From Thermodesulfovibrionia bacterium (GTDB lineage: Bacteria; Nitrospirota; Thermodesulfovibrionia; UBA6902), in assembly GCA_020053105.1 (NCBI GenBank), contig JAGVNU010000085.1:62001-126000 (forward strand): a stretch of 64,000 nt of DNA, written 5' to 3'. Made by a program: the position numbers and the translations under genes. Shown here piece after piece: positions 1 through 64,000 of this stretch. The notes under the pieces are model-generated. The model worked only from the letters and a program-made list of their open reading frames with translations. It was not told the DNA's origin and did not search any database. Numbering within the stretch: the stretch's first letter is position 1; every line of letters begins with the position of its first letter.

Positions 1-1
1 A

Positions 2-55
2 TTTGTTGACAGTAAAAAATTGACTAATCTTATATTAAGAACCGGGAGCGCATAA
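2..55 (+). CDS. flhF: C-terminal end of FlhF (partial, inferred)
   Basis: An open frame enters from the left edge and stops with the TAA of TAATG, so its last base is the first base of the flhG start codon. Only 17 residues are visible (ending LRTGSA), too few for homology. The call rests on the strict flhF-flhG neighbourhood and the translational-coupling type overlap. FlhF is the SRP-type GTPase that sets flagellum position and number. Another upstream gene is possible. Confidence 0.45.
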   Translation, partial: FVDSKKLTNLILRTGSA

Positions 56-876
56 TGAACACTGCAGAAAAAAAGATTGTGAGGACAATAGCTGTTGCAA
101 GCGGCAAGGGCGGCGTCGGAAAGACGAATATTACTGCAAACCTGGCCATCGGCCTGAGCAAACTTAATAAGAAGGTGCTGGTATTTGATGCGGACCTCGG
201 GCTCAGTAATATTGATGTCATCCTGAATCTCGCTACAAAGTATAATATCAAACACCTCTTTAACGGGGAGAAAGGACTCAAAGACCTTATTGTTGACGGA
301 CCCCTGGGGATAAAGGTACTCCCCGCAAGCTCGGGCATTCAGGAACTCACGGCCCTTGACGAGTTTCAGAGATTGAGGCTTATTGAGGAGTTTGAATCCT
401 ATGACGGAGGCATTGATTATTTGCTCATAGATACATCGTCAGGGATATCACCGAATGTCGCGTTTTTCTGCATGGCCGCACAGGACATAATTATTGTGAC
501 TTCCGCTGAACCGACTGCAATGACCGATGCCTATGCGCTTATAAAAGTGCTTTTCACCAAGTACCAGGAAAAAGATTTTAAAGTCCTGGTGAATAATGTG
601 AAAGATGGAAAAGAAGCGACCGAGGTCTACCGGAGACTTTCAACCGCGGCTGAACGTTTCCTGAGCATATCTCTGGATTATATAGGATATATACCTCATG
701 ACGACTCAGTCAGGAAGGCTGTCCGTCAGCAAAGGGCGCTGATGGACATTTACCCTGACTGTGAAGCTTCAAAAAGTCTGATGAAGATATCGGAAAAGAT
801 CAATAATGACAACAATAACCATATTAAGGGAACACTTCAATTCTTTCTTGGAGGTCTTTTAAAAGCGAAATGTTAA
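55..876 (+). CDS. flhG: FlhG (FleN/YlxH) MinD-like ATPase, flagellar number control
   Basis: ParA/MinD-family P-loop ATPase of 273 aa. The deviant Walker A motif KGGVGKT lies at residues 18-24, followed by DADLGLSNIDV (about 46-56) and the switch-like LLIDTSSG near 123. The family partners with FlhF and restrains flagellar number at the cell pole. It starts at ATG 55 behind GGGAG, overlaps the preceding stop by one base, and its last 7 nt overlap fliA. The lysine-rich C-terminus ending LKAKC resembles the amphipathic membrane-targeting tail of MinD/FlhG, but that is inference. MinD proper is unlikely because the gene sits between flagellar genes and no minC or minE is visible. Confidence 0.92.
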   Translation: MNTAEKKIVRTIAVASGKGGVGKTNITANLAIGLSKLNKKVLVFDADLGLSNIDVILNLATKYNIKHLFNGEKGLKDLIVDGPLGIKVLPASSGIQELTALDEFQRLRLIEEFESYDGGIDYLLIDTSSGISPNVAFFCMAAQDIIIVTSAEPTAMTDAYALIKVLFTKYQEKDFKVLVNNVKDGKEATEVYRRLSTAAERFLSISLDYIGYIPHDDSVRKAVRQQRALMDIYPDCEASKSLMKISEKINNDNNNHIKGTLQFFLGGLLKAKC

Positions 877-1601
877 AGTACAAAACTGAAATCAAAGAAG
901 AAACAAGAGAAAAGGTAATAAAAGAGTTTTTGCCGTATATCAAGTATACCGCTTACAGACTTTCATGGAAGCTCCCTGCCCATGTGACCATCGAAGATCT
1001 TGTAAGCGTAGGCCTCATGGGACTAATGGACGCTCTTGACAGGTATGTGCCCGGGAAGGTCAAACTCAAGACGTACGCGGAGTTGAGGATAAAAGGCTCA
1101 ATGATTGACGAGCTGAGGGCAACGGCATGGATCCCGAGGTCTATGAGAAAAAAGATAGAGGTAATAAACAATGCCCGACTGAAGCTCGAGAGGAAGTTAG
1201 GAAGAACGCCGGATGATACCGAAGTGGCGAAGTCGCTGAAGATGCCCCTTGAGGAATATTTCAAGACCCTTCAGTACGCGACTTGTTCAAATCCGGTCAG
1301 GCTTGAAGATTTTCGAAACAATAAATACGCTGACAGCGATCTGAATATATCCGAATGCATAGCAGACCCAACGGCAAAGAGCCCGCTCACGATCCTGGAG
1401 GAAAAAGATACAAAGGAAAAACTGGTAGAGTTAATTGATTCTCTGCCCAAGAAAGAGAAGACGGTCCTGGCGCTTTATTATTATGAAGAACTTACCATGC
1501 AGGAAATAGGGAGGGTGCTCAGTATAACGGAGTCACGGGTCTGTCAGATCCACAGTCAGGCGCTTGGGAAACTTAAAACAAAAATCAGCCAGATAAGTTA
1601 A
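870..1601 (+). CDS. fliA: Sigma-28 flagellar sigma factor FliA
   Basis: RNA polymerase sigma factor of the FliA/WhiG class, 243 aa, usual length. Region 2 is recognisable (DLVSVGLMGLMDALDRY, about residues 43-59, then the LKTYAELRIKGSMIDELR segment), region 3 lies around residues 95-130, and the region 4 helix-turn-helix (LTMQEIGRVLSITESRV) is near the C-terminus. It directs late flagellar genes. Two good matches to its promoter consensus occur in this window, before flgM and fliC. The gene overlaps flhG by 7 nt. Its antagonist FlgM is encoded 5 kb downstream. Confidence 0.95.
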   Translation: MLKYKTEIKEETREKVIKEFLPYIKYTAYRLSWKLPAHVTIEDLVSVGLMGLMDALDRYVPGKVKLKTYAELRIKGSMIDELRATAWIPRSMRKKIEVINNARLKLERKLGRTPDDTEVAKSLKMPLEEYFKTLQYATCSNPVRLEDFRNNKYADSDLNISECIADPTAKSPLTILEEKDTKEKLVELIDSLPKKEKTVLALYYYEELTMQEIGRVLSITESRVCQIHSQALGKLKTKISQIS

Positions 1602-1619
1602 AGCAGTCGAGGCATAAAA

Positions 1620-1787
1620 ATGGCAGTTGAAGGACTTGGCAATACATACGGAATACCGGAAGTGAAAAATGAACGGGAACCGGTCATGAATAAGAAAAAT
1701 AATCACCAGAAAAACGAGAAAAAAAAGAAACGGGAAGAAGAGAAAAAGGAGATTATAAAGGAAGGAAGGGTTGATATACGAATATAG
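1620..1787 (+). CDS. Small lysine/glutamate-rich protein, 55 aa, unknown function
   Basis: ATG at 1620 follows a weak GAGG about 8 nt upstream and opens a 55-codon frame between fliA and flgF. The N-terminal third (MAVEGLGNTYGIPEV) is ordinary. The middle is almost entirely K, E, N and R, and the end is hydrophobic-basic (EGRVDIRI). The middle would form a highly charged helix or stay disordered. Co-orientation and an 18-nt gap after fliA suggest it belongs to the flagellar operon. I recognise no named family, and the A/G-rich stretch could produce an open frame by chance, though the non-repetitive ends argue for a real product. Confidence 0.5.
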   Translation: MAVEGLGNTYGIPEVKNEREPVMNKKNNHQKNEKKKKREEEKKEIIKEGRVDIRI

Positions 1788-1953
1788 GGAAGATATTTTC
1801 CTGTGGGAATAATTTTCCAGTATATCAGGTCCCATTGCTATGAAAAACATTAATCTGACAAAGTTAACGGTTGAAAAAATAATAATAAAGGCAAATATTA
1901 TGCAGAGATTTCCTGTAGCGATCTCTGGCATTGCGTTTGCATAAGGAAGGGAT
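1788..1953 (+). other. Gap before flgF with a weak 34-codon ORF and a sigma-54-like element
   Basis: Mostly AT-rich sequence. An ORF from ATG 1840 to TAA 1944 (34 codons) has no ribosome binding site and no recognisable product. The stretch TGGCAT-N5-TTGCAT at 1926-1942 matches the sigma-54 consensus with GG and GC ten bases apart, but initiation would fall at about 1952, two bases before the flgF ATG. A purine-rich AAGGAAGG at 1944-1951 is the flgF ribosome binding site. Confidence 0.4.
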
Positions 1954-2661
1954 ATGTATAAAGGAATTTATATAGCGCTTTCAGGGGCGGTTTTAAAACG
2001 CAGGAACATGGACATATTTGCCCAGAACATCGCTAATGTGAATACGCCGGGATATAAGAAAGAGAGAATTTCCTTCAAGGATTATATTATCCCTGTTGAT
2101 AATAAAAGGGATTTCACGAAGGATGGACGTGTAATGGCTGACCTTTCTAAGAGCATAGTCGATTTCTCAAGTGGGACTATCCAGCGGACCGGGAATGCGC
2201 TTGACCTGGCTATAAACGGTGAGGGTTTTTTTGCGCTTGAGGGGGGACGATATACAAGAAACGGCAATTTTATGATTAGCAGTGACGGATATTTGGCGAC
2301 CAAAGACGGCGTAAAGGTCATGGGGGACGGGGGCCCCATTGCAGTGCAGGGGGGCAGTATAGATATCAGCCCTTCAGGGGAAGTTCTGGTTGATGACGTA
2401 CCAGTGGACAAAGTGAAGATAGTTGATTTCCCAGACACCGGGGTGCTTAAGAAACTGAGCGGGGGCATGTTCGCAACCGAAGAGGCCGGTGAGACAGTGA
2501 ATACCCAGGTCAGTCAGGGTTTTCTGGAGCAATCCAATGTTAATGCCATTCAGGAGATGGTGCAGATGATGGCGGCAACCAGGGAATTTGAAAGCTATCA
2601 GAAGATCATTCATTCATTTGATGAGGCGGCATCAAAGACAATTAATGAAATGGGTAAATAG
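1954..2661 (+). CDS. flgF: Flagellar basal-body rod protein FlgF
   Basis: Proximal rod protein of 235 aa in the FlgF/FlgG family. The N-terminus has the rod/hook signature (MYKGIYIALSGAV then NIANVNTPGYKK, about residues 1-45), with the central FlgE/F/G-like core (LDLAINGEGFFALE, near 85) and the C-terminal heptad segment (EQSNVNAIQEMVQMMAATREFESYQK) that forms the helical tube. It is secreted by the flagellar type III system, so it has no signal peptide. flgG follows after 61 nt. FlgF is preferred over FlgG because the downstream paralogue is the longer, more canonical FlgG. Confidence 0.92.
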   Translation: MYKGIYIALSGAVLKRRNMDIFAQNIANVNTPGYKKERISFKDYIIPVDNKRDFTKDGRVMADLSKSIVDFSSGTIQRTGNALDLAINGEGFFALEGGRYTRNGNFMISSDGYLATKDGVKVMGDGGPIAVQGGSIDISPSGEVLVDDVPVDKVKIVDFPDTGVLKKLSGGMFATEEAGETVNTQVSQGFLEQSNVNAIQEMVQMMAATREFESYQKIIHSFDEAASKTINEMGK

Positions 2662-2722
2662 TAAACTGATACCAATAGAAAATAAATAATAAATACAGAT
2701 AAAAAGATAAGGGGAGGACAAA

Positions 2723-3511
2723 GTGGATAGATCATTATTTATAGCGGCAACCGGAATGGAAGCACAACGCATCAACATAGATGTTATTTCCAATAATCTT
2801 GCTAATGTGAATACGACCGGGTTTAAAAAGAGCAGGGCCGATTTTCAGGAACTGATGTATCAGAGTCTGAAAACTGCGGGCGCCGTATCCGCGGAAGGCA
2901 ACGAGGTCCCGACAGGAATACAGATAGGTCTTGGAGTCAAGCCAGCGGCTGTTCAGAAAATGTTTCATCAGGGTGACTTTGTATCTACCGGAAACAACCT
3001 TGATCTGGTAATAGAGGGTAATGGATTTTTTCAGATTACTAAACCGGACGGAGAACTTGCTTATTCACGTGCGGGCGCTTTCAAGCTTAACAGTGAAGGG
3101 AGTATCGTAAATTCTGACGGCTATGCGTTAGAGCCTGCTATAACCATCCCAATAGATGCAATGGAAATTACTCTCTCTCAGGACGGCACAGTGTCGGTGC
3201 TTCAGGCCGGCAGCACCACTCCTTCAGAGGTGGGGCAGATCGAAATAGCTCAATTTATAAACCCCGGCGGGCTCAAGGCTATCGGGAAAAACCTCTTCCT
3301 CCCTTCAGGCTCCTCCGGTGAGCCGACGACAGGGAATCCCGGATCAGAAGGTCTGGGTTCACTCAACCAGGGGTTTCTTGAACTCAGCAATGTGAATGTT
3401 GTTGAAGAAATGGTGAACATGATTGTCAGCCAGAGGGCATATGAGTTGAATTCAAAGGTCATTCAGTCAACAGATGAAATGCTTGCCCTGGCCAATAATC
3501 TCAAGAGGTAG
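2723..3511 (+). CDS. flgG: Flagellar distal rod protein FlgG
   Basis: 262 aa, the usual FlgG length, with GTG start behind a strong GGGGAGG. The N-terminal rod motif ([26 protein letters not shown], about residues 21-46) is the FlgG hallmark. The core segment [14 protein letters not shown] lies near residue 92, and the C-terminal [28 protein letters not shown] segment is close to consensus. It forms the distal rod that crosses the P- and L-rings, whose genes flgI and flgH follow. It is paralogous to flgF immediately upstream. Confidence 0.96.
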
Positions 3512-3535
3512 TAACTAAATGATGAAGGAGGAACG

Positions 3536-4231
3536 ATGAATAAAAGAAGAAACGATTTCCAGAAACTGATACTTGCTATATGTACAGTGCTTGTTTCGTC
3601 CTTCATTATTCATCCTTCTGCCCTGGTTGCAGACACAGCATGGAATCCTGGAGATGAATTGAGATCATATTTGTCAGACAATTATCCGTGGGAGGAAATA
3701 GAGGTCAGCAATGTGCAGGCGGCTGAGGGACTTTCTGATGAACGTCCTGAAAGGATACAGGTTGAAAAGGGACCTCTTGGCAGGGCGGTTTTTTCTTTCT
3801 TTTTCAGTAATGATAAAAAAGTTATGGTAAGTGCGGATGTGAAGGCCTACGGCCAGGTAATTATGAGTAAAGGGCCGTTAAAAAAAAGGCATGTTATAGA
3901 GGAGGAAGATATTTATCTTTCAAAGATGGATGTCGGGAAACTGCCCGGAAATTTAGTAAAGGACCAGGGGAAAATACTTGGTAAGTCTGTGAAAAGATCA
4001 ATAAACGCCAATATCCCAATTAGAGAAGATATGATCGAGATGTCGCAGTTAGTTGAACGGGGAAAGAGAGTCGTGCTTCTGCTGAGCCATAAAGGAATGA
4101 TTATAAGGGCTGAGGGCAAGACAAAAGAGAAAGGACATGTGGGCATGACTGTGAGGGCCATTAATAACGCATCAAAAAAGGTAATCAGCGGCGTGCTTAT
4201 AGATGAAAATACCGTTAAGGTTGAACTTTAG
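3536..4231 (+). CDS. flgA: P-ring assembly chaperone FlgA
   Basis: 231 aa with an N-terminal hydrophobic signal segment ending near ALVA-D (residue 32), consistent with a periplasmic protein. The C-terminal half is a SAF-type domain (LKKRHVIEEEDIYLSKMDV then KSVKRSINANIPIREDMI, about residues 108-165) followed by the typical VRAINNASKKVISGVLIDENTVKV ending. FlgA helps FlgI polymerise around the rod. It sits 24 nt after flgG with a GGAGG site, and flgH begins 13 nt later. Confidence 0.93.
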   Translation: MNKRRNDFQKLILAICTVLVSSFIIHPSALVADTAWNPGDELRSYLSDNYPWEEIEVSNVQAAEGLSDERPERIQVEKGPLGRAVFSFFFSNDKKVMVSADVKAYGQVIMSKGPLKKRHVIEEEDIYLSKMDVGKLPGNLVKDQGKILGKSVKRSINANIPIREDMIEMSQLVERGKRVVLLLSHKGMIIRAEGKTKEKGHVGMTVRAINNASKKVISGVLIDENTVKVEL

Positions 4232-4244
4232 GACAGGTGATTGA

Positions 4245-5009
4245 ATGATTGAAATTCAAACTAATACAACGTGTAGAATGAGAGCAGGATTGTCTGCATA
4301 TATATATATCGAGTGTTTATGCCTGCTTGTTTTGGCTTTGATGTCTTCCTGTGCAACTCCTTCTGCCAAACTGCCACCGCCACCGCCTAAATATGTAGAA
4401 CGTACAGATGATGTGACAGCACAAGCTTCTCTTAATTCACTCTGGAGCGACAACGGAAATTTATTTGAAGACAGAAAGGCCAGGAGGCTGAATGATCTTG
4501 TGACAATAAACGTTGTTGAAAACTTGTCCGGTTCAGGCAAGGCGGACACGGATACCAGCCGTGAATCAACGCTGGATTTTGAGTTGACGAATTTTCTTGG
4601 CATGAACAAGGATTTTAATCTTCACAATATCGTCGGCCTGAAAGACCTGTTTGGAGGCGGGAACGTATTTGATCCTTCAATATCAAGTACATCAAAGTCA
4701 AAACATAAAGGGGCGGGCGACACAAATAGGGAAGGGACACTTGTTGCTACTGTGACAGCCAAGGTCATTGAGGTAATGCCTAACGGCAATCTTGTTTTAG
4801 AGGGAAGAAAAGAACTGACAATAAACAACGAGAAACAGATATTGGTGCTAAGCGGGATGGTACGGCCTGATGATATTTCATCTGATAATACAATTGTAAG
4901 CAGCAAGATTGCGGATGCACAGGTTTATTATGTAGGCGATGGCGTCATACAGGAAAAACAGAGTCCGGGATGGATGGTCAGGACGCTTGATTATATATGG
5001 CCGTTCTAA
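4245..5009 (+). CDS. flgH: Flagellar L-ring lipoprotein FlgH
   Basis: 254 aa. The hydrophobic N-terminus ends in a lipobox (ALMSSC, Cys36), so it is a lipoprotein of the outer membrane. The FlgH core is visible: SLWSDNGNLFEDRKARRLNDLVTINVVE (about residues 64-92), then VTAKVIEVMPNGNLVLEGRKEL and a conserved NEKQILVLSGMVRPDDI segment. It forms the L-ring bushing in the outer membrane. The unusually long stretch before the hydrophobic core could mean that ATG 4278 is used, but AGGTGA supports 4245. Confidence 0.94.
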   Translation: MIEIQTNTTCRMRAGLSAYIYIECLCLLVLALMSSCATPSAKLPPPPPKYVERTDDVTAQASLNSLWSDNGNLFEDRKARRLNDLVTINVVENLSGSGKADTDTSRESTLDFELTNFLGMNKDFNLHNIVGLKDLFGGGNVFDPSISSTSKSKHKGAGDTNREGTLVATVTAKVIEVMPNGNLVLEGRKELTINNEKQILVLSGMVRPDDISSDNTIVSSKIADAQVYYVGDGVIQEKQSPGWMVRTLDYIWPF

Positions 5010-5031
5010 CTGGGAAAGCGAGAAGTAAACA

Positions 5032-6165
5032 ATGAAAAGAGAGAAATTGAAAATAGAAGTCGGATGTCAGAAGTCAGGAAAAATTATTTTGGCAATGTGC
5101 TTCATTATTTTATTTCTTGCCACTGTAGTTCATGCTGAGCGTATAAAAGATATTGCAAGCTTTGAAGGAGTCAGAGACAATCAGCTGATCGGATACGGGC
5201 TTATTGTAGGACTCAATGGGACCGGCGATAAGGGAAAGACAGCCATACAGAGCATTTCAAGTATGCTGGAAAGAATGGGAGTGACTGTAAGCACCAATGA
5301 TATAAAGACGAAAAGCATAGCTGCAGTGGTAATTACAGCAACTCTTCCTCCGTTTGCAAAACCGGGCATCAAAACCGATGCCCTAGTCTCAACGATCGGC
5401 GATGCAAACAGCATTCAAGGAGGCACTTTGCTTCTTACCCCCCTGAAAGGCCCTGACGGCAAGGTATACGGCCTTGCCCAGGGCCCTGTTTCTATAGGAG
5501 GTTTCGCAGCAGAAGGTGAAGGCGCATCTTCACAAAAAAATCATCCTACTGCAGGGAAAGTCCCTGAAGGGGTCACAATAGAAAGAGAACCCCTGTTTGT
5601 TCTTGGTAATGGAAATGAAATAAGACTGTTCCTTCACAAAGCCGACTTCGCTACCGCCGATAAGATTTCCAGGGAAATAAACCAAGTTTTTAATGGTGAA
5701 TATGCATTCCCTGTCGACCCGTCATCTGTCAGGTTATCGGTACCGCCGGTTTATAAGGACAATATCGTCAGGATGATAACAAAAGTTCAGGAGATGAATG
5801 TTCCGGTTGACATGACGGCAAAAGTTGTCATAAACGAAAGAACGGGGACCATTGTTATCGGAGACAATGTCAGGATTTCTCCGGTAGCAATTGCTCACGG
5901 TTCGCTGGCCATTGAAATAAGGGAAGTGCCCGAGGTTTCACAGCCGCTTCCCTTTGCTCCGGAAAGGGCTGAGACAACTGTGATACCGCGGACAAATCTT
6001 TCTGTAAAAGAACAGAAAGCCGCTCTTATTCCTGTGTCTGGTGTAACGTTAGGACAGGTGGTCAGGGCTTTAAACACTCTTGGTGTAACACCACGCGATT
6101 TAATATCCATTCTTCAGGCCTTAAAGGCGTCCGGTGCGTTAAGGGCTGAATTGGAGATAATATGA
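5032..6165 (+). CDS. flgI: Flagellar P-ring protein FlgI
   Basis: 377 aa with an N-terminal signal peptide (cleavage probably after VVHA, residue 35). The mature N-terminus ERIKDIASFEGVRDNQLIGYGLIVGLNGTGD is textbook FlgI, and the C-terminus LGQVVRALNTLGVTPRDLISILQALKASGALRAELEII is equally conserved. It polymerises in the periplasm around the rod. The last 4 nt overlap flgJ (ATGA). The residues before the hydrophobic core form an unusual 17-residue polar extension (EVGCQKSGK), so a later start is possible, though none is better placed. Confidence 0.96.
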   Translation: MKREKLKIEVGCQKSGKIILAMCFIILFLATVVHAERIKDIASFEGVRDNQLIGYGLIVGLNGTGDKGKTAIQSISSMLERMGVTVSTNDIKTKSIAAVVITATLPPFAKPGIKTDALVSTIGDANSIQGGTLLLTPLKGPDGKVYGLAQGPVSIGGFAAEGEGASSQKNHPTAGKVPEGVTIEREPLFVLGNGNEIRLFLHKADFATADKISREINQVFNGEYAFPVDPSSVRLSVPPVYKDNIVRMITKVQEMNVPVDMTAKVVINERTGTIVIGDNVRISPVAIAHGSLAIEIREVPEVSQPLPFAPERAETTVIPRTNLSVKEQKAALIPVSGVTLGQVVRALNTLGVTPRDLISILQALKASGALRAELEII

Positions 6166-6539
6166 TTGATCAACATTCAGCGATCAGCAGTCAGCAGTCA
6201 ACTTTAAACGGCAATGCGTATCAGCCGGGGGACAATGCACATAAACCTGAAATGGGAAACCGGCTGGCTGACGTTAATGATCATAAAGAAGAATATAAGA
6301 AAGTCGCCAAAGAGATGGAGTCTCTTTTTGCTTTTCAGTTGCTGAAGATCATGAGAGAAACAACCGGCAGCATGTCAGATGAAAAGAAAGAAAACGGATA
6401 TGATACTTATATGGGGCTATTTGATATGGAGGTTTCAAAGTTGTTGGCTGATAGAGGGCTTGGTTTGCAGGAGTCTATAATTAATTGGCTGGAAAGATCT
6501 CCGGGAGTGAATCAAGATGATTTTAGCAGTAAGGAATAA
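6162..6539 (+). CDS. flgJ: FlgJ-type rod-binding protein, lacking the muramidase domain
   Basis: 125 aa. Residues about 45-110 match the rod-binding domain of FlgJ (KKVAKEMESLFAFQLLKIMRETT then YDTYMGLFDMEVSKLLADRGLGLQESI). The C-terminal peptidoglycan hydrolase domain of enterobacterial FlgJ is absent, as is common outside gammaproteobacteria, so another lytic enzyme must open the wall for the rod. The N-terminal 20 residues are Ser/Gln-rich and derive from a short tandem DNA repeat at about 6176-6200. It overlaps flgI by 4 nt. Confidence 0.85.
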   Translation: MIDQHSAISSQQSTLNGNAYQPGDNAHKPEMGNRLADVNDHKEEYKKVAKEMESLFAFQLLKIMRETTGSMSDEKKENGYDTYMGLFDMEVSKLLADRGLGLQESIINWLERSPGVNQDDFSSKE

Positions 6540-6544
6540 AATGT

Positions 6545-6571
6545 TAAAGTTATTAAAAAAAGAACCGATAT
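6545..6571 (+). promoter_or_regulatory. Sigma-28 promoter for flgM-flgN-flgK-flgL
   Basis: TAAAGTTA at 6545-6552, 11 nt, then ACCGATAT at 6564-6571. This matches the FliA consensus TAAAGTTT-N11-GCCGATAA at 7 of 8 and 6 of 8 positions. It lies directly after the flgJ stop and about 100 nt before flgM, giving late (class III) transcription of the anti-sigma factor and the hook-filament junction genes. Confidence 0.8.
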
Positions 6572-6582
6572 GAAAAACAGGC

Positions 6583-6626
6583 GGTGTAAATAAAGCTTAC
6601 ACCAGTGGAAATTGAAAGGAAATAAA
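6583..6626 (+). promoter_or_regulatory. flgM leader: small hairpin and AAGGA-type element
   Basis: GGTGTAA (6583-6589) pairs with TTACACC (6597-6603) across a 7-nt loop. Downstream, AAAGGAAATAAA at 6615-6626 is identical to a 12-mer at the start of the fliC leader (10847-10858) and contains the AAGGA core bound by CsrA. Both leaders follow sigma-28 promoters. A CsrA role is inference. Confidence 0.4.
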
Positions 6627-6674
6627 ATTTACAGTGCTTAATGTAGAGTGGTTGCATAAAAAGGGGGTTGGAAG

Positions 6675-6968
6675 ATGAAGATTCAAGGCAATAATCCACT
6701 TGACGGTAAGGAGTTGTATGGCAAGGTACAGGAGCTGAATAAAAATCAGGAAGCTGAAAAGAAAGAGGGCGTTCAAAAGGGAGACAGCAATATAGATAAA
6801 ATAAGTCTGTCCGGCAGGGCCACTGAAATAAGTGAACTTATGGGCCTGATCGAGAAGCTTCCTGATATAAGGATGGATAAAGTTGAGGAACTTAAAAAAG
6901 CCATTGATGCCGGAAATTATAATTTCGATTCAATGAAAGTGGCGGAAAAGATATTAGAAGAAATATGA
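6675..6968 (+). CDS. flgM: Anti-sigma-28 factor FlgM
   Basis: 97 aa, typical FlgM size. The N-terminal half is polar and probably unstructured. The C-terminal half carries the FliA-binding helices (IDKISLSGRATEISELMGLIEKLPDIRMDKVEELKKAIDAGNYNFDSMKVAEKIL). FlgM holds FliA inactive until the hook is complete and is then exported. It is expressed from its own sigma-28 promoter, giving negative feedback. It overlaps flgN by 4 nt. Confidence 0.93.
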   Translation: MKIQGNNPLDGKELYGKVQELNKNQEAEKKEGVQKGDSNIDKISLSGRATEISELMGLIEKLPDIRMDKVEELKKAIDAGNYNFDSMKVAEKILEEI

Positions 6969-7420
6969 CATCAGACAACGCGATAATCAGCATACTTCAG
7001 GAGCAGATTAAGACCTACAAGGAGTTTCATGATCTCCTGAAGAGGGAAAGGGCATGTCTTGTCAAGATTGATTCAGAAAAGGTCGATGAGATATCAAAAG
7101 TAAAAGACACGGTCATTATGAAATTGAGACTGCTGGAAGAAGAAAGACAGCGATTAATAAAAAAGTATGCCGAGGACAATGGGTTTGAAACGGATATAAA
7201 CCTCGACAAGATGGGGCAGTTGACAGGAAACATTGCATTCCATGAAATGCGTTCGCAGCTTCTGTCTCTGCTTCAGGGTATAGAAGAAATGAACAGGTTT
7301 AACTCTATTCTTATAGACCGGTCTCTTAATCATATAAAGACCACTACTAATTTTTTCAATCTGTTCAAGAAAGAACAAAGCCCGAATTCTACGGGTGTTC
7401 TTTTATCAAAGGAGACATAA
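6965..7420 (+). CDS. flgN: FlgN-type export chaperone for FlgK and FlgL
   Basis: 151 aa, all-helical, with heptad-rich helices (ISILQEQIKTYKEFHDLLKRERACLVKIDSEKVDEISKVKDTVIMKLRLLEEERQRL) typical of FlgN. It is placed exactly between flgM and flgK, its usual site, overlapping flgM by 4 nt and ending on the base before the flgK start. It is a cytoplasmic chaperone that delivers the hook-filament junction proteins to the export gate. Sequence conservation in this family is low, so the call leans on position and helical pattern. Confidence 0.88.
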   Translation: MTSDNAIISILQEQIKTYKEFHDLLKRERACLVKIDSEKVDEISKVKDTVIMKLRLLEEERQRLIKKYAEDNGFETDINLDKMGQLTGNIAFHEMRSQLLSLLQGIEEMNRFNSILIDRSLNHIKTTTNFFNLFKKEQSPNSTGVLLSKET

Positions 7421-9043
7421 GTGTCGCTTTCAGGACTTTTTGATATAGGCAAATCAGCTATCTTTGCCAGCCAGACCGCACTAAACGTTGTCAGCAATAA
7501 CATAGCCAATGTCAATACCCCGGGCTACAGCAGACATGAAGCGATTCTTGAAGTTGCCAACCCGGTCCAGATAAAGGGGAACTATATAGGCAGGGGAGTA
7601 GGGAATGTTGATATAAGAAGACACTACGATAATTTTATCCACCTTCAGATTATCGGACAGAATCAGAGTTACGGCAGGTCTTTTGCGCTTGAGCGCGGGT
7701 TAAGCCATATTGAGCAGATATTCAATGAGGCCAAAAACCTGGGTTTGGGAAATTCTCTGAAGGACTATTTTAATGCCTGGCAGGACCTTGCAAACAATCC
7801 TGAGGCACAGCCTCAAAGAACGGTCCTGCTGCAGAAGGCAAATGCATTGGTCCAGACAGCTAAGCAAATGGAAGAAGACACTCTGGATACGCTGAAGGAA
7901 ATCAATAACGATATCGGCAATGTTGTAAATGATATTAATTCACTAACATCTAATATTGCAGTATTAAACGAGAAGATATCTCAGTTGGAGGCCGGGCTCA
8001 GCACGGATGATGCCAGTTATTTCAGGGACCAAAGGGACAGTAGTCTGAATGATCTTGCCGAACTTATGGATTATACCTGGTATGAAGACAATAGCGGTCG
8101 TGTAGAGATTCTTGCCGGAGGTGAAAGTCTTGTAAACCTGCAGGGATCAACTTCTCTTTCCACAGAAATTGATATAGATGGACACAGAAATATATATGCG
8201 AGGGGCAGAGATATAACATCAGTGTTTCAGGAAGGTCAGCTTGGGGGATTTATTGATGTCAGGAGTGATATTGAGACTAACTCTTTGCATGATCTAAGGA
8301 AGCTCATAGCTTCAATATCAAATGAAACGAATATCCTTCACCGTACGGGTTACGGGCTTGATGGTTCAACTAGTAATGACTTTTTTGATGCATTACAGAT
8401 TTATAGCAGTGATGATTCGGCAGCAGGATATGTCTCATCGGCCACTGTAAGCGATGTTGCGGCTCTTACTCTTGACGAATATGACATTAACTTTGTCGAT
8501 GCGGCAAATTACGAAGTATATAACCATCAAACCGGCGCGCTGGTTACATCAGGAGCTTATACTGCTGGGAACACTATCAGTTTTGAGGGGATCGATGTTG
8601 TAATTGACGGTGCCCCTGCAGCGGATGACACCTTTTTAATCAGTCCGCTTAGTGAAGTAATTACTAATTTTGATGTAGCCTTAACAGATACGCAGAAGAT
8701 AGCCGCGGCTTCTTCGAATCTAAATCTTCCCGGTGATAATACTAAAGCGTTGGAGATGGTGCAGTTATCTCAAGATGATGTTACAGAACTGAGCAATGCT
8801 ACATTTGAAGGGTATTACAACGGGATTGTTTCCGATATCGGCATTATGAGCAAAGCTGCCTCGGACAGTCTTACATATGATGACAATCTGCGTTTCGAAC
8901 TGGAAAAGAAAAGGGACGAGGTGTCAGGGGTGTCCCTGGATGAAGAGGCAGCCAACCTTATCAGGTATCAACGTATGTATGAAGCCGGGGCAAAAATTAT
9001 TAAAATAACAGATGAACTTATGGAGATGATAATTAACTTATGA
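7421..9043 (+). CDS. flgK: Hook-filament junction protein FlgK (HAP1)
   Basis: 540 aa, GTG start preceded by AAAGGAG. The N-terminus (SLSGLFDIGKSAIFASQTALNVVSNNIANVNTPGYSR) and C-terminus (VSGVSLDEEAANLIRYQRMYEAGAKIIKITDELMEMIINL) are strong FlgK signatures. A middle insert (about residues 330-410) with the motif ANYEVYNHQTGALVTSGAYTAGN is the surface-exposed FlgK subdomain. It forms the first junction zone between hook and filament. The 4-nt overlap with flgL suggests coupled translation. Confidence 0.96.
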   Translation: MSLSGLFDIGKSAIFASQTALNVVSNNIANVNTPGYSRHEAILEVANPVQIKGNYIGRGVGNVDIRRHYDNFIHLQIIGQNQSYGRSFALERGLSHIEQIFNEAKNLGLGNSLKDYFNAWQDLANNPEAQPQRTVLLQKANALVQTAKQMEEDTLDTLKEINNDIGNVVNDINSLTSNIAVLNEKISQLEAGLSTDDASYFRDQRDSSLNDLAELMDYTWYEDNSGRVEILAGGESLVNLQGSTSLSTEIDIDGHRNIYARGRDITSVFQEGQLGGFIDVRSDIETNSLHDLRKLIASISNETNILHRTGYGLDGSTSNDFFDALQIYSSDDSAAGYVSSATVSDVAALTLDEYDINFVDAANYEVYNHQTGALVTSGAYTAGNTISFEGIDVVIDGAPAADDTFLISPLSEVITNFDVALTDTQKIAAASSNLNLPGDNTKALEMVQLSQDDVTELSNATFEGYYNGIVSDIGIMSKAASDSLTYDDNLRFELEKKRDEVSGVSLDEEAANLIRYQRMYEAGAKIIKITDELMEMIINL

Positions 9044-9915
9044 GGATTACAACCTTCACAATATTTAATCAACTTGTTAGGTCGGTTAATGACAATTTAA
9101 GGTCCCTGTCCAAGTCTAACAATGAACTTTCAACGGGGAAAAAAATTAACAACCCTTCAGACGATGTATCAGGTATGATGAAGGTTATGGACTATAAGGT
9201 GAGTATCAATGAGATTGAGCAATATAAGCGGAATATTGATGAGGCTGAAGCGCATCTGGGTTTCGCCGATACAACCATGTCGACTGTTACAGCTGTACTT
9301 GATAAAGCAAGGGAGCTTGCTGTTCTAGGGGCTTCAGGCGCGGCTGAAAGAGATAAAGCTGCATCAGAAGTCGCCCAGTTAAGAGACCAATTGACCAGCT
9401 TGGCTAACAGCAAATTCAGGAACAAATATATCTTTTCGGGATATGCAACCGACACACAATCATTTGACGCGGGGTTCATCTATCAGGGTGACTCAGGCGA
9501 GATTAATGTAATGACTGACAGTAGTGCGACTGTGGCGATGAATATTCCCGGTGATCAGGTATTCAGTTCAGGTGGTGACACATATATGAAAACTCTTGAT
9601 AATTTTTATAATGCTCTAATGGATCCCGACAGTGAGCCAGCGGACATATCAGCATTTATTGATGAATTCGAGAATGCGCTTGATCAGGTAGCAAATGTCC
9701 GCGCTGATATTGGTGGAAGACTAAACAATCTTGAAGACCGCAAAAGTAATCTGGAGGACAGGAATTTTACGTTAAAAACGTATCTCTCGGAAGTCGAAGA
9801 TACTGATCTTGCGAGCACAATAAGCGAAATATCAAAAACAGAAGTGGCTCTTCAGTCACTGAGACAATCAGGTGCGCAGGTTTTATCACAGTCGTTGCTG
9901 GATTTCTTAAAGTAA
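9040..9915 (+). CDS. flgL: Hook-filament junction protein FlgL (HAP3)
   Basis: 291 aa, flagellin-like at both ends. The N-terminus has LRSLSKSNNELSTGKKINNPSDDVSGMMKVMDYKVSINEIEQYKRNIDEAE. The KYIFSGYATDTQSF motif near residue 130 is typical of FlgL. The C-terminal helix ends TEVALQSLRQSGAQVLSQSLLDFLK. It forms the second junction layer on which flagellin polymerises. It is the last gene of the flgM operon; a hairpin-like sequence follows before csrA. Confidence 0.95.
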   Translation: MRITTFTIFNQLVRSVNDNLRSLSKSNNELSTGKKINNPSDDVSGMMKVMDYKVSINEIEQYKRNIDEAEAHLGFADTTMSTVTAVLDKARELAVLGASGAAERDKAASEVAQLRDQLTSLANSKFRNKYIFSGYATDTQSFDAGFIYQGDSGEINVMTDSSATVAMNIPGDQVFSSGGDTYMKTLDNFYNALMDPDSEPADISAFIDEFENALDQVANVRADIGGRLNNLEDRKSNLEDRNFTLKTYLSEVEDTDLASTISEISKTEVALQSLRQSGAQVLSQSLLDFLK

Positions 9916-9919
9916 AAAA

Positions 9920-9971
9920 AGGGATTAGGTATTGTAGATGGGATCAGTTTTTTTCTGAACCCATAATCCCT
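9920..9971 (+). terminator. Imperfect hairpin between flgL and csrA
   Basis: ATGGGATCAG (9938-9947) pairs with CTGAACCCAT (9955-9964) with one A-A mismatch around a loop of seven T residues. Outer arms AGGGATTA (9920-9927) and TAATCCCT (9964-9971) can extend or compete with it. No T-tract follows, so it may be a weak terminator, attenuator or mRNA-end stabiliser. Confidence 0.4.
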
Positions 9972-9993
9972 GATCACCGAAGAAGGAGGCAGG

Positions 9994-10224
9994 ATGCTGG
10001 TATTGACAAGGAAGTCAGATGAATCGATTAAACTCGGCGATGATATCACTATTACAATCGTAGAGGTAAAAGGAAATTCTGTAAGGCTGGGAATAGAGGC
10101 CCCTTCAGGTCTGAGGATATACAGAAAAGAATTATACGAAAAGATTAAAGAAGAAAATTACAGGGCATCAAATCTCTTCATGGACGAATTTGCAAAAATC
10201 AATAAAGCGTTGAGGTCAAAATGA
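9994..10224 (+). CDS. csrA: Carbon storage regulator CsrA
   Basis: 76 aa RNA-binding regulator. The N-terminus MLVLTRKSDESIKLGDDITITIVEVKGNSVRLGIEAPSGLRIYRKELYEKI is the full CsrA fold, including the RNA-contacting first strand (LTRK) and the second RNA-binding strand with its conserved Arg (GLRIYRKELY). The C-terminal tail (about 22 residues) is longer than in E. coli, as in FliW-regulated CsrA proteins. It starts behind GAAGGAGG and overlaps fliW by 4 nt. Its expected target is the flagellin leader immediately downstream, where four AAGGA cores occur. Confidence 0.97.
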   Translation: MLVLTRKSDESIKLGDDITITIVEVKGNSVRLGIEAPSGLRIYRKELYEKIKEENYRASNLFMDEFAKINKALRSK

Positions 10225-10631
10225 TAAAGTTAAATACTTCAAGATTCGGCTTACTGGAAGTTAAGGAAGAAAAGATCATTAATTTCCCATCGGGTCTCGT
10301 AGGCCTGCCAAGTCTTAACAAGTTCATTCTAATAGACCACAAAGATACCCCGCTTAAATGGCTGCAGGCCATAGATGATCCTGACATAGCGTTTATCGTT
10401 GTCTCGCCTTCGTTAATTATTGCGGAGTATTCCCTGGACCTGGATAAATCAGTAAAACAATATATTCAACTTGAAAATGAAGATGACCTTGCCGTGCTTG
10501 TGACCATGAGAGTGAATGGAGAAGATGTAATTGCCAACTTTCAGGGCCCTATAGTTATTAACTCCCGTGCCATGAAAGGTGTCCAGGTGGTATTGGACCG
10601 GCCTGGTAAATCATCTCAGGTAGTAGTATAG
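10221..10631 (+). CDS. fliW: Flagellar assembly factor FliW, CsrA antagonist
   Basis: 136 aa. It has the FliW signature FPSGLVGLPSLNKFILIDHKDTPLKWLQAIDDPDIAFIVVSP (about residues 23-64) and the family ending RAMKGVQVVLDRPGKSSQVVV. In Bacillus FliW binds CsrA and flagellin in exclusive complexes, linking flagellin secretion to flagellin translation. Translation is probably coupled to csrA by the ATGA overlap. The gene lies directly upstream of fliC, so the three partners are contiguous. Confidence 0.95.
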   Translation: MIKLNTSRFGLLEVKEEKIINFPSGLVGLPSLNKFILIDHKDTPLKWLQAIDDPDIAFIVVSPSLIIAEYSLDLDKSVKQYIQLENEDDLAVLVTMRVNGEDVIANFQGPIVINSRAMKGVQVVLDRPGKSSQVVV

Positions 10632-10812
10632 GTAACTCCTCTTTCCTCGTTTTATCGATTATTGACCCACCCCTTCATTTTACATCGTGCTTTATACCCA
10701 CACTGGCTTAAAAAGATCCAGATGACGTCATTATATTTATCCTGTCTTAGCGACTGATTAGAGTGAAGTTACCATCTTCCTTGAATTGGAAAAAATATTT
10801 ACAACTATTTAC

Positions 10813-10839
10813 TAAAGTTTTATTTAAGCGTGCCGATAT
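10813..10839 (+). promoter_or_regulatory. Sigma-28 promoter for fliC
   Basis: TAAAGTTT at 10813-10820 is a perfect -35 match; 11 nt follow, then GCCGATAT at 10832-10839 (7 of 8). Predicted start of transcription is near 10846, giving a leader of about 220 nt before the fliC ATG. The 180 bp between fliW and this promoter hold no other feature I can support. Confidence 0.88.
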
Positions 10840-10880
10840 ATTACTTAAAGGAAATAAAGGTGCTGGTCAAGAAAGGAGTG

Positions 10881-10943
10881 ATGATGAATAATTGGAGTGT
10901 AAAAGCAGCAAAACTGCCAGGGCGCTTCAATGAAATGACCTAA
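10881..10943 (+). CDS. Leader ORF in the fliC 5' untranslated region, 20 aa
   Basis: A double ATG (ATGATG) at 10881 follows AAAGGAG with near-ideal spacing and opens a 20-codon frame ending TAA at 10943, beginning MMNNWSVKAAKLPGR. It lies wholly inside the predicted fliC leader, before two hairpins. Its ribosome binding site contains an AAGGA core. It could be a leader peptide whose translation influences downstream folding, or a chance ORF. The strong site is the main evidence. Confidence 0.45.
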   Translation: MMNNWSVKAAKLPGRFNEMT

Positions 10944-10960
10944 ATCCTTAAACTTTTTAA

Positions 10961-11058
10961 AGCAGGCATCAGCCTGCTCAAACTGGCAAGGACGCCAGTG
11001 AAAGTCGGGGGTCGGGACAGAGAATATGTCCAAAGACGTCTGACAAAAATCAAGGAGG
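10961..11058 (+). promoter_or_regulatory. fliC leader hairpins with CsrA-type binding sites
   Basis: A 7-bp stem with a 4-nt loop lies at 10961-10978. A second stem, ACTGGC (10982-10987) with GCCAGT (10994-10999), presents AAGGAC as its six-base loop, the geometry preferred by CsrA. The fliC ribosome binding site CAAGGAGG (11051-11058) carries another AAGGA. Together with sites at 10848-10852 and 10873-10877 this makes four cores in one leader, as expected for CsrA repression released by FliW. Confidence 0.65.
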
Positions 11059-11064
11059 AACACC

Positions 11065-11913
11065 ATGGGTTTAATAGTTAACACAAATCTTCTCTCTCTG
11101 AATGCTCAGAGAAACATCAAGAACACTCAAACCGGCCTCGGATCAGCAGTTGAAAGATTATCTTCAGGACTTCGGATCAATTCAGCAAAAGATGATGCTG
11201 CAGGAATGGCCATCTCGATGAAATTGACTGCTCATGTCAGAAGTTTAAACCAGGCTGTAAGAAATGCACAGGATGGTATCTCTATTGTGCAGACCGCAGA
11301 AGGCGGGATGAATGAAGTTCACAATATCCTTACCAGGATGAGAGAGCTTTCTCAGCAGGCCGCTACCGGCGTGTTGGCAACTTCCGATAGAGCAGCTCTG
11401 AACCAGGAGTTCCAGGACCTCAAGAGTGAAATTACGAGAATTTCCGACACTACAGAATTCAACGGTTTGAAACTGTTAGACGGATCTCTGAGCGCCGCCG
11501 GGGTATCATTACAGGTTGGTATAAATAATTCTGCAAATGACAGGATTGCGGTCAGTGGAGGGTCATTCGGAGATATTGATGCAGCATCCCTCGGACTTAA
11601 CGCGGCAGGTGTATCAAGTATTGATAATGTAACATCCGCACAGTCAATGTTGACTGTGGTTGACAGTGCTATCGGAACAGTTTCTACAAGAAGAGGTAAT
11701 TTGGGCGCTGTTCAGAACAGGCTTGGAAGTACCATTTCAAACCTTGAGATTGCAGCTGAGAACCTGTCAGCAGCTAATTCAAGAATTAAGGACGCTGATT
11801 TCGCAATTGAAACAGCAAACCTTACAAGGAGCCAGATAATACTGCAGGCTGGAGTTGCCGTTCTTTCACAGGCAAATACAATTCCGCAGTATGCTCTCCA
11901 GTTATTGTCGTAA
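11065..11913 (+). CDS. fliC: Flagellin FliC
   Basis: 282 aa, a minimal flagellin. The conserved D0/D1 N-terminus (MGLIVNTNLLSLNAQRNIKNTQTGLGSAVERLSSGLRINSAKDDAAGMAIS) and C-terminus (SNLEIAAENLSAANSRIKDADFAIETANLTRSQIILQAGVAVLSQANTIPQYALQLLS) make up most of the protein. The variable outer region is very short (about residues 165-200), so surface variation probably depends on glycosylation, for which large enzymes are encoded downstream. It is expressed from a sigma-28 promoter with a regulated leader and followed by a strong hairpin. Confidence 0.97.
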   Translation: MGLIVNTNLLSLNAQRNIKNTQTGLGSAVERLSSGLRINSAKDDAAGMAISMKLTAHVRSLNQAVRNAQDGISIVQTAEGGMNEVHNILTRMRELSQQAATGVLATSDRAALNQEFQDLKSEITRISDTTEFNGLKLLDGSLSAAGVSLQVGINNSANDRIAVSGGSFGDIDAASLGLNAAGVSSIDNVTSAQSMLTVVDSAIGTVSTRRGNLGAVQNRLGSTISNLEIAAENLSAANSRIKDADFAIETANLTRSQIILQAGVAVLSQANTIPQYALQLLS

Positions 11914-11930
11914 AGTCTTTAATGGACCAA

Positions 11931-11967
11931 CAATCAGGGGCAGGGGTATTGCCCTTGCCCCTGATTG
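11931..11967 (+). terminator. Long hairpin after fliC
   Basis: CAATCAGGGGCAGGGG (11931-11946) pairs with CCCTTGCCCCTGATTG (11952-11967) across a 5-nt loop, 16 pairs with one G-U. Only a weak A/T run follows, so it may act as a partial terminator and as a 3' stabiliser for abundant flagellin mRNA while allowing read-through to flaG-fliD-fliS. Its left arm and loop also spell a sigma-54-like GGGCAG-N5-TTGCCC, probably by coincidence. Confidence 0.65.
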
Positions 11968-11999
11968 ATTAAAAATTAGGGGGCAGGGAGTGATATAAA

Positions 12000-12362
12000 A
12001 TGATAAGTGGCATAGTCAGACAAGAAAATCTGGAGAATGTGCCAGTTGCTGAGATAAAGAACCGCAAATTCTTGGAGGCTCAAAAGGCAGAGGATAAACA
12101 GCAAAAGGCATCTGACGCTCAAGATTTTACAGAAGACGAACATATTGAAACAAAAGATGCGATGGGAAGAATTGAACAGGCGGCTATTTTATTCAATAGA
12201 AAGATACGCCTCGAACTGGAAGAGGAACTCGATATTATGATCGTGAAGGTAATAGACAGTGAAACCGAAGAGGTCATACGTCAAATACCGCCGGAAGAAC
12301 TTGTAGAGCTTTCAAGAAACGCGAAAGATTTAAAAGGTCTCCTGATAAACAAGGAGGGATGA
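12000..12362 (+). CDS. flaG: FlaG family flagellar protein
   Basis: 120 aa. The C-terminal half has the FlaG pattern (AAILFNRKIRLELEEELDIMIVKVIDSETEEVIRQIPPEELVELSRNAKDLKGLLINKEG). The N-terminal half is a charged, probably flexible segment. FlaG proteins influence filament length, but the mechanism is unclear. It lies between fliC and fliD, the usual place, and one base separates it from fliD. Confidence 0.88.
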   Translation: MISGIVRQENLENVPVAEIKNRKFLEAQKAEDKQQKASDAQDFTEDEHIETKDAMGRIEQAAILFNRKIRLELEEELDIMIVKVIDSETEEVIRQIPPEELVELSRNAKDLKGLLINKEG

Positions 12363-12363
12363 A

Positions 12364-13734
12364 ATGTCGAGTTTTACTATTGGTGGCCTAAATACCGGGA
12401 TAGACTACAATGATCTGATCTCTAAATTAATGGAGGTCAGGCGCCAGCCCATAACGATATTAGAGAGCAAAATAACAAAATATAGTGATAGAATGAGTTC
12501 CTACAGTGAACTTTCTTCAAAACTATCATCTTTAAAAAGTGCAGCGGACAAACTGAAATACTCTTACAGTTTTTATGTGAATAATACGACTGTAAGTGAT
12601 GAAACCGTTCTGGATGCTACAGCAAGCGGCACTGCGTCAGTCGGAAATTATTCTGTAGCCGTTACGACATTGGCATCGGAGGAAAAGGAAGCGCATAGCG
12701 GGACCGGCTTAACAGCTTCTTCCGATATCGTGAACAACAGCGGCGGTGACATGGTCTTTCAATACACATATGCCGGGACCCAAAGATCACTGACGGTAGC
12801 AAACGGGACCACGCTTGACGGTCTTAAGAACCTTATTAATAATGATGCAAGCAACCCGGGTGTTACAGCTACAACAGTTAATGACGGCACAAACTATCGT
12901 CTGATAGTCACGGGGAATGAAACCGGGTCTGCTAAATCAATAACGATTGATGCCGGCACCACTCTGGATGGCAATAACAGCACTGTTAATTTCACTGCGG
13001 CCACCTTTACTCAAAATAAGGCGGCGGCCAACGCGGTTTTTAGTGTTGACGGTCTGTCTATCTCAAGGAGCACAAACTCCGTTTCGGATGTGATAACAGG
13101 CCTGACTATAAATCTAAAAAAGAATTTGTCTTCGGCTACTGTAACGGTAGCGGCAGATACTGCCTCAATCAAGGAACAGATCAATGATTTTGTTAGTGCA
13201 TATAATGATGTAATGTCGTTTATTAAAACAAATACGGCATATGATTCTGCCACGGGCAACAGCGGAATACTTTCCGGTGAGGGGACCGCAAGAAGTATAC
13301 AGAACAGAATTAGAGATATTGCATCAAGCAGTGTATCAGGACTTTCAGGCAGCTTGAGTATGCTTGCTGAAATCGGAATAACCACAGATTACAAAACCGG
13401 GGATCTTGTAATAAACAGCGCTACACTGGATACAAAACTTGGGTCTAACCTGGATGATATTGCGGAGATGTTTAAAGACAGCTCTAACGGTATTGCAACG
13501 CAGATTTATGACTATATAGGAGATCTCACGAGTTTGGTTGACGGAGCAATAACATTAAGGAAGGACGGATTAAGTGATATTATCAAGGACATCACTGATA
13601 CAATCAGGAACATGGAATTCCGTCTTGATAAAGCGGAAAATGATATGGTCAGACAGTTCACGGCATTGGAAAAGCTTGTCGGTAACTATAACTCTATCGG
13701 CAATTACCTGAGCAATTTTTCAACTAAGGCATAG
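12364..13734 (+). CDS. fliD: Flagellar filament cap protein FliD (HAP2)
   Basis: 456 aa. The N-terminus SSFTIGGLNTGIDYNDLISKLMEVRRQPITILESKI is the FliD_N motif, and the C-terminal domain (RDIASSSVSGLSGSLSMLAEIGITTDYKTGDLVINSATLDTKL then MVRQFTALEKLVGNYNSIGNYLSNF) is FliD_C. The Thr/Ser/Asn-rich middle (about residues 80-260) is the exposed head domain. It caps the filament tip and guides flagellin insertion. It is the middle gene of flaG-fliD-fliS. Confidence 0.96.
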   Translation: MSSFTIGGLNTGIDYNDLISKLMEVRRQPITILESKITKYSDRMSSYSELSSKLSSLKSAADKLKYSYSFYVNNTTVSDETVLDATASGTASVGNYSVAVTTLASEEKEAHSGTGLTASSDIVNNSGGDMVFQYTYAGTQRSLTVANGTTLDGLKNLINNDASNPGVTATTVNDGTNYRLIVTGNETGSAKSITIDAGTTLDGNNSTVNFTAATFTQNKAAANAVFSVDGLSISRSTNSVSDVITGLTINLKKNLSSATVTVAADTASIKEQINDFVSAYNDVMSFIKTNTAYDSATGNSGILSGEGTARSIQNRIRDIASSSVSGLSGSLSMLAEIGITTDYKTGDLVINSATLDTKLGSNLDDIAEMFKDSSNGIATQIYDYIGDLTSLVDGAITLRKDGLSDIIKDITDTIRNMEFRLDKAENDMVRQFTALEKLVGNYNSIGNYLSNFSTKA

Positions 13735-13745
13735 GAGGCAAAAAG

Positions 13746-14144
13746 GTGGATATCACGCAATACAAAAAAACGGTTCTTGTAACTTCAGACAGGGTTCAGA
13801 TTGTTTATATGCTATATGAAGGCGCGCTAAACCATCTTAAGATCGCCAGAAGAAAGATAGAAAACGGCGACATCGTATCAAAGGGACATCATTTTTCAAA
13901 AGCAACATTAATTATAAGTGAGCTTTCAAACGTATTGGACATGGAAAGAGGCGGAGAGATTTCAAGAAATCTCAGGAGTCTTTATGAATATGTTCTTCAG
14001 CGTCTCCTTTATGCCAATCTCAATAATGACATTACTGCTATCGAAGATTCAGAACGGGTCATTGAAACGTTGAAAAGCGGCTGGAAAGAGATGATGGAAG
14101 GACTTAAACAAAAGCAGCAGTCCATGGTTAAAGTAGGCGCCTGA
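13746..14144 (+). CDS. fliS: Flagellin export chaperone FliS, copy 1
   Basis: 132 aa, GTG start behind AGGAGG. It has FliS features: SDRVQIVYMLYEGALNHLKIARRKIENGD (about residues 16-44), ISRNLRSLYEYVLQRLLYANLNND, and a C-terminal TLKSGWKEMMEG helix. FliS binds the flagellin C-terminus in the cytoplasm and prevents early polymerisation. A second, divergent fliS lies at 50237, so this genome may pair different chaperones with different flagellins or conditions. Confidence 0.94.
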   Translation: MDITQYKKTVLVTSDRVQIVYMLYEGALNHLKIARRKIENGDIVSKGHHFSKATLIISELSNVLDMERGGEISRNLRSLYEYVLQRLLYANLNNDITAIEDSERVIETLKSGWKEMMEGLKQKQQSMVKVGA

Positions 14145-14334
14145 TCAGGATTAGATAGCAAGTTGCATTAGTTATTCCAATATATTCGTCACAATATTGA
14201 CGGCATAATTCGATATCTAATATCAATGGATATTATTCTATTAATATTTATCTGAAATAAAAAACCTCATTTTATCGATTAGTTAAAGACCTCTTTCCCT
14301 ACCTATACATAAATATCTTAATATCAACTGATTT

Positions 14335-14351
14335 AGGCAAGGTAGTTGCTT
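14335..14351 (+). promoter_or_regulatory. Sigma-54-like promoter before the methyltransferase-GT4-TPR gene
   Basis: AGGCAA-GGTAG-TTGCTT matches the sigma-54 consensus TGGCAC-N5-TTGCW, with GG and GC separated by exactly 10 nt. The start would fall near 14361, 78 nt before the chosen ATG. A nearly identical element precedes the second fliS (50159-50175). The remaining part of the 14145-14438 gap is AT-rich and holds nothing else I can support. Confidence 0.5.
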
Positions 14352-14438
14352 GATATGACTGTGTGATGGCCGCTATTGTAATTATTAATCGATAGCTATG
14401 CTGATAGTTACAAAAAATTGCCGGAGGGGAAGATATCA

Positions 14439-16931
14439 ATGACTGATGCGAGAAAAAATGACTATTTCCGTCAGGAAAGAAGAGATGTGGAGACCCTTGT
14501 CCCCAAAGATGCGCTTAAAATACTGGACGTGGGCTGTGGAGAAGGCATCCTTGGCCGAAGACTTTTAGCAAAGGGAGCGCGTGAAGTCATCGGAATCGAG
14601 CTTACTCCTGATGTATGTGAAAGGGCTAAAAATAATCTTACAGGAGTACTATGCGGAAATGTTGAAAAAATTGATCTTTCTTTTGACGAGGGATATTTTG
14701 ACTGCATGATATTTGCAGACATTCTTGAGCACCTGATTGACCCGCTATCCATGTTGAAAAAACTAAGAAATAACCTTTCCGGGTCAGGTGTTGTCGTTGC
14801 GAGCATTCCAAATGTCAGATATTATGGAATTTTAAGTATGCTGGCGCAGGGTCGCTGGAAGTATGAAGACTTCGGCATTCTTGATAGGACCCATGTAAGA
14901 TTTTTTACCAAGATAGAGATAGATACACTCTTTAGAGACGCAGGATATGAGATAACGGGGATGACTGAGAATATTGATCCTGTTTATAAACGTCTCAGTG
15001 ATCCGTATTCAGGAGAAATAACTTTTGGCAGGGTCACACTAAGAGGTCTTTCTCCAGAGGAGATACGGGACCTCTTTGTGGTTCAATATATTATAAGGGC
15101 ACAGAAATCCGGGCATGAATCAGACAAGGCCGATAAAACTATAAATATGGCGATTAAGTCAGGAAACCTTGAGGAGGCAAAAGGGACAATTGAAAGCTAT
15201 CTGGAGCTTCATCCTGCAGATATGAATATGCTATATAAACACGCAGAGGTCTGCTGTAACCTTGGATGCAAGGATGAAGCCGTGGTGAGTCTTCGAAAAA
15301 TACTGCTCTTCCATCCTGAAAGAGAGGACGCTGTAAATCTATTGGAATCTATAATAGGGAATAAGAAAAATGATGTTACTCCTGATGCTCCCAAACAAAT
15401 GCAGGATACCGGACCTTCAGAAAAAATATCTGAAAGGAAGATTAAGAAGGTTGCTATCGTCAGGGGAGCAAGCCTTAACAAGTGGGAGATGCAGAATTAT
15501 GAGCCTCTCATGGACATATATGATATTACTGCATACACAACTTCACAAACATATTTTGACATCAGCAATATTAAACTGCCTATTGTCCGGCTTCCCTTTC
15601 AGACCCAGGGCCTTTTATTGGATATGCAGGGATTGGAAGAGCAGCTTGCTGACAAGGATATTGTTTTTTCCGCGGATATTACTTATAAGTTCTCGGCCCA
15701 GGCTGTTGAGGCAAAGCGCAGGCACGGTTGTAAAGTTGTATGCCTGGAATGGGAAAATATCCCCTTTAATTATGAAGAATATGATGAAGTTAGAAACATA
15801 AAAGAAACAGTTAGAAACGGCGCTGATCATTTTATCGCGGTGACTGAAAGGGCCAAAGAGGCGCTTGTGCTTGAAGGAGTGCATGAGGATAAGATTGACG
15901 TCATTCCAATGGGGATAGATCTGTCACGTTTCAGACCTGACAAGACCGATGCCCGTGACTATCGCAGGAAACTCGGGATACGTGATAATGAGGTAGTTGT
16001 TGTTTACATCGGAAGAATGGTCTGGGAGAAGGGCATATATGATTTTGTTCATGCAGCTGCCCGAATACTGCGGGACGGGTCTATGCAGACCATCCCGTTA
16101 AGGTTTATCATGGCAGGCAGCGGAAAGGAACTTGAAGCCCTGCGTGAACGGGCCGCAGGACTGGGGATATTAAGCAATATGATCTTTATCGAAAACATAC
16201 CATATGAAGACATGCATAAAATGCATAATCTTGCGGATATCTTTGTCTTACCCAGCATCCCGGTAAAAAACTGGCAGGAGCAGTTCGGCATGGTGCTCAT
16301 AGAGAGTATGGCATGCGGGAAGCCTGTCATCTCAACTCTCTCCGGGTCGATTCCTGAAGTTGTCGGAGACGCAGGCATGTTAGTTCAGCCCAATGACCAC
16401 CTGTCACTTTATGAGGCAATGAAGAGACTGTTAACTGATAAAGGTCTTAGGGACAAATTAGGTAATATAGCGTTTGCAAGGGCACGGGAGCGGTTCGATT
16501 CACGGAAAAATTCTGAAAAATTCAGGGTGGTATTTGAGAAGGTCATGTCCCGTAAAACGCGAGAGGACAATCTGAGGGAAGCGTATATTCTGGGATTGGA
16601 ACGATGGGAAACTGGAGACCGGGAAGAAGGATTTGATATGGTATGCAGGACATTTATGGAAGATCCGGACAGAAAGGACGTTCTGGATTCGATTGTCCGG
16701 ATGGGAAGTGAATTAAAAAAACATGAAGAGGTAGATAAATCGTTAAGGGAATATCTGACCTATCATCCAGCCGATCTGGAAGTATTGACGTCTCTTTCAG
16801 AAACGCTTTTTCATCTCGGGAAACCTGAACAGGCGGAGGAGGAGCTGAGAAAAGTCTTCATATTTGACCCTGCCAACAGTCGTGCCTCTGTAATATTGGA
16901 TGAGATAAAAAAAATAGCGAGTGATGTGTAA
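14439..16931 (+). CDS. Multidomain methyltransferase - GT4 glycosyltransferase with TPR segments
   Basis: About 830 aa. An N-terminal class I SAM methyltransferase (motif I LDVGCGEG near residue 27, then FADILEHLIDP) is followed by a TPR-like linker (about 235-310). A GT-B glycosyltransferase of family 4 follows (VVYIGRMVWEKGIYDFVHAA, then EQFGMVLIESMACGKPVISTLSGSIPEVVGDAG, roughly 520-660), and a second TPR stretch forms the C-terminus. I start it at ATG 14439 because GGAGGGG at 14424-14430 is well spaced; a TTG at 14418 is in frame but overlaps that site. It lies between fliS and a Maf-like gene, which suggests glycan assembly on flagellin. Donor and acceptor cannot be read from the sequence. 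Confidence 0.8.
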   Translation: MTDARKNDYFRQERRDVETLVPKDALKILDVGCGEGILGRRLLAKGAREVIGIELTPDVCERAKNNLTGVLCGNVEKIDLSFDEGYFDCMIFADILEHLIDPLSMLKKLRNNLSGSGVVVASIPNVRYYGILSMLAQGRWKYEDFGILDRTHVRFFTKIEIDTLFRDAGYEITGMTENIDPVYKRLSDPYSGEITFGRVTLRGLSPEEIRDLFVVQYIIRAQKSGHESDKADKTINMAIKSGNLEEAKGTIESYLELHPADMNMLYKHAEVCCNLGCKDEAVVSLRKILLFHPEREDAVNLLESIIGNKKNDVTPDAPKQMQDTGPSEKISERKIKKVAIVRGASLNKWEMQNYEPLMDIYDITAYTTSQTYFDISNIKLPIVRLPFQTQGLLLDMQGLEEQLADKDIVFSADITYKFSAQAVEAKRRHGCKVVCLEWENIPFNYEEYDEVRNIKETVRNGADHFIAVTERAKEALVLEGVHEDKIDVIPMGIDLSRFRPDKTDARDYRRKLGIRDNEVVVVYIGRMVWEKGIYDFVHAAARILRDGSMQTIPLRFIMAGSGKELEALRERAAGLGILSNMIFIENIPYEDMHKMHNLADIFVLPSIPVKNWQEQFGMVLIESMACGKPVISTLSGSIPEVVGDAGMLVQPNDHLSLYEAMKRLLTDKGLRDKLGNIAFARARERFDSRKNSEKFRVVFEKVMSRKTREDNLREAYILGLERWETGDREEGFDMVCRTFMEDPDRKDVLDSIVRMGSELKKHEEVDKSLREYLTYHPADLEVLTSLSETLFHLGKPEQAEEELRKVFIFDPANSRASVILDEIKKIASDV

Positions 16932-16956
16932 TGTGACAGGTGGCGAGTGACGGGGA

Positions 16957-19920
16957 ATGATTAATAAAGGGTATTCAGAGTTTGAGTGGGAGATAAAGCA
17001 GAGCAGATCGGGCGATTTGACTCTCATTTTAGGGGGCAGGGCGGTATACAGTTTGTATGACCCTCTAAAATACGCAGAGAACACGGCCCGCGCGCTTATC
17101 GAGAAAGCAGGATCGGAATCCTGTGACCATATAATAATCATCGGCCTTGGACTGGGTTATCTTCCCCGTGCCTTATACGACGCAGGTTTTAAAAGAATCA
17201 TCGTCTGGGAACCCTTCCCGGTTATGCAGGCATCATTTACATTATGCAGTGGAGGCTGGCGCGAAGCAGTAACCGTTGTACGTGATTACCACGAATTTGA
17301 TAAGGCCGTCCTGCGCTTTGCCGGAAGAGGTTCGAAACCGAAACTGATCATTCATCCGGGGTATGATATTTTCTGTCGTCTTGAACACAGGCTTGCCGTT
17401 CAAACCCTTGAACGGATTTATAACGCCAGAAATAAAGAATCTTATGTCATAAGCCGGAGGTCCCTTCAAGCGCTGGTCCGTCTGCCCTTTCTTGGAACTA
17501 TCAGGGAATTCGAGGACGTGTATAAAGGCAGGAGGGCCGTTCTCGCCAATCCGGGACCGGGCCTGAAGCAGTGCGTTCAGGTATTGAAAGGCGCTTATGA
17601 CAGCATAGTGTTTGCATCACTCCAGTCTGCTGCATATCTTCAGAAAAACGGGATAAGAGTGAATTATATAGTCTGCGCAGACCCCAAAGACATGTCTCCT
17701 TTTACTGCCGAATGCAATGACGACTTTGACGCCTTTTTTGCAGAGACGAGCATTGATCCCGGCACGCTTGACTGGAAAAAGGACAAGACATTCTTCTTTC
17801 ACTTCAAATCCGGACAGGCACATGAAAAGCTCTGGGAGCAGGCCCAATTGCCTGTGATAGAAGAACCTACGTCATCGGTATCTGAAGTCATGTTGCTGAT
17901 AGCGGATTATATGGGCTTTGATGAGATATATTGTCTCGGTATGGATTTCTGCTGGAAGGAAGACAGGTATACCTGCCGGACCAAATATAAATATGATGAT
18001 GACGCCAGGATTAACGATATGGCGTCATGTTTTCAACTGTCCGCATCGGACAACCAGATAGTCACTACTCAGTCCCTGTATTTTCACGGGGCCCGCTTTA
18101 TGCAGCATAAGTGTTCTGAATTAAGCAGCAAGGGGAAGGATGTCTATCAGATAGAAGGCGGTCTCACATTTAATCCTGCCGGTGTACTTACCGTTGACGA
18201 ATTAGGGAAGAAATTGCATTCGGGGAGGGGGGCGGCGGCGGTTAATATCGCAAACCGGCAATCCCCCATAACAATTGAGCAGGTTGAGCATTTATTGAAT
18301 GAGATAAAACTTGGGAGAACGGTCAGCAGACAGACGCTGAATGAAGACGGGAAGATATGGCCCTTTCTGCAGGCGATTCCGGCTGAAGAACTTCCTTCAG
18401 CATGTGACAGAGCAATAAATAAATTGAGAAGCGCACACATCATGGCGCGACAGCCTCAGTCGAAGGACGCCGATATTCTGTTACATATCGGACTCTCACA
18501 TCTGCAATATGAAGAGCTTCACGATGCAGAAACGGCCATACGGAAAGTGATCGAACTCAAGCCGGGTGATGCCCTGGCCTATAGTTCTCTGGGCAATGTG
18601 TTAAAACGCCTCGAAAGGTTTGAAGAGGCCATTGCATGTCATGAACGCGCTGTTTCTTTAATGCCTGTATCTGCGGAAGCGCGCTCCAATCTGGCATCTG
18701 CATATCTTTCTTGGGGGAAAATTAATTTGGCCGTAGACGAATACCGCAAGGCCATCGGCATTCAGCCGGACCTTCCGCAACTGCATTACAATCTTGGTAC
18801 AGCCTTGCAAAAAGGACAACGGTATGAAGACGCATGCTCCTGTTTCCGACATACATTAAAACTTGATCCTGACCATGTACATGCGATGATGAACCTGGGC
18901 ACGTCGTTAAAGGCACTTGGCCGGCTGGATGAAGCCATTGCCTGTCTTAGACGCGCTACGGAGATCACTCCTGATTTTGCCGACGCACACTGGAACCTTG
19001 CACTCACTTTATTGCTTTCGGGCGACTATCTCAATGGTTGGAAAGAATACGAATGGCGACTCAAGATACCCGATATCCCTGTTAGAAAATTTCATCAGCC
19101 GATCTGGGACGGCTCTGTTCAGCCGGACAGTACATTGCTGATACATGCTGAACAGGGAATGGGCGATGTCATCCAGTTTGTCCGTTACGCAGATCTCGCC
19201 CGGAAAATTGTGGGGCATGTGATCCTTGACTGCCATACGCCTTTGATGAGGCTCTTTTCCGGTATGAATGGAGTTGACCAGGTCATGTCCACAGGACAGC
19301 CGCTGCCCATGTTTGATATTCATATTCCCCTGTTAAGCCTGCCGGGAGTTCTTGGGGCTGCGCCCGAGAATATCCCGAATGATATGCCATACTTGAAAGC
19401 TGATGCCGTGTTAATCGATAATTGGCGTAGTAAAATCAAAACGGAGAAATACATTGTCGGTTTGGTCTGGGCAGGGAACCCGAGGCATGAAGATGATCAC
19501 AATCGATCAATTAAACTGTCCGCATTTGCCTGCCTGCTGAAACTGTCTGAAGTGACGTTCTGCAGCCTTCAAAAAGAGAGCTCGGAGGTCCGATCAATTG
19601 ACGGGCTGGAAGGCGTTGACCTGATCAATGCAGGTCCTGAACTGACGGACTTTGCCGATACCGCAGCCCTGATTGCTAACCTGGATTTGATAATATCAGT
19701 CGATACGGCTGTCGCTCATCTCGCGGGCGCCATGGGAAAGCCGGTATGGCTGCTGCTGCCCTTTGCCCCTGACTGGCGCTGGATGCTTGGCCGTGATGAT
19801 ACGCCCTGGTATCCGACTATGAGAATATTCAGGCAGTCAAAGTCAGGGGATTGGGATGGTGTGCTGAAGGAGGTTGGGCAGGAATTAAAAAAGAAATGCC
19901 AGCTGTCTCAAATAAGTTAG
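16957..19920 (+). CDS. Maf/DUF115-like flagellin glycosyltransferase fused to TPRs and a GT9-like domain
   Basis: 987 aa. The N-terminal half has the motility-accessory-factor/MptE-like fold: HIIIIGLGLGYLPRALYDAG near residue 50, then RRAVLANPGPGLKQCVQVLKG near 190 and a SLQSAAYLQKNGIRVNYIVCADP segment. About five TPRs follow (roughly residues 500-680). The C-terminus (LLIHAEQGMGDVIQFVRYADLARKI, then ISVDTAVAHLAGAMGKPVWLLLP) is a heptosyltransferase-like GT9 module common after TPRs. Maf proteins transfer nonulosonic acids such as pseudaminic or legionaminic acid to flagellin; that specificity is inferred. It starts 25 nt after the previous gene, across a GTGAC-type repeat. Confidence 0.78.
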   Translation: MINKGYSEFEWEIKQSRSGDLTLILGGRAVYSLYDPLKYAENTARALIEKAGSESCDHIIIIGLGLGYLPRALYDAGFKRIIVWEPFPVMQASFTLCSGGWREAVTVVRDYHEFDKAVLRFAGRGSKPKLIIHPGYDIFCRLEHRLAVQTLERIYNARNKESYVISRRSLQALVRLPFLGTIREFEDVYKGRRAVLANPGPGLKQCVQVLKGAYDSIVFASLQSAAYLQKNGIRVNYIVCADPKDMSPFTAECNDDFDAFFAETSIDPGTLDWKKDKTFFFHFKSGQAHEKLWEQAQLPVIEEPTSSVSEVMLLIADYMGFDEIYCLGMDFCWKEDRYTCRTKYKYDDDARINDMASCFQLSASDNQIVTTQSLYFHGARFMQHKCSELSSKGKDVYQIEGGLTFNPAGVLTVDELGKKLHSGRGAAAVNIANRQSPITIEQVEHLLNEIKLGRTVSRQTLNEDGKIWPFLQAIPAEELPSACDRAINKLRSAHIMARQPQSKDADILLHIGLSHLQYEELHDAETAIRKVIELKPGDALAYSSLGNVLKRLERFEEAIACHERAVSLMPVSAEARSNLASAYLSWGKINLAVDEYRKAIGIQPDLPQLHYNLGTALQKGQRYEDACSCFRHTLKLDPDHVHAMMNLGTSLKALGRLDEAIACLRRATEITPDFADAHWNLALTLLLSGDYLNGWKEYEWRLKIPDIPVRKFHQPIWDGSVQPDSTLLIHAEQGMGDVIQFVRYADLARKIVGHVILDCHTPLMRLFSGMNGVDQVMSTGQPLPMFDIHIPLLSLPGVLGAAPENIPNDMPYLKADAVLIDNWRSKIKTEKYIVGLVWAGNPRHEDDHNRSIKLSAFACLLKLSEVTFCSLQKESSEVRSIDGLEGVDLINAGPELTDFADTAALIANLDLIISVDTAVAHLAGAMGKPVWLLLPFAPDWRWMLGRDDTPWYPTMRIFRQSKSGDWDGVLKEVGQELKKKCQLSQIS

Positions 19921-20143
19921 AAAATGCCTGGACGATTTCAGATATAATTCCCCGTTTCGCATCTACTGTATTTGCCTTGCCTGAGGCATCTATCTTCTCA
20001 ATATCATTCAAATAGAATTGCAATTATATAAAACAGATCCACGATAAATTAAAGTAAATAATTAAATTGTCGTAATAGAAAATACCAGACACAGGTTTCG
20101 GCCTGATAATTAGTGGGAATTGATAAAAAGTATGGAGAGTAAA

Positions 20144-21145
20144 ATGACATTATGGAAAAGCATATTCCTGTTATGCATTTTTTTGCTTGCAGCATTATAC
20201 GGCTGTGAAACATTGAAATCGTCAAAGGCATTAATACCGATTAAAGAGTATGAAAGGATGCTGGTCGGCCGGATTGATGCCAATTATATAGGAACTGACC
20301 GCTGTCTTTCAGCATGCCACTCCCATGACAGGATAAGACGTGATTTCGAGGCGAGTACTATGGGCGTTCAAATGTCAGGCCAGTCTAATATGCCGCAGGT
20401 CAACTGTGAATCATGCCACGGTCCCGGCAGTCTTGCCGTGGAGAATGTAACTCCTGAACTTGTGGCCAAAGACGCTGCAGAAGCAAAAGAGACGGCATGT
20501 AAGTATGATACCTTTATCGATCTTAAAAACCTGCCTTCACAGGCGAAATCACTGCTGTGCCTGAGATGCCATTCTGAAAACGCGACCCTTAATCTTCACA
20601 ACTGGAATGCCGGAGCGCATGCACTGAGTGATGTTTCATGCTTTGACTGTCACAACGTGCATGCGGGCCCGAGTCTGATAACACAGCCGAAAGACACGAG
20701 GGATATGTGTCTGAAATGTCATCAGCAGCAGGCCGCGGAATTTTCGCTTCCGAGCCGCCATCCCCTCATGGAGAAAAAAATCTTCTGTACGGACTGCCAT
20801 GACCCTCATGGCACGGCAGGCGAAGGTTTATTAAAAGAGGATACACTGAAGGAAACGTGTACCCGCTGTCACGGGGAAAAAGAAGGACCTTACGCCTTTG
20901 AGCACGCTGACATAAATGATGACTGCGCCGCATGTCACAGCCCTCACGGCTCGGTCAATAACAATCTTCTTATAGTCAGGGAGCCTTTCCTTTGCCTGCA
21001 GTGTCATCAGGGGCATACTACTACAGACGATGCATCGACCAGGGTGTCAAAAGGCGCATATTACACTCGCTGCACCGATTGTCATTCACAGATACACGGC
21101 TCTGACCTGCCGTCTGCAAGCGGAAAGGGCATGTTCATAAATTAG
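20144..21145 (+). CDS. Decahaem c-type cytochrome lipoprotein, MtrA/DmsE-like
   Basis: 333 aa from ATG 20144 (GGAGAG upstream; in-frame TTG 20120 and ATG 20132 are less well placed). The signal segment ends in a lipobox (LYGC, Cys21). Nine CXXCH motifs plus one CX3CH (CLSACH, the first) give ten potential haems. The pattern of paired sites with distal His resembles MtrA, DmsE and PioA, which carry electrons through an outer-membrane barrel; the next gene encodes such a barrel. The lipobox predicts lipid anchoring, unlike Shewanella MtrA. No substrate can be deduced; extracellular iron or another insoluble acceptor or donor is an inference. Confidence 0.85.
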   Translation: MTLWKSIFLLCIFLLAALYGCETLKSSKALIPIKEYERMLVGRIDANYIGTDRCLSACHSHDRIRRDFEASTMGVQMSGQSNMPQVNCESCHGPGSLAVENVTPELVAKDAAEAKETACKYDTFIDLKNLPSQAKSLLCLRCHSENATLNLHNWNAGAHALSDVSCFDCHNVHAGPSLITQPKDTRDMCLKCHQQQAAEFSLPSRHPLMEKKIFCTDCHDPHGTAGEGLLKEDTLKETCTRCHGEKEGPYAFEHADINDDCAACHSPHGSVNNNLLIVREPFLCLQCHQGHTTTDDASTRVSKGAYYTRCTDCHSQIHGSDLPSASGKGMFIN

Positions 21146-21159
21146 ACATGAGGGCATAT

Positions 21160-23130
21160 ATGAGAAAAATAATATATTTAATGGTCCTGTCATTGTGCAT
21201 CATAAATAAAGGGTATGCCACCCAGGAAGACGACGATCTGAAACTTCTCGAGGAATTGGGGATTGCAGCGGAAGAGCCGGTCGAATATAAATATCCTGAT
21301 GTAGAACCTGAGGCAAACCTGTTTCTCGGCTACAGATTCATTGATACAAGCGGGCAGGAGCAGGGCTTCGAATATGAATATCTCAACGATTCCCCTGTGA
21401 TCGGAGGAGAGTACAGGTTATTTAACTATCCGCACAGGCTGCATGCAGACCTTGACCTTAAAAGTCATAAGGACTACCACGGGGATATTTTCTATGCTTA
21501 TGGGGACCTTTTTCTTACACGATGGGTTGACAACACGATCTTTCATAATCTGGATAATATTGAACTGATCAGCCCGGACCCCTCATCATCAACTTACAGG
21601 ATTGACCGTAAGGATGAGGACAAAGAATACGGAGTACGGACCGGCATGCACAGTTTACTACTGAGATTGAAAACCCCTGATTTCCCCGCCCACGCCTATT
21701 TCAGGGCATACCACGTTGAAAAGACCGGAGACTTCCAGCAGAGAAGCCTTTTGGGTTCCGGATATTACAATGATATTGAGCGCGCCACGCAGGAGAGGAA
21801 GATCAAATGGATGACAGGGACTTACGAAGTGGGTGCGAACAGCCATCTCGGACATGCCGACATTGAGATTTCACATATTGAAAAAAGGTTTGATGCAAAG
21901 GGCGATGACGTTATATTTGACTCATACGGGCCGAGCCTGCACCATCTGTCGGGAGGCACATTCCCGCATAATCAGATGCCTGAGCTTAAGGGCTCTGCAA
22001 ATGTAATAAAGGTCCATTCCAATTACAATGAAAGTGTCGTAGCGTCAGCTACTTTTTCCCTGAAAGAAAAAGAGAACAAGACGAGCGGAGCAAAGGCCGA
22101 CATATTCCACGCAGCCGGGTCTGTTCAATGGACACCACTGACGAGACTGACTTTCTTTATGAGGTATTTCCACACTGATACTGAAACGGACAATCCCGGC
22201 ACGGCGTCTATAACCGACGTAAACGGTAATGTGACGAACTACCCGGGGACAGTTAAGCCGTCTGTATCAAAGACTACCGATGCGATATCTGTTACCGGAA
22301 GGTACAACCCCGAACCGGGCGTAACGCTGAAGGTCAAATATTTATTCGAGAACACGGACAGGGACAATGCAGATGATTGGAATCTTAAGGAAACAACCAG
22401 GAAGAACACACTGGCATTATCTGCGGCCCTGAGGGTAATTAAGGGATTGGACCTTAGAACGGAATACGTTCACAAATCGATAGTCAAACCGTCATACAGC
22501 ACAGAGCCGGACTCTCTGGACAAAGGCACAGCGTCGATTTCCCTGACTCCTGTCCCGGGAGTAAACCTGTTTGTGAATTACATCATCTCCCGGGAGAAAA
22601 GGGAGGACCTGGATTTTTCAGAGACAGCGGATGCCAGGGACAGAAACACAAGGACTGATAACCTGATGGGAAGCGGCGTGTTTCGGCTGATGGACAACCT
22701 TTCAATGACAGCAGGCTATGCTTATATGCATTACAGGGTCAGACAGGATATTGTGTACGGTGATGTTCCAGTAATTGACAAGGATGTTCAGTACAAAGAC
22801 ATGGCCCATGTCTATTCAGCGTCACTTGATTACGCGCCGGTTGAAGAACTGAATATACTTGCGATTGTCACCCATGTGAGAAGCGCCGGTGATTTCTACC
22901 CCGGGAGCGCGGACCTGTTGAACCCTGTCTCGATATCATCATTCAGCAAACAGAAAATCAGGGAGACCGTTTACAGCCTGACCGGAGATTCTGAATGCAT
23001 GAACAGTCTTTCCTGCGGACTGGAATTATCCTACAGTGAAACAAGGGACGTCATTGATAATGATAACGACAGTAATCCTAACGGACATGCATATATAGTT
23101 ATGCTGAAATTCAGGAAGAAGCTGGAGTGA
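21160..23130 (+). CDS. MtrB/PioB-type outer-membrane beta-barrel
   Basis: 656 aa from ATG 21160 (GAGG six bases upstream; ATG 21148 is in frame). The signal peptide ends near NKGYA. After an acidic linker the body shows alternating hydrophobic strands and polar turns throughout (for example PEANLFLGYRFIDTSG, GVTLKVKYLFENTDRDNADDWN, LSMTAGYAYMHYRV), the pattern of a large barrel. The MtrB-like call rests on this, its size, and its position 14 nt after a decahaem MtrA-like gene. The N-terminal CXXC of Shewanella MtrB is absent. It would sheath the cytochrome and connect periplasm to surface. Confidence 0.78.
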   Translation: MRKIIYLMVLSLCIINKGYATQEDDDLKLLEELGIAAEEPVEYKYPDVEPEANLFLGYRFIDTSGQEQGFEYEYLNDSPVIGGEYRLFNYPHRLHADLDLKSHKDYHGDIFYAYGDLFLTRWVDNTIFHNLDNIELISPDPSSSTYRIDRKDEDKEYGVRTGMHSLLLRLKTPDFPAHAYFRAYHVEKTGDFQQRSLLGSGYYNDIERATQERKIKWMTGTYEVGANSHLGHADIEISHIEKRFDAKGDDVIFDSYGPSLHHLSGGTFPHNQMPELKGSANVIKVHSNYNESVVASATFSLKEKENKTSGAKADIFHAAGSVQWTPLTRLTFFMRYFHTDTETDNPGTASITDVNGNVTNYPGTVKPSVSKTTDAISVTGRYNPEPGVTLKVKYLFENTDRDNADDWNLKETTRKNTLALSAALRVIKGLDLRTEYVHKSIVKPSYSTEPDSLDKGTASISLTPVPGVNLFVNYIISREKREDLDFSETADARDRNTRTDNLMGSGVFRLMDNLSMTAGYAYMHYRVRQDIVYGDVPVIDKDVQYKDMAHVYSASLDYAPVEELNILAIVTHVRSAGDFYPGSADLLNPVSISSFSKQKIRETVYSLTGDSECMNSLSCGLELSYSETRDVIDNDNDSNPNGHAYIVMLKFRKKLE

Positions 23131-23137
23131 GATCAGA

Positions 23138-24037
23138 TTGAAAAGAAATATTTTATTTATAACGGTTGCGCTGGTCCTTATGGTTTTTGTTCAGCCTGCG
23201 TTTGCGAAAATCGTGGGCGTAATCATGACGGCTGACATAGATTACTACAGGAACATACATAAAGCCTTCACTGACGACATGGGAAAAGATGTCGAGATAG
23301 TGCTGCAGAAACCGACTCCAGACCCTATGTCATGGACCAATGCCGTACGTAAACTTACAGGCATAGGCGCGAGCGTGATTGTATGCTACGGGGCCCCAGC
23401 TACCCTGACCGCAATGAAGGAGACATCTGACATACCTATTATCTTCGCCGGTGTCTACGATCCTGATTCCATGAATATTTCAGGGAAGAACGCTGCTGGA
23501 GTAGCTTCGACCGTCCCGATAGATAAAATCATCAAGTCTCTGAACGAAATAAAGAAGATTTCAAAAATGGGAGTTATTTTCAGCAAGTCCGAGAAGGACA
23601 CCATCATCCAGGTGCGGGACATAAAAAAGAACGAGGGTCCAATGGGCTTCCAGTCTGTTTTGATAAGCGTCTCGGACAAGGTAAATAAAGATGAAATAAA
23701 GGGCGTCGACGCGCTTCTTGTCACAACATGCGCAGCCGGTATGTCAAATATCAAAGATATTATTGAAGCTGCCCGCAGAGACAAAATCCCGACCGCCACA
23801 TTGATAGGAGGCGGTGAGGACGGAGGCATCCTTTTGACGATCATGGCGGACCCGAAGGAGCAGGGTTCGGCAGCGGCTGAAATGGTAAAAAAAGTGCTTG
23901 CAGGCGCAAAGCCGGCGGAGCTGAAGGTCAAACAACCTAACATTATAAAAACCATTGTCAATATGAAAGAGGCAAAAGCGCTGGGACTTGTTGTCCCGTC
24001 CGGTGTATCGGGTTCAGCGGACAAGGTAATACAGTAG
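23138..24037 (+). CDS. Orphan ABC-type substrate-binding protein (ABC_sub_bind/TrpX-like)
   Basis: 299 aa, TTG start 7 nt after the barrel gene, with a signal peptide ending VQPAFA. The fold matches the ABC_sub_bind family: GVIMTADIDYYRNIHKAFTDDM, ASVIVCYGAPATLTAMKETSDIPIIFAGVYDP, then IPTATLIGGGEDGGILLTIMADPKEQGSAAAEMVKKVLAG. No permease or ATPase gene is near. A periplasmic ligand-sensing role is therefore as likely as transport, especially with a chemoreceptor gene in the same array. The ligand is unknown; relatives bind tryptophan or other small molecules. Confidence 0.82.
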   Translation: MKRNILFITVALVLMVFVQPAFAKIVGVIMTADIDYYRNIHKAFTDDMGKDVEIVLQKPTPDPMSWTNAVRKLTGIGASVIVCYGAPATLTAMKETSDIPIIFAGVYDPDSMNISGKNAAGVASTVPIDKIIKSLNEIKKISKMGVIFSKSEKDTIIQVRDIKKNEGPMGFQSVLISVSDKVNKDEIKGVDALLVTTCAAGMSNIKDIIEAARRDKIPTATLIGGGEDGGILLTIMADPKEQGSAAAEMVKKVLAGAKPAELKVKQPNIIKTIVNMKEAKALGLVVPSGVSGSADKVIQ

Positions 24038-24094
24038 ATGGAAAGGTTACTTAATACAGAGACTCGGCATTACAGTTGTAAGGGAGACAAGTTT

Positions 24095-26401
24095 ATGAAA
24101 ATGTCCGGACTGTCAGGATTAATTATATTTTTTATCGCCACGTCGGTATTACTAGGCTGTGGCGGGGGTGGCGGAGGAGGAAGCAATGGAGGCGCATCAA
24201 ACAGCACAGCACACAGCATTACAGACTGCTACGGCTGCCATGCTGATGGATTAATAGCAAAATATGCTGATGAGAATATTTTTTCAGAATGGCGTGACAG
24301 CGCGCATGGAAACTACGAAGGAACAAATTACGCCGGCAGTCCGGCCTATGATGATTTAACGGACACCACCTGTAATTCATGTCATGACGATAGAGGGGAC
24401 GGAGAGCTTCTTGAAGATTACTACAATACTACAGGCATAAGCTTTATGGGTACAGTGAACAGACCTCTTGTGGGATGTGAAAGCTGTCACGGCTCCGGAG
24501 ACACGCACTTCGGGGTAGGCCAGATGCAGTATCCCGACCCTGATGCAAGCATATGCGGAAATTGTCATAAAGAGGACAGTTACCATGCAGAAGAAAATCC
24601 GGAAGGTGATGGTATATATGAAGCATACCAGTCATCACCTCATGCAGGTCCTGTAAGCGAGGAGGCATACGCGGACGGAAGCACAACGGACGCCCAGGCA
24701 AAATGCTCAAAGTGTCATACGGATGAAGGCGCAAGGCTTTATAAAGAGATATCAGGAGGATATGATGAGCTTGAGGCGGCCGCCTACAGCACTGACCCTG
24801 TTGCGGATGTCAATGCCGTTCAATGCCGTACATGTCATGACGCGCATGACACGTCAAAGCTTCTTAAACCTGCCGGAGAAGGCACCTCAGCCGAGTATGA
24901 GACATGCACGGCCTGCCATCAGAATGAAGATGACAGTTATCATGGAACAAATAATCCGGAATTTGATGCCGCAGATACAACGAGGACCATTTATGACACC
25001 CATTTTGACAATGATGCCACAAATAATATAGAAGGTTATATTATTGACAAATCAAGCGACAGGGCCTGCTCTGACTGCCATAACCCGCATGATGCGAATA
25101 ACGGGCTTAATGATGAATGGGCCAATTCTGCTCATGGCGGACATATTCTGCAGACCATAGACGTAACCGGCAAGGCTGACGTTGCCGAGAAGCCGTGGAT
25201 GGAGTATAACTGGAAAGGGTCTGACAGACAGGCCTGTCATAGGTGCCATACTGCTACCGGATTCAAGAATTATGCGGACGCCTCTGCAACATATGATCCT
25301 GTGAATAACGTGTTTGCAGCTGCAACAGGAGTACAGAAAGAGATGCTGTATTGCTGGGGTTGCCATACGAATAATGTGGGGGGACTTAGAAGTCCCGGAT
25401 CTTACGTGTCACCGCGTTATATAGCTGGAACGGCAACAGTGGTAAATGGTTCAGCAACGGTATCCGGAACCGGAACGACTTGGAACTCAACCAATACACC
25501 GGTGGGGAGCCTGTTCCAGGTCAGCGGAGATTCCACAATTAACATCGTTAAAACAATTAATACAACAACGCAGATTACATTGAATTCAGTCTATGCCGGC
25601 GCGAGCGCTTCTAATGTCAACTATTCTATTTCGACATATATCGTTCCGACGGGCCGCTCAGTCGATCCTGGAACTGAAGGGTCCACTATATGCGTGTCCT
25701 GTCATTCAGGAAGACAGACAGGTGAGTTCATTAAAAATTACCCTGTAGCTTTAACCGGTAAAAACTTCGGGAGCTTCAACTCACATTACCTCGCTGCCGG
25801 AGCAATCATGTTCAGGACCATTGGTTATGAATATACAGGTCTTGACTACAGTAATGATATCAGCTTTATTCACGATACGATTGGAACAACAGGCGGCAGT
25901 GATGGCGATAACGGTCCCTGCGTAGGCTGCCATATGAAGACTGATGAGAGCCACTCATTTGAAGTTGTCGAAGGAGATCTAGGCGCAGTGACGGATATAA
26001 GGGCATATACAAATGTATGCTCCGGCTGTCACGGGAATAAGGCGACCCTGATATCAACTCTGAACACCAGAGACACCCAGTATAATGCCGCTCTCAGCGC
26101 ACTCGATGCACAGTTGCAGGGCAAGGGAATTTACTGGTGCGTCAACTATCCATATTTTAAAAGTGCGGCTGCCTGTGGCGGAGGGTTTTACACGGCCTGG
26201 CCGGATAAAGACACACTTGGAGCAGCGTTCAACTATAATCTTCTGAAAAATATTCCTGCCGCATATGTTCACAACCGGGAATATACGCGGAAACTTATTT
26301 ATGACAGTATTGATTTCCTTGACAACGGGGCGCTTGATACATCAGTTGAGGCGACCCTTGTGTCTGGCGACGCATATGACTATCTTAATGGCACAAGATA
26401 A
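24095..26401 (+). CDS. Thirteen-haem surface lipoprotein cytochrome with a phage-tail-like insert
   Basis: 768 aa from ATG 24095 (AGGGAG upstream; ATG 24038 abuts the previous stop but lacks a site). The lipobox is LLGC followed by a glycine run. I count thirteen CXXCH motifs, from CYGCH near residue 44 to CSGCH near 655. Between motifs ten and eleven (DNA 25420-25635) is a haem-free beta-rich segment with the pattern GTATVVNGSATVSGTGTTW then TTQITLNSVYAGASASNVNYSI, resembling modules of phage tail proteins. In this context it is the likely outer-surface partner of the MtrA/B-like conduit, analogous to MtrC or Geobacter OmcB. Confidence 0.85.
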   Translation: MKMSGLSGLIIFFIATSVLLGCGGGGGGGSNGGASNSTAHSITDCYGCHADGLIAKYADENIFSEWRDSAHGNYEGTNYAGSPAYDDLTDTTCNSCHDDRGDGELLEDYYNTTGISFMGTVNRPLVGCESCHGSGDTHFGVGQMQYPDPDASICGNCHKEDSYHAEENPEGDGIYEAYQSSPHAGPVSEEAYADGSTTDAQAKCSKCHTDEGARLYKEISGGYDELEAAAYSTDPVADVNAVQCRTCHDAHDTSKLLKPAGEGTSAEYETCTACHQNEDDSYHGTNNPEFDAADTTRTIYDTHFDNDATNNIEGYIIDKSSDRACSDCHNPHDANNGLNDEWANSAHGGHILQTIDVTGKADVAEKPWMEYNWKGSDRQACHRCHTATGFKNYADASATYDPVNNVFAAATGVQKEMLYCWGCHTNNVGGLRSPGSYVSPRYIAGTATVVNGSATVSGTGTTWNSTNTPVGSLFQVSGDSTINIVKTINTTTQITLNSVYAGASASNVNYSISTYIVPTGRSVDPGTEGSTICVSCHSGRQTGEFIKNYPVALTGKNFGSFNSHYLAAGAIMFRTIGYEYTGLDYSNDISFIHDTIGTTGGSDGDNGPCVGCHMKTDESHSFEVVEGDLGAVTDIRAYTNVCSGCHGNKATLISTLNTRDTQYNAALSALDAQLQGKGIYWCVNYPYFKSAAACGGGFYTAWPDKDTLGAAFNYNLLKNIPAAYVHNREYTRKLIYDSIDFLDNGALDTSVEATLVSGDAYDYLNGTR

Positions 26402-26446
26402 TGAAAGTTTTAATTAAAAATAAAAAATCAGTTTAAGAGGTGCTCC

Positions 26447-27943
26447 ATGTATAAGAACAGTTCGATAAGTAAAAAATTTCTCCTGCCGGTGCTGGCCATG
26501 TCCGCGGTCATGTTTTGCGCCCTCGGTATATTTATGGTCATGAAGAACAAGGCTGCAATAATGACAATGATGGAATCAAAAGGCCAGTCCGTGGCCGGTT
26601 TTGTGGGCAATGTGTCGGCGGACTACTTCGCCATCTTTGACTTTAACGATTACGAAAAATTTGTAAAGGCGCTGCAGAGTGATCCCGAAGTAGCGTTTGC
26701 CGTTTTTTACAATAATAAAATGGAACCGCTGACCAGTATCGAAAAGCTGCCCAAGGACACCTCTTCTTTAATGGTGTATGAACGCGAGATCAAAGACGAG
26801 AGCGGGAGCGTGCTCGGTCATGTCAAGATAGGTTATAAAAGAGAACAATTGAACAGAAACATCAACAACAACATAATCATCATTGCCGCCGCTATGGTTA
26901 CGATGCTGGTGCTCTTTACTGCAGGCATCATAATGCTTGTCCGTAACATAATCATCAGACGGGTGAAGGCCACAGTGGAGATGTTCAAAGAGATTGCACA
27001 GGGTGACGGGGACCTGACAAAGCGTCTCTATGTAGACAGTGATGATGAACTGGGCGAGATGGGTAAGTGGTTCAATGTTTTTATGGACAATCTGAGGGAA
27101 ATAGTCGCCACTGTACAGGTCAACTCCGAAAGGGTCTCGGTGGCAAGTACCGAACTTTCCATGACCGCTGAGGCCTTAAGTGTAGGCTCGCTCGAGCAGA
27201 GGTCGCAGACCGAACAGGTGGCTTCGGCAATGGCCGAGATGACCCAGAGCATAACGGGCGTTGTTAATAATGCGAGCGAGACCTCGGAAGCTTCAAGAGA
27301 GGCGTCGGCCATCGCCGGCCAAGGGAAGGAAGTTGTCGAGAGGACGGTGACGGGCATGGAGAAGATAGCAGTTACCGTTAAGGAAACTTCCGAAATCATC
27401 GAGAAACTGGGTAAAAGCTCAGATGAGATCGGCAGCATCCTGAATGTCATCAATGATATCGCCGGACAGACCAATCTTCTTGCTCTCAACGCCGCGATTG
27501 AGGCGGCCCGTGCCGGTGAGCACGGGAGGGGTTTTGCAGTAGTGGCCGATGAGGTCAAGAAGCTCGCTGACAGTACCGGTAAAGCAACTAAAGAGATAGC
27601 GGAGATGATAAAGAAGATACAGGCTGATGCCGAAAAATCGGTGCACTCCATGTATGCAGGCAGAGAGGAAGTTGAGAACGGCGTGAAACTTGCCGAAGAG
27701 GCCAAAAAAGCGCTGGACATGATCGTAAGCGCGTCAGAAAAGGCGGCCACCAACGTTCATTTGATATCGAGGGCCGCCGAGGAGCAGTCGGTAAGCACCG
27801 AGAGGGTCACGCAGAATATGGAGAGCATCCTGACAGTTTCTCATCAGTCCACTGACGGGACCAAACAGATAAAACTGGCTTCGGATGAACTTGAAAAACT
27901 GTCAATAGAGCTCCACAGCAAGATAGGATTGTTTAAAGTATAA
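26447..27943 (+). CDS. Methyl-accepting chemotaxis protein
   Basis: 498 aa transmembrane chemoreceptor. TM1 is at residues about 12-32, a short periplasmic sensor domain of roughly 110 residues follows, TM2 lies near 145-168, and HAMP spans about 170-222. The signalling hairpin tip ([38 protein letters not shown]) is near residues 338-376. The sensor begins [40 protein letters not shown], which looks like a small Cache/PAS-like domain. It lies 45 nt after the 13-haem cytochrome with GAGGTG upstream, probably in the same operon. No che genes are nearby. Confidence 0.93.
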
Positions 27944-28366
27944 CATTGTTCGGCCGTGCCCTATTCCGGATGCTTTACTGAGCCTGCATAAAAAGTTGAA
28001 GCGCCCTCGGCTGTTTTTTGTAATGAATAATGTCGGGGTCATGAGTTCTATCTGCCGTATCAGCGCTTTCCGCCTGAGAAAGGACAACAGGCTTATCCCG
28101 GCCTCTGCCTTTTTTAAAGAGACAATTTCTTCTCCCCGGTTTTGTATCAGTACGTTTTCTAGCGATACACCTGCATGCGGAAAAAGTATGGGGCTTATCT
28201 TTCCGTTGATACGGACCTGCATCCCGGTGGCCTTGGAGGCAGCGGCCTCGATGCGGGGCCTGTATTGATTTAAGTTGAAGGTTAAAGTGAAAATGACTGC
28301 CGCGAGGACGAGGGCTGCAACACTGCCCGCTATGACAAGAATTACTTTTATCAACTTTGCTTTCAT
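27902..28366 (-). pseudogene. AsmA-family N-terminal remnant
   Basis: 154 codons. The first 125 or so match AsmA: an inner-membrane anchor (residues 6-30), then FNLNQYRPRIEAAASKATGMQVRINGKISPILFPHAGVSLENVLIQN and ending GRFNF. AsmA proteins usually run to 600 residues or more. Here the recognisable part stops at about 27990, and the last 30 residues look unrelated and overlap the convergent chemoreceptor gene by 42 nt. I read it as a truncated gene left when the cytochrome-chemoreceptor cluster was joined to this locus, but a functional short protein is not excluded. Confidence 0.6.
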
Positions 28367-28387
28367 ACGTGCCCAAAGTTGAACGAT

Positions 28388-28720
28388 TTACTCCTGTTTT
28401 ATGCAGGACCTGAATTCCCCTGTCGGGTAGAAGCTTATCGGCGTCAGTTGTCTGCACGTTTGACCGCTTATTGATGTATCTCTGGAAAGAATACATGACT
28501 CAAGCTGGCTGTCTTCATAAAAGCTGATCTGACTTTGCTTGTTGCATTCAATCCCACTTGCTCTAAAATAGTCTTCCAGAACGCACGATTTAAGGGAACC
28601 GTTGGGATATAGCACTATATTATATCCCGGACTGCAGATAGACTGGTTGACTGCGCCTTCATGAAGCCCGGCGCAAAACATGAATACCATAACGCAAAAT
28701 ATGACTCTGAATACTCTCAT
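28388..28720 (-). CDS. Small secreted protein with three Cys-containing MORN-like repeats
   Basis: 110 aa from the ATG at 28720 (AGGAG eight bases upstream; an upstream in-frame start is less likely). A signal peptide covers about residues 1-21. The mature part holds three copies of a unit with the pattern hydrophobic-x-Phe/Leu-Tyr-x-x-Gly-x-Leu-x-Ser-Cys-x-Leu (VLYPNGSLKSCVL, SFYEDSQLESCIL, SFYPTGEFRSCI), with further cysteines between repeats. The unit resembles MORN/YwqK-type repeats. Six mature cysteines suggest periplasmic disulfides. Function unknown. It lies 21 nt upstream of the AsmA remnant. Confidence 0.6.
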   Translation of the reverse strand: MRVFRVIFCVMVFMFCAGLHEGAVNQSICSPGYNIVLYPNGSLKSCVLEDYFRASGIECNKQSQISFYEDSQLESCILSRDTSISGQTCRQLTPISFYPTGEFRSCIKQE

Positions 28721-28861
28721 CTGTTTTTCTCCTTTCTTCTCCCTGTATCGCCTGAGTAATATGTGGTGGTCAAATGCTATCACCCAACAAGGACGCTGTC
28801 AATCACATATAGCCGGGAGCTGGAGCATTGCCGGAAAAATGAAAGGACATCCCATTATCAA

Positions 28862-29542
28862 TCAACGGGAATTCTTCATACTTTTTATATGATAAGCTAC
28901 CGGAGGAAGGAGTATCAGCAAGGCCAGCAGGGCGAGAGACACGATTACCTCTGTGGAGAATATTTCATCCTGAGACGTTATCACACCGAGTTGACGGCCC
29001 GCAAAGGTGCACACAAGAGTCCCCGGCAGCATTCCCAGGAATGTGGTCCAGATAAATGTCCATGTCGAAATATGCGCGATGCCTGCAAGATAGTTAACGA
29101 CAAAAAAAGGCAGAACGGGAAAAATCCTGAATGCCAGCAAATAGTTAATTCCGTGTCTGGCAATTTCCCGGTTAAACCCGCTGAGCTGATGAATAAATTT
29201 ATTCTGTATCCAGGCGCCGATCAGGAACCGGGATGTCAGAAAGGCCAGGAACGCACCGATGGAAGATCCCATTAAGGAATAGAGAGTCCCCGGGACAAAC
29301 CCGAAGAAGAAACCCCCGGCAACCGTTAATATAAGAGTGCCGGGGACAAAAAATGCTGTGCTGACATTAACCAGACAATACAGAAGCACAGAGGGAATAT
29401 AATGCCTTTCAACATAAGAGATAATCATTCCCCGGTTTTCAATCAGTTCTTCAAATTTCAGATACCGGTGAAGGCCCGGCAGCCAGAGCGCCGCTGCGGC
29501 TGTCAGCAGAAATATGAAGATGGCAACATTTTTCTTTGGCAT
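28862..29542 (-). CDS. TVP38/TMEM64 family membrane protein
   Basis: 226 aa polytopic membrane protein of the SNARE-associated/DedA superfamily. The signature is GGFFFGFVPGTLYSLMGSSIGAFLAFLTSRFLIG (about residues 77-110), followed by a second re-entrant region (ILPFFVVNYLAGIAHISTWTFIWTTFLGMLPGTLVCTFAGRQLG). Family members are proposed lipid scramblases or transporters. It stands alone on the minus strand and is divergent from the phosphoesterase gene at 29678. Confidence 0.88.
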   Translation of the reverse strand: MPKKNVAIFIFLLTAAAALWLPGLHRYLKFEELIENRGMIISYVERHYIPSVLLYCLVNVSTAFFVPGTLILTVAGGFFFGFVPGTLYSLMGSSIGAFLAFLTSRFLIGAWIQNKFIHQLSGFNREIARHGINYLLAFRIFPVLPFFVVNYLAGIAHISTWTFIWTTFLGMLPGTLVCTFAGRQLGVITSQDEIFSTEVIVSLALLALLILLPPVAYHIKSMKNSR

Positions 29543-29677
29543 AATTGTTTATGTTGTTTGACAGCTGTTATTTGCTTTTGAAGTGACTGTTTTCTGAACA
29601 GGTTCCCGATTTCTCTTATATAATATATACCATAAAACAACACATGAGAAAATTTGGCGTATAATTTATCAAAAGAT

Positions 29678-30424
29678 ATGTCCGCACAGTTCATACTTAT
29701 GACATACAATGTTCACAGTTGTGTGGGAAGTGACGGAATGGTCTCCCCGCAAAGAATTGCCGAGGTCATCGCAGCGTATGGTCCTGATATTGTAGCGGTC
29801 CAGGAACTGGATGTCGGTCTTGACCGCAGCGGATCGATTGACCAGGCAGAGGCCATAGCAAAGAGTCTCAATATGGATTTCCACTTCCATCCGTCATTCC
29901 ATATTAATGAAGGTCAGTACGGCAATGCAGTCATGAGCCGTCATCCTTCACGGCTGGTCCGTGCAGGAGCGCTCTCTACAGTATCGAGACGCCGTCTTCC
30001 TGAAAAAAGAGGCATACTCTGGACCGAAATTATGATCGAAAAACGTGCCGTTCAGGTCGTGAATACCCATCTGGGCCTTATCCGCAGAGAACGGTTGTCC
30101 CAGGTAAATGATATCCTCGGTCCGGAGTGGACCGGAAACGAAGGCTGTAAGCCGCCAGTCATTCTATGCGGGGATTTCAATGCTTCATCTTACTCTCCGG
30201 TTTACAGAAAGATCAGTAAGAGACTGCGTGATGTTCACTGCAGTTTTAACGGCGGGCGTCCGGGATGCACATGGCCGAGCATCTTCCCTTTCAGGCGAAT
30301 CGATCATGTGTTCGTCTCATCCGATATAAAAATAATCAGTACGTTCATTCCGAAAACTGCAATGACGAGGTCCGCTTCAGACCATCTGCCCCTTATAGTT
30401 GAAATGAAGCTGGAGGGAGAATAA
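29678..30424 (+). CDS. Endonuclease/exonuclease/phosphatase family protein
   Basis: 248 aa from ATG 29678 (TTG 29654 is in frame; neither has a clear binding site). The EEP motifs are present in order: FILMTYNVHSCVGSDG, DIVAVQELDVGLDRS with the metal-binding Glu, VVNTHLGL, ILCGDFNASSYSPVYRK and FRRIDHVFVSSDI then ASDHLPLIVEM with the catalytic Asp-His. No signal peptide is visible. The metal-dependent phosphodiesterase substrate cannot be assigned; lipid or nucleic acid are both possible. It is 16 nt upstream of a phospholipase D gene, and this pairing is commonly linked to phospholipid metabolism. Confidence 0.85.
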   Translation: MSAQFILMTYNVHSCVGSDGMVSPQRIAEVIAAYGPDIVAVQELDVGLDRSGSIDQAEAIAKSLNMDFHFHPSFHINEGQYGNAVMSRHPSRLVRAGALSTVSRRRLPEKRGILWTEIMIEKRAVQVVNTHLGLIRRERLSQVNDILGPEWTGNEGCKPPVILCGDFNASSYSPVYRKISKRLRDVHCSFNGGRPGCTWPSIFPFRRIDHVFVSSDIKIISTFIPKTAMTRSASDHLPLIVEMKLEGE

Positions 30425-30440
30425 ATATGCGGGGTGACTG

Positions 30441-32045
30441 GTGTTGAAAAAAATATTGAAGACAGGTCACAACTGCATGGACCTGTTCAGTGTCAGTAAG
30501 ACCTGTCTTCTCATAGACGGGCGAAATTACTACCGGGAATTTTACAGGGCCGCTAAAAAGGCCCGCAGTTTCATTCTGATTGCAGGCTGGCAATTCGACA
30601 GCACAGTCAAAATCCTGAGAGGACAGGATGCCGGGGCAGCAGAAGGAGATATCGAATTTCTGTCCTTTCTCAACAGCCTGTCCAGGAATAATGACCAGCT
30701 GGAAATTTATGTCCTTGCATGGGATTTCAGCGCTCTTTTTGCCCTTGACCGCGAATGGTTCCAGGCGTGGACATTCAACTGGACAGCAAATAGCCGGGTC
30801 TATTTCAGCTTCGACAGCAACCACCCGGTCGGCGCAAGTCACCACCAGAAATTCGTAATCATTGACGGACAGATGGCCTTTGTGGGCGGCATGGATATCC
30901 GTTCAGGAGTTTGGGATGGCCGTGATCACCGTGCCGACAATCCTGATCGCATAGACGAGGAGGGCTTGCCGTATGAACCCTATCACGATATCCAGTCTTT
31001 TCATATAGGTCAGGTGGCTGATGCTTTAACTGCCTTGTTCATCCAGCGTTGGAAAGATTCGACCAGTGAGGAGCTAAATCTCGATATCCCCGGTGATATA
31101 GTTTCATTCGGAGTCGAAGATGCGATTGCGCTTCCTGCTGAAAAAGTGGCGATAAGCAGGACCAAGGCTTTCACCATTGATAACAATGATGAATGGATAA
31201 GGGAAATCCGCAGCCTCTACCTTGACGCAATCGATGCAGCGGAAAAACTGATATACATCGAAAACCAGTATTTCAGCTCTCAGGCGGTGTATAAGGCATT
31301 GATGGACAGGATGAATGACACAAACCGCTCACGGCTCCAGATCATCCTGATCACGCCGAGGGCCCATCACTCGTTTCTTGAAGACATTTCGATAGGGAAT
31401 GCAGAGCAAAAGATATTCCATTCACTCATGGAAACAGCCTCCCGTGCAGGCCACCGCATCGGGATTTATCATACGCTCGCACAGGGAAGCAAAAACGGAG
31501 AAACAATGTCTACATATATTCATGCCAAACTGATGATAGTCGATGACCGTTTCATTACGGTCGGCTCGGCCAATCTCAGTAACCGCAGCATGGGGCTCGA
31601 TACGGAGCTGAATGTTGCCTGGGACGCTGCAGAAGAAAACTCCGGCGAAGAGCTGGTGAGGTCAATTAGATCGGTCCGCGCCGGTTTGCTTGAAGAGCAT
31701 ATCGGGAAAAACGTGGCTTATGACCTAGAAGGAGTTGAATCGCAGAATGGACTTGTAGATTTCCTGAACGGACTTGCCGGGAACAGCGAATCGCGGCTGC
31801 GTCAATATGATGAGAAAGAATTTATCAAAAACAATAAATCGCCTGAAAACCCGAAGCCGAAAGACTTTGCCCTTGATCCGGAACGGCCTGTTGTTGAAGA
31901 AAATATCTATGAGCTTATATCTCATGACAAGACGGGCATCTTCGCGAAGGGTATAGTCTTGCTGCGGGAATTACTGAATATGAGACCGTCAACAGGCATC
32001 GAGGTTGCCTCCCGTAATGAAAAAATAGAGGAGAAGTCCGAATAA
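30441..32045 (+). CDS. Phospholipase D family protein
   Basis: 534 aa with two HKD motifs: HHQKFVIIDGQMAFVGGMDI near residue 134 and IHAKLMIVDDRFITVGSANLSNRSMGLDTELNVAWD near 360. The architecture suits a phospholipase D or cardiolipin-synthase-like enzyme, but no N-terminal membrane segments are present, so a soluble PLD is more likely. The C-terminal 100 residues (after about 430) are charged and family-variable. Start GTG 30441 follows GGGGTG; TTG 30444 is the alternative. Probably co-transcribed with the upstream EEP gene. Confidence 0.88.
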   Translation: MLKKILKTGHNCMDLFSVSKTCLLIDGRNYYREFYRAAKKARSFILIAGWQFDSTVKILRGQDAGAAEGDIEFLSFLNSLSRNNDQLEIYVLAWDFSALFALDREWFQAWTFNWTANSRVYFSFDSNHPVGASHHQKFVIIDGQMAFVGGMDIRSGVWDGRDHRADNPDRIDEEGLPYEPYHDIQSFHIGQVADALTALFIQRWKDSTSEELNLDIPGDIVSFGVEDAIALPAEKVAISRTKAFTIDNNDEWIREIRSLYLDAIDAAEKLIYIENQYFSSQAVYKALMDRMNDTNRSRLQIILITPRAHHSFLEDISIGNAEQKIFHSLMETASRAGHRIGIYHTLAQGSKNGETMSTYIHAKLMIVDDRFITVGSANLSNRSMGLDTELNVAWDAAEENSGEELVRSIRSVRAGLLEEHIGKNVAYDLEGVESQNGLVDFLNGLAGNSESRLRQYDEKEFIKNNKSPENPKPKDFALDPERPVVEENIYELISHDKTGIFAKGIVLLRELLNMRPSTGIEVASRNEKIEEKSE

Positions 32046-32083
32046 TCATCACGGCACTGTCCTGAACGGCAGAAGAAAAGGGA

Positions 32084-32111
32084 TTGACAATGCAGCAATA
32101 GGTGCTATGAT
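32084..32111 (+). promoter_or_regulatory. Sigma-70 promoter for the HiPIP gene
   Basis: TTGACA at 32084-32089 and TATGAT at 32106-32111, separated by 16 nt. The sequence GGTGCTATGATT around the -10 box is shared exactly with the promoter of the PRC-barrel gene (43752-43779). The gene's ATG follows 26 nt after the -10 box with AAGGAGG. Confidence 0.75.
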
Positions 32112-32137
32112 TCTTTTTAACACAAGGAGGATGCATA

Positions 32138-32503
32138 ATGAATGAAAACGGATTATCGAGGAGGAGTTTCCTGAGTATGACGCTGGGCTGCCTTTCAGTG
32201 GGCTGCGCTTCTTTTCTTCTCTCCTGTCAGAAAAAAACAGAGGCTGAAAGACAGGGGGCAACGGAGATGGCGAAGGGCGAATCTGCTGCCGGAGGTCCAT
32301 GCGCCGATGTTTCCGGCCTTACTGAGCAGGAAAAGCAGACACGTGTCTCTAACGCATACGTGGGGAAATCCACGACCGAAGGCAAGTTCTGCAGCAATTG
32401 CAGTCTCTTTATCGAAGGAAGACCCTGCGGTACGTGTTCACTCGTCAAGGGGCCGATTAACCCCGACGGGTATTGCACGGCATGGGTAGCGAAGGCGACT
32501 TAG
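32138..32503 (+). CDS. High-potential iron-sulfur protein (HiPIP)
   Basis: 121 aa. The N-terminus carries a Tat signal (SRRSFLSM, residues 7-14) with a hydrophobic stretch, as expected for a cofactor protein folded before export. The mature C-terminus has the [4Fe-4S] HiPIP pattern CSNC ... CGTC ... GYCTAW, with one extra Cys in the RPCGTC segment. HiPIPs are soluble periplasmic electron carriers between membrane complexes and terminal enzymes. A cysteine-rich hydrophobic segment (GCLSVGCASFLLSC) in the signal could also permit lipidation. Convergent with the deacetylase gene, whose stop lies 3 nt away. Confidence 0.9.
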   Translation: MNENGLSRRSFLSMTLGCLSVGCASFLLSCQKKTEAERQGATEMAKGESAAGGPCADVSGLTEQEKQTRVSNAYVGKSTTEGKFCSNCSLFIEGRPCGTCSLVKGPINPDGYCTAWVAKAT

Positions 32504-32505
32504 GG

Positions 32506-33570
32506 TCAGCCGCCCCTTATCCAGAGATGACTGTACCAGAAATACCTGGGTTGCGTCTTGTGCTTGGCCGTGCAACTGTAATGGCTGCGGCCTTCGGGAA
32601 GGGGCTTATTTGCGGCCACCTCAACGACACCCTTGTCCCGGTCAATCCACTTCAGCCGAATATCGCGCTGCCCATTCACATAGCATGCAAGAGAATCCTT
32701 TTGATATTCGCCGTCGCCGATTTTCAGTTTCAGGACCGGCTTGACCACACCTTCGGAGAGTTCAGGGTCGTCAGGTTCGGCGGAGACAACGGGAAGGGGA
32801 AGACTGTTCACCTTTGTCCTGAATTCATCCATTTCCGCATACCCCGCCGCCATCGGGAATCTCGGAAGCGCCAGGAAATCACTATTGGCCCACACCGCGC
32901 CCGAGTGCTGTCCTAAACCCACGAGACCCAGGCCCCTGACTATCTCCCTGAGTTCGTTATTATATTCCCCGTAAGGGTATGCAAAGAGCCGGGAACCTGC
33001 GCCTATTTCATCCTCGATCCTTTCAAAGGACGTGCGGATGTCTCTGGTCACGCGTTCACGCCAGTCCTTTTCCGATTCACCTTTAAGGCGGCGAAGCAGG
33101 TAGGAATGGGTGTGGCCGTGACCGGCAAAGGAGGCCCCTTTCGTTGCCATTTCCCGCATCTGGTCCCACGTCATATAACTTTTAAATCCCCTGTCCACAC
33201 CTTCTGTAGCCACAAATACGGTAAAGGGCCAGCCGTATTTCCTGAGGCGCGGGAACGCCTTCTCATACACAGATATATACGCATCGTCAATGGTTATGGC
33301 CACACACTTGTCTGGCAGCTCCTTTTTCCCCTGCAGGTATGAGACGATCTTGTCGAGCGGCCAGACGGTAAATCCGTTCTCATCGAAGTACTTTAAATGT
33401 CTGTCGAACTGTTCAGGAGTTACACTCGTCGAAGGAGCGGTGTCGCTTCCGAATTGATGATACTGAAGAATGACCGCGTGGTCAGCGGCAGCGGCGGGGG
33501 GGGCAAAACACAATATGAGCGCAGTCAAATATAAAATACCGTTGACCATGTTACGGTAAAATCTTTTCAT
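32506..33570 (-). CDS. Secreted polysaccharide deacetylase (NodB homology)
   Basis: 354 aa with a signal peptide ending near PPAAA. The NodB domain spans about residues 35-250: AVILQYHQFGSD, the metal-binding VAITIDDAYISVYEKAF (TIDDA replaces the usual TFDDG, both Asp kept), and SFAGHGHTHSYL supplying the His ligands. A C-terminal domain of about 100 residues follows. The likely substrate is an N-acetylated surface or wall polysaccharide. It overlaps the upstream glucosaminidase gene by 4 nt, so the two are probably translated together. Confidence 0.87.
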   Translation of the reverse strand: MKRFYRNMVNGILYLTALILCFAPPAAAADHAVILQYHQFGSDTAPSTSVTPEQFDRHLKYFDENGFTVWPLDKIVSYLQGKKELPDKCVAITIDDAYISVYEKAFPRLRKYGWPFTVFVATEGVDRGFKSYMTWDQMREMATKGASFAGHGHTHSYLLRRLKGESEKDWRERVTRDIRTSFERIEDEIGAGSRLFAYPYGEYNNELREIVRGLGLVGLGQHSGAVWANSDFLALPRFPMAAGYAEMDEFRTKVNSLPLPVVSAEPDDPELSEGVVKPVLKLKIGDGEYQKDSLACYVNGQRDIRLKWIDRDKGVVEVAANKPLPEGRSHYSCTAKHKTQPRYFWYSHLWIRGG

Positions 33571-34319
33571 TCTATTCCCATTAAATGCATGTTTTCCTTA
33601 ATCATGTGCCGGATCTCAATTATGTAGTTTGTTCTTCGTTCCGAATACAGCGGGAGCGCTCCGGCCAGGGAATAACCATCAAGCGCACTTCCTTCTTTGC
33701 GAAGCCGGGAGCGGAGACGGCGAAAATTGTTGTATGCATCATGAGTGTTTATATTATGAATATAGCTGCGAACGGATTCTGCCACCGATTGAAACGCCTG
33801 CACCTCATGTTCAGCGCCAGGCCTGCGTTTGCCCGGCACAATGCCGCATCCTTCATCAAAGCAGCGTTCACCAAACATACTGTTCCCCTCCCTCACAAAA
33901 CGGGAAGCGCCCCAGCCCGATTCCTTTGCGGCCTGTACCAGCGCAAGGTCCAGTGGAACAATATCGACCCGGCTTAGCAGTGTTTGCCATTGATCAGGGT
34001 CATCGGGTCTTTCAACTTCATACTCACTGACAAGACCGTTAAGCCATCGGCGGTCCCACCACCATAGCCACGAACCGTTTTCGTATTGCTCATGCAGGCG
34101 CAGCAACCTCTTTCGCTGTTTAAGAACCCTATTGTTTTCCTCTCTTATTATCGGGGACATGAAACTGAAAAACCTCATCTTTTTTTCTTCAGTATCCTGT
34201 ATATTTTCAAAAGCCGGTATCCTGACAGGCTGCTGGTTCTGGCATCCGGCAAGGTAAAGGGCCAAAAGCAGTAAACATGCAGCCGCAGTTTTACGTCGGA
34301 ATCGGGACCGGTCTGTCAT
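33567..34319 (-). CDS. Bax-like glucosaminidase lipoprotein
   Basis: 250 aa. The signal segment ends in a lipobox (YLAGC, Cys26). The catalytic region (about residues 130-235) has VQAAKESGWGASRFVREGNSMFGERCF with the probable catalytic Glu, then YNNFRRLRSRLRK and a YSERRTNYIIEIRHMI ending, matching the GH73/Bax family of N-acetylglucosaminidases. It would cut peptidoglycan glycan strands from the outer-membrane side. It lies directly upstream of the deacetylase with a 4-nt overlap, suggesting a wall-processing pair. Confidence 0.85.
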   Translation of the reverse strand: MTDRSRFRRKTAAACLLLLALYLAGCQNQQPVRIPAFENIQDTEEKKMRFFSFMSPIIREENNRVLKQRKRLLRLHEQYENGSWLWWWDRRWLNGLVSEYEVERPDDPDQWQTLLSRVDIVPLDLALVQAAKESGWGASRFVREGNSMFGERCFDEGCGIVPGKRRPGAEHEVQAFQSVAESVRSYIHNINTHDAYNNFRRLRSRLRKEGSALDGYSLAGALPLYSERRTNYIIEIRHMIKENMHLMGIE

Positions 34320-34431
34320 ACTTCCAATTATATCAGCGCCCGCTTAAAGGGGTCGTTATATTCCGCGCCCTCTCTCCGCAGGACTGGAGTCCGGACTGTT
34401 AAAGATATCGTCAACAAATCAGGCCGGGAGC

Positions 34432-34869
34432 TCACCAGCTATGGGCTCGTTTCTCATGTTTATCCATCATATCTACCAGCTTGCTCCTCTGCTCAGGAGT
34501 CAGCATATCATGGATTTCCGTAAATTCCGTGGAGATGAACCGGACCAGGTCGCTCATCTGCGCCTGGATTTTTTCCGTGCGCGCGTTTAACCTCGCCTGA
34601 TCGAGCTGATGGCCCAACATCATCTCATGGAGGTCGTCCAGGGATTCTTGACGCATCTTCATCATTTCTGATCTTTTGGCTAGATAATTTTCCTTCATCG
34701 TTTCCAGCTTTGCCCTCTGACCGGCATCCAGTTCCAGGGTTTTAGTCAGGTGCCGGACTACATAGTCGGCTCTTTGTTCCGGCGTTTTGCGATGGCAGCC
34801 GGTGACGGCAAGCATCAGAAGGGCGGTCATTAAGGCCACGATAAGAATTACATGTTTGTTTTTTCTCAT
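34432..34869 (-). CDS. Spy/CpxP-like periplasmic lipoprotein
   Basis: 145 aa. The lipobox is AVTGC (Cys25). The mature protein is all helical and rich in Met, Glu, Arg and Lys, with two LTxxQ-like motifs (LELDAGQRAKLE near 47 and MLTPEQRSKLVDMMDKH near the end), the hallmark of the Spy/CpxP family of periplasmic chaperones and metal-stress sensors. It stands alone 112 nt upstream of the Bax-like gene. No partner two-component genes are adjacent. Confidence 0.8.
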   Translation of the reverse strand: MRKNKHVILIVALMTALLMLAVTGCHRKTPEQRADYVVRHLTKTLELDAGQRAKLETMKENYLAKRSEMMKMRQESLDDLHEMMLGHQLDQARLNARTEKIQAQMSDLVRFISTEFTEIHDMLTPEQRSKLVDMMDKHEKRAHSW

Positions 34870-35127
34870 GTTTATATCCTTTCATCATTCTTGCTGAGGG
34901 TCAATATATACAACCCTGTATATCACAGAGTTAACACCGCGTCAACTACACTTCGCGATCCGCCCTGGAAATCATAAGGTCAGGCTTCCGCTCTGTTAAA
35001 AATATCCGGAGAGCATAGCGCCGCTTTGCGCCATTTTCAGCGAAGTCCTTCTCCTTTTTTTACAGGCAGGGCCTCGTCATTCCGGCTTGATGTTGAGAGC
35101 GCGAGCAAGGAGTATCCCGGCATTGAC
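34870..35127. other. Intergenic gap, no feature supported
   Basis: Sequence between the Spy-like gene and tamB. It should hold the Spy-like promoter and the end of the tamAB transcript, but I find no convincing hairpin, promoter or ORF. Confidence 0.4.
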
Positions 35128-38100
35128 TCATTTCTCTATCCTGTAAAGAATATCAGCGCCGGTTGCTATTCCCCGTTCCGCCTGGACCGACCAATGCTTG
35201 CTCAATTCATACAGAACGCGGAAGACATTTGTCGGCTGAAAGAGCCCGATCGCGTAGCTGACGTACAAACGCGGAGAAAGATATTTGCCGATAAGCAGGG
35301 ACGACTCTTTAGGAGTATCTCCCGATGCTATCGACACTTCATCAAGTCCGAGCCTGGCGCCTATTTTGGATGCTATCAAGCCGCCTCCTTTCAGGCCTGC
35401 CTTCAAAGCGGCATTATAGAGAAAATTACCTTCAGAGGCGGTCGCGCCTGAAAGCGGTCTGCCGATCAAAAGATACGACAGTATGTCCGTCTCATCCATG
35501 GGAGGTTTTGAAAAGAGCGTGAGCACAGGGGCGTTCAGTGTCCCGCTCGCGTCAACTCCCGCAGTTACTTCTTTTATGCGGCGCACTGCCCTGATGTCGA
35601 GTCCGGGGTTATCAATAGGGCTTCCCGCAAATATAAGTCTGCCGTATTCGATTTGAAGGTCCTGTCCGTATGCGCTGTATTCGCCTTTCGTTATACCGAG
35701 TTCTCCTGAGCCGGTGGTCAGCCTTTCGGGTGCGTCGACTACGGTTATGGCGCCGTTTATGAGGCCCTTCAGTCCGAAGCCATTAAATGAGACTTTTTCA
35801 CCAAGGGAAATTTTTATGGAGCTGAATATTTGCAGAGCTTCCGGTCTGGAACTTTTGACTGAAGTATCCACTATGATCACGTCGGGAGAGGGTTTAACGG
35901 CTCCGGACAGATCACGGGGCTCAAACCGGGCCTCCGGGATGTGGACCGCGCCTTTCACATCGATCCGGTTCTTCCGCGTATGTACTGTTGCATCCGGATC
36001 GGCAACGATCCATGCCTCAGGTATATTAACGATCTCGAACTTTTCTCCTGTTATGCTCATCTCCGTAGGCCAGCCGTCTTCAGGGACAACCAAGGTGTTC
36101 CCTTCAACGCGCACCATGCCTCCGCCTGAACGTGCCTCGGCATGGAAGTCTATACTTTCACCGGTGCCGCTCCTTGCGGATAAACGTATGTATGAAAGCC
36201 GAATACCGAGTGAAGGTATGGAAGCGGCGCCTTTATTGATCACTGTTGTCCCCTTCAAAAGAGGGTCAGCGAGTGTGCCTGATGCGGTGATATCCGCGGT
36301 AAATGTCCCTTCAGTGTCCTTAACATCAGGGAGAAATGCCGGCAGGAAGTCAAGTTTTGACAATTCAACACGGAGTGTACCTTCCAGCGGCTGTTTCGAT
36401 GCGGCAAAGTTCAGGGGATTGAATTGGGGAAGAGTCAAATTCCCGTTTATACTCCCTCCTTTCAGCGGCTGGGCAATATGTGCAATGAGAGCTTTTTCAT
36501 CAAGTGTTGCTTTCAACTCGCCGCGTTCGTAAGGAAACGATATTTTTTCCCCGTCCGCAGTCATGAATGTAATTGTACCGGGAGACATCACGAGACTGAC
36601 GTGGCCGCGGACTACACGGTCAGTGCTGTAAACCGCTTGAGCACTGCCGCTGACAGTTCCTTCTGTGTTCAGGTACGCGGGGAGGAGGGGAGAGAGGGCC
36701 GTCAGAGGCAAACGTGATATTACGATCTTTCCCTGTGAGCCGGGTCCTTTTTCCCATTCGCCTTCCAAACATGCCTTCGCGCCGTCATTTACAAGACACA
36801 GCGGGCTGAGGGCTATTTTGTCTCCGGACAGGCTGAGAGGGACCGGTTGATTCTGCGTCCATGCTCCTGTCTTCTCTACGGTAAACCGTGATCGGGCAAG
36901 CACGCCGCTCCATATCTTTTTTTCAAATCCGCCGCTCAATGTCAATGAAACCGATGCGGTATTTGTACTTATGTCTATATTCAACTTATGATCAGCGGCC
37001 TTTCCGGTCCCTTTTATTGATAATGACGCGATCTTTACACGATCGATCAATATGTTTTTCGCCTGTAGATCGACCTGCGTATCGCCTGTCCCGGAGAGTT
37101 CGATATCGACTTCGGCAGAGAGCCGATCCGCTTTATAGCCGGAAGCCGTGATGCCGCTTCCGGAAACCGATGCCTTTACGCGGGGCATGTCACGCGGCCC
37201 GCCGAGCGATCCCTGCCCTGAGATATTTCCGGAAGCGCGAGGCAGAAGATCACCCAGTGCCGGGGCCCGCAGCTTCCATTGAACATCATATCTTTCGGGG
37301 GAAATCATTCCCCGTGCCTGAAGATATGCAGAACCTGAACGGAGTTTCAGTCCTTTGACAAGGTATGCGCCATCGGCAATTTCGAATTTCCCTTCAGCGC
37401 GTACTGCCCGGCCCCGGATGGTCCCGTCCGCTATTTCCACGTTGATGCTGGTATGCCTCTCTTTTCCTTCACCCCCTGCGTCTGCGCTGACGGATAAATC
37501 CAGTTTTCCCGGAAAGTCGGGCCACGCCTCGCCCGGATTCAGAGCGCGTCCCGAAAATTTGATTCCCCATGCAGTCTCCCCGCTCCAATTCATATGTCCT
37601 TCTCCCTGCAATTCTCCGCCGAGGACTTTCAAATATAATGAATGAAGCAGTAAACCGTCGCTATTACCCGAGCTCCTGATATTTCCTGCAAGCCTGATAT
37701 CCGGCCATGATGCCTTGATTTTTGCGGTCTCCAGGGATGCGATATCCAGGTCCGCATCCCATTGCGGATTTTTCATGATGTTTAATATTGACGCATGAAG
37801 CGATGCCTGAAAAGGCGCGTCCGAGTCCTGTGATACAGCGAGTTTTTTCAGTGACCCCCGAATAGAGCCGTTGCCCGAGATATCGGGATACCCGTCAATC
37901 CGGACCAGCCAGCGTGTTTCCACGTCAAGGGGATAATCCTCGCTGAGATCGATAGTGCCGTTCATCACGAGTTCGAACATGGGAATTGTTGTCCCGAACT
38001 CGTCAATGCGGATGGATCCCCCGCTCATGCGGGCCGCAAGGTTCATGTTTGTGATCGTGAATGGAGACGCGGATTCAGGCTGTGTGATATTGATATCGGA

Positions 38101-38496
38101 AACTGACGCGCCATCCACAATAATGTCCAGCGGAGCTTTGAAGGGCTTGTGCTCCTTTTCAACCTCATCGGGTCTTTCAGCGGAGAAGCGGAGGTCCGCA
38201 TGTTCGGCATGAAAGGTTGAAATGCGGAACCTGAGGAGAAATAACGAGAGGGGACGCCAGTCAAAAAAAATGCGTTTCACCGACAATTCCATATCTGCAG
38301 AGCTATAGCTCAGGTCCCGTATTTCGATGGGACCGACTATCCTGCCGCTGGCCGAAGCGGAGAATTGTCCCGGCAGCATATGTTCAACTCTTGCCAGCAG
38401 CCAATGTAAGCCGCTTTCCGTATAAAGCAAAAACCCAGCGGAAACCGACAGCAGCAGGAATACAATAAACACAGTCGATAAAACAGTTCTTTTCAC
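35128..38496 (-). CDS. tamB: Translocation and assembly module protein TamB
   Basis: 1122 aa, a long AsmA-like bridge protein. An N-terminal membrane anchor (residues about 5-25) is followed by a very long beta-rich region of repeated short strands and then the conserved C-terminal DUF490 domain (ITKGEYSAYGQDLQIEYGRLIFAGSPIDNPGLDIRAVR, then TDILSYLLIGRPLSG, ending near IATGADILYRIEK). TamB spans the periplasm, works with TamA in outer-membrane protein insertion, and is also implicated in phospholipid transport. It overlaps tamA by 4 nt. Its size is at the smaller end for the family. Confidence 0.93.
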   Translation of the reverse strand: MKRTVLSTVFIVFLLLSVSAGFLLYTESGLHWLLARVEHMLPGQFSASASGRIVGPIEIRDLSYSSADMELSVKRIFFDWRPLSLFLLRFRISTFHAEHADLRFSAERPDEVEKEHKPFKAPLDIIVDGASVSDINITQPESASPFTITNMNLAARMSGGSIRIDEFGTTIPMFELVMNGTIDLSEDYPLDVETRWLVRIDGYPDISGNGSIRGSLKKLAVSQDSDAPFQASLHASILNIMKNPQWDADLDIASLETAKIKASWPDIRLAGNIRSSGNSDGLLLHSLYLKVLGGELQGEGHMNWSGETAWGIKFSGRALNPGEAWPDFPGKLDLSVSADAGGEGKERHTSINVEIADGTIRGRAVRAEGKFEIADGAYLVKGLKLRSGSAYLQARGMISPERYDVQWKLRAPALGDLLPRASGNISGQGSLGGPRDMPRVKASVSGSGITASGYKADRLSAEVDIELSGTGDTQVDLQAKNILIDRVKIASLSIKGTGKAADHKLNIDISTNTASVSLTLSGGFEKKIWSGVLARSRFTVEKTGAWTQNQPVPLSLSGDKIALSPLCLVNDGAKACLEGEWEKGPGSQGKIVISRLPLTALSPLLPAYLNTEGTVSGSAQAVYSTDRVVRGHVSLVMSPGTITFMTADGEKISFPYERGELKATLDEKALIAHIAQPLKGGSINGNLTLPQFNPLNFAASKQPLEGTLRVELSKLDFLPAFLPDVKDTEGTFTADITASGTLADPLLKGTTVINKGAASIPSLGIRLSYIRLSARSGTGESIDFHAEARSGGGMVRVEGNTLVVPEDGWPTEMSITGEKFEIVNIPEAWIVADPDATVHTRKNRIDVKGAVHIPEARFEPRDLSGAVKPSPDVIIVDTSVKSSRPEALQIFSSIKISLGEKVSFNGFGLKGLINGAITVVDAPERLTTGSGELGITKGEYSAYGQDLQIEYGRLIFAGSPIDNPGLDIRAVRRIKEVTAGVDASGTLNAPVLTLFSKPPMDETDILSYLLIGRPLSGATASEGNFLYNAALKAGLKGGGLIASKIGARLGLDEVSIASGDTPKESSLLIGKYLSPRLYVSYAIGLFQPTNVFRVLYELSKHWSVQAERGIATGADILYRIEK

Positions 38497-40247
38497 AGAT
38501 CAGGTCCTATTGAAAGGTGGATACGCCAGGAAGTTGCGGGCTTTTCAAGTGCATGGGCAAAATCAAGACGGACCATGCCTACCGGAGAAAGCCACCTCAC
38601 CCCAACACCCGTTCCATGCTTGAGCGATTGAGACACGTCATTAAATGCATTCCCTGTGTCGTAAAATATTGCGGCCCCCCACTTCTCAATTATTTTCTGT
38701 TCATATTCAACGCTGCCGACGAGAATATGCCTGCCGCCGATGACGTCGCCTTCATCGTTGACAGGACCGAGTGTGTTGTATGCATATCCCCTTACACTTT
38801 GATCTCCGCCGGCAAAGAACCTGAGGGAAGAGGGCAGGCGTTCAAATTCACTGACATGTGTCGTGCCCGCCTTTCCGCGGAAGATAAACCTCCCGGACCA
38901 TCCCGCCGCGTAAATGAGTTTTCCCAGGGCCGTTGCCTGAATAAGCGACACATCGGAAACGAAAGAAGTATCCGCTCCTTTTATATCCAGGGTGATGCTG
39001 CTTCCGCGTGTTGTATAAATCCGGTTGTCCGCCGCCACTCTTGTCAGCGTGATGCCGGGCAGCAGAAGGGAGGTCTTGCCTGACTGATCGGCAACTTTGA
39101 AATTCTCATGCCGGTAATTGAGATAGACCGTTCTCGTCCAGCTTCCCCACGCACGGCTGAGACTGACGCCGGCGAGCAGGGTTTCGCTGTCTGCTGTTAT
39201 GTTGTGCTGCCTGTTCCAGCCGGCCATGAGATCGAAATGGTCTGTCGCCGGTTTTTTGAGCGGGATGATAAAGCGTGATGTGACGCTGTCTTCAATCCCC
39301 GAAAGCCTCAGCTCCGCGTTCATTTTATGTCCTCGCCTGTTGACATACCGGTCCTCCCAGCCCGCGCTTGCCCGAATTCCCGTATCGGTCCCGTACCCTA
39401 TGCCGAAGCTATACTTATTGCGCCTGGCTTGAACGAGGGTGACTTCAAACGGAATTTCAAGACCTTCAGCTTTATCATGCAGCGCCTGGACCCCGACCTC
39501 GCTGAAATACCCGCTGTCTCTCAGGGCGCTGCGCAATTGAAAGACGGATGCCGTGGAATAGGGACCGCCCTTACTGAAAGGGACAAAGCGCTGAAGAAAT
39601 TTGTGCCCGAAATAAGTATCCTGCTGGAAAATTACCTCCCCGAACCGGTAGCGAGGCCCGGTATCGAAGTGGACCACGATGTCCGCCGCATACTCATCAG
39701 GATAAACGTGTATCTGGTGGGAGGCAAGCGATGCGTCGAGGTATCCGTTTGCCAGGGCAGCCTGCTGCAGTCTTTGTTTCCAGTCTTCATATGCCTCGTG
39801 CCTGAAAATGTCTCCTCTCTCCAGGTGGGACTCTTCAATGACCTTTTTGAATATCCTGTCGTCAGACCCGGCGCCGGTTATGCGAAAGTCTATTTCTCTG
39901 ACGACAACCGGGTCTCCCTTGTTAATCTTATATGTCGCGTGCCATGTCCCCTCGACAAGCTCCAGGCTGCTTTTAATCTGAGGATTATAATATCCAAACG
40001 GCTGCAGCGCAGACCTGATCTCATCCGGCGCCTTTTCGTGCAATTCATGAATAAAATAATCAGAGAGTCCTTCTGAGCCCTTTTGCTGCTCCATTCCCAG
40101 AAAGGACAGGACATTTTTTTCGACGTCTCCTTCCACCCCTTCCACAGTGACCTTTATCCGTGATGCTGCGCCGGCTTCATGGATATGCATAAGGAATATG
40201 AAGAGGCATACTGTCATAAGGAATATATGAGTTTTCACGGCAGTCAA
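38493..40247 (-). CDS. tamA: Outer-membrane assembly protein TamA (BamA superfamily)
   Basis: 584 aa with signal peptide, three POTRA-type repeats (about residues 30-260), and a C-terminal Omp85 barrel. Barrel signatures are FAGGDQSVRGYAYNTLGPVNDEGDVIGGRHILVGSVEYEQKI (near residue 475) and the terminal GTGVGVRWLSPVGMVRLDFAHALEKP. It pairs with TamB, whose start codon overlaps its stop. The yihY gene precedes it by 10 nt on the same strand. BamA itself is usually about 750-800 aa with five POTRAs, so TamA fits better. Confidence 0.93.
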   Translation of the reverse strand: MTAVKTHIFLMTVCLFIFLMHIHEAGAASRIKVTVEGVEGDVEKNVLSFLGMEQQKGSEGLSDYFIHELHEKAPDEIRSALQPFGYYNPQIKSSLELVEGTWHATYKINKGDPVVVREIDFRITGAGSDDRIFKKVIEESHLERGDIFRHEAYEDWKQRLQQAALANGYLDASLASHQIHVYPDEYAADIVVHFDTGPRYRFGEVIFQQDTYFGHKFLQRFVPFSKGGPYSTASVFQLRSALRDSGYFSEVGVQALHDKAEGLEIPFEVTLVQARRNKYSFGIGYGTDTGIRASAGWEDRYVNRRGHKMNAELRLSGIEDSVTSRFIIPLKKPATDHFDLMAGWNRQHNITADSETLLAGVSLSRAWGSWTRTVYLNYRHENFKVADQSGKTSLLLPGITLTRVAADNRIYTTRGSSITLDIKGADTSFVSDVSLIQATALGKLIYAAGWSGRFIFRGKAGTTHVSEFERLPSSLRFFAGGDQSVRGYAYNTLGPVNDEGDVIGGRHILVGSVEYEQKIIEKWGAAIFYDTGNAFNDVSQSLKHGTGVGVRWLSPVGMVRLDFAHALEKPATSWRIHLSIGPDL

Positions 40248-40257
40248 CTTTCGAATA

Positions 40258-41595
40258 TTACCGCTCCCCGGTTACCGCGTCTTTCAATGTCTTTTCTCCG
40301 AGGGTATCGCTGCCGGCTGCTTCAAGACTGTTTATAATGTCCTCCACCCAGGGCACGGGGAGCATTTCCCTTTCGATCGGAAAAAGTATCTCCCTGTCCC
40401 CGGTCCAGGCAGCATTGAAAATCTCTTTCTGGCTGATCTTTCCTATATCACGCGCCAGGACATATGCGGGAGGGCCATCACCTGTTTCAAGGAGCAGATT
40501 ATTTTGTTCCAGCCGAGTAATGACCTCCTGGACGACGTCCACCGGCAGGTTGAGTTGTTCGACAAGAGAGTTGAGTGTCCAGGGTTTCCGGTCGTTCAGG
40601 GAGTTATGTCCGATATGGTACATGATGAGGAAGGTGATCTTCATCCTGAGCCTGCCGCTGAGAATAAGCGTCCCTTTCTTTACGGCAAGTGTCTGGGGGT
40701 ACTGGTGATAGAAAGACAACTGCGCCCCGATAAGGAGGACGAGCCAGCTTAGATACAGCCACATCATAAACAGGATGAGAGCGGCAAATCCGGAATACAC
40801 GATATCATAACTTAAGGATGTGACGACAAATGACGCAAAACCCCATCCGGCAAACTCCCATAATATGCCCGCAATAATACCGCCGGTCATGGCTGACCCG
40901 AACCTGACTTTTGTGTTCGGAAGCAGGATATAGATAAACGTGAAGACACAGCAGGTGATTACAAATGGGAGAATTTTGAATAAGTAATAAAAGGCGAAGC
41001 CGATCGGCCCAAAAGATGTGATGTATTTCATGACAGTCGAGCTCATGAAAGAGACGGTGATCCCTATCGCAGAAAACATCAGCACTGGACCGATAAGGAC
41101 GATACTGATAAAATCGCTGAACTGCCTCATGAAGGTCCTCGGCCGCTTCACGCGCCAGATGTAATTGAACGCCTCCTCTGTCTTCTGGATGACCGAGATG
41201 ACCGTATAAAGAAGGACGACAAATCCGAGTGAGCCGAGTGCTCCGGCCCTCATGTTTTCCACAAAACCGATGACCCTCGATGTTATTTCTTCTCCCTTAC
41301 TCCCGAGAGGGGCAAGGAATTCTCTCAGATATGGTTCTGCCTCGTTGTGGACCCCGAATGCCTTCAGGATGGAAAAACTTATTGCGAGGACGGGCACGAT
41401 AGAGAGGAGCGTGAAGTAGACGAGGCCCATTGCCCGAAGCGTGAGCTGCCCGTTCTGAAGCTCATGAAAGGCGACATTGAGCAGCCTGAGGGTTTTGATG
41501 AACAGGGCTTTGTACTTCCCCTGGGAGCCGTCGTCCATCTCCCACATTTCTTTCTTGAAAAAATGATTAAGCTTTTTTCTGATATCGGACATCAT
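40258..41595 (-). CDS. YihY/RBN-family inner-membrane protein
   Basis: 445 aa. The N-terminal 300 residues have six hydrophobic helices with the family signature (RAMGLVYFTLLSIVPVLAISFSILKAFG, then FNYIWRVKRPRTFMRQFSDF, and FAALILFMMWLYLSWLVLLIGAQLSF). A cytoplasmic C-terminal extension (about 310-445) resembles a winged helix. Older names call it ribonuclease BN, but the family is now regarded as a membrane protein of uncertain function. It leads a probable yihY-tamA-tamB operon, hinting at an envelope role. Confidence 0.9.
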   Translation of the reverse strand: MMSDIRKKLNHFFKKEMWEMDDGSQGKYKALFIKTLRLLNVAFHELQNGQLTLRAMGLVYFTLLSIVPVLAISFSILKAFGVHNEAEPYLREFLAPLGSKGEEITSRVIGFVENMRAGALGSLGFVVLLYTVISVIQKTEEAFNYIWRVKRPRTFMRQFSDFISIVLIGPVLMFSAIGITVSFMSSTVMKYITSFGPIGFAFYYLFKILPFVITCCVFTFIYILLPNTKVRFGSAMTGGIIAGILWEFAGWGFASFVVTSLSYDIVYSGFAALILFMMWLYLSWLVLLIGAQLSFYHQYPQTLAVKKGTLILSGRLRMKITFLIMYHIGHNSLNDRKPWTLNSLVEQLNLPVDVVQEVITRLEQNNLLLETGDGPPAYVLARDIGKISQKEIFNAAWTGDREILFPIEREMLPVPWVEDIINSLEAAGSDTLGEKTLKDAVTGER

Positions 41596-41684
41596 CTATG
41601 TTAATGTTCACACAGGTCAGCATCCGGACGGAGAGATACGAGGGCAAATTAAGTAACCTTTGTAGATATTCCCCCCGAAACAAT

Positions 41685-41727
41685 CCGGCAAGGCAAAAAC
41701 GCATTCAGTCCGTTTTTGCTTTGCCGG
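41685..41727 (-). terminator. Hairpin overlapping the end of the histidine kinase gene
   Basis: Arms at 41685-41701 and 41711-41727 are complementary at 16 of 17 positions around a 9-nt loop. Seen on the minus strand, the first arm encodes the last residues of the kinase (AGKAKTD) and its stop codon lies in the loop. An ATTGTTTC stretch follows on that strand. A probable rho-independent-like terminator, which would separate the kinase from yihY. Confidence 0.6.
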
Positions 41728-43597
41728 CCGGGACACTGAAATAGAAGACCGACCCTTTCCCAGGTTCGGATTCTACCCAGATACGTCCGCTGTGCCGCTC
41801 AACAATCTTCTTGCAGGTTGCCAGACCGATGCCGGTGCCCTGATAACTTTCACTGCGGTAACGGTGAAAGATATCAAAAACCTTCCCGATCTCTTCCGCC
41901 GGGATGCCGATGCCGTTGTCGCGGATGGAAAAGACCCAATCTTTTCCTGTCCCGGCGGCAGATACTTTGATAAGGGGTTTCTCTTTTCCTCTGAATTTGA
42001 TGGCGTTCCCTATCAGGTTTTGAAATAACTGGATTATCTGAACAGGGTCTGCCGTTACCATGGGCAGGCTGTCGTGGATTATTTCCGCACCGCTTGCTTC
42101 TACATCTACCTTAAGGTTTTTGATGGCGGCGCTCAATGACTTGGAACAGTCCACCTCCTCGAACGGTTTCCCCTGGCTCCCCACGCGCGCGTAAGCGAGG
42201 ATCGCGCTGATAAGTTTCTCCATGCGTATCGAGCTTTTTATCGCATCGGAAATAAACCTGTCGGCCTCGGCATCAAGTTTCCCTTTGTATCGCCTCTCGT
42301 AAAGCTTCAAATTGCTCCCGACGGCCAGAAGGGGGGCCTTTAGGTCATGTGAGGCCGAGTAGGCAAAGTGCTCGAGCTCTTCATTCGAACGCTTCAATTC
42401 TTCCATGGCAGTTGCCAGCCTGCCTGCCATATCATTAAAGCTGTTTGCCAGCATACGCATCTCGTCCGTTGCCTTCAGTGAGACCTTTGCCTGGAGGTCT
42501 CCGCTTCCCATCTGTTGTGATGCGCGAATAAGACTTGAAAGGGAGTCCATCACCGACAAATAATTGCCTGCAAAAAGATAGGACATTATCAGCAGCATCA
42601 GAGCGGCAAAATATCCGATAAAAGTTCTTTTCCTTGTGAGACTTTCTATGCGGTTTTGCAGGACTTCCTCCAGGGAGGATGTTACCGTGGTGTGGAAGGC
42701 ATTGATTGCATTGCCTGCCCTGGTAAAGGCGTCAAAATATTCCTCCGGCCTGATGCCGACTTCCGCAGGATTGATGACACGCCCTTCGAGTATCTTCAGG
42801 GCGCTGCTGATGGAGTCGTTACTATTTTGGAGATGCATTTGGATTTTCTGTTTAAGGGCCGGGTCTGTTTTGAAGACCTTCTCCATGTTGTCGTTGATTT
42901 TTTCCACAGCGGATTTGACCAGACCTGATAAAACGATCAAATGGGTTTTTTCCGCAGTCGTTATTTCTCCGGGCAGCATTATAGCGCTCATTCCCAAACC
43001 GCGGATCAAGCCCGTGTATTCGGCATTCACCGGCAGTTTGTTTATCGCGGTGTCCGCCAGGTAAAAGCCGCCTATTTCACGGTCCAGCGTCAGATTCGAC
43101 ATGTCTGCAATGCTCACCATAAATGAAAGGGCATCATTAATGAGCGACGTGTGCATATCAAAGCTTTCTTTAGTATTGGGTATGCCGGATGCAAGTGACC
43201 TGACGGCGTCCCATTTTTCTTTCATGGCCACCCACTCGGCTGATATGGTGATTTTCTTTCCATGTTCTTTATCGAGCGCATCTATTGCCCTGATGTCGCT
43301 CTCTATGCGGGATTGTATATCGAGGAGTTTTGCCCTGAAAGAATCGCCGCCTTCAAAGACGGCGCCTGCTAATACGCGGTGCTGCTGGACATCCTGGAAA
43401 AATCTCATGACTGCGTGCTCGAATTCCAGGCCGAGCCGTTCTTTTTTTGCGATAGACACGTCATTGTTTATTTCACTGATGAGCAGATATAAAAAGAAAA
43501 GGACCGGCAGGGAAAATAAGAACGCTATCAGGGCAAACTTCTGCGGATACCTGAGGCGGTTCATCAACAGAACAACAGGCTCAAAGATTTTTCTCAT
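41705..43597 (-). CDS. Sensor histidine kinase with periplasmic helical sensor
   Basis: 630 aa. TM1 is at about residues 20-40, followed by a roughly 290-residue helical periplasmic region, TM2 near 333-352, and HAMP (about 353-405: LSSLIRASQQMGSGDLQAKVSLKATDEMRMLANSFNDMAGRL). The HisKA motif is LEHFAYSASHDLKAPLLAVGSNL, and the HATPase motifs are FQNLIGNAIKFRG, FSIRDNGIGIP and GTGIGLATCKKIVERHSG. The N-terminal part (RFFQDVQQHRVLAGAVFEGG) resembles nitrate/nitrite-sensing NIT domains, but that is weak. No response regulator is adjacent, so it is an orphan. Confidence 0.9.
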   Translation of the reverse strand: MRKIFEPVVLLMNRLRYPQKFALIAFLFSLPVLFFLYLLISEINNDVSIAKKERLGLEFEHAVMRFFQDVQQHRVLAGAVFEGGDSFRAKLLDIQSRIESDIRAIDALDKEHGKKITISAEWVAMKEKWDAVRSLASGIPNTKESFDMHTSLINDALSFMVSIADMSNLTLDREIGGFYLADTAINKLPVNAEYTGLIRGLGMSAIMLPGEITTAEKTHLIVLSGLVKSAVEKINDNMEKVFKTDPALKQKIQMHLQNSNDSISSALKILEGRVINPAEVGIRPEEYFDAFTRAGNAINAFHTTVTSSLEEVLQNRIESLTRKRTFIGYFAALMLLIMSYLFAGNYLSVMDSLSSLIRASQQMGSGDLQAKVSLKATDEMRMLANSFNDMAGRLATAMEELKRSNEELEHFAYSASHDLKAPLLAVGSNLKLYERRYKGKLDAEADRFISDAIKSSIRMEKLISAILAYARVGSQGKPFEEVDCSKSLSAAIKNLKVDVEASGAEIIHDSLPMVTADPVQIIQLFQNLIGNAIKFRGKEKPLIKVSAAGTGKDWVFSIRDNGIGIPAEEIGKVFDIFHRYRSESYQGTGIGLATCKKIVERHSGRIWVESEPGKGSVFYFSVPAGKAKTD

Positions 43598-43751
43598 CTC
43601 AAATCAAATCCCATATTTAAGTTATATCAGTGTTTCTCCAATATAATTAACGGTAGCGGTATTTAATATGAACTGTATCATAAAAAGGTTGGTGACGATA
43701 GAGGGTCTGTCACAATTGAAATCGATAGAATTCGACGTTTCGGACCAGGGG

Positions 43752-43779
43752 TTGACAATAAAGTAAATGGTGCTATGAT
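43752..43779 (+). promoter_or_regulatory. Sigma-70 promoter for the PRC-barrel gene
   Basis: TTGACA at 43752-43757 and TATGAT at 43774-43779, spacer 16 nt, with GGTGCTATGATT identical to the HiPIP gene promoter. The remaining 150 nt to the start codon form an untranslated leader with no clear structure. The 43598-43751 part of this gap should hold the divergent kinase promoter, which I cannot identify. Confidence 0.75.
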
Positions 43780-43941
43780 TTTTCTTACGATATTGCAGGA
43801 AGCAGTAAGGATATCCTAATCGGTCGCATATCGGAAACGATCAGAACCTGAGCGTAAACATCATTTATGAAAGGGGGGAGTTTTACATTAGTACAGTAGT
43901 TAGTGTAAACCTGAAACCATGAAAAAAATGAGGAGGACAAA

Positions 43942-44442
43942 ATGAAGAGAATTATAGTTATGCTTGCAATAAGCATCGTGGCATTGACCCTTGCCGTATC
44001 AGGCGCTTATGCCGGAGAGATGAAGAGCACAAGCTCGGATATCATGAAGGGCAGCAAACTGATAGGCGCTGCTGTTGAAAACAACCAGGGGGAAAAGCTC
44101 GGCAAGATAAGTGACCTTGTATACGATGCACGTGAAAACAGGCTCACATTCGCTATACTTTCTCACGGGGGAGTTCTGGGAGTCGGAGACAAATTAATCC
44201 CGGTGCCTATTTCCGCCCTGACGTTCAGAAGTGAAGATACTGCGGTCCTGGACATCACCAAGGAAAAACTGGCGACGGCCCCGAGTTTTGAAAAAAGCAA
44301 GTGGCCTGACATGGCCAACCGCCAATGGATAGACGATACGCATAGATACTTCGGCGTCAGCCCCAAGTGGGAGCATAAAGGAGAGATGAAGGAAGAGATG
44401 AAAAAAGAAGGTGAGAAAGAAAAAGGGAAATACGGTTACTGA
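43942..44442 (+). CDS. Periplasmic PRC-barrel domain protein
   Basis: 166 aa with a signal peptide (cleavage near GAYA-GEMK, residue 24). The PRC-barrel domain covers about residues 33-110 (GSKLIGAAVENNQGEKLGKISDLVYDARENRLTFAILSHGGVLGVGDKLIPVPISAL). The C-terminal 30 residues are a Lys/Glu-rich tail. PRC-barrel proteins bind partners or ligands in varied settings, and secreted versions are often stress-induced. It is monocistronic: strong promoter upstream, GAGGAGG binding site, hairpin terminator downstream. Confidence 0.88.
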   Translation: MKRIIVMLAISIVALTLAVSGAYAGEMKSTSSDIMKGSKLIGAAVENNQGEKLGKISDLVYDARENRLTFAILSHGGVLGVGDKLIPVPISALTFRSEDTAVLDITKEKLATAPSFEKSKWPDMANRQWIDDTHRYFGVSPKWEHKGEMKEEMKKEGEKEKGKYGY

Positions 44443-44459
44443 GCTGTACTTCTTTAGTC

Positions 44460-44488
44460 AGGCAGCCGGAGATCAGCTCCGGCTGCCT
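44460..44488 (+). terminator. Rho-independent terminator after the PRC-barrel gene
   Basis: AGGCAGCCGGAG (44460-44471) pairs perfectly with CTCCGGCTGCCT (44477-44488) around a 5-nt loop, followed by TT and a pyrimidine-rich stretch. It begins 18 nt after the stop codon. Confidence 0.85.
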
Positions 44489-44619
44489 TTCACTTCTCCT
44501 CGCGTTATAAAAAGCATATCATCAAACTTTTGAACGTTTATGGCATATCTTTCCATCAGCAGTATTATTGACCCTGAAAAGAATTTCCCGAAGCACTTCT
44601 GCGGAGTAGTTTATTTACC

Positions 44620-44647
44620 TTGACAAGAACTTTATTTGGGATAAACT
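44620..44647 (+). promoter_or_regulatory. Possible sigma-70 promoter for glgX
   Basis: TTGACA at 44620-44625 and TAAACT at 44642-44647 with a 16-nt spacer. The -35 box is perfect, the -10 box matches 4 of 6. It lies 60 nt before the GTG start. Confidence 0.45.
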
Positions 44648-44706
44648 GGAAATAACGGACTTCTTGCAACCCTGTTAATTTGGTAATGTGATAGAGGAGG
44701 TATCGC

Positions 44707-46833
44707 GTGCGGAAGATATTGCCCGGAAAACCCTATCCACTTGGAGCAACATGGGACGGAAGCGGCGTCAATTTCGCAATCTTCTCAGAGAATGCAGACC
44801 GGGTCAAGCTTTGTTTATTTGATTCAGATGGTCAAGAGACTTCACAAATCGACATGCCGGAGCATACTGATCTCATCTGGCACGTATATCTGGAGGACGT
44901 GAAGGCCGGCCATTTTTATGGATACCGGGTGCAGGGCCCTTATGAGCCGGAGAAGGGACACAGGTTTAATGAGTACAAGCTGTTGCTGGACCCGTATGCA
45001 AAGATAATTGCCGGGACAATCCAGTGGAACGATGCGCTGTTCGGATACACCATCGGACATCCTGATGCTGACCTGTCAAAAGATACTCGCGACAGCGCCC
45101 CGTATATGCCTAAATGTGTTGTGGCAGATACTGCCTTTAACTGGGAAAATGACACTCATCCCCGCACCCCCTGGCACAAGACGCTGATATATGAGCTCCA
45201 TGTCAAGGGATTCACCGCCCGTCACCCCGGGGTACCGCCCGAACTCAGAGGGACATATGCGGGCCTGGCATCAACGCCGGTAATTGAGCATCTTCGATCT
45301 CTAGGCATTACGGCTGTTGAGCTAATGCCGGTGCACAGTTATGTTGCCGACAGGCATCTGGTAGAGAGGGGACTGACTAATTACTGGGGTTACAATTCCA
45401 TAGGTTTTTTCTCCCCTGATGCGCGATATTGCAGGAGCGGAGCGTACGGCGGACAGGCCGGAGAATTTAAAGATATGGTCAAGACATTTCACCGGGCGGG
45501 CATCGAGGTGATACTGGATGTCGTTTACAACCATACCGCCGAAGGAAACCACCTTGGTCCCACGCTTTGTTTTCGGGGTATAGATAATGCCGCCTATTAT
45601 CGGATGGAGCCGGACAAGCTGCGATACTATACCGATTATACCGGGACCGGCAATACGCTCAATATGACTAACGCCAGATCAATACAGCTCATCATGGACA
45701 GCCTCCGTTACTGGGTAGAGGAAATGCATGTAGACGGATTCAGATTTGATCTTGCCGCAGCGCTTGCACGGGAGCTGCACGAGGTAGACCGCCTGGCCGC
45801 TTTCTTTGATGTTATACATCAGGACCCGGTCGTCTCACAAGCCAAACTGATTGCCGAACCATGGGACCTCGGGCCCGGAGGGTACCAGGTCGGCAACTTC
45901 CCGGTGCTCTGGACAGAGTGGAACGGGAGATACCGCGACACGGTCAGACGCTTCTGGCGGGGCGACGAAGGACAGGTCGGGGACATGGCCTATAGACTTA
46001 CAGGCAGCAGCGATCTTTATGAAAAAGGGGGCCGCAGGCCTTACGCAAGTATCAACTTCATCACCGCCCATGACGGGTTCACTCTTCAGGACCTGGTCTC
46101 GTACAACCAGAAACATAATGAAGCTAATCTTGAAGTAAGCGGCATGGATGATAACCTCAGCTGGAACTGCGGCGCTGAAGGAAAGACAGAAGATCCGGAT
46201 ATCCTGATGCTGCGTGAACGCCAGAAGAGAAATTTTCTGGCGACCTTAATGTTTTCTCAGGGAGTGCCTATGCTCATAGGAGGAGATGAACTTGGACGGA
46301 CCCAAATGGGGAACAACAATGCCTACTGCCAGGACAATGAGATTTCCTGGCTGGACTGGGAGCTTGACGGTCCACGGAACGCGCTGCTTGAATTCACCCG
46401 GTTTCTGAGCAGGCTGCGATTTGAACAGCCGGTTTTGCACAGAAGTCATTTTTTCCAGGGGCGGAATATCCGGGGATCTGATGTCAAAGATTTAATGTGG
46501 TTCCGGCCCGACGGGGAAGAGATGTCTGATGAAAATTGGAAAGTTAACGGAATCCGCTGCTTTGGTCTACGCATGGATGGGAATGCCATAGAAGAAAAAG
46601 ATGATCAGGGGAACAGAATTACAGGCGACGCCCTGCTGGTCCTGTTGAATGCCTATCATGAGACTGTGTCATTCGTATTGCCCGGCGGCGGGAACGGACA
46701 AGTCTGGAAACATGTGCTGGATACAAGAGATGCGGTATTTAATGCGCAGAATATAACTTTTGCAGGCGGAGATTCATATAATCTTGAGGCCCGCTCTGTT
46801 GTGCTTTTATGCGAAAGGACAAAGAGCGGATAA
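44707..46833 (+). CDS. glgX: Glycogen debranching enzyme GlgX
   Basis: 708 aa, GTG start behind GAGGAGG. The N-terminal CBM48/isoamylase domain is PLGATWDGSGVNFAIFSENADRVKLCLFD; the GH13 catalytic barrel follows, with the nucleophile Asp in DGFRFDLAAAL (about residue 347), the acid Glu in IAEPWDLGPGGYQVG (about 384) and NFITAHDGFTLQDLVSYN supplying the transition-state Asp. The LIGGDELGRTQMGNNNAYCQDNEISW segment is typical of GlgX. It removes alpha-1,6 branches of glycogen limit dextrins. No other glycogen gene is in the window. Signal-free, cytoplasmic. Confidence 0.95.
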   Translation: MRKILPGKPYPLGATWDGSGVNFAIFSENADRVKLCLFDSDGQETSQIDMPEHTDLIWHVYLEDVKAGHFYGYRVQGPYEPEKGHRFNEYKLLLDPYAKIIAGTIQWNDALFGYTIGHPDADLSKDTRDSAPYMPKCVVADTAFNWENDTHPRTPWHKTLIYELHVKGFTARHPGVPPELRGTYAGLASTPVIEHLRSLGITAVELMPVHSYVADRHLVERGLTNYWGYNSIGFFSPDARYCRSGAYGGQAGEFKDMVKTFHRAGIEVILDVVYNHTAEGNHLGPTLCFRGIDNAAYYRMEPDKLRYYTDYTGTGNTLNMTNARSIQLIMDSLRYWVEEMHVDGFRFDLAAALARELHEVDRLAAFFDVIHQDPVVSQAKLIAEPWDLGPGGYQVGNFPVLWTEWNGRYRDTVRRFWRGDEGQVGDMAYRLTGSSDLYEKGGRRPYASINFITAHDGFTLQDLVSYNQKHNEANLEVSGMDDNLSWNCGAEGKTEDPDILMLRERQKRNFLATLMFSQGVPMLIGGDELGRTQMGNNNAYCQDNEISWLDWELDGPRNALLEFTRFLSRLRFEQPVLHRSHFFQGRNIRGSDVKDLMWFRPDGEEMSDENWKVNGIRCFGLRMDGNAIEEKDDQGNRITGDALLVLLNAYHETVSFVLPGGGNGQVWKHVLDTRDAVFNAQNITFAGGDSYNLEARSVVLLCERTKSG

Positions 46834-46853
46834 AATTGGTCCCCTGATAATAA

Positions 46854-47618
46854 ATGTTTTCCTTTTCTGACAGGACACTCCGGGCACTTTCAATATTAAT
46901 TATTCTTCTTATGTTCTGCGTGCAGATCGGATGCGCGACCACCGCAAAAAAAGTCGATACGAAACAGGAATCGGCCACAGATGACGACATACCCGTGACA
47001 GTGGTGAGCTACCCTGATTACAACGACCCCCTGATCCATATCAACCGTGCTGTTTTTATGTTTAACCACGCCGCAAACGTGTCACTGCTGATTCCCGTCA
47101 GCAAGGCATATCTTAAGGTGGTGCCTAAGTCTGTTCACGAGGCCATAAGCCGTTTTTTTGCCAATATCAAAACTCCCGTATATTTTTTCAATCATCTGGT
47201 TCAATTAAAACCGCGAGCGATGGGGACCGATTTAGCGCGCTTCGGGATCAATTCAACGATTGGAGTATTGGGCCTTTTTGATCCTGCTGGGTCCGAATTC
47301 AAGATTCAAAAAGATGAAACATCTTTTGAAGATACCCTCGCGCATTACGGGGCAGGTTACGGCTTTTACATTGTGCTTCCGCTCCTGGGACCTTCTGATG
47401 TACGTGACAGCCTGTCGCTGGCAGTGGACCATTATTTAAACCCGATCACCTACCTGGATGCGTCTATGTACCCCGCCTACATACAGGTCTATGACAGCTT
47501 TCACGAGTACACACTGACAGCGGAAGACTACGAAGTCCTTTATAAAAAAACCGACGAACCCTATATTTTTTTCAGAAACCTCTATCTCCAGGGCGTTCAG
47601 CGAAATGCAGATTATTAG
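46854..47618 (+). CDS. mlaA: Outer-membrane lipid asymmetry lipoprotein MlaA (VacJ)
   Basis: 254 aa. The lipobox is QIGC (Cys27). The MlaA body shows YPDYNDPLIHINRAVFMFNHAANV, KVVPKSVHEAISRFFANIKTPVYFFNHLVQLKPRAMGTDLARFGINSTIGVLGLFDPA, then EDTLAHYGAGYGFYIVLPLLGPSDVRDSLSLAVDHYLNP. It removes phospholipids from the outer leaflet. It overlaps the next gene by 14 nt, tying it to an RND exporter instead of the usual MlaFEDB ABC system, none of which is visible here. Confidence 0.93.
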   Translation: MFSFSDRTLRALSILIILLMFCVQIGCATTAKKVDTKQESATDDDIPVTVVSYPDYNDPLIHINRAVFMFNHAANVSLLIPVSKAYLKVVPKSVHEAISRFFANIKTPVYFFNHLVQLKPRAMGTDLARFGINSTIGVLGLFDPAGSEFKIQKDETSFEDTLAHYGAGYGFYIVLPLLGPSDVRDSLSLAVDHYLNPITYLDASMYPAYIQVYDSFHEYTLTAEDYEVLYKKTDEPYIFFRNLYLQGVQRNADY

Positions 47619-50016
47619 ACGCTTGACGCAGTCTTTTCTCAACTTCATCATCACACATCCGAAAAGCGTTTTGTCCGTGTTTATATTCTTCACTATCGCG
47701 TTGGGGTTGCAGATCAGCCATTTTAAAATAGACGCCTCACCCGATACCCTCCTGATGCGGGACAATATTCATTATATACAGACGCAGGTGACGGAGCGGC
47801 GGTTTTCTTCTCCCGAGTTCCTGCTAATCGCTTATAAGCCCAGGCAGGGGAGTATTTTTTCCCCCCGGACTTTAGACACCTTAAAGGCACTTTCAGCGAG
47901 GATAAAACGGATCGACCGCGTTGAAACAGTCCGGTCCATTCTTAACGTTCCGGTCCTTATTCAGACTGATACCAAAATTTCACGGGACGTGGACCTTTCA
48001 AAAACCAGCATTGAACACAATCACTATGACACCGGTTTGATAAAGAAGGAATTCACAAGACACCCCGTTTATGAAAATCTGCTGGTCAACGAGACCCATA
48101 ACGCGACCGCAGTGCAGGTCGTATTCAGTAGTGACAAAGAGCTGGAAGAGATTGAAAACAGGATACTTGATCTTCAAAAAAAATCGCTTGATGAAGAGGG
48201 ATTGTCCGATTCGGATGAAGAGAATCTGACCCGTCTCAAAAAGCAGGCGGAGCCCCTCAAGCTCAAGCTGGAATCACTGCGGAACGCGGAGATAGAAACA
48301 ATTAAAGGCATCATTAAAGACTACGAAGCCGACGCTGATATTTACATCGGCGGGATTCATGCCCTTGCCTATGAACTGATACGCATTATCAAGCATGATT
48401 TAATCGTTTTCGGTATCGGCATAACGGCCATTATGTGTCTGGTCCTGTTTATCATCTTCAGGAAAATCCAGTGGGTGCTTATCCCGGTCCTCTGCTGCGC
48501 GTGCAGTGTCACCATAACGATGGGGCTCTTCGCGTTACTGGGATTAAAGACGACCGTCATTTCGTCTAATTTCATCACACTTCAGCTTATATTGAATCTG
48601 GCCCTCGTGATCCACCTGATCGTGCAATACCGTGAATACAACGCTCAATATCCCGATCTGGACCAGAATGAGCTGGTCAAAAAAACCTTGTTCAATAAAA
48701 TCACCCCGACTTTTTACGCGGGAATTACCAATGCGGTCGGGTTCGGCTCACTCATTTTGAGCAATATTCAGCCGGTGATTTCATTCGGGTGGATGATGAC
48801 GATAGCCATGTTCATGTCTATCATGGTCAGCCTGATATTGTTCCCTGCCGTAGTAGCGCTGTTTAAAAAAGAACCGGCAGCCGGGGAGCAGGTATTTTCA
48901 CGCCTTATCATGCGGTTTTTTTCATGGCCGGCGCTTCAGCGCCCCTACCTGGTCTTCATCGCTGGTGTATGCCTGTTGGCGGTGAGCGCGGCTGGTCTTT
49001 TCAGGCTCAATGTGGAAAACAGTTTTATAAATTATTTCAAAAAGACCACCTCAGTCAACAGGGAATTATCATACATCGACCGGGAATTCGGTGGCTCCAC
49101 TCCACTGGACGTTGTGTATACAATTGACCCGACGGACAAAGACAGGCTCCTCGTAATAACGGCTGAAACTGTCCGGATGCTGCACCGCATAGATCATTCC
49201 CTGGAGCGGCATGAAGCAGTCGGGAAGATAATGTCGCTGACCAATTTCTTCATTCTCGCCAAAGAGATCAACAAAGACAAACCGCTGACCGAGTATGAAG
49301 TGACCGCGCTGTACCGCACAATGCCCGAGTCATTCAGGTCGGACCTGATTGATACATATTATTCGCAGAAACATCAGCAGGTCAGGTTTAGCATCAGGAT
49401 CAAGGACACGACTGAAGGGTTGGACAGGGGCAAGCTCATCTCCGGGATCAAAGAAGACATGAAGGCGCTGCATATTCCTGAGGACCGTTTCATTTTGACC
49501 AATCTGTTCATCCTTTATGAGGACATCCTCGGGGAATTATTCAGGTCCCAGATTTTGACCCTGGGCAGCAGCTGCGCTATTTTAATGATACCTTTTTTTC
49601 TCCTGTTCCGTTCGCTAAAGATCGCGCTTATCGGGATCATCCCCAACATTATGTCGGTCGTCATCGTGCTGGGATTCATAGGCTGGGCCGGCATCCCCCT
49701 GGACATAATGACTATTACAATCGCGTCTATAAGCCTGGGGATCACAGTGGATGATATGTTTCATTTCATATCACGTTATCTTGATGAGCTTAAGGACAAT
49801 CCCGGAGATAAAGCGGCCCACCAGACCCTGTTCAGTGTTGGCTACGCCATGCTTTATACGGCCCTCATTACTATAATAGGATTTTTATTATTGGCGTTTT
49901 CAGATTTTGTGCCCGGGATCCTGTTCGGTCTGCTGACGGGTCTGTCCATGGTCATTACGCTTGTCACCACTTTAAGCTTGCTGCCGGCTTTGCTTGTTAA
50001 GTTTGTTAAAAAGTAG
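47605..50016 (+). CDS. MMPL/RND-family membrane transporter
   Basis: 803 aa with two repeats of six hydrophobic helices: one anchored near residue 20, a group at about 255-415, another single helix near 450, and a final group at about 650-800. Large periplasmic domains lie between. Motifs such as NLALVIHLIVQYREYN and ASISLGITVDDMFHFISRYLDEL match the sterol-sensing/MMPL transporters, including HpnN (hopanoid) relatives. The overlap with mlaA suggests lipid export or retrograde phospholipid transfer, but cargo is not evident. Confidence 0.87.
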   Translation: MQIIRRLTQSFLNFIITHPKSVLSVFIFFTIALGLQISHFKIDASPDTLLMRDNIHYIQTQVTERRFSSPEFLLIAYKPRQGSIFSPRTLDTLKALSARIKRIDRVETVRSILNVPVLIQTDTKISRDVDLSKTSIEHNHYDTGLIKKEFTRHPVYENLLVNETHNATAVQVVFSSDKELEEIENRILDLQKKSLDEEGLSDSDEENLTRLKKQAEPLKLKLESLRNAEIETIKGIIKDYEADADIYIGGIHALAYELIRIIKHDLIVFGIGITAIMCLVLFIIFRKIQWVLIPVLCCACSVTITMGLFALLGLKTTVISSNFITLQLILNLALVIHLIVQYREYNAQYPDLDQNELVKKTLFNKITPTFYAGITNAVGFGSLILSNIQPVISFGWMMTIAMFMSIMVSLILFPAVVALFKKEPAAGEQVFSRLIMRFFSWPALQRPYLVFIAGVCLLAVSAAGLFRLNVENSFINYFKKTTSVNRELSYIDREFGGSTPLDVVYTIDPTDKDRLLVITAETVRMLHRIDHSLERHEAVGKIMSLTNFFILAKEINKDKPLTEYEVTALYRTMPESFRSDLIDTYYSQKHQQVRFSIRIKDTTEGLDRGKLISGIKEDMKALHIPEDRFILTNLFILYEDILGELFRSQILTLGSSCAILMIPFFLLFRSLKIALIGIIPNIMSVVIVLGFIGWAGIPLDIMTITIASISLGITVDDMFHFISRYLDELKDNPGDKAAHQTLFSVGYAMLYTALITIIGFLLLAFSDFVPGILFGLLTGLSMVITLVTTLSLLPALLVKFVKK

Positions 50017-50158
50017 GAAGCTGAAGGGGATAAAAACTGAGCCGCGCGGGAAAATATTTCCATACCAGGAAGACCTTTCCATAAAAGCATACATGAATTC
50101 CACCTCGCTATAACGCGTTACCCTGCTGATACCGTGAGAAAGTGAGCATTGATAATTC

Positions 50159-50175
50159 AGGCATGGAGCTTGCTT
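50159..50175 (+). promoter_or_regulatory. Sigma-54-like promoter before the second fliS
   Basis: AGGCAT-GGAGC-TTGCTT matches TGGCAC-N5-TTGCW with GG and GC ten bases apart, and is nearly identical to the element at 14335-14351. Predicted start near 50185, 52 nt before the ATG. The rest of the 50017-50236 gap contains nothing else I can support. Confidence 0.5.
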
Positions 50176-50236
50176 TCCCGAAGTAATACATAACCTGATT
50201 AACATCAATATCAATAAAAAGAAGGAGGAAGGAAAC

Positions 50237-50605
50237 ATGCAGACAGCAGCTTTGAACCAGCAGCCGGAAATGAAGGTTTCAGACAGGGTGCAGATAGTCA
50301 CCATGCTTTACGACGGGGCGATTAATTTTATCAGGAAGGCGAAGGAGAAGCAGGAAGTCGGCGATACTATAGGGAAGACCCATTTCATCAGAAAGACCTC
50401 GGCGATTGTGAAGGAGCTTGCGAACTCTTTGAATATGGAAGGCGGAGAGATTGCAGTCAATCTCAGAAACCTGTATGACTTCGTGCTTGAAAGTCTTATC
50501 AAGGCAGAGATCAATAGCAACATGGACGCCCTGAATGACGCGGAAAAGGTCATGGAGATCCTGCGCGGTTCGTGGAAAGAAATGCAGGAGGCCAATCAGG
50601 TATAA
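50237..50605 (+). CDS. fliS: Flagellin export chaperone FliS, copy 2
   Basis: 122 aa with a very strong AAGGAGGAAGG site. FliS motifs are present: SDRVQIVTMLYDGAINFIRKAKEKQEVGD (about residues 15-43), AVNLRNLYDFVLESLIKAEINSNMDALNDAEKVMEILRGSWKEM. It is clearly paralogous to the copy at 13746 but is located 36 kb away, with no flagellin next to it. The sigma-54-like element upstream suggests expression with middle flagellar genes. It may serve another flagellin or a regulatory role linked to the glycosylation genes that follow. Confidence 0.9.
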   Translation: MQTAALNQQPEMKVSDRVQIVTMLYDGAINFIRKAKEKQEVGDTIGKTHFIRKTSAIVKELANSLNMEGGEIAVNLRNLYDFVLESLIKAEINSNMDALNDAEKVMEILRGSWKEMQEANQV

Positions 50606-50672
50606 GATGAACGGAGTTCCCCTCTTTATTTAAGCATCAAAATATTGACAAGGAACACGCCTTTGACATATT

Positions 50673-50711
50673 GGAAGGAATAATCTTCTAAAAAAGAAGA
50701 TTATTCCTTCC
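50673..50711. repeat. Perfect 17-bp inverted repeat in the gap after fliS2
   Basis: GGAAGGAATAATCTTCT at 50673-50689 and its exact complement at 50695-50711 flank AAAAA. No T-run follows on either strand, so it is not a typical terminator. The 50606-50995 gap holds no gene I can support; a minus-strand frame at 50701-50964 starts with TTG, has no binding site and ends inside this repeat. Confidence 0.6.
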
Positions 50712-50995
50712 GGCGTTTGAGGGCGACTGCTGTTAATGGTGTCAGAAGTGTATTTAGAAAAACAGATGCACGGTATTTCATTGAAATTAAACGAAATTGC
50801 GGTACGGTTTTCACGGGAGTGCCAATGATAAATACACAGTGATTAGTCAGGTGACGGCTATTTGTCAGACGCAGGCTGCTGAGTTTTTCGGGACCATTGC
50901 GCTTGGCATCGATATTGCTTTTTAAACTTAAAGTATTCTTTAAATTTGATAACAGATTAATCAAATCTGTAACTAATAAGGGAAGTATCAGGGAG

Positions 50996-51313
50996 ATGAA
51001 AATAGCTTTCTCTATTCATGAAGTAAGTGAGCTTACCGGAGTGCCGGCGCATACCATCAGGTTTTGGGAAAAGGATTTTAATTCATATCTCAGGCCGGCC
51101 AAGACCCCGGGAGGACAGAGGCGGTATTGTGCCAGAGATATAGAAACTATAAAAAGGATTAAGTGTTTGCGTTATCAGGACAAGTATACGATTTCAGGAA
51201 CCATCGAAGAACTGGAAAGAGAGGACAAAAGGGCTTTTGCAGGAGTTTTACATACAAGTACAAAAGATGATATTCAGGAAGTTTTCAGAGTAAAGGAAAT
51301 TATAACTACTTGA
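50996..51313 (+). CDS. MerR-family transcriptional regulator, short form
   Basis: 105 aa from ATG 50996, with AAGGGAAG about 10 nt upstream; the longer in-frame version from 50897 has a poor N-terminus. Residues 5-75 form a MerR winged helix: FSIHEVSELTGVPAHTIRFWEKDFNSYLRPAKTPGGQRRYCARDIETIKRIKCL. The C-terminal part is short, without the usual long dimerisation coil or effector domain. It is placed 24 nt before the GT2 gene and may regulate the island; ligand unknown. Confidence 0.83.
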   Translation: MKIAFSIHEVSELTGVPAHTIRFWEKDFNSYLRPAKTPGGQRRYCARDIETIKRIKCLRYQDKYTISGTIEELEREDKRAFAGVLHTSTKDDIQEVFRVKEIITT

Positions 51314-51337
51314 TGATAAAAACAGTACAGGGGTGGA

Positions 51338-52327
51338 ATGATTAAACCTGATGTTTCGATTATTATTCGCTGTTGCAATGAACAGGAATATATAGGCCGT
51401 CTTCTTACAGGAATATTTGAGCAATCTGTTGATAATGTTGAAGTGATTGTTGTGGATTCGGGCTCTACGGACCGCACGTTATCTATTGCTTCGAGTTTCC
51501 CGGTCACTATTCACGAGATCAGCGCCGGAGATTTTTCATTCGGACGGGCGCTCAATATCGGGTGTAACGCTGCAAATGGAGACTGCCTGGTTTTTGCAAG
51601 CGGTCATGTATATCCAACGCATCGCCGCTGGCTGGAATACCTGATAGCCCCTTTCAGGGACACAAAGGTGGCCCTTACATACGGCAAGCAGAGAGGTAAT
51701 GCACGAAACAGGTATTCAGAGCACCAGATTTTTTCCAAGTGGTATCCGGAATGTTCCGTCTTTGTCCAAAGATCACCATTCTGTAATAATGCCAATGCAG
51801 CGATCAGGCGAAGTCTCTGGGAACAAATCCCCTACGATGAGAATTTGACCGGTCTTGAGGACATTGACTGGGCAAAGCGCGTAATTAAAGAGGGATATTA
51901 TATTTCTTACGTTGCAGAAGCCGATGTTATTCATGTGCATAACGAAAAATACGCTGGTACTTATAACCGCTATTATCGTGAATCGATCGTCTTCTGTCAG
52001 CTTTTCCCTGAGCAAAAGTTTTCCCTGCGGGATTTCTTCTGGCTTTGGTTTATGAACACTGCTACGGATTATGTACACGCCTTACGTGAGAAGAAGTTTC
52101 TTAAGAATATTATCCAGATTCCCCTTTTCCGTTTGATGCAATTCTGGGGAACATATAGAGGGTATGCTCAACATGATCCGGTAAGTGCTTCCATGAGACA
52201 GAGATTTTATTACCCGAATGGACTGGTGAAGACAAAGGTGTCCCATGAAATTGGTTGTGCATCAGAAGCGGATTATATTGATTATATGAAGGCAGACAAT
52301 GAAGAAAAACTTGAACAGTCTCATTGA
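51338..52327 (+). CDS. Family 2 glycosyltransferase
   Basis: 329 aa. The GT-A fold starts VSIIIRCCNEQEYIGRLLTGIFEQSVDNVEVIVVDSGSTDRT (about residues 6-47). The usual DXD position reads ASGHVYP, a variant seen in some GT2 subgroups, and NNANAAIRRSLWEQIPYDENLTGLEDIDWAKRV carries the catalytic-base ED region. The C-terminal 100 residues look amphipathic. First enzyme of the downstream island; it overlaps the next gene by 29 nt. Likely transfers a sugar during glycan assembly, specificity unknown. Confidence 0.9.
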   Translation: MIKPDVSIIIRCCNEQEYIGRLLTGIFEQSVDNVEVIVVDSGSTDRTLSIASSFPVTIHEISAGDFSFGRALNIGCNAANGDCLVFASGHVYPTHRRWLEYLIAPFRDTKVALTYGKQRGNARNRYSEHQIFSKWYPECSVFVQRSPFCNNANAAIRRSLWEQIPYDENLTGLEDIDWAKRVIKEGYYISYVAEADVIHVHNEKYAGTYNRYYRESIVFCQLFPEQKFSLRDFFWLWFMNTATDYVHALREKKFLKNIIQIPLFRLMQFWGTYRGYAQHDPVSASMRQRFYYPNGLVKTKVSHEIGCASEADYIDYMKADNEEKLEQSH

Positions 52328-52967
52328 TATTTCTGTTTCGTTAGATACTGCCCTGCCAACCTGGCCTGGCAGTATTGGAATGAAAGTGGAAAGACTCTAC
52401 TGTTTTGAAAACGGCAATGATGTGAATGTGTCCAAGCTTACCTGCGACGTGCATACCGGCACTCATATAGAAGCGCCATTGCACTTTATCCCGGATGGTT
52501 ACAACGTTACACAGATCCCCCTGGATTTATTGATCGGAGACGTGTTTGTAGCTTATATACCTCTGGCGCGTGTAATAACCCCATCGGAGCTGGCTTCACT
52601 TGATGTCCCCCGGGGTACTGAAAGATTACTGTTACGTACCATGAATTCAAAACTCTGGAAAAATGGAAGCGGCATTTTTCATCCTGATTATGTTGCTCTG
52701 ACCCGGGAGGCGGCCCAATGGATTGTAGACAGGGGCATTAAGCTATTGGGAGTAGATTACCTGTCTGTTGAGATATATGGCGATCAGTCGTCGTCTACTC
52801 ACAAAACACTGTTGTCCGGAGGCGTAATTATACTTGAAGGGCTGAATTTGTCAGAGATCAATCCTGGGATTTACGAGTTGATTTGTCTCCCCCTCAAACT
52901 TGTAGGCGCAGAAGGCGCTCCGGCAAGGGCCGTGCTACGGGACAAACGGAATAAGGCGGGGCATTGA
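52299..52967 (+). CDS. Cyclase-family metal-dependent hydrolase
   Basis: 222 aa matching the cyclase/kynurenine-formamidase-like fold (PF04199): IDISVSLDTALPTWPGS, then the metal-binding HTGTHIEAPLHFIPDG (about residues 50-65) and LLGVDYLSVEIYGDQSSSTHKTLLSGGVIILEGLNL. Known members hydrolyse amides or open rings; here, between a GT2 and a CMP-sugar synthetase, it may act on an N-formyl or cyclic sugar intermediate, which is inference. It overlaps the GT2 gene by 29 nt and is 4 nt before the next gene. Confidence 0.85.
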   Translation: MKKNLNSLIDISVSLDTALPTWPGSIGMKVERLYCFENGNDVNVSKLTCDVHTGTHIEAPLHFIPDGYNVTQIPLDLLIGDVFVAYIPLARVITPSELASLDVPRGTERLLLRTMNSKLWKNGSGIFHPDYVALTREAAQWIVDRGIKLLGVDYLSVEIYGDQSSSTHKTLLSGGVIILEGLNLSEINPGIYELICLPLKLVGAEGAPARAVLRDKRNKAGH

Positions 52968-52971
52968 AATT

Positions 52972-53664
52972 ATGAGAAAAATAAATACGCCCAAAATTGC
53001 AGCGCTGGTCCCCATGAGACACAAAAGCGAAAGGGTGCCTGGGAAAAATTACCGTCTTCTGGACGGCAAACCGCTCTATCACCACATAATTGAAAGTCTG
53101 ATCAGCTGCCGTTACATTACTGAAGTTTGCATAGACACCGACAGTCCCTTTATTCTCGATGATGCGCCCGAACATTTCCCTGTTCGCATGATTAGACGGC
53201 CTGAACATCTTCGTTCGGAGTTTGAACCGATGAACAATATCCTGCTCTATGACGTAACTCAAATAGAAGCTGATTATTATCTGCAGACACACAGTACAAA
53301 CCCTCTCCTGAAAACTGAGACCATCACCAGGGCGATTCAAAGATTTCTTGAGCCCGGAGAGCATGATTCATTATTCGGAGTGACCCGGCTGCAGACCCGT
53401 TTATACGATGCCCAGGGCAAACCAGTTAACCATGACCCATCGGTTTTGTTAAGGACGCAGGACCTGCCCCCGGTCTACGAGGAAAATTCAACCTTGTATA
53501 TTTTTTCAAGGGCGATTCTGGAAGAGCGGAGAAACCGCATCGGATACAACCCTGTTATGTTTGAGGTCAGTCGTGAAGAAGCGGTAGATATAGACGAAGA
53601 ACTGGATTTTATAATGGCGGAGTTCCTTTATAAACAACGCAAAAAAGAAGGGGAAAGAAGATAA
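52972..53664 (+). CDS. CMP-sugar synthetase (acylneuraminate cytidylyltransferase-like)
   Basis: 230 aa. The nucleotide-binding start IAALVPMRHKSERVPGKNYRLLDGKPLYHHIIESL (about residues 8-42) fits the NeuA/PtmB/KdsB family; later motifs include TDSPFILDDAPEHF and FQLQTHSTNPLL-type YYLQTHSTNPLLKTETI. The enzyme activates a 2-keto acid sugar with CTP. In flagellated bacteria PtmB-type enzymes activate legionaminic acid for flagellin. The synthase (NeuB/LegI/PseI) is not in the window. It shares one base with the next start codon. Confidence 0.85.
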   Translation: MRKINTPKIAALVPMRHKSERVPGKNYRLLDGKPLYHHIIESLISCRYITEVCIDTDSPFILDDAPEHFPVRMIRRPEHLRSEFEPMNNILLYDVTQIEADYYLQTHSTNPLLKTETITRAIQRFLEPGEHDSLFGVTRLQTRLYDAQGKPVNHDPSVLLRTQDLPPVYEENSTLYIFSRAILEERRNRIGYNPVMFEVSREEAVDIDEELDFIMAEFLYKQRKKEGERR

Positions 53665-54632
53665 TGAAATTAAAAGTACTGATAACCGCTCCCTATATGC
53701 AGAAAGAACTGGAAGATTATCGGAATGTATTTAAGGAAAATGACATCGAAATAGTTGTTCCACCTGTCAGGGAAAGACTTTCAGAGTCGGAACTGCTGGA
53801 ATGGATCGGAGATATTGACGGGGTCGTTGCAGGTGATGACCAGTTTACCGCCAGGGTATTGAAATCTGCACCAAAACTGAAGGTCATCTCTAAATGGGGT
53901 ACAGGCATTGATTCATTTGACCGCAAGGCAGCCGGGGAACTTGGAATAGCCATTCGAAATACCCCCGGTGCGTTCAATGAGCCTGTGGCTGACCAGGTCC
54001 TTGGATATATGCTCTCATTTGCCAGGCAGATACCCTGGATAGACAAACGGATGAAAGACGGCGATTGGAACAAGATCCAGTGTTTTTCGCTTTCGGGCCG
54101 TACATTGGGAATCATTGGTGTTGGAAATACCGGGAAGGCTGTGGCCGAACGGGCAGCGGCATTTAAAATGCGTTTGCTGGGAAACGATGTTTCTGAAATG
54201 CCGAAGGACTTTTTGGAAAGGACTGGCATTGAAATGGTGGACAAAGAAACCTTGCTGCGCGAAAGCGATTTTGTCAGTTTGAACTGTGACCTGAATCCGA
54301 CCAGTTACCATATTATGGGAAGAGATGAATTTGCCCGGATGAAGCCGACAGCCTACTTTATTAATGCAGCCCGGGGGCCGCTGGTAGATGAGCCTGAGCT
54401 TGTAGAAGCATTACAGAAGAAGAAAATTGCAGGCGCGGGTCTGGATGTATTTGAGAATGAGCCCTTACCGAAGGACAGTCCGCTGCTGTCGATGTCCAAT
54501 GTACTCCTGTCTCCTCATAATGCAAATAGCAGCAGGGAGCACTGGAGGCGTATACATGAGTCTACTATAAAAAATCTTCTTGAGGTGCTTAAAGAGCATA
54601 GAGAGCATCGGGAAATGGCATTGAAAAGTTGA
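53664..54632 (+). CDS. D-isomer-specific 2-hydroxyacid dehydrogenase
   Basis: 322 aa. NAD-binding motif TLGIIGVGNTGKAVAERA (about residues 144-161) lies inside the fold. Catalytic residues are visible in order: Arg in FINAARGPLVDEPEL, Glu in GLDVFENEPLP and His in LLSPHNANSS. It resembles phosphoglycerate dehydrogenase-like proteins of sugar gene clusters. It could oxidise or reduce a 2-hydroxy/2-keto acid that feeds a surface sugar. Its start codon overlaps the end of the CMP-sugar synthetase gene. Confidence 0.9.
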   Translation: MKLKVLITAPYMQKELEDYRNVFKENDIEIVVPPVRERLSESELLEWIGDIDGVVAGDDQFTARVLKSAPKLKVISKWGTGIDSFDRKAAGELGIAIRNTPGAFNEPVADQVLGYMLSFARQIPWIDKRMKDGDWNKIQCFSLSGRTLGIIGVGNTGKAVAERAAAFKMRLLGNDVSEMPKDFLERTGIEMVDKETLLRESDFVSLNCDLNPTSYHIMGRDEFARMKPTAYFINAARGPLVDEPELVEALQKKKIAGAGLDVFENEPLPKDSPLLSMSNVLLSPHNANSSREHWRRIHESTIKNLLEVLKEHREHREMALKS

Positions 54633-54711
54633 TATCCCGGCGCCGTGCTGATGGAAAATCCTGGGATAAATACATTCTCTGGAATTTAATGAATTTATAA
54701 TGAGGCATAAA

Positions 54712-55965
54712 ATGAAAATCCTGCTTGTTTCACTTTACTTTGATCCGAATGCCATGGCAGTCCGGCTGTTGTCGTCAGTGCTTAAGCGGGACTTCCCCGA
54801 AGATACAGTCAACACTCTTTTTTTAAGCCACAAAGGCAAACCTCCCCGAATGGATTTTGATTTAGAGACCCCGGATGATCTAAAGGCCATCCAGGAGTTT
54901 ATTGTACGGTTGAGTCCTGATGTGGTGGGAATAAGCTTAATGTTCAATTATCTTCCACGTGCCGTCCAGCTGACCCGGGCGATAAGAGAGGTGAACGACG
55001 CAAAGATATTGTGGGGCGGTGTTCATCCTACACTTAACCCGGAAGAATGTACTGAATATGCTGATTTGGTATTTGTGGGGGAAGCGGAAGCGGCACTGAC
55101 GCTGGCTGTCCAGCGGCTTAAAGACAATCAGCCTGTCATAAATATCCCCGGGATATGGTATCGTGAAAATGGCGAAGTTAAAGGTAATGGAACATGCCCT
55201 GCCTGCGAAGATCTCGATTCTCTCCCGCCTCCTGATTACGAGTTTGAAACACACTTTGTTTTTTCCCCTGAGAACCACGCGGTGATACCTATGCGTTCAG
55301 AATATATATCAGAGTCCAAACTGGCGTTCTATGGCGGAGTGCCGTTTCACAGGGTGATGACTGCCCGCGGCTGTTCGCAGGCGTGCTCCTATTGTATCAA
55401 TTCCAGGATGAGAGAAATCCTGGGTCTGAAAAAGTATATTCGTCAACGCTCGCTAGAGAGCGTTATCAGAGAATTGGAATATGTGGCGGAATTGGGCATT
55501 TTTAAGCGCATCATGTTTATTGACGATGATTTCTGCCTCAGGTCAGTAGCCTGGCTTGAAGAGTTCGCGAAAACATACAAACAGAAAATCGCCCTTCCTT
55601 TTGGCTGTCAGGCCACCCCGGGTAGGGTAACGAGAGAGAAAGTCAGATTGATAAGGGAAGCCGGGGGTACATTCATAAATATCGGCGTGCAGACCGGAAG
55701 CGATAAACTGAATTCAGAAGTGTTCAACAGGAACCTCGGCAGAAAACACGTGCTCCGGGCAGCCGGAATATTGGCGGAAGAAGTCCCTGACATAGGCCGG
55801 GGATTTGATTTTCTTATAAGAAATCCGTACGAGTCCCTGTCTGATAAGGTGGAAACTGCAAGTCTGTTGATGGAGCTGCCGCTGCCGTTTGTCGTGCGTA
55901 CTTACGCTCTTACTTTTTCCCGGGACTGGCTCTTACTGAACGCGCGTATCAGGAGGGCCTTTTAA
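54712..55965 (+). CDS. B12-binding radical SAM protein, N-terminal part of a frameshifted gene
   Basis: About 417 aa from ATG 54712 (GAGG six bases upstream; ATG 54700 is in frame). An N-terminal cobalamin-binding domain (KILLVSLYFDPNAMAV, then VVGISLMFNYLPRAVQLTRAIRE and ILWGGVHPTLNPEE) precedes a radical SAM core with CSQACSYC (about residue 221). The frame then ends abnormally at LTFSRDWLLL. Adding one T to the run at 55914-55918 gives LTFFPGLALTERAYQEGLLTDG and continues in the frame of the next entry to 56579. The joined protein would be 622 aa. B12-radical SAM enzymes often methylate carbon; the substrate here is unknown. Confidence 0.82.
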   Translation: MKILLVSLYFDPNAMAVRLLSSVLKRDFPEDTVNTLFLSHKGKPPRMDFDLETPDDLKAIQEFIVRLSPDVVGISLMFNYLPRAVQLTRAIREVNDAKILWGGVHPTLNPEECTEYADLVFVGEAEAALTLAVQRLKDNQPVINIPGIWYRENGEVKGNGTCPACEDLDSLPPPDYEFETHFVFSPENHAVIPMRSEYISESKLAFYGGVPFHRVMTARGCSQACSYCINSRMREILGLKKYIRQRSLESVIRELEYVAELGIFKRIMFIDDDFCLRSVAWLEEFAKTYKQKIALPFGCQATPGRVTREKVRLIREAGGTFINIGVQTGSDKLNSEVFNRNLGRKHVLRAAGILAEEVPDIGRGFDFLIRNPYESLSDKVETASLLMELPLPFVVRTYALTFSRDWLLLNARIRRAF

Positions 55966-56030
55966 CAGACGGGAAGGCAAGCAGTATCTATGATTATGAC
56001 GGATCAAGCGAAGAAAATGAGTGGCAGGAG

Positions 56031-56579
56031 GTGTTAGGAAATGCCCCCAATATATCCAGAGAGGACCGTATTCATTTGCTGGCCCGACTCAAGGAAAAAC
56101 CACCTGCTTCTGTTTGTGATCTGATTGAGATGCTTAAAAAAGCCGGGGCTCAAAAAAAGAAGGAAGCGCCGGAAGCGAAGACACCAGAAAAGAAACGAAA
56201 TGAAATAAAGCAGACAACCTTGCGGGATCAAATTAATAATCATTATGGCGCAGGTGTCTCTCTCTTGAAACAGACAAAATATGAAGACGCACGCTTTGAA
56301 TTTGAGAGGGCCGTAACAATACTGGAGGAGCTGGCATCAACAATAAACGCCAGCGGACAAGATGCCAATGAGGACCTCAAGCAGCTGTCAGCCAGCTATA
56401 TACATATTTCGATGCAGCTGCTCGAATGTTATCATGCCAGGGGGTACTATCCGGAGGCACATGAATTAGTCAATAAATTATTGGAAAGCAGATTATTCAT
56501 AGTCCCTGCGGAGCACCAGAACGTTTTTAGAAGATGGTTATTAAAATACAACGCTATGGAAGTGACAAACAGCCGATAG
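56031..56579 (+). CDS. C-terminal part of the frameshifted B12-radical SAM protein
   Basis: As annotated from GTG 56031 the product is 182 aa, but no good ribosome site is present, and the same frame is open back to about 55920, where it joins the preceding radical SAM frame after one inserted T. Residues after the SAM barrel (LLARLKEKPPASVCDLIEML) lead to a charged linker (KKEAPEAKTPEKKRNE) and a TPR-like helical domain (YGAGVSLLKQTKYEDARFEFERAVTILEEL). The TPR tail fits neighbouring proteins of the island. It is best regarded as the tail of the 54712 gene. Confidence 0.7.
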   Translation: MLGNAPNISREDRIHLLARLKEKPPASVCDLIEMLKKAGAQKKKEAPEAKTPEKKRNEIKQTTLRDQINNHYGAGVSLLKQTKYEDARFEFERAVTILEELASTINASGQDANEDLKQLSASYIHISMQLLECYHARGYYPEAHELVNKLLESRLFIVPAEHQNVFRRWLLKYNAMEVTNSR

Positions 56580-56650
56580 GCGACAGGGGCTGACGTGAGA
56601 CTATATGCCGAAGGCATAAGCGCCGGGACTAACAGCAGACAAAGGTGGAT

Positions 56651-57382
56651 ATGAGAACAGTACTTGTAACAGGAGCAGGCGGCGGAATAGGAAAGTCCGT
56701 CTGTGAGGTTTTTTTAAGAGAAGGGTACAAAGTGACAGGCGTTGACTGCCGGGAGACGGCGGGGCTGAACTATGAGGTACTGCATTTCGATATCAGCAGG
56801 CTTCGGACCCCCGGGTCTGACAGTGAACAATTTTATAAACGTGCAGAAAAACTGTGCGGAGGCAGGCTGGACGCGCTGGTAAATAATGCGGCAGTTCAGA
56901 TTGTAAAACCTGTCAATGAAATTACTGTGGAGGATTGGGACATAACGCTTGATACAAACCTGCTCGCGCCTTTCTGGCTGGTCCAGCGGTTTCTTCCCAT
57001 GCTCCGGAAAGCTAAGGGAAGTGTAGTAAATATTTCGAGCATTCATGCGGCACTGACGAAAAAAGAATTCACCGCTTATTCGACAAGCAAGGGTGCGCTT
57101 GTCTCGCTGACCCGTGCGCTTGCACTGGAACTTGCACCGGATGTACGCGTGAACGCAGTTTTGCCTGCTGCCACCGATACCCCCATGCTCCGCGACGGAT
57201 TCAGGAACAATCCTGCCGGGCTGAAGGAACTGGGGGCTTATCATCCATTGAACCGGATTGCAAAACCTGAAGAAGTAGCTCAGACAGTCCTGTTTTTGAC
57301 AAGTCCTCAAGCCTCCTTTATCACTGGTGCGGCTATAAATGTTGATGGCGGCATCGGGGCATATCTTCATGACCCGGCCTGA
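56651..57382 (+). CDS. Short-chain dehydrogenase/reductase
   Basis: 243 aa from ATG 56651; GTG 56645 is in frame. The NAD(P) motif is TGAGGGIGKS (residues 7-16), NNAA is near 80, the catalytic triad shows SSIH and YSTSK (Tyr-x-x-x-Lys, about 152-156), and the protein ends GAAINVDGGIGAYLHDPA. Classical SDR, similar in role to PtmA of Campylobacter flagellin-sugar loci, though that link is contextual. It is preceded by a short palindrome, TATGCC-GAA-GGCATA, and is 24 nt before the methyltransferase-TPR gene. Confidence 0.9.
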   Translation: MRTVLVTGAGGGIGKSVCEVFLREGYKVTGVDCRETAGLNYEVLHFDISRLRTPGSDSEQFYKRAEKLCGGRLDALVNNAAVQIVKPVNEITVEDWDITLDTNLLAPFWLVQRFLPMLRKAKGSVVNISSIHAALTKKEFTAYSTSKGALVSLTRALALELAPDVRVNAVLPAATDTPMLRDGFRNNPAGLKELGAYHPLNRIAKPEEVAQTVLFLTSPQASFITGAAINVDGGIGAYLHDPA

Positions 57383-57406
57383 AAAATGGAAATAAAAAAG
57401 GAACAC

Positions 57407-58843
57407 ATGGAAGATAAGATAGAAAAAATAAAGTCACTGACAAGAGAAGTTGATGGAAGGATCGCTTCTGAAGAAGCTGAACTGCTTTATAAGCTTGCAT
57501 ATGATTGTGAAGGGCAGGGCGTTATAGTCGAGATCGGCAGCTTTCAGGGATATTCTACAATTTGGCTCGCATCCGGGTCCAGGGAAAGAAAGAGAGAAAA
57601 GGTCTATGCCGTTGATCCCCACTGTACCGACCTGCACGGCAACAATGAGCTGATCTTCAGGGGAAATTTAAAACAGACAGGGGTTGACGATTATGTTATT
57701 CCTATCGTCAAAACCTCAACCGAGGCAGCGAAGGACTGGAGCATGCCCATAAGACTGCTTTATATTGACGGTGCACATGATTATGAGAATGCAATGAACG
57801 ACTTTCTCCTATGGGAGAAATACCTGATAAACGGAGGGATTGTTGCATTCCATGACTGTTACTGTATTTTTTGGCCCGACGTCGGTAAAGTTGTGAGCGA
57901 GTGTATCTTTAATTCAGACAGGTTTGCTAATGCGGGCTGTGTCAATACAATTATTTATGCCAGAAAAGTGGAAGAGCTTACTGCGCATGAAAAGTCCGAA
58001 AAAGACAGTCTTATGAAGCGTCTTTTGCCGAGGATAAAGGCAGTGGACAATTGCCTTCAGGCTGAATCCATGATCAAAAGCGGCAGATATGAAGAAGCAG
58101 AAAACTTATTGAGGAGTTGTGAAAGTGATATCAATGATTATATTACACCTGAATACCGACTGCTTAATTTGAACAGTATCGGTAATTACTATAGAAGGAT
58201 CGGCAGATATGAGAAAGCCGAGAAGGTATTTTGTGAGATTTTGGCACATAGCGACAACTGTAATCTGGGACATAAAAAGTATCGGGCACTTTTGAGTCTG
58301 GGAGACTTATACCTGGTTCAGAAGAAGTATGCGGAGGCGATGAACCTATATAAAGAGGCCATATCAAAAGAGGGGCTATTCAAAAAGGGAACATGGCAGG
58401 CGCTGCTCGGCCTCGGCAGGTGTTATTTCGCCCTGGGTGAATACGATAAGGCTGAACAGAATTTCACGGCGGCCCTCGCTATAGAAGGCAGGTCAGAAAG
58501 TGAGAGGTATTTTACGCTGCTTGGTCTTGGAAGAAGTTATTATGCCCTTAAAAATTATGGTCAGGCTGAAAAGAGACTTGCAGAAGCATTCTCAACAGCC
58601 GATATTGAAGGCGAATCGAAGGTGGGAGCGGCTGATTCGCTGGTCAGCTGCTTTTTTGCGCAGGGGAAATATGATGAGATATCCGGAGTGGTTGAAAAGG
58701 TATTGCTAATGGATGGTGTTTCTGAAGATGTAAAAATCAATCTTGTTCGAAAGATAAAACAGAGAATCAGTAATCTGTCGGACTCTGATCGACCGAAAAG
58801 AGTGAAATACATGCCGGCACAGGGTGAAAGAAAAAATGGTTAA
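57407..58843 (+). CDS. Class I methyltransferase fused to TPR repeats
   Basis: 478 aa from ATG 57407 (AAGGA upstream; ATG 57386 is in frame). The N-terminal 200 residues form a Methyltransf_24-like SAM domain: GVIVEIGSFQGYSTIWLASGS (motif I), KVYAVDPHC, LLYIDGAHDYENAMNDFLLWEKYLINGGIVAFHDCYC. The C-terminal half has five or six TPRs, for example GNYYRRIGRYEKAEKVFCEIL, LGRCYFALGEYDKAEQNFTAAL and LGRSYYALKNYGQAEKRLAEAF. Such domains in sugar loci often methylate glycans or deoxysugars. Acceptor unknown. Confidence 0.88.
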   Translation: MEDKIEKIKSLTREVDGRIASEEAELLYKLAYDCEGQGVIVEIGSFQGYSTIWLASGSRERKREKVYAVDPHCTDLHGNNELIFRGNLKQTGVDDYVIPIVKTSTEAAKDWSMPIRLLYIDGAHDYENAMNDFLLWEKYLINGGIVAFHDCYCIFWPDVGKVVSECIFNSDRFANAGCVNTIIYARKVEELTAHEKSEKDSLMKRLLPRIKAVDNCLQAESMIKSGRYEEAENLLRSCESDINDYITPEYRLLNLNSIGNYYRRIGRYEKAEKVFCEILAHSDNCNLGHKKYRALLSLGDLYLVQKKYAEAMNLYKEAISKEGLFKKGTWQALLGLGRCYFALGEYDKAEQNFTAALAIEGRSESERYFTLLGLGRSYYALKNYGQAEKRLAEAFSTADIEGESKVGAADSLVSCFFAQGKYDEISGVVEKVLLMDGVSEDVKINLVRKIKQRISNLSDSDRPKRVKYMPAQGERKNG

Positions 58844-58861
58844 AAAGAAAAGAGATAACGG

Positions 58862-61180
58862 ATGCCCAGGATTTCATCAATCATAGGAGAAAACGGCAAC
58901 AAAATGGCTGTTATTACGCCTTCGTTGCTATGCAACTACAATTGCCCTTATTGCAGGATCAAGGCAAAAAAACGCTCCGGTTATGAACATGAGCTAAGTG
59001 AGTGGTCTGATGCGCTGGTCAAAAACGGGGCTCCTGTAATACATGTTGCGGGTGGTGAGCCGACGGTGCTAAAGGGCTTTGAAGAATTCGTGATTAAATA
59101 TCCCTCACCCGTGAGAATGACAACAAATTTATGGAAAGACCCCTCAAAATGGAGCCGTGAATTCTGGCATAAATTTGAATATATGACTCTATCATTTCAC
59201 CCGAGCCACACGTCATTCGGAGAATTCAGTGATAAGGTCGCCCGCCTAATGAAAGTATTTGCAGATACGGACAGACGTCCGGAGATCGCCTGCACAATAG
59301 TTGCATATCCTGAATATCTGGACGACATAACGGGTTGGATAGAGAGGCTTACCGGACTGGGAGTCAATGCCAGGGGTCAATATTTTAATGCGCCTGCCAA
59401 TGACAGCACTAAAACATATACGGATTATGAACTTAACAAACTGAAAGACCTGAATATTCCGTTGAGTTCGAAAGTCGCGGGACAGGAAGTTTTCTCGGAA
59501 CTTACTTTAAAGGAATGCAATGCAGGTATGCACTATACCCATATCAATATAAGGGGGATTGCAAGGCGATGTTCCAGGGACCAGGTGAGTCTCGGGAATA
59601 TCTTTGATGGTTCTTTCAGATGGTTTGAAAAGAGGCAGCATTGTAAGTCAGCCTGTACCGAGGCATGTGATCTGGCGTTTGCAAAATACAGGACACTTGA
59701 GGTGTTAAAGAATGCTGAAGAAGGCAAATCAGGGGAGGCTGTTATGGGATCAGAAATGACCAAGGAAAATGTAACTATCGGAAGACGCAGGGATGAGGAT
59801 ATGAAAATGCCTGTACATAACCTCGAATACCAAAAGAAGGCCCTGGACCGGTTTGCAACATTTTGTTCCCATAAGGACAAGGATATTCTGGAAATCGGAA
59901 GTGATCCTGAATTGAGGGTCATTCAATATCTGGGGGAAAAGGCCAAATCCGTTTTTGGTATTACTAATGCAAGGCAGCACTGGAAATATACTGAATCCGG
60001 TGAAATTATTGTGTCCGGCAAAGTAAAGGCGGGGAATTACGATGCAAGGTCAATGCCGTTTGGTGACAGGAGTTTTGATGCTATCCTGAGCATAGCCACC
60101 TTTGAGCATATTATCGGGCTGGAGGTTGCCCTTGATGAAATGTACCGGGTATTAAGGCCCGGAGGAGTTGTATATTCGGCTTTCGGACCTATCTGGTCAT
60201 GTGCCGTAGGGCATCACATTCATTTGAATATTGATGATGATACTTTCTTCAGGTTCTGGAAGGAAGATTTGAACCCTGTTCCGAATTATTACCATTTGTT
60301 ATATAACGAACAGGAATTGACGGATATCCTTACTCCGAAATATGGGGATGTTCTGGCGCGAAAAATTGCCGGACAGGTTTACCATGCAGAACATATTAAC
60401 CGACTTATGTATTCTGACTATATTAGAATCTTAAAAGAGTCCAAATTTCATGTTGGCCGTATAGAGGATAAGGTAATCAGACCCATTAGTGAGAATGTGA
60501 AAGAAAAACTGACGGTTCTGTACGGAAGCGATAATCATTACGAATGCGGAACAATCGAAGTTGTACTTTATAAACCCCGTGTGACCGCAGGGTATACGAA
60601 GGTAGAGGGAAATAATGAGCCTTTTACTAAAGCCGAAACCGGCGGTCTTAAGTCGCCCTTGTCTGCTTTGGAAGTGGCGGCATTAGCCGGTATCGCAGGA
60701 ATGCGGTCTGAAAGACGAGAGATATATCCGGCCCTTTGCAATCTTTATATAGCTGCGGGGTGCACAGATATCCCCCGGGAGTGGATTGTAAAGGGTGTTG
60801 AACAGGACCCTGGATTAGCGCAAACCCTGATTAAATTATGCGAGAAGTTTGTGGCGAACAATAACCCGGAACTGGCAATCGGGATGCTAACGGCGCTTCT
60901 TGAAGCCGATCCGGAAAACTATGAGGCATGGAATGACCTCGGTGCAGTGCAAACAATGCTCTTATCAAAAGCAGAAGAATCATTAAAAAGGGCTATTTCC
61001 ATCAATAGTGGATATGAAAATTCGCATAAAAATATCGTCTCTTTATATTTAATGACAGGCAGGTTTGATCTTGCTGTTGAGGCATGCATGAAAGCACTTA
61101 GTAAAGAATCAGGCATCTCTACTGATGCAAGAATCGAGTTAGAGAATGTCTTGAAAGAACTGGAGTTGTCAAATGCGTAA
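58862..61180 (+). CDS. Radical SAM - methyltransferase - TPR fusion protein
   Basis: 772 aa. The radical SAM core begins at once (CNYNCPYC: Cys24, 28, 31) with GGEPTVLKGFEEF after it, and later cysteines around residues 215-275 (CNAGMHY, CSRD, CKSACTEACD) suggest an auxiliary cluster or SPASM-like end. A class I methyltransferase follows (DILEIGSDPELRVIQYLG near 340, SFDAILSIATFEHIIGLEVALDEMYRVLRPGG), then TPRs (about 620-770). The combined domains suggest one enzyme modifying a single substrate twice. Overlaps the next gene by 8 nt. Confidence 0.85.
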   Translation: MPRISSIIGENGNKMAVITPSLLCNYNCPYCRIKAKKRSGYEHELSEWSDALVKNGAPVIHVAGGEPTVLKGFEEFVIKYPSPVRMTTNLWKDPSKWSREFWHKFEYMTLSFHPSHTSFGEFSDKVARLMKVFADTDRRPEIACTIVAYPEYLDDITGWIERLTGLGVNARGQYFNAPANDSTKTYTDYELNKLKDLNIPLSSKVAGQEVFSELTLKECNAGMHYTHINIRGIARRCSRDQVSLGNIFDGSFRWFEKRQHCKSACTEACDLAFAKYRTLEVLKNAEEGKSGEAVMGSEMTKENVTIGRRRDEDMKMPVHNLEYQKKALDRFATFCSHKDKDILEIGSDPELRVIQYLGEKAKSVFGITNARQHWKYTESGEIIVSGKVKAGNYDARSMPFGDRSFDAILSIATFEHIIGLEVALDEMYRVLRPGGVVYSAFGPIWSCAVGHHIHLNIDDDTFFRFWKEDLNPVPNYYHLLYNEQELTDILTPKYGDVLARKIAGQVYHAEHINRLMYSDYIRILKESKFHVGRIEDKVIRPISENVKEKLTVLYGSDNHYECGTIEVVLYKPRVTAGYTKVEGNNEPFTKAETGGLKSPLSALEVAALAGIAGMRSERREIYPALCNLYIAAGCTDIPREWIVKGVEQDPGLAQTLIKLCEKFVANNNPELAIGMLTALLEADPENYEAWNDLGAVQTMLLSKAEESLKRAISINSGYENSHKNIVSLYLMTGRFDLAVEACMKALSKESGISTDARIELENVLKELELSNA

Positions 61181-64000
61181 GACATTAATATTTATAGATC
61201 CCGGATACGATATCGACCTCGGTCACTACACACGTGAAGGTGAGTTGATAAGAGAAGAAGCAAAACAGGGGGGAATAGAGTTAAAGCATATTGTGAGTGT
61301 AAACGTTCCGGAGGACAAAGCGCTTGAACTCGGTTTGATTCGAAGATTCAAGCATAAAGCTGGACTTGAGTTTGTGGATGAACCTGAGGAGGCCCTTCGG
61401 GATTTCTATATTACACTTGATGGCATTCTTAAGGAGCAGCCGGAAAAAGAGGATCATTTATATGAGGTGCTTATGTATACGGGCCATACAATGCATCTGC
61501 CTCTTTTTGCGTATGCAGTAAATAAACACGCGGAGAGGTTAAAGGGGCTCTCTGCCCATATCTGTCTGTTCTATCTTGATATGGAATTTTGCAGGGGTGA
61601 AGAAGCCCGGAAATACAAAAACATTCTGAAAAATATTTCCAGGTTAGTCGAGACATATGACCCGCATATGCTCATGACTATTTGTAGTGATTCAGAAAGG
61701 ACAAGGGATATTTATGCGGCGTATTTTAAGAGAAAAATCAGGATACTGCCTTTTCCCATTGAAGCCATCCCTTCGACTGTACGGTCTGAGTCAAGTCTGC
61801 CTAGGAGGATAAAGATCGGCTATATAGGCAATACCATTAAAAGGACAGGATATGATTTTGTTTACGAAGCATATAAAAAGATTTCAGGAAAGGTCATCTT
61901 TAAGAATGTTGAGTTTAAAATAAAGCACACCCCTAGAGAAGAATTAATTGATATTTTCAGAATGTTTTTACGCGAGAACTGGAATATCACCCATATAATA
62001 AATTTTCTGAGCAATGAGGAATTGCATGAATTTTATGCAGACTGTGATATTATCCTGCTGCCATATTCAAAAAAGTATTACCCATGTCAAACTTCGGGTG
62101 TTGTGGTGGAAGCAATATCAAAAAATAAAATCCTAATTGTCCCGGAGGACACGTGGCTGGCTGATAAGATAAAAGTCTATGGCTCTGGAGAGACATTTCT
62201 TTCTGATGATCTTGACAGTTTTGTTACGGCCCTGGAAAAGGTAGTAATTGATTTTCAGCGCTACAAAGAGAAATGCCATAGAAATATTAATGAATTTTGT
62301 TCTCACTACTCGGCTTCTAATCTATTTGCGGAGTTAGGGCTGAAGAGTTCATCTGCTGGTAAAAGGAAGAAAGAATATAAAGTGGCAGACACTTCCCTGG
62401 TATCCCGTGACTTGATGAAACGATACCTTGCCGTGATTGATAAACAGCAGAAATCCGGAGGAGGTAAAATCAATTCTCATGTCTGCGATAACTATGTAAT
62501 CGAAATTAATTCTCATATAAATGAAGGGCGCAATGCGCTTGCAGTTGAATCCTGCAGAAGAGCACTTAATGAAAGAGAGAGAGTTTCTTCCGAAGTGAAA
62601 TGCAAGCTCATAAATCTTTTATGGAATGTTGCTCCGGAGGAGGCGGAGTGGGAATGTATGAGGACCTTGTCACAGGACTGCATATCGGATACATGGATAT
62701 TCAAGCGGCTGTTGAAGCTAGGGAGAATACATATAAATAACAGTAATAATAATTCGGCTGAGGATTTCTTAAAGAAGGCACTGGCCATAAAAGGGATGCC
62801 GGAAGAAACTATGGTAAAGGCCGTTATTGAACTTGTACAAATGTATTTAAGCGTACAAAAAAATGAAGAGGCTGAATCCGAAGTATTAAAAATCCTCGAG
62901 TGTGAAAAGATACGCAATCAGAGCCGTCATACACTGCTGCAGTTGCTTGCTTTGGCGTATTTGAATAAAAAAGAACATAAGAAGGCAGAAGCAGTATTAA
63001 TCCGGGCCCTCGCGGTTAAAAGAAATACGGTAAATGATGACAGTAAAATATATCCGGAAAAATCAGGAACAGAGGACCTCAATGAGAAGGAAGCGAGCAG
63101 ATTGAACATGCAGGGAGAGGCGCTTTTTATGCAGGGTGATATAGAAGGTGCATTCAATTGTTTTAAAAGCGCTCTTCAGCTTGCACCGGAAGATGTGACA
63201 GCCAATAATAATATCGGGGTCATATACATGCAGACCGGAGAAATGCAGAAAAGCATTGAACACTTTACTCGCGTTCTGAGGACAGACCCTTACAACAGGG
63301 ATACAACAATCAACTGTGCTGAACTCATGAATGGGGCAGGGGAGGTTGAATCCGCAATTAAACTGTATAAGGCATATCTAACTGTCAATCCTGATGATGA
63401 AGAAGTGCAGGGGCTGATGAAAGATGTCCTGGATATAAAGGGCGGTGACGGGGTGAATATAATGTATGTTCCCGGCTTTGATACGGAAGAAGAGCTTGCG
63501 GACCAGTACTACAGAATAATCTGGCATATGAACCCTGTAATTGACAGTATTAAAAATATCTATGTGCCGGTATCATTTGATGATCTATATGAATTGGATA
63601 TGCCGTCTTACCTGGATCCTGAAATTAAAAAAATGGAGGGCAAATTTGAGGAGAAGTTTATTCTGTTCCCGAATAACAATAAAGATCTGTGGAGCCTGTA
63701 CCTGGCAAAAACAGATATTATGATGAACTGGAAGCTGGATTTTACTCACAATAATGGGCAGGTGGATATGCTTGTAAGGGACTCATTACAAAAAAAGAAG
63801 AAGTGGGAGGTTGATAAAAGAAAAGTCCAGCAGGACGGTCTCATGTATTTGAGGATGTCGCATGATGCAAACAGGAATTATAAGGCTGATCTGCAGGACT
63901 CCCGGGATAAGTTTGAGGAGTTTATGAATAGTATGGGAGCAGTCAGAAGGGGGTACATATTCGGTACAGGACCTTCACTGGAAGAGGCCATAGGATACGA
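61173..64000 (+). CDS. Glycosyltransferase - TPR protein, C-terminus cut by window edge
   Basis: An ATG at 61173, overlapping the previous stop by 8 nt, opens a frame that stays open to the edge (942 codons). The N-terminal region (LIFIDPGYDIDLGHYTREGELIREEA) and later RIKIGYIGNTIKRTGYDFVYEAYKKI, then YADCDIILLPYSKKYYPCQTSGVVVEAISKNKILIVPED resemble GT-B glycosyltransferases. TPRs follow from about residue 430 (clear units near 640-715: LNMQGEALFMQGDIEGAFNCFKSALQLAPED). The last residues RRGYIFGTGPSLEEA look like the beginning of a DUF115/MptE domain, as in the Maf-like gene at 16957. Confidence 0.8.
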   Translation, partial: MRKTLIFIDPGYDIDLGHYTREGELIREEAKQGGIELKHIVSVNVPEDKALELGLIRRFKHKAGLEFVDEPEEALRDFYITLDGILKEQPEKEDHLYEVLMYTGHTMHLPLFAYAVNKHAERLKGLSAHICLFYLDMEFCRGEEARKYKNILKNISRLVETYDPHMLMTICSDSERTRDIYAAYFKRKIRILPFPIEAIPSTVRSESSLPRRIKIGYIGNTIKRTGYDFVYEAYKKISGKVIFKNVEFKIKHTPREELIDIFRMFLRENWNITHIINFLSNEELHEFYADCDIILLPYSKKYYPCQTSGVVVEAISKNKILIVPEDTWLADKIKVYGSGETFLSDDLDSFVTALEKVVIDFQRYKEKCHRNINEFCSHYSASNLFAELGLKSSSAGKRKKEYKVADTSLVSRDLMKRYLAVIDKQQKSGGGKINSHVCDNYVIEINSHINEGRNALAVESCRRALNERERVSSEVKCKLINLLWNVAPEEAEWECMRTLSQDCISDTWIFKRLLKLGRIHINNSNNNSAEDFLKKALAIKGMPEETMVKAVIELVQMYLSVQKNEEAESEVLKILECEKIRNQSRHTLLQLLALAYLNKKEHKKAEAVLIRALAVKRNTVNDDSKIYPEKSGTEDLNEKEASRLNMQGEALFMQGDIEGAFNCFKSALQLAPEDVTANNNIGVIYMQTGEMQKSIEHFTRVLRTDPYNRDTTINCAELMNGAGEVESAIKLYKAYLTVNPDDEEVQGLMKDVLDIKGGDGVNIMYVPGFDTEEELADQYYRIIWHMNPVIDSIKNIYVPVSFDDLYELDMPSYLDPEIKKMEGKFEEKFILFPNNNKDLWSLYLAKTDIMMNWKLDFTHNNGQVDMLVRDSLQKKKKWEVDKRKVQQDGLMYLRMSHDANRNYKADLQDSRDKFEEFMNSMGAVRRGYIFGTGPSLEEAIGY

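Follow-up and report, generated by a model that had tools for sequence, protein, structure and literature searches.

The window, as the whole stretch of 64,000 nucleotides of DNA analysed here is called, contains a block of five intact genes that all lie on the + strand and adjoin flagellar genes of the source genome. Their products are an MtrA-like cytochrome, a barrel, a PF04392 binding protein, a 13-haem lipoprotein and a methyl-accepting chemotaxis protein (MCP). The features are as follows:

20050..20076, + strand: candidate flagellar sigma-28-type promoter, TAAAGTAA-N11-GTCGTAAT, 94 nt 5' of the mtrA start codon
20144..21145, + strand: MtrA/DmsE-type periplasmic decahaem cytochrome with lipobox LYGC (TIGR03508, 250 bits, cut-off 192)
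21148..23130, + strand: divergent MtrB/PioB-like outer-membrane beta-barrel porin (PF11854, 32.8 bits, cut-off 23)
23138..24037, + strand: orphan periplasmic binding protein, ABC_sub_bind, with Sec signal peptide (PF04392, 88.6 bits, cut-off 25.9)
24095..26401, + strand: 13-haem outer-surface-type lipoprotein with lipobox LLGC and Gly-rich tether (PF22113 MtrC/MtrF domain, 71.6 bits)
26447..27943, + strand: methyl-accepting chemotaxis protein (PF00015, 163 bits; HAMP, PF00672, 43.5 bits)

The intergenic gaps are 2, 7, 57 and 45 nt in the 5' to 3' direction, and no terminator-like sites were found on the + strand in any of the four. The reading frame of the 13-haem lipoprotein is open from 24038, its chosen start being 24095. 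The earlier note had described five consecutive genes on one strand with gaps of at most 57 nt, which is confirmed. It had also placed the binding protein after the 13-haem protein; the actual order is barrel, binding protein, 13-haem lipoprotein.

Based on the family membership of its proteins, the combination of MtrA-like cytochrome, barrel and 13-haem lipoprotein is interpreted as a putative porin-cytochrome conduit. A decahaem cytochrome of the MtrA/DmsE type is encoded next to a barrel of the MtrB/PioB family, as in conduits of the MtrAB/PioAB type. The "decahaem" set of the cytochrome consists of nine CxxCH motifs and one CxxxCH (CLSACH), the latter invariant in 16 of 16 orthologues. Identity to orthologues of the cytochrome is 57-89%. 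The cytochrome reaches 238 bits with the GSU2203-family decahaem profile NF041028, below the cut-off of 325, and the molybdopterin DmsAB genes of a DmsEFABGH-type locus were not found among the annotated neighbours. The barrel scores 22.9 bits with the TIGR03509 subfamily, far under its cut-off of 240, and HHalign profile comparison matches it to bona fide PF11854 barrels with a probability of 92% and an E-value of 5e-7. It is the only PF11854 match found in the source genome, which is 83% complete. In the surface lipoprotein, 13 CxxCH were counted; no match to the OmcA/MtrC surface decahaem family TIGR03507 was obtained. Among the orthologous loci compared, the 13-haem gene is restricted to the clade of the window and to L061 and L063.

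Modelling places the binding protein among the tryptophan-type periplasmic binding proteins, with a type I periplasmic-binding fold. The closest structure to its AF2 model (pLDDT 90) is L-Trp-bound 3lft, with a TM-score of 0.85; LuxP, ribose-binding protein and the TorT side of TorS-TorT are also matched. Assignment to TrpX, the binding protein of the tryptophan transporter, was rejected given a score of 83.7 against 390 bits for NF041285 and the absence of an adjacent ABC permease or ATPase. No ABC transporter genes lie beside the block of the window or beside the two other PF04392 genes found in the genome, one of which adjoins a hybrid histidine kinase while the other is fused to a PAS/HisKA_2 kinase. 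In 27 of the loci listed, the binding protein gene shares exactly 4 nt with the gene after it, an overlap typical of translational coupling.

The MCP is composed of TM1, a periplasmic sCache-like sensor of about 105 aa, TM2, HAMP and the MCP signal domain; the signalling domain, the HAMP and the two TM helices on either side of the sensor place it in the MCP class. Its orthologues show 65-93% identity. The sCache_3_3 match of the sensor (14 bits) is under the cut-off. The structure model has low confidence (mean pLDDT 67, 33-73 in the sensor region) and was therefore left out of fold searching. No haem motif (CxxCH) was found in the periplasmic sensor in 61 MCP segments, and a haem-c sensor MCP was ruled out as a candidate on this ground. 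Thus, nothing points to the MCP itself sensing redox state, and it is simpler to assume that a ligand is sensed via the binding protein. Across its 3.27 Mb, the source genome encodes 11 MCP signalling domains, so that an MCP beside any given gene should be rare by chance. Despite this rarity, the MCP neighbour is repeated in 43 of 70 orthologous loci.

Co-occurrence was counted over these 70 distinct loci, each of which extends 5.2 kb or more downstream; most of the loci compared come from MAGs and are mutually related. The binding protein is present in 65 of them, directly 3' of the barrel in nearly all loci. A signal transducer accompanies it in 62 of the 65, this being an MCP in 43 loci and, in other lineages, a second, PhnD-type, binding protein with a histidine kinase in place of the MCP (19 loci). 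The remaining three, L056, L080 and L132, have no adjacent MCP or kinase; L056, which belongs to the same genus as the window, has kept the conduit and the binding protein and lost the 13-haem gene and the MCP. The five loci that lack the binding protein also lack a transducer, and no transducer without a binding protein occurs among the 70 loci (Fisher p 5e-6 with kinship ignored). The state without the binding protein requires four changes on the MtrA tree and hence arose more than once.

The direct succession of barrel and binding protein and the three loci without an adjacent MCP or kinase would suit a binding protein that is an accessory of the conduit, either an assembly factor or a shuttle carrier, with the MCP or kinase only loosely associated. 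Such a role is highly improbable, however, as the transducer is absent from all five loci without the binding protein and the latter persists with a PhnD-type protein and a kinase where the conduit is missing. Judged from these gene neighbourhoods, the linkage of conduit, binding protein and transducer is not accidental.

The block also appears to move as a unit. In the sister genome G003, the five genes fill 8.0 kb at a site where the source genome has 90 nt; the flanks of this site are colinear with the source genome at 79-85% identity, and the source genome carries the same five genes elsewhere. The site being empty in the source genome, the five genes were relocated as one cassette. All five are under purifying selection (dN/dS 0.06-0.15). 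Comparative gene order thus lends good support to a coupling of the conduit with the binding protein and the transducer. The functional link suggested earlier would have failed on random separation in related genomes; these instead display a kept order, joint loss of binding protein and transducer, and relocation of the block.

The candidate sigma-28-type site 5' of mtrA scores 10.1 bits (shuffle p about 0.07), and similar sites are situated at -97 to -100 in L054, L056 and L117. Sigma-28 scores are not enriched in MCP-type over kinase-type loci (medians 3.9 and 4.6 bits, p 0.80). The clade of the window scores well, but the MCP-type loci overall show no excess over the kinase-type loci, and the promoter was rejected as general support for the module; as a feature of this locus it is weak and suggestive only. 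No Rfam leader RNA was matched upstream of mtrA at E 5.

The histidine kinases of the module form its second branch. In 30 of 30, CxxCHH lies between TM1 and TM2, in the periplasmic sensor domain, and owing to this invariance the kinases are predicted to hold a periplasmic c-haem. A Pfam search with the CxxCHH sensor domain gave no convincing match to any family, and the DUF3365/Tll0287 haem-Cache family was rejected for it on the same result. Since a predicted haem kinase replaces the MCP in other lineages, the module would have two outputs, of which taxis is just one. Away from the conduit, the binding protein clade is found only with a PhnD-type protein and a kinase, in 12 stand-alone loci, and in none of these does it belong to a transporter operon. 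Several of the stand-alone loci lie directly downstream of a trpE-type gene.

The association could reflect shared ecology only, that is, ordinary chemotaxis towards a soluble nutrient of aromatic character, for instance an aromatic amino acid, with the conduit operon providing joint expression and no functional contact. The nearest solved relatives of the binding protein are indeed of the amino-acid type (3lft with L-Trp; CD0873), and the trpE-type neighbours of the stand-alone loci agree with this. Nevertheless, the MCP-paired binding proteins of this binding-protein clade adjoin a conduit in 44 of 44 cases and occur nowhere else, the alternative transducer, as a predicted haem-c kinase, points to redox or gas input, and tracking of a conduit across two phyla is not expected of a plain nutrient sensor. 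This explanation is considered unlikely.

Another possibility is that the conduit is mainly sensory and passes electrons between the outside and a periplasmic sensor instead of serving as a respiratory route. Most orthologous loci carry MtrA, barrel and transducer without a surface cytochrome gene, which would fit such an antenna, as would the c-haem predicted in the module kinases and the barrel being the sole PF11854 porin found in the incomplete source genome. Against it stand the 13-haem surface-type lipoprotein at the window locus, the MCP branch without a haem motif and the five loci that keep the conduit without any transducer; moreover, known Fe(II) oxidisers respire with MtrAB-like pairs that have no surface cytochrome (PioAB/MtoAB). 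A mainly sensory conduit is improbable. A milder version, in which the Nitrospirota/Desulfobacterota conduit clade is at least partly sensory, is speculative and rather doubtful. Electrons moving through MtrA and the barrel would set a periplasmic relay read by the chemoreceptor or kinase, and this relay may be the binding protein plus, in one branch, the haem-c kinase, whose sensor family is undescribed. If true, the cell would taste the redox potential of solids outside.

The reading preferred here, and considered probable, is that of an extracellular electron-transfer operon with its own sensory branch, in which the PF04392 protein is a periplasmic co-receptor for the adjoining MCP. Most likely, what the binding protein relays to the MCP is a signal from a ligand (or from the conduit). 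The protein would bind a small molecule, or possibly dock at the conduit, without being a transport subunit, and the sensor domain of the adjoining receptor would read this ligand or conduit state. From the MCP, the signal would run on to CheA and the flagella, as in MBP-Tar, RBP-Trg and TorT-TorS. In the other lineages, the conduit and binding protein may be wired to the PhnD-type protein and the predicted c-haem kinase, with gene expression rather than movement as the output. For this module, we infer the formation of a complex, the ligand, the direction in which electrons flow and the behavioural response. The earlier proposal of energy taxis by ligand or redox sensing stands as to the linkage of conduit and receptor genes; direct redox sensing is not suggested by an MCP without a haem motif, and swimming would be the presumed response. 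As a binding protein and an MCP or haem kinase come after the conduit genes in nearly every case, cells of Nitrospirota and some related bacteria probably steer or regulate by what the conduit connects to.

It is an open question how bacteria locate electron acceptors or donors that are insoluble, and the module is predicted to link their behaviour to electron transfer outside the cell. No published description of the locus was found in the literature on conduits, chemotaxis, binding proteins and Nitrospirota, most subscription journals being outside the scope of the search. With conduit, candidate co-receptor and transducer in one conserved block, phylum-wide and beyond, the partners, ligand and response are directly testable, and the branch with the predicted haem-c kinase gives a further way into cell-surface redox sensing.

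Like MtrCAB, PioAB, MtoAB and Ext, the locus has adjacent genes for a decahaem periplasmic cytochrome, an MtrB/PioB-like barrel and a surface multihaem lipoprotein. It differs from them in the barrel far under the TIGR03509 cut-off, in a cytochrome that is a lipoprotein with one CxxxCH, and in the added binding protein and MCP or kinase. TorT-TorS, LuxP-LuxQ, MBP-Tar and RBP-Trg employ a periplasmic binding protein as co-receptor of a transmembrane transducer. Here this role is proposed, from genetic association and joint presence and absence, for a protein of the PF04392 family, with a TM-score of only about 0.5-0.6 to these known proteins, that is coupled to an electron conduit. The sCache_heme domain (DUF3365/Tll0287) likewise is a periplasmic sensor domain of transducers with a covalent haem-c motif, whereas the CxxCHH domain of the module kinases has no match to the sCache_heme Pfam family (PMC12889525). 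In Geobacter, electrode sensing by esnABCD similarly involves MCP-CheA signalling that affects the interaction with an extracellular acceptor, but EsnA is a GAF-type MCP, unlinked to a conduit operon and without an orphan binding protein (PMC5585712). Congregation of Shewanella at minerals requires mtrBC/omcA and the Cache MCP SO_2240 (PMC5789149). Both that behaviour, with its energy taxis, and the Geobacter Esn system rest on unlinked genes. The Shewanella case resembles the present one in joining an outer-membrane conduit and a chemoreceptor, both needed there for a single behaviour; its MCP gene, however, lies elsewhere in the genome and no binding protein takes part, whereas here all are encoded in one operon-like block (PMC5789149).

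The block studied here belongs to a Nitrospirota draft genome of 3.27 Mb in 124 contigs (83% complete) and is composed of five intact genes following each other on one strand. The features to which the text refers are as follows:

Window 20144-27943, + strand: MtrA/DmsE-type lipoprotein cytochrome, MtrB/PioB-like barrel, PF04392 binding protein, 13-haem lipoprotein and MCP, in this order
Window 20144-21145, + strand: the cytochrome, with nine CxxCH and one CxxxCH haem motifs
Window 20050-20076, + strand: sigma-28-like site upstream of mtrA
Window ~18.2-50.0 kb: stretch of ~32 kb that includes the block

The genes are separated by 2, 7, 57 and 45 nt, and no terminator-like sites were found on the + strand within these four gaps. 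The consecutive five-gene block described in the earlier note is upheld; the binding protein, which had been placed after the 13-haem gene, actually precedes it. The barrel is divergent, yet scores above the PF11854 cut-off, is the sole PF11854 match in the genome, and its profile aligns with that of unquestioned members of the family at 92% probability. The CxxxCH motif (CLSACH) is the first haem site of the cytochrome, and its Cys-Cys-His residues are invariant in all 16 aligned orthologues.

Of 61 related genomes searched with the cytochrome, about one in four encodes a full-length orthologue, at 57-89% identity. When 85,000 species genomes were scanned, the closest 80 of 215 relatives proved to be mainly from Nitrospirota, alongside some from Desulfobulbaceae and further deltaproteobacterial MAGs. 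Profile scans in six frames, applied to these and additional loci, showed a near-fixed gene order of cytochrome, barrel, binding protein and then signal transducer. Counts cover 70 distinct loci, mostly from MAGs, whose downstream sequence extends for 5.2 kb or more, and transducers were called using small custom profiles, with examples verified with Pfam. The binding protein was present in 65 of the 70 loci, and together with a transducer in 62. The latter was an MCP in 43 cases and a second (PhnD-type) binding protein with a histidine kinase in 19; among the MCP loci, the 13-haem gene intervened as in the window in seven, and the MCP lay upstream in two. All five loci lacking the binding protein also lacked the transducer; the Fisher test for this association ignores relatedness. 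In the MtrA tree, the MCP and kinase types cluster with few switches between them, and the state without the binding protein requires four changes. In 27 of the listed loci, the binding protein gene and the next one share a 4-nt overlap.

Genome G055 carries a conduit without binding protein or transducer (L077) and a separate binding-protein/PhnD/kinase trio (L164). Two MCP genes in a row follow the binding protein in L088, L092, L096, L098, L111 and L044. In another Nitrospirota clade (L096, L098, L107, L111, L113, L115, L189), a relative of the 13-haem protein with 8-10 haems is encoded upstream of the cytochrome and not downstream of the binding protein. The five-gene locus L063, labelled Desulfobulbaceae, could be transferred or misbinned.

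The AlphaFold2 model of the binding protein (pLDDT 90) is nearest to the L-Trp-bound 3lft (TM 0.85), 3lkv and CD0873, and more distantly matches LuxP, the ribose-binding protein and the TorT side of TorS-TorT. Two further PF04392 genes of the same genome adjoin or are fused to histidine kinases, so the family serves signalling in this organism. Relatives of the protein were found in 120 of 396 Nitrospirota genomes. Across 40 neighbourhoods, close-clade members stand behind a conduit or in a stand-alone trio of binding protein, PhnD-type protein and kinase (12 loci); in the tree, the MCP-paired members of this clade are conduit-linked in 44 of 44 cases. In L164, L172, L173, L175, L177 and L203, a TrpE-type gene precedes the trio at a distance of tens of nt; its chorismate-binding/anthranilate synthase I domains were confirmed for L164. 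This neighbour hints at an aromatic or chorismate-derived ligand. In L199 (genome G205), a 1271-aa ORF around 7084-10899 apparently fuses an ABC permease to three PF04392-like stretches and is followed by an ABC ATPase gene.

A CxxCHH motif and several other residues are invariant in 30 of 30 full-length kinases encoded downstream of the PhnD-type gene, with a conduit present or not. The motif sits in a 145-residue stretch, the periplasmic sensor domain, flanked by two transmembrane helices, for which the Pfam search gave no convincing family match. CxxCHH is the signature of covalently bound periplasmic haem c, as established for c-type cytochromes; on this basis, redox state or a haem ligand is the predicted stimulus of the module kinase. 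These kinases, encoded after the PhnD-type and PF04392 genes (L040:11218-13182, L041:10908-12749, L164, L170-L178, L191, L202 and others), are a putative new family of haem-c sensor kinases. No CxxCHH motif was found in the MCPs of the module; at least two of them are sCache-type, and the window MCP matches sCache below threshold.

In the sister genome G003, the five genes lie between an HDOD-type and a crcB-like gene (names assigned from sequence by eye). Contig C84 of the window genome carries both flanks, colinear at 79-85% nucleotide identity and 90 nt apart, with the five genes located elsewhere. The flagellar cluster of the window is colinear with G003 to ~18.2 kb and again from ~50.0 kb, and the intervening stretch is absent from this region in both G003 and G004. 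The five genes have thus relocated together, as one unit. All five show dN/dS of 0.06-0.15. The ~32 kb stretch also holds TamA/TamB and other genes, and its GC content (0.46-0.52) is above that of the flanks (0.41-0.45).

The sigma-28-like site before mtrA, chosen post hoc, is a weak promoter candidate. A near-perfect sigma-28 promoter (15/16, TAAAGTTT-N11-GCCGATAT) is located at 10813-10839, 252 nt before the flagellin gene at 11065. A leader element upstream of mtrA is present as a single copy in the window, without an Rfam match, and as a tandem duplicate in a sister genome (L054, about -190 to -74).

Conduit, binding protein and transducer are genetically coupled in content, order, joint absence, joint movement and selection. 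These conduits are best read as possessing a dedicated sensory branch, the orphan binding protein acting as co-receptor for the MCP or kinase. The interaction of the products, the nature of the ligand and a swimming response are inferred. The earlier note's idea of energy taxis coupled to extracellular electron transfer is therefore partly supported: the conduit-chemoreceptor link holds, and energy taxis is one of several possible behaviours. In Shewanella, gathering at minerals jointly needs a conduit and a Cache MCP (PMC5789149), and an MCP pathway is important to Geobacter growing on electrodes (PMC5585712); a conduit operon with its own receptor and binding protein is described in neither work.
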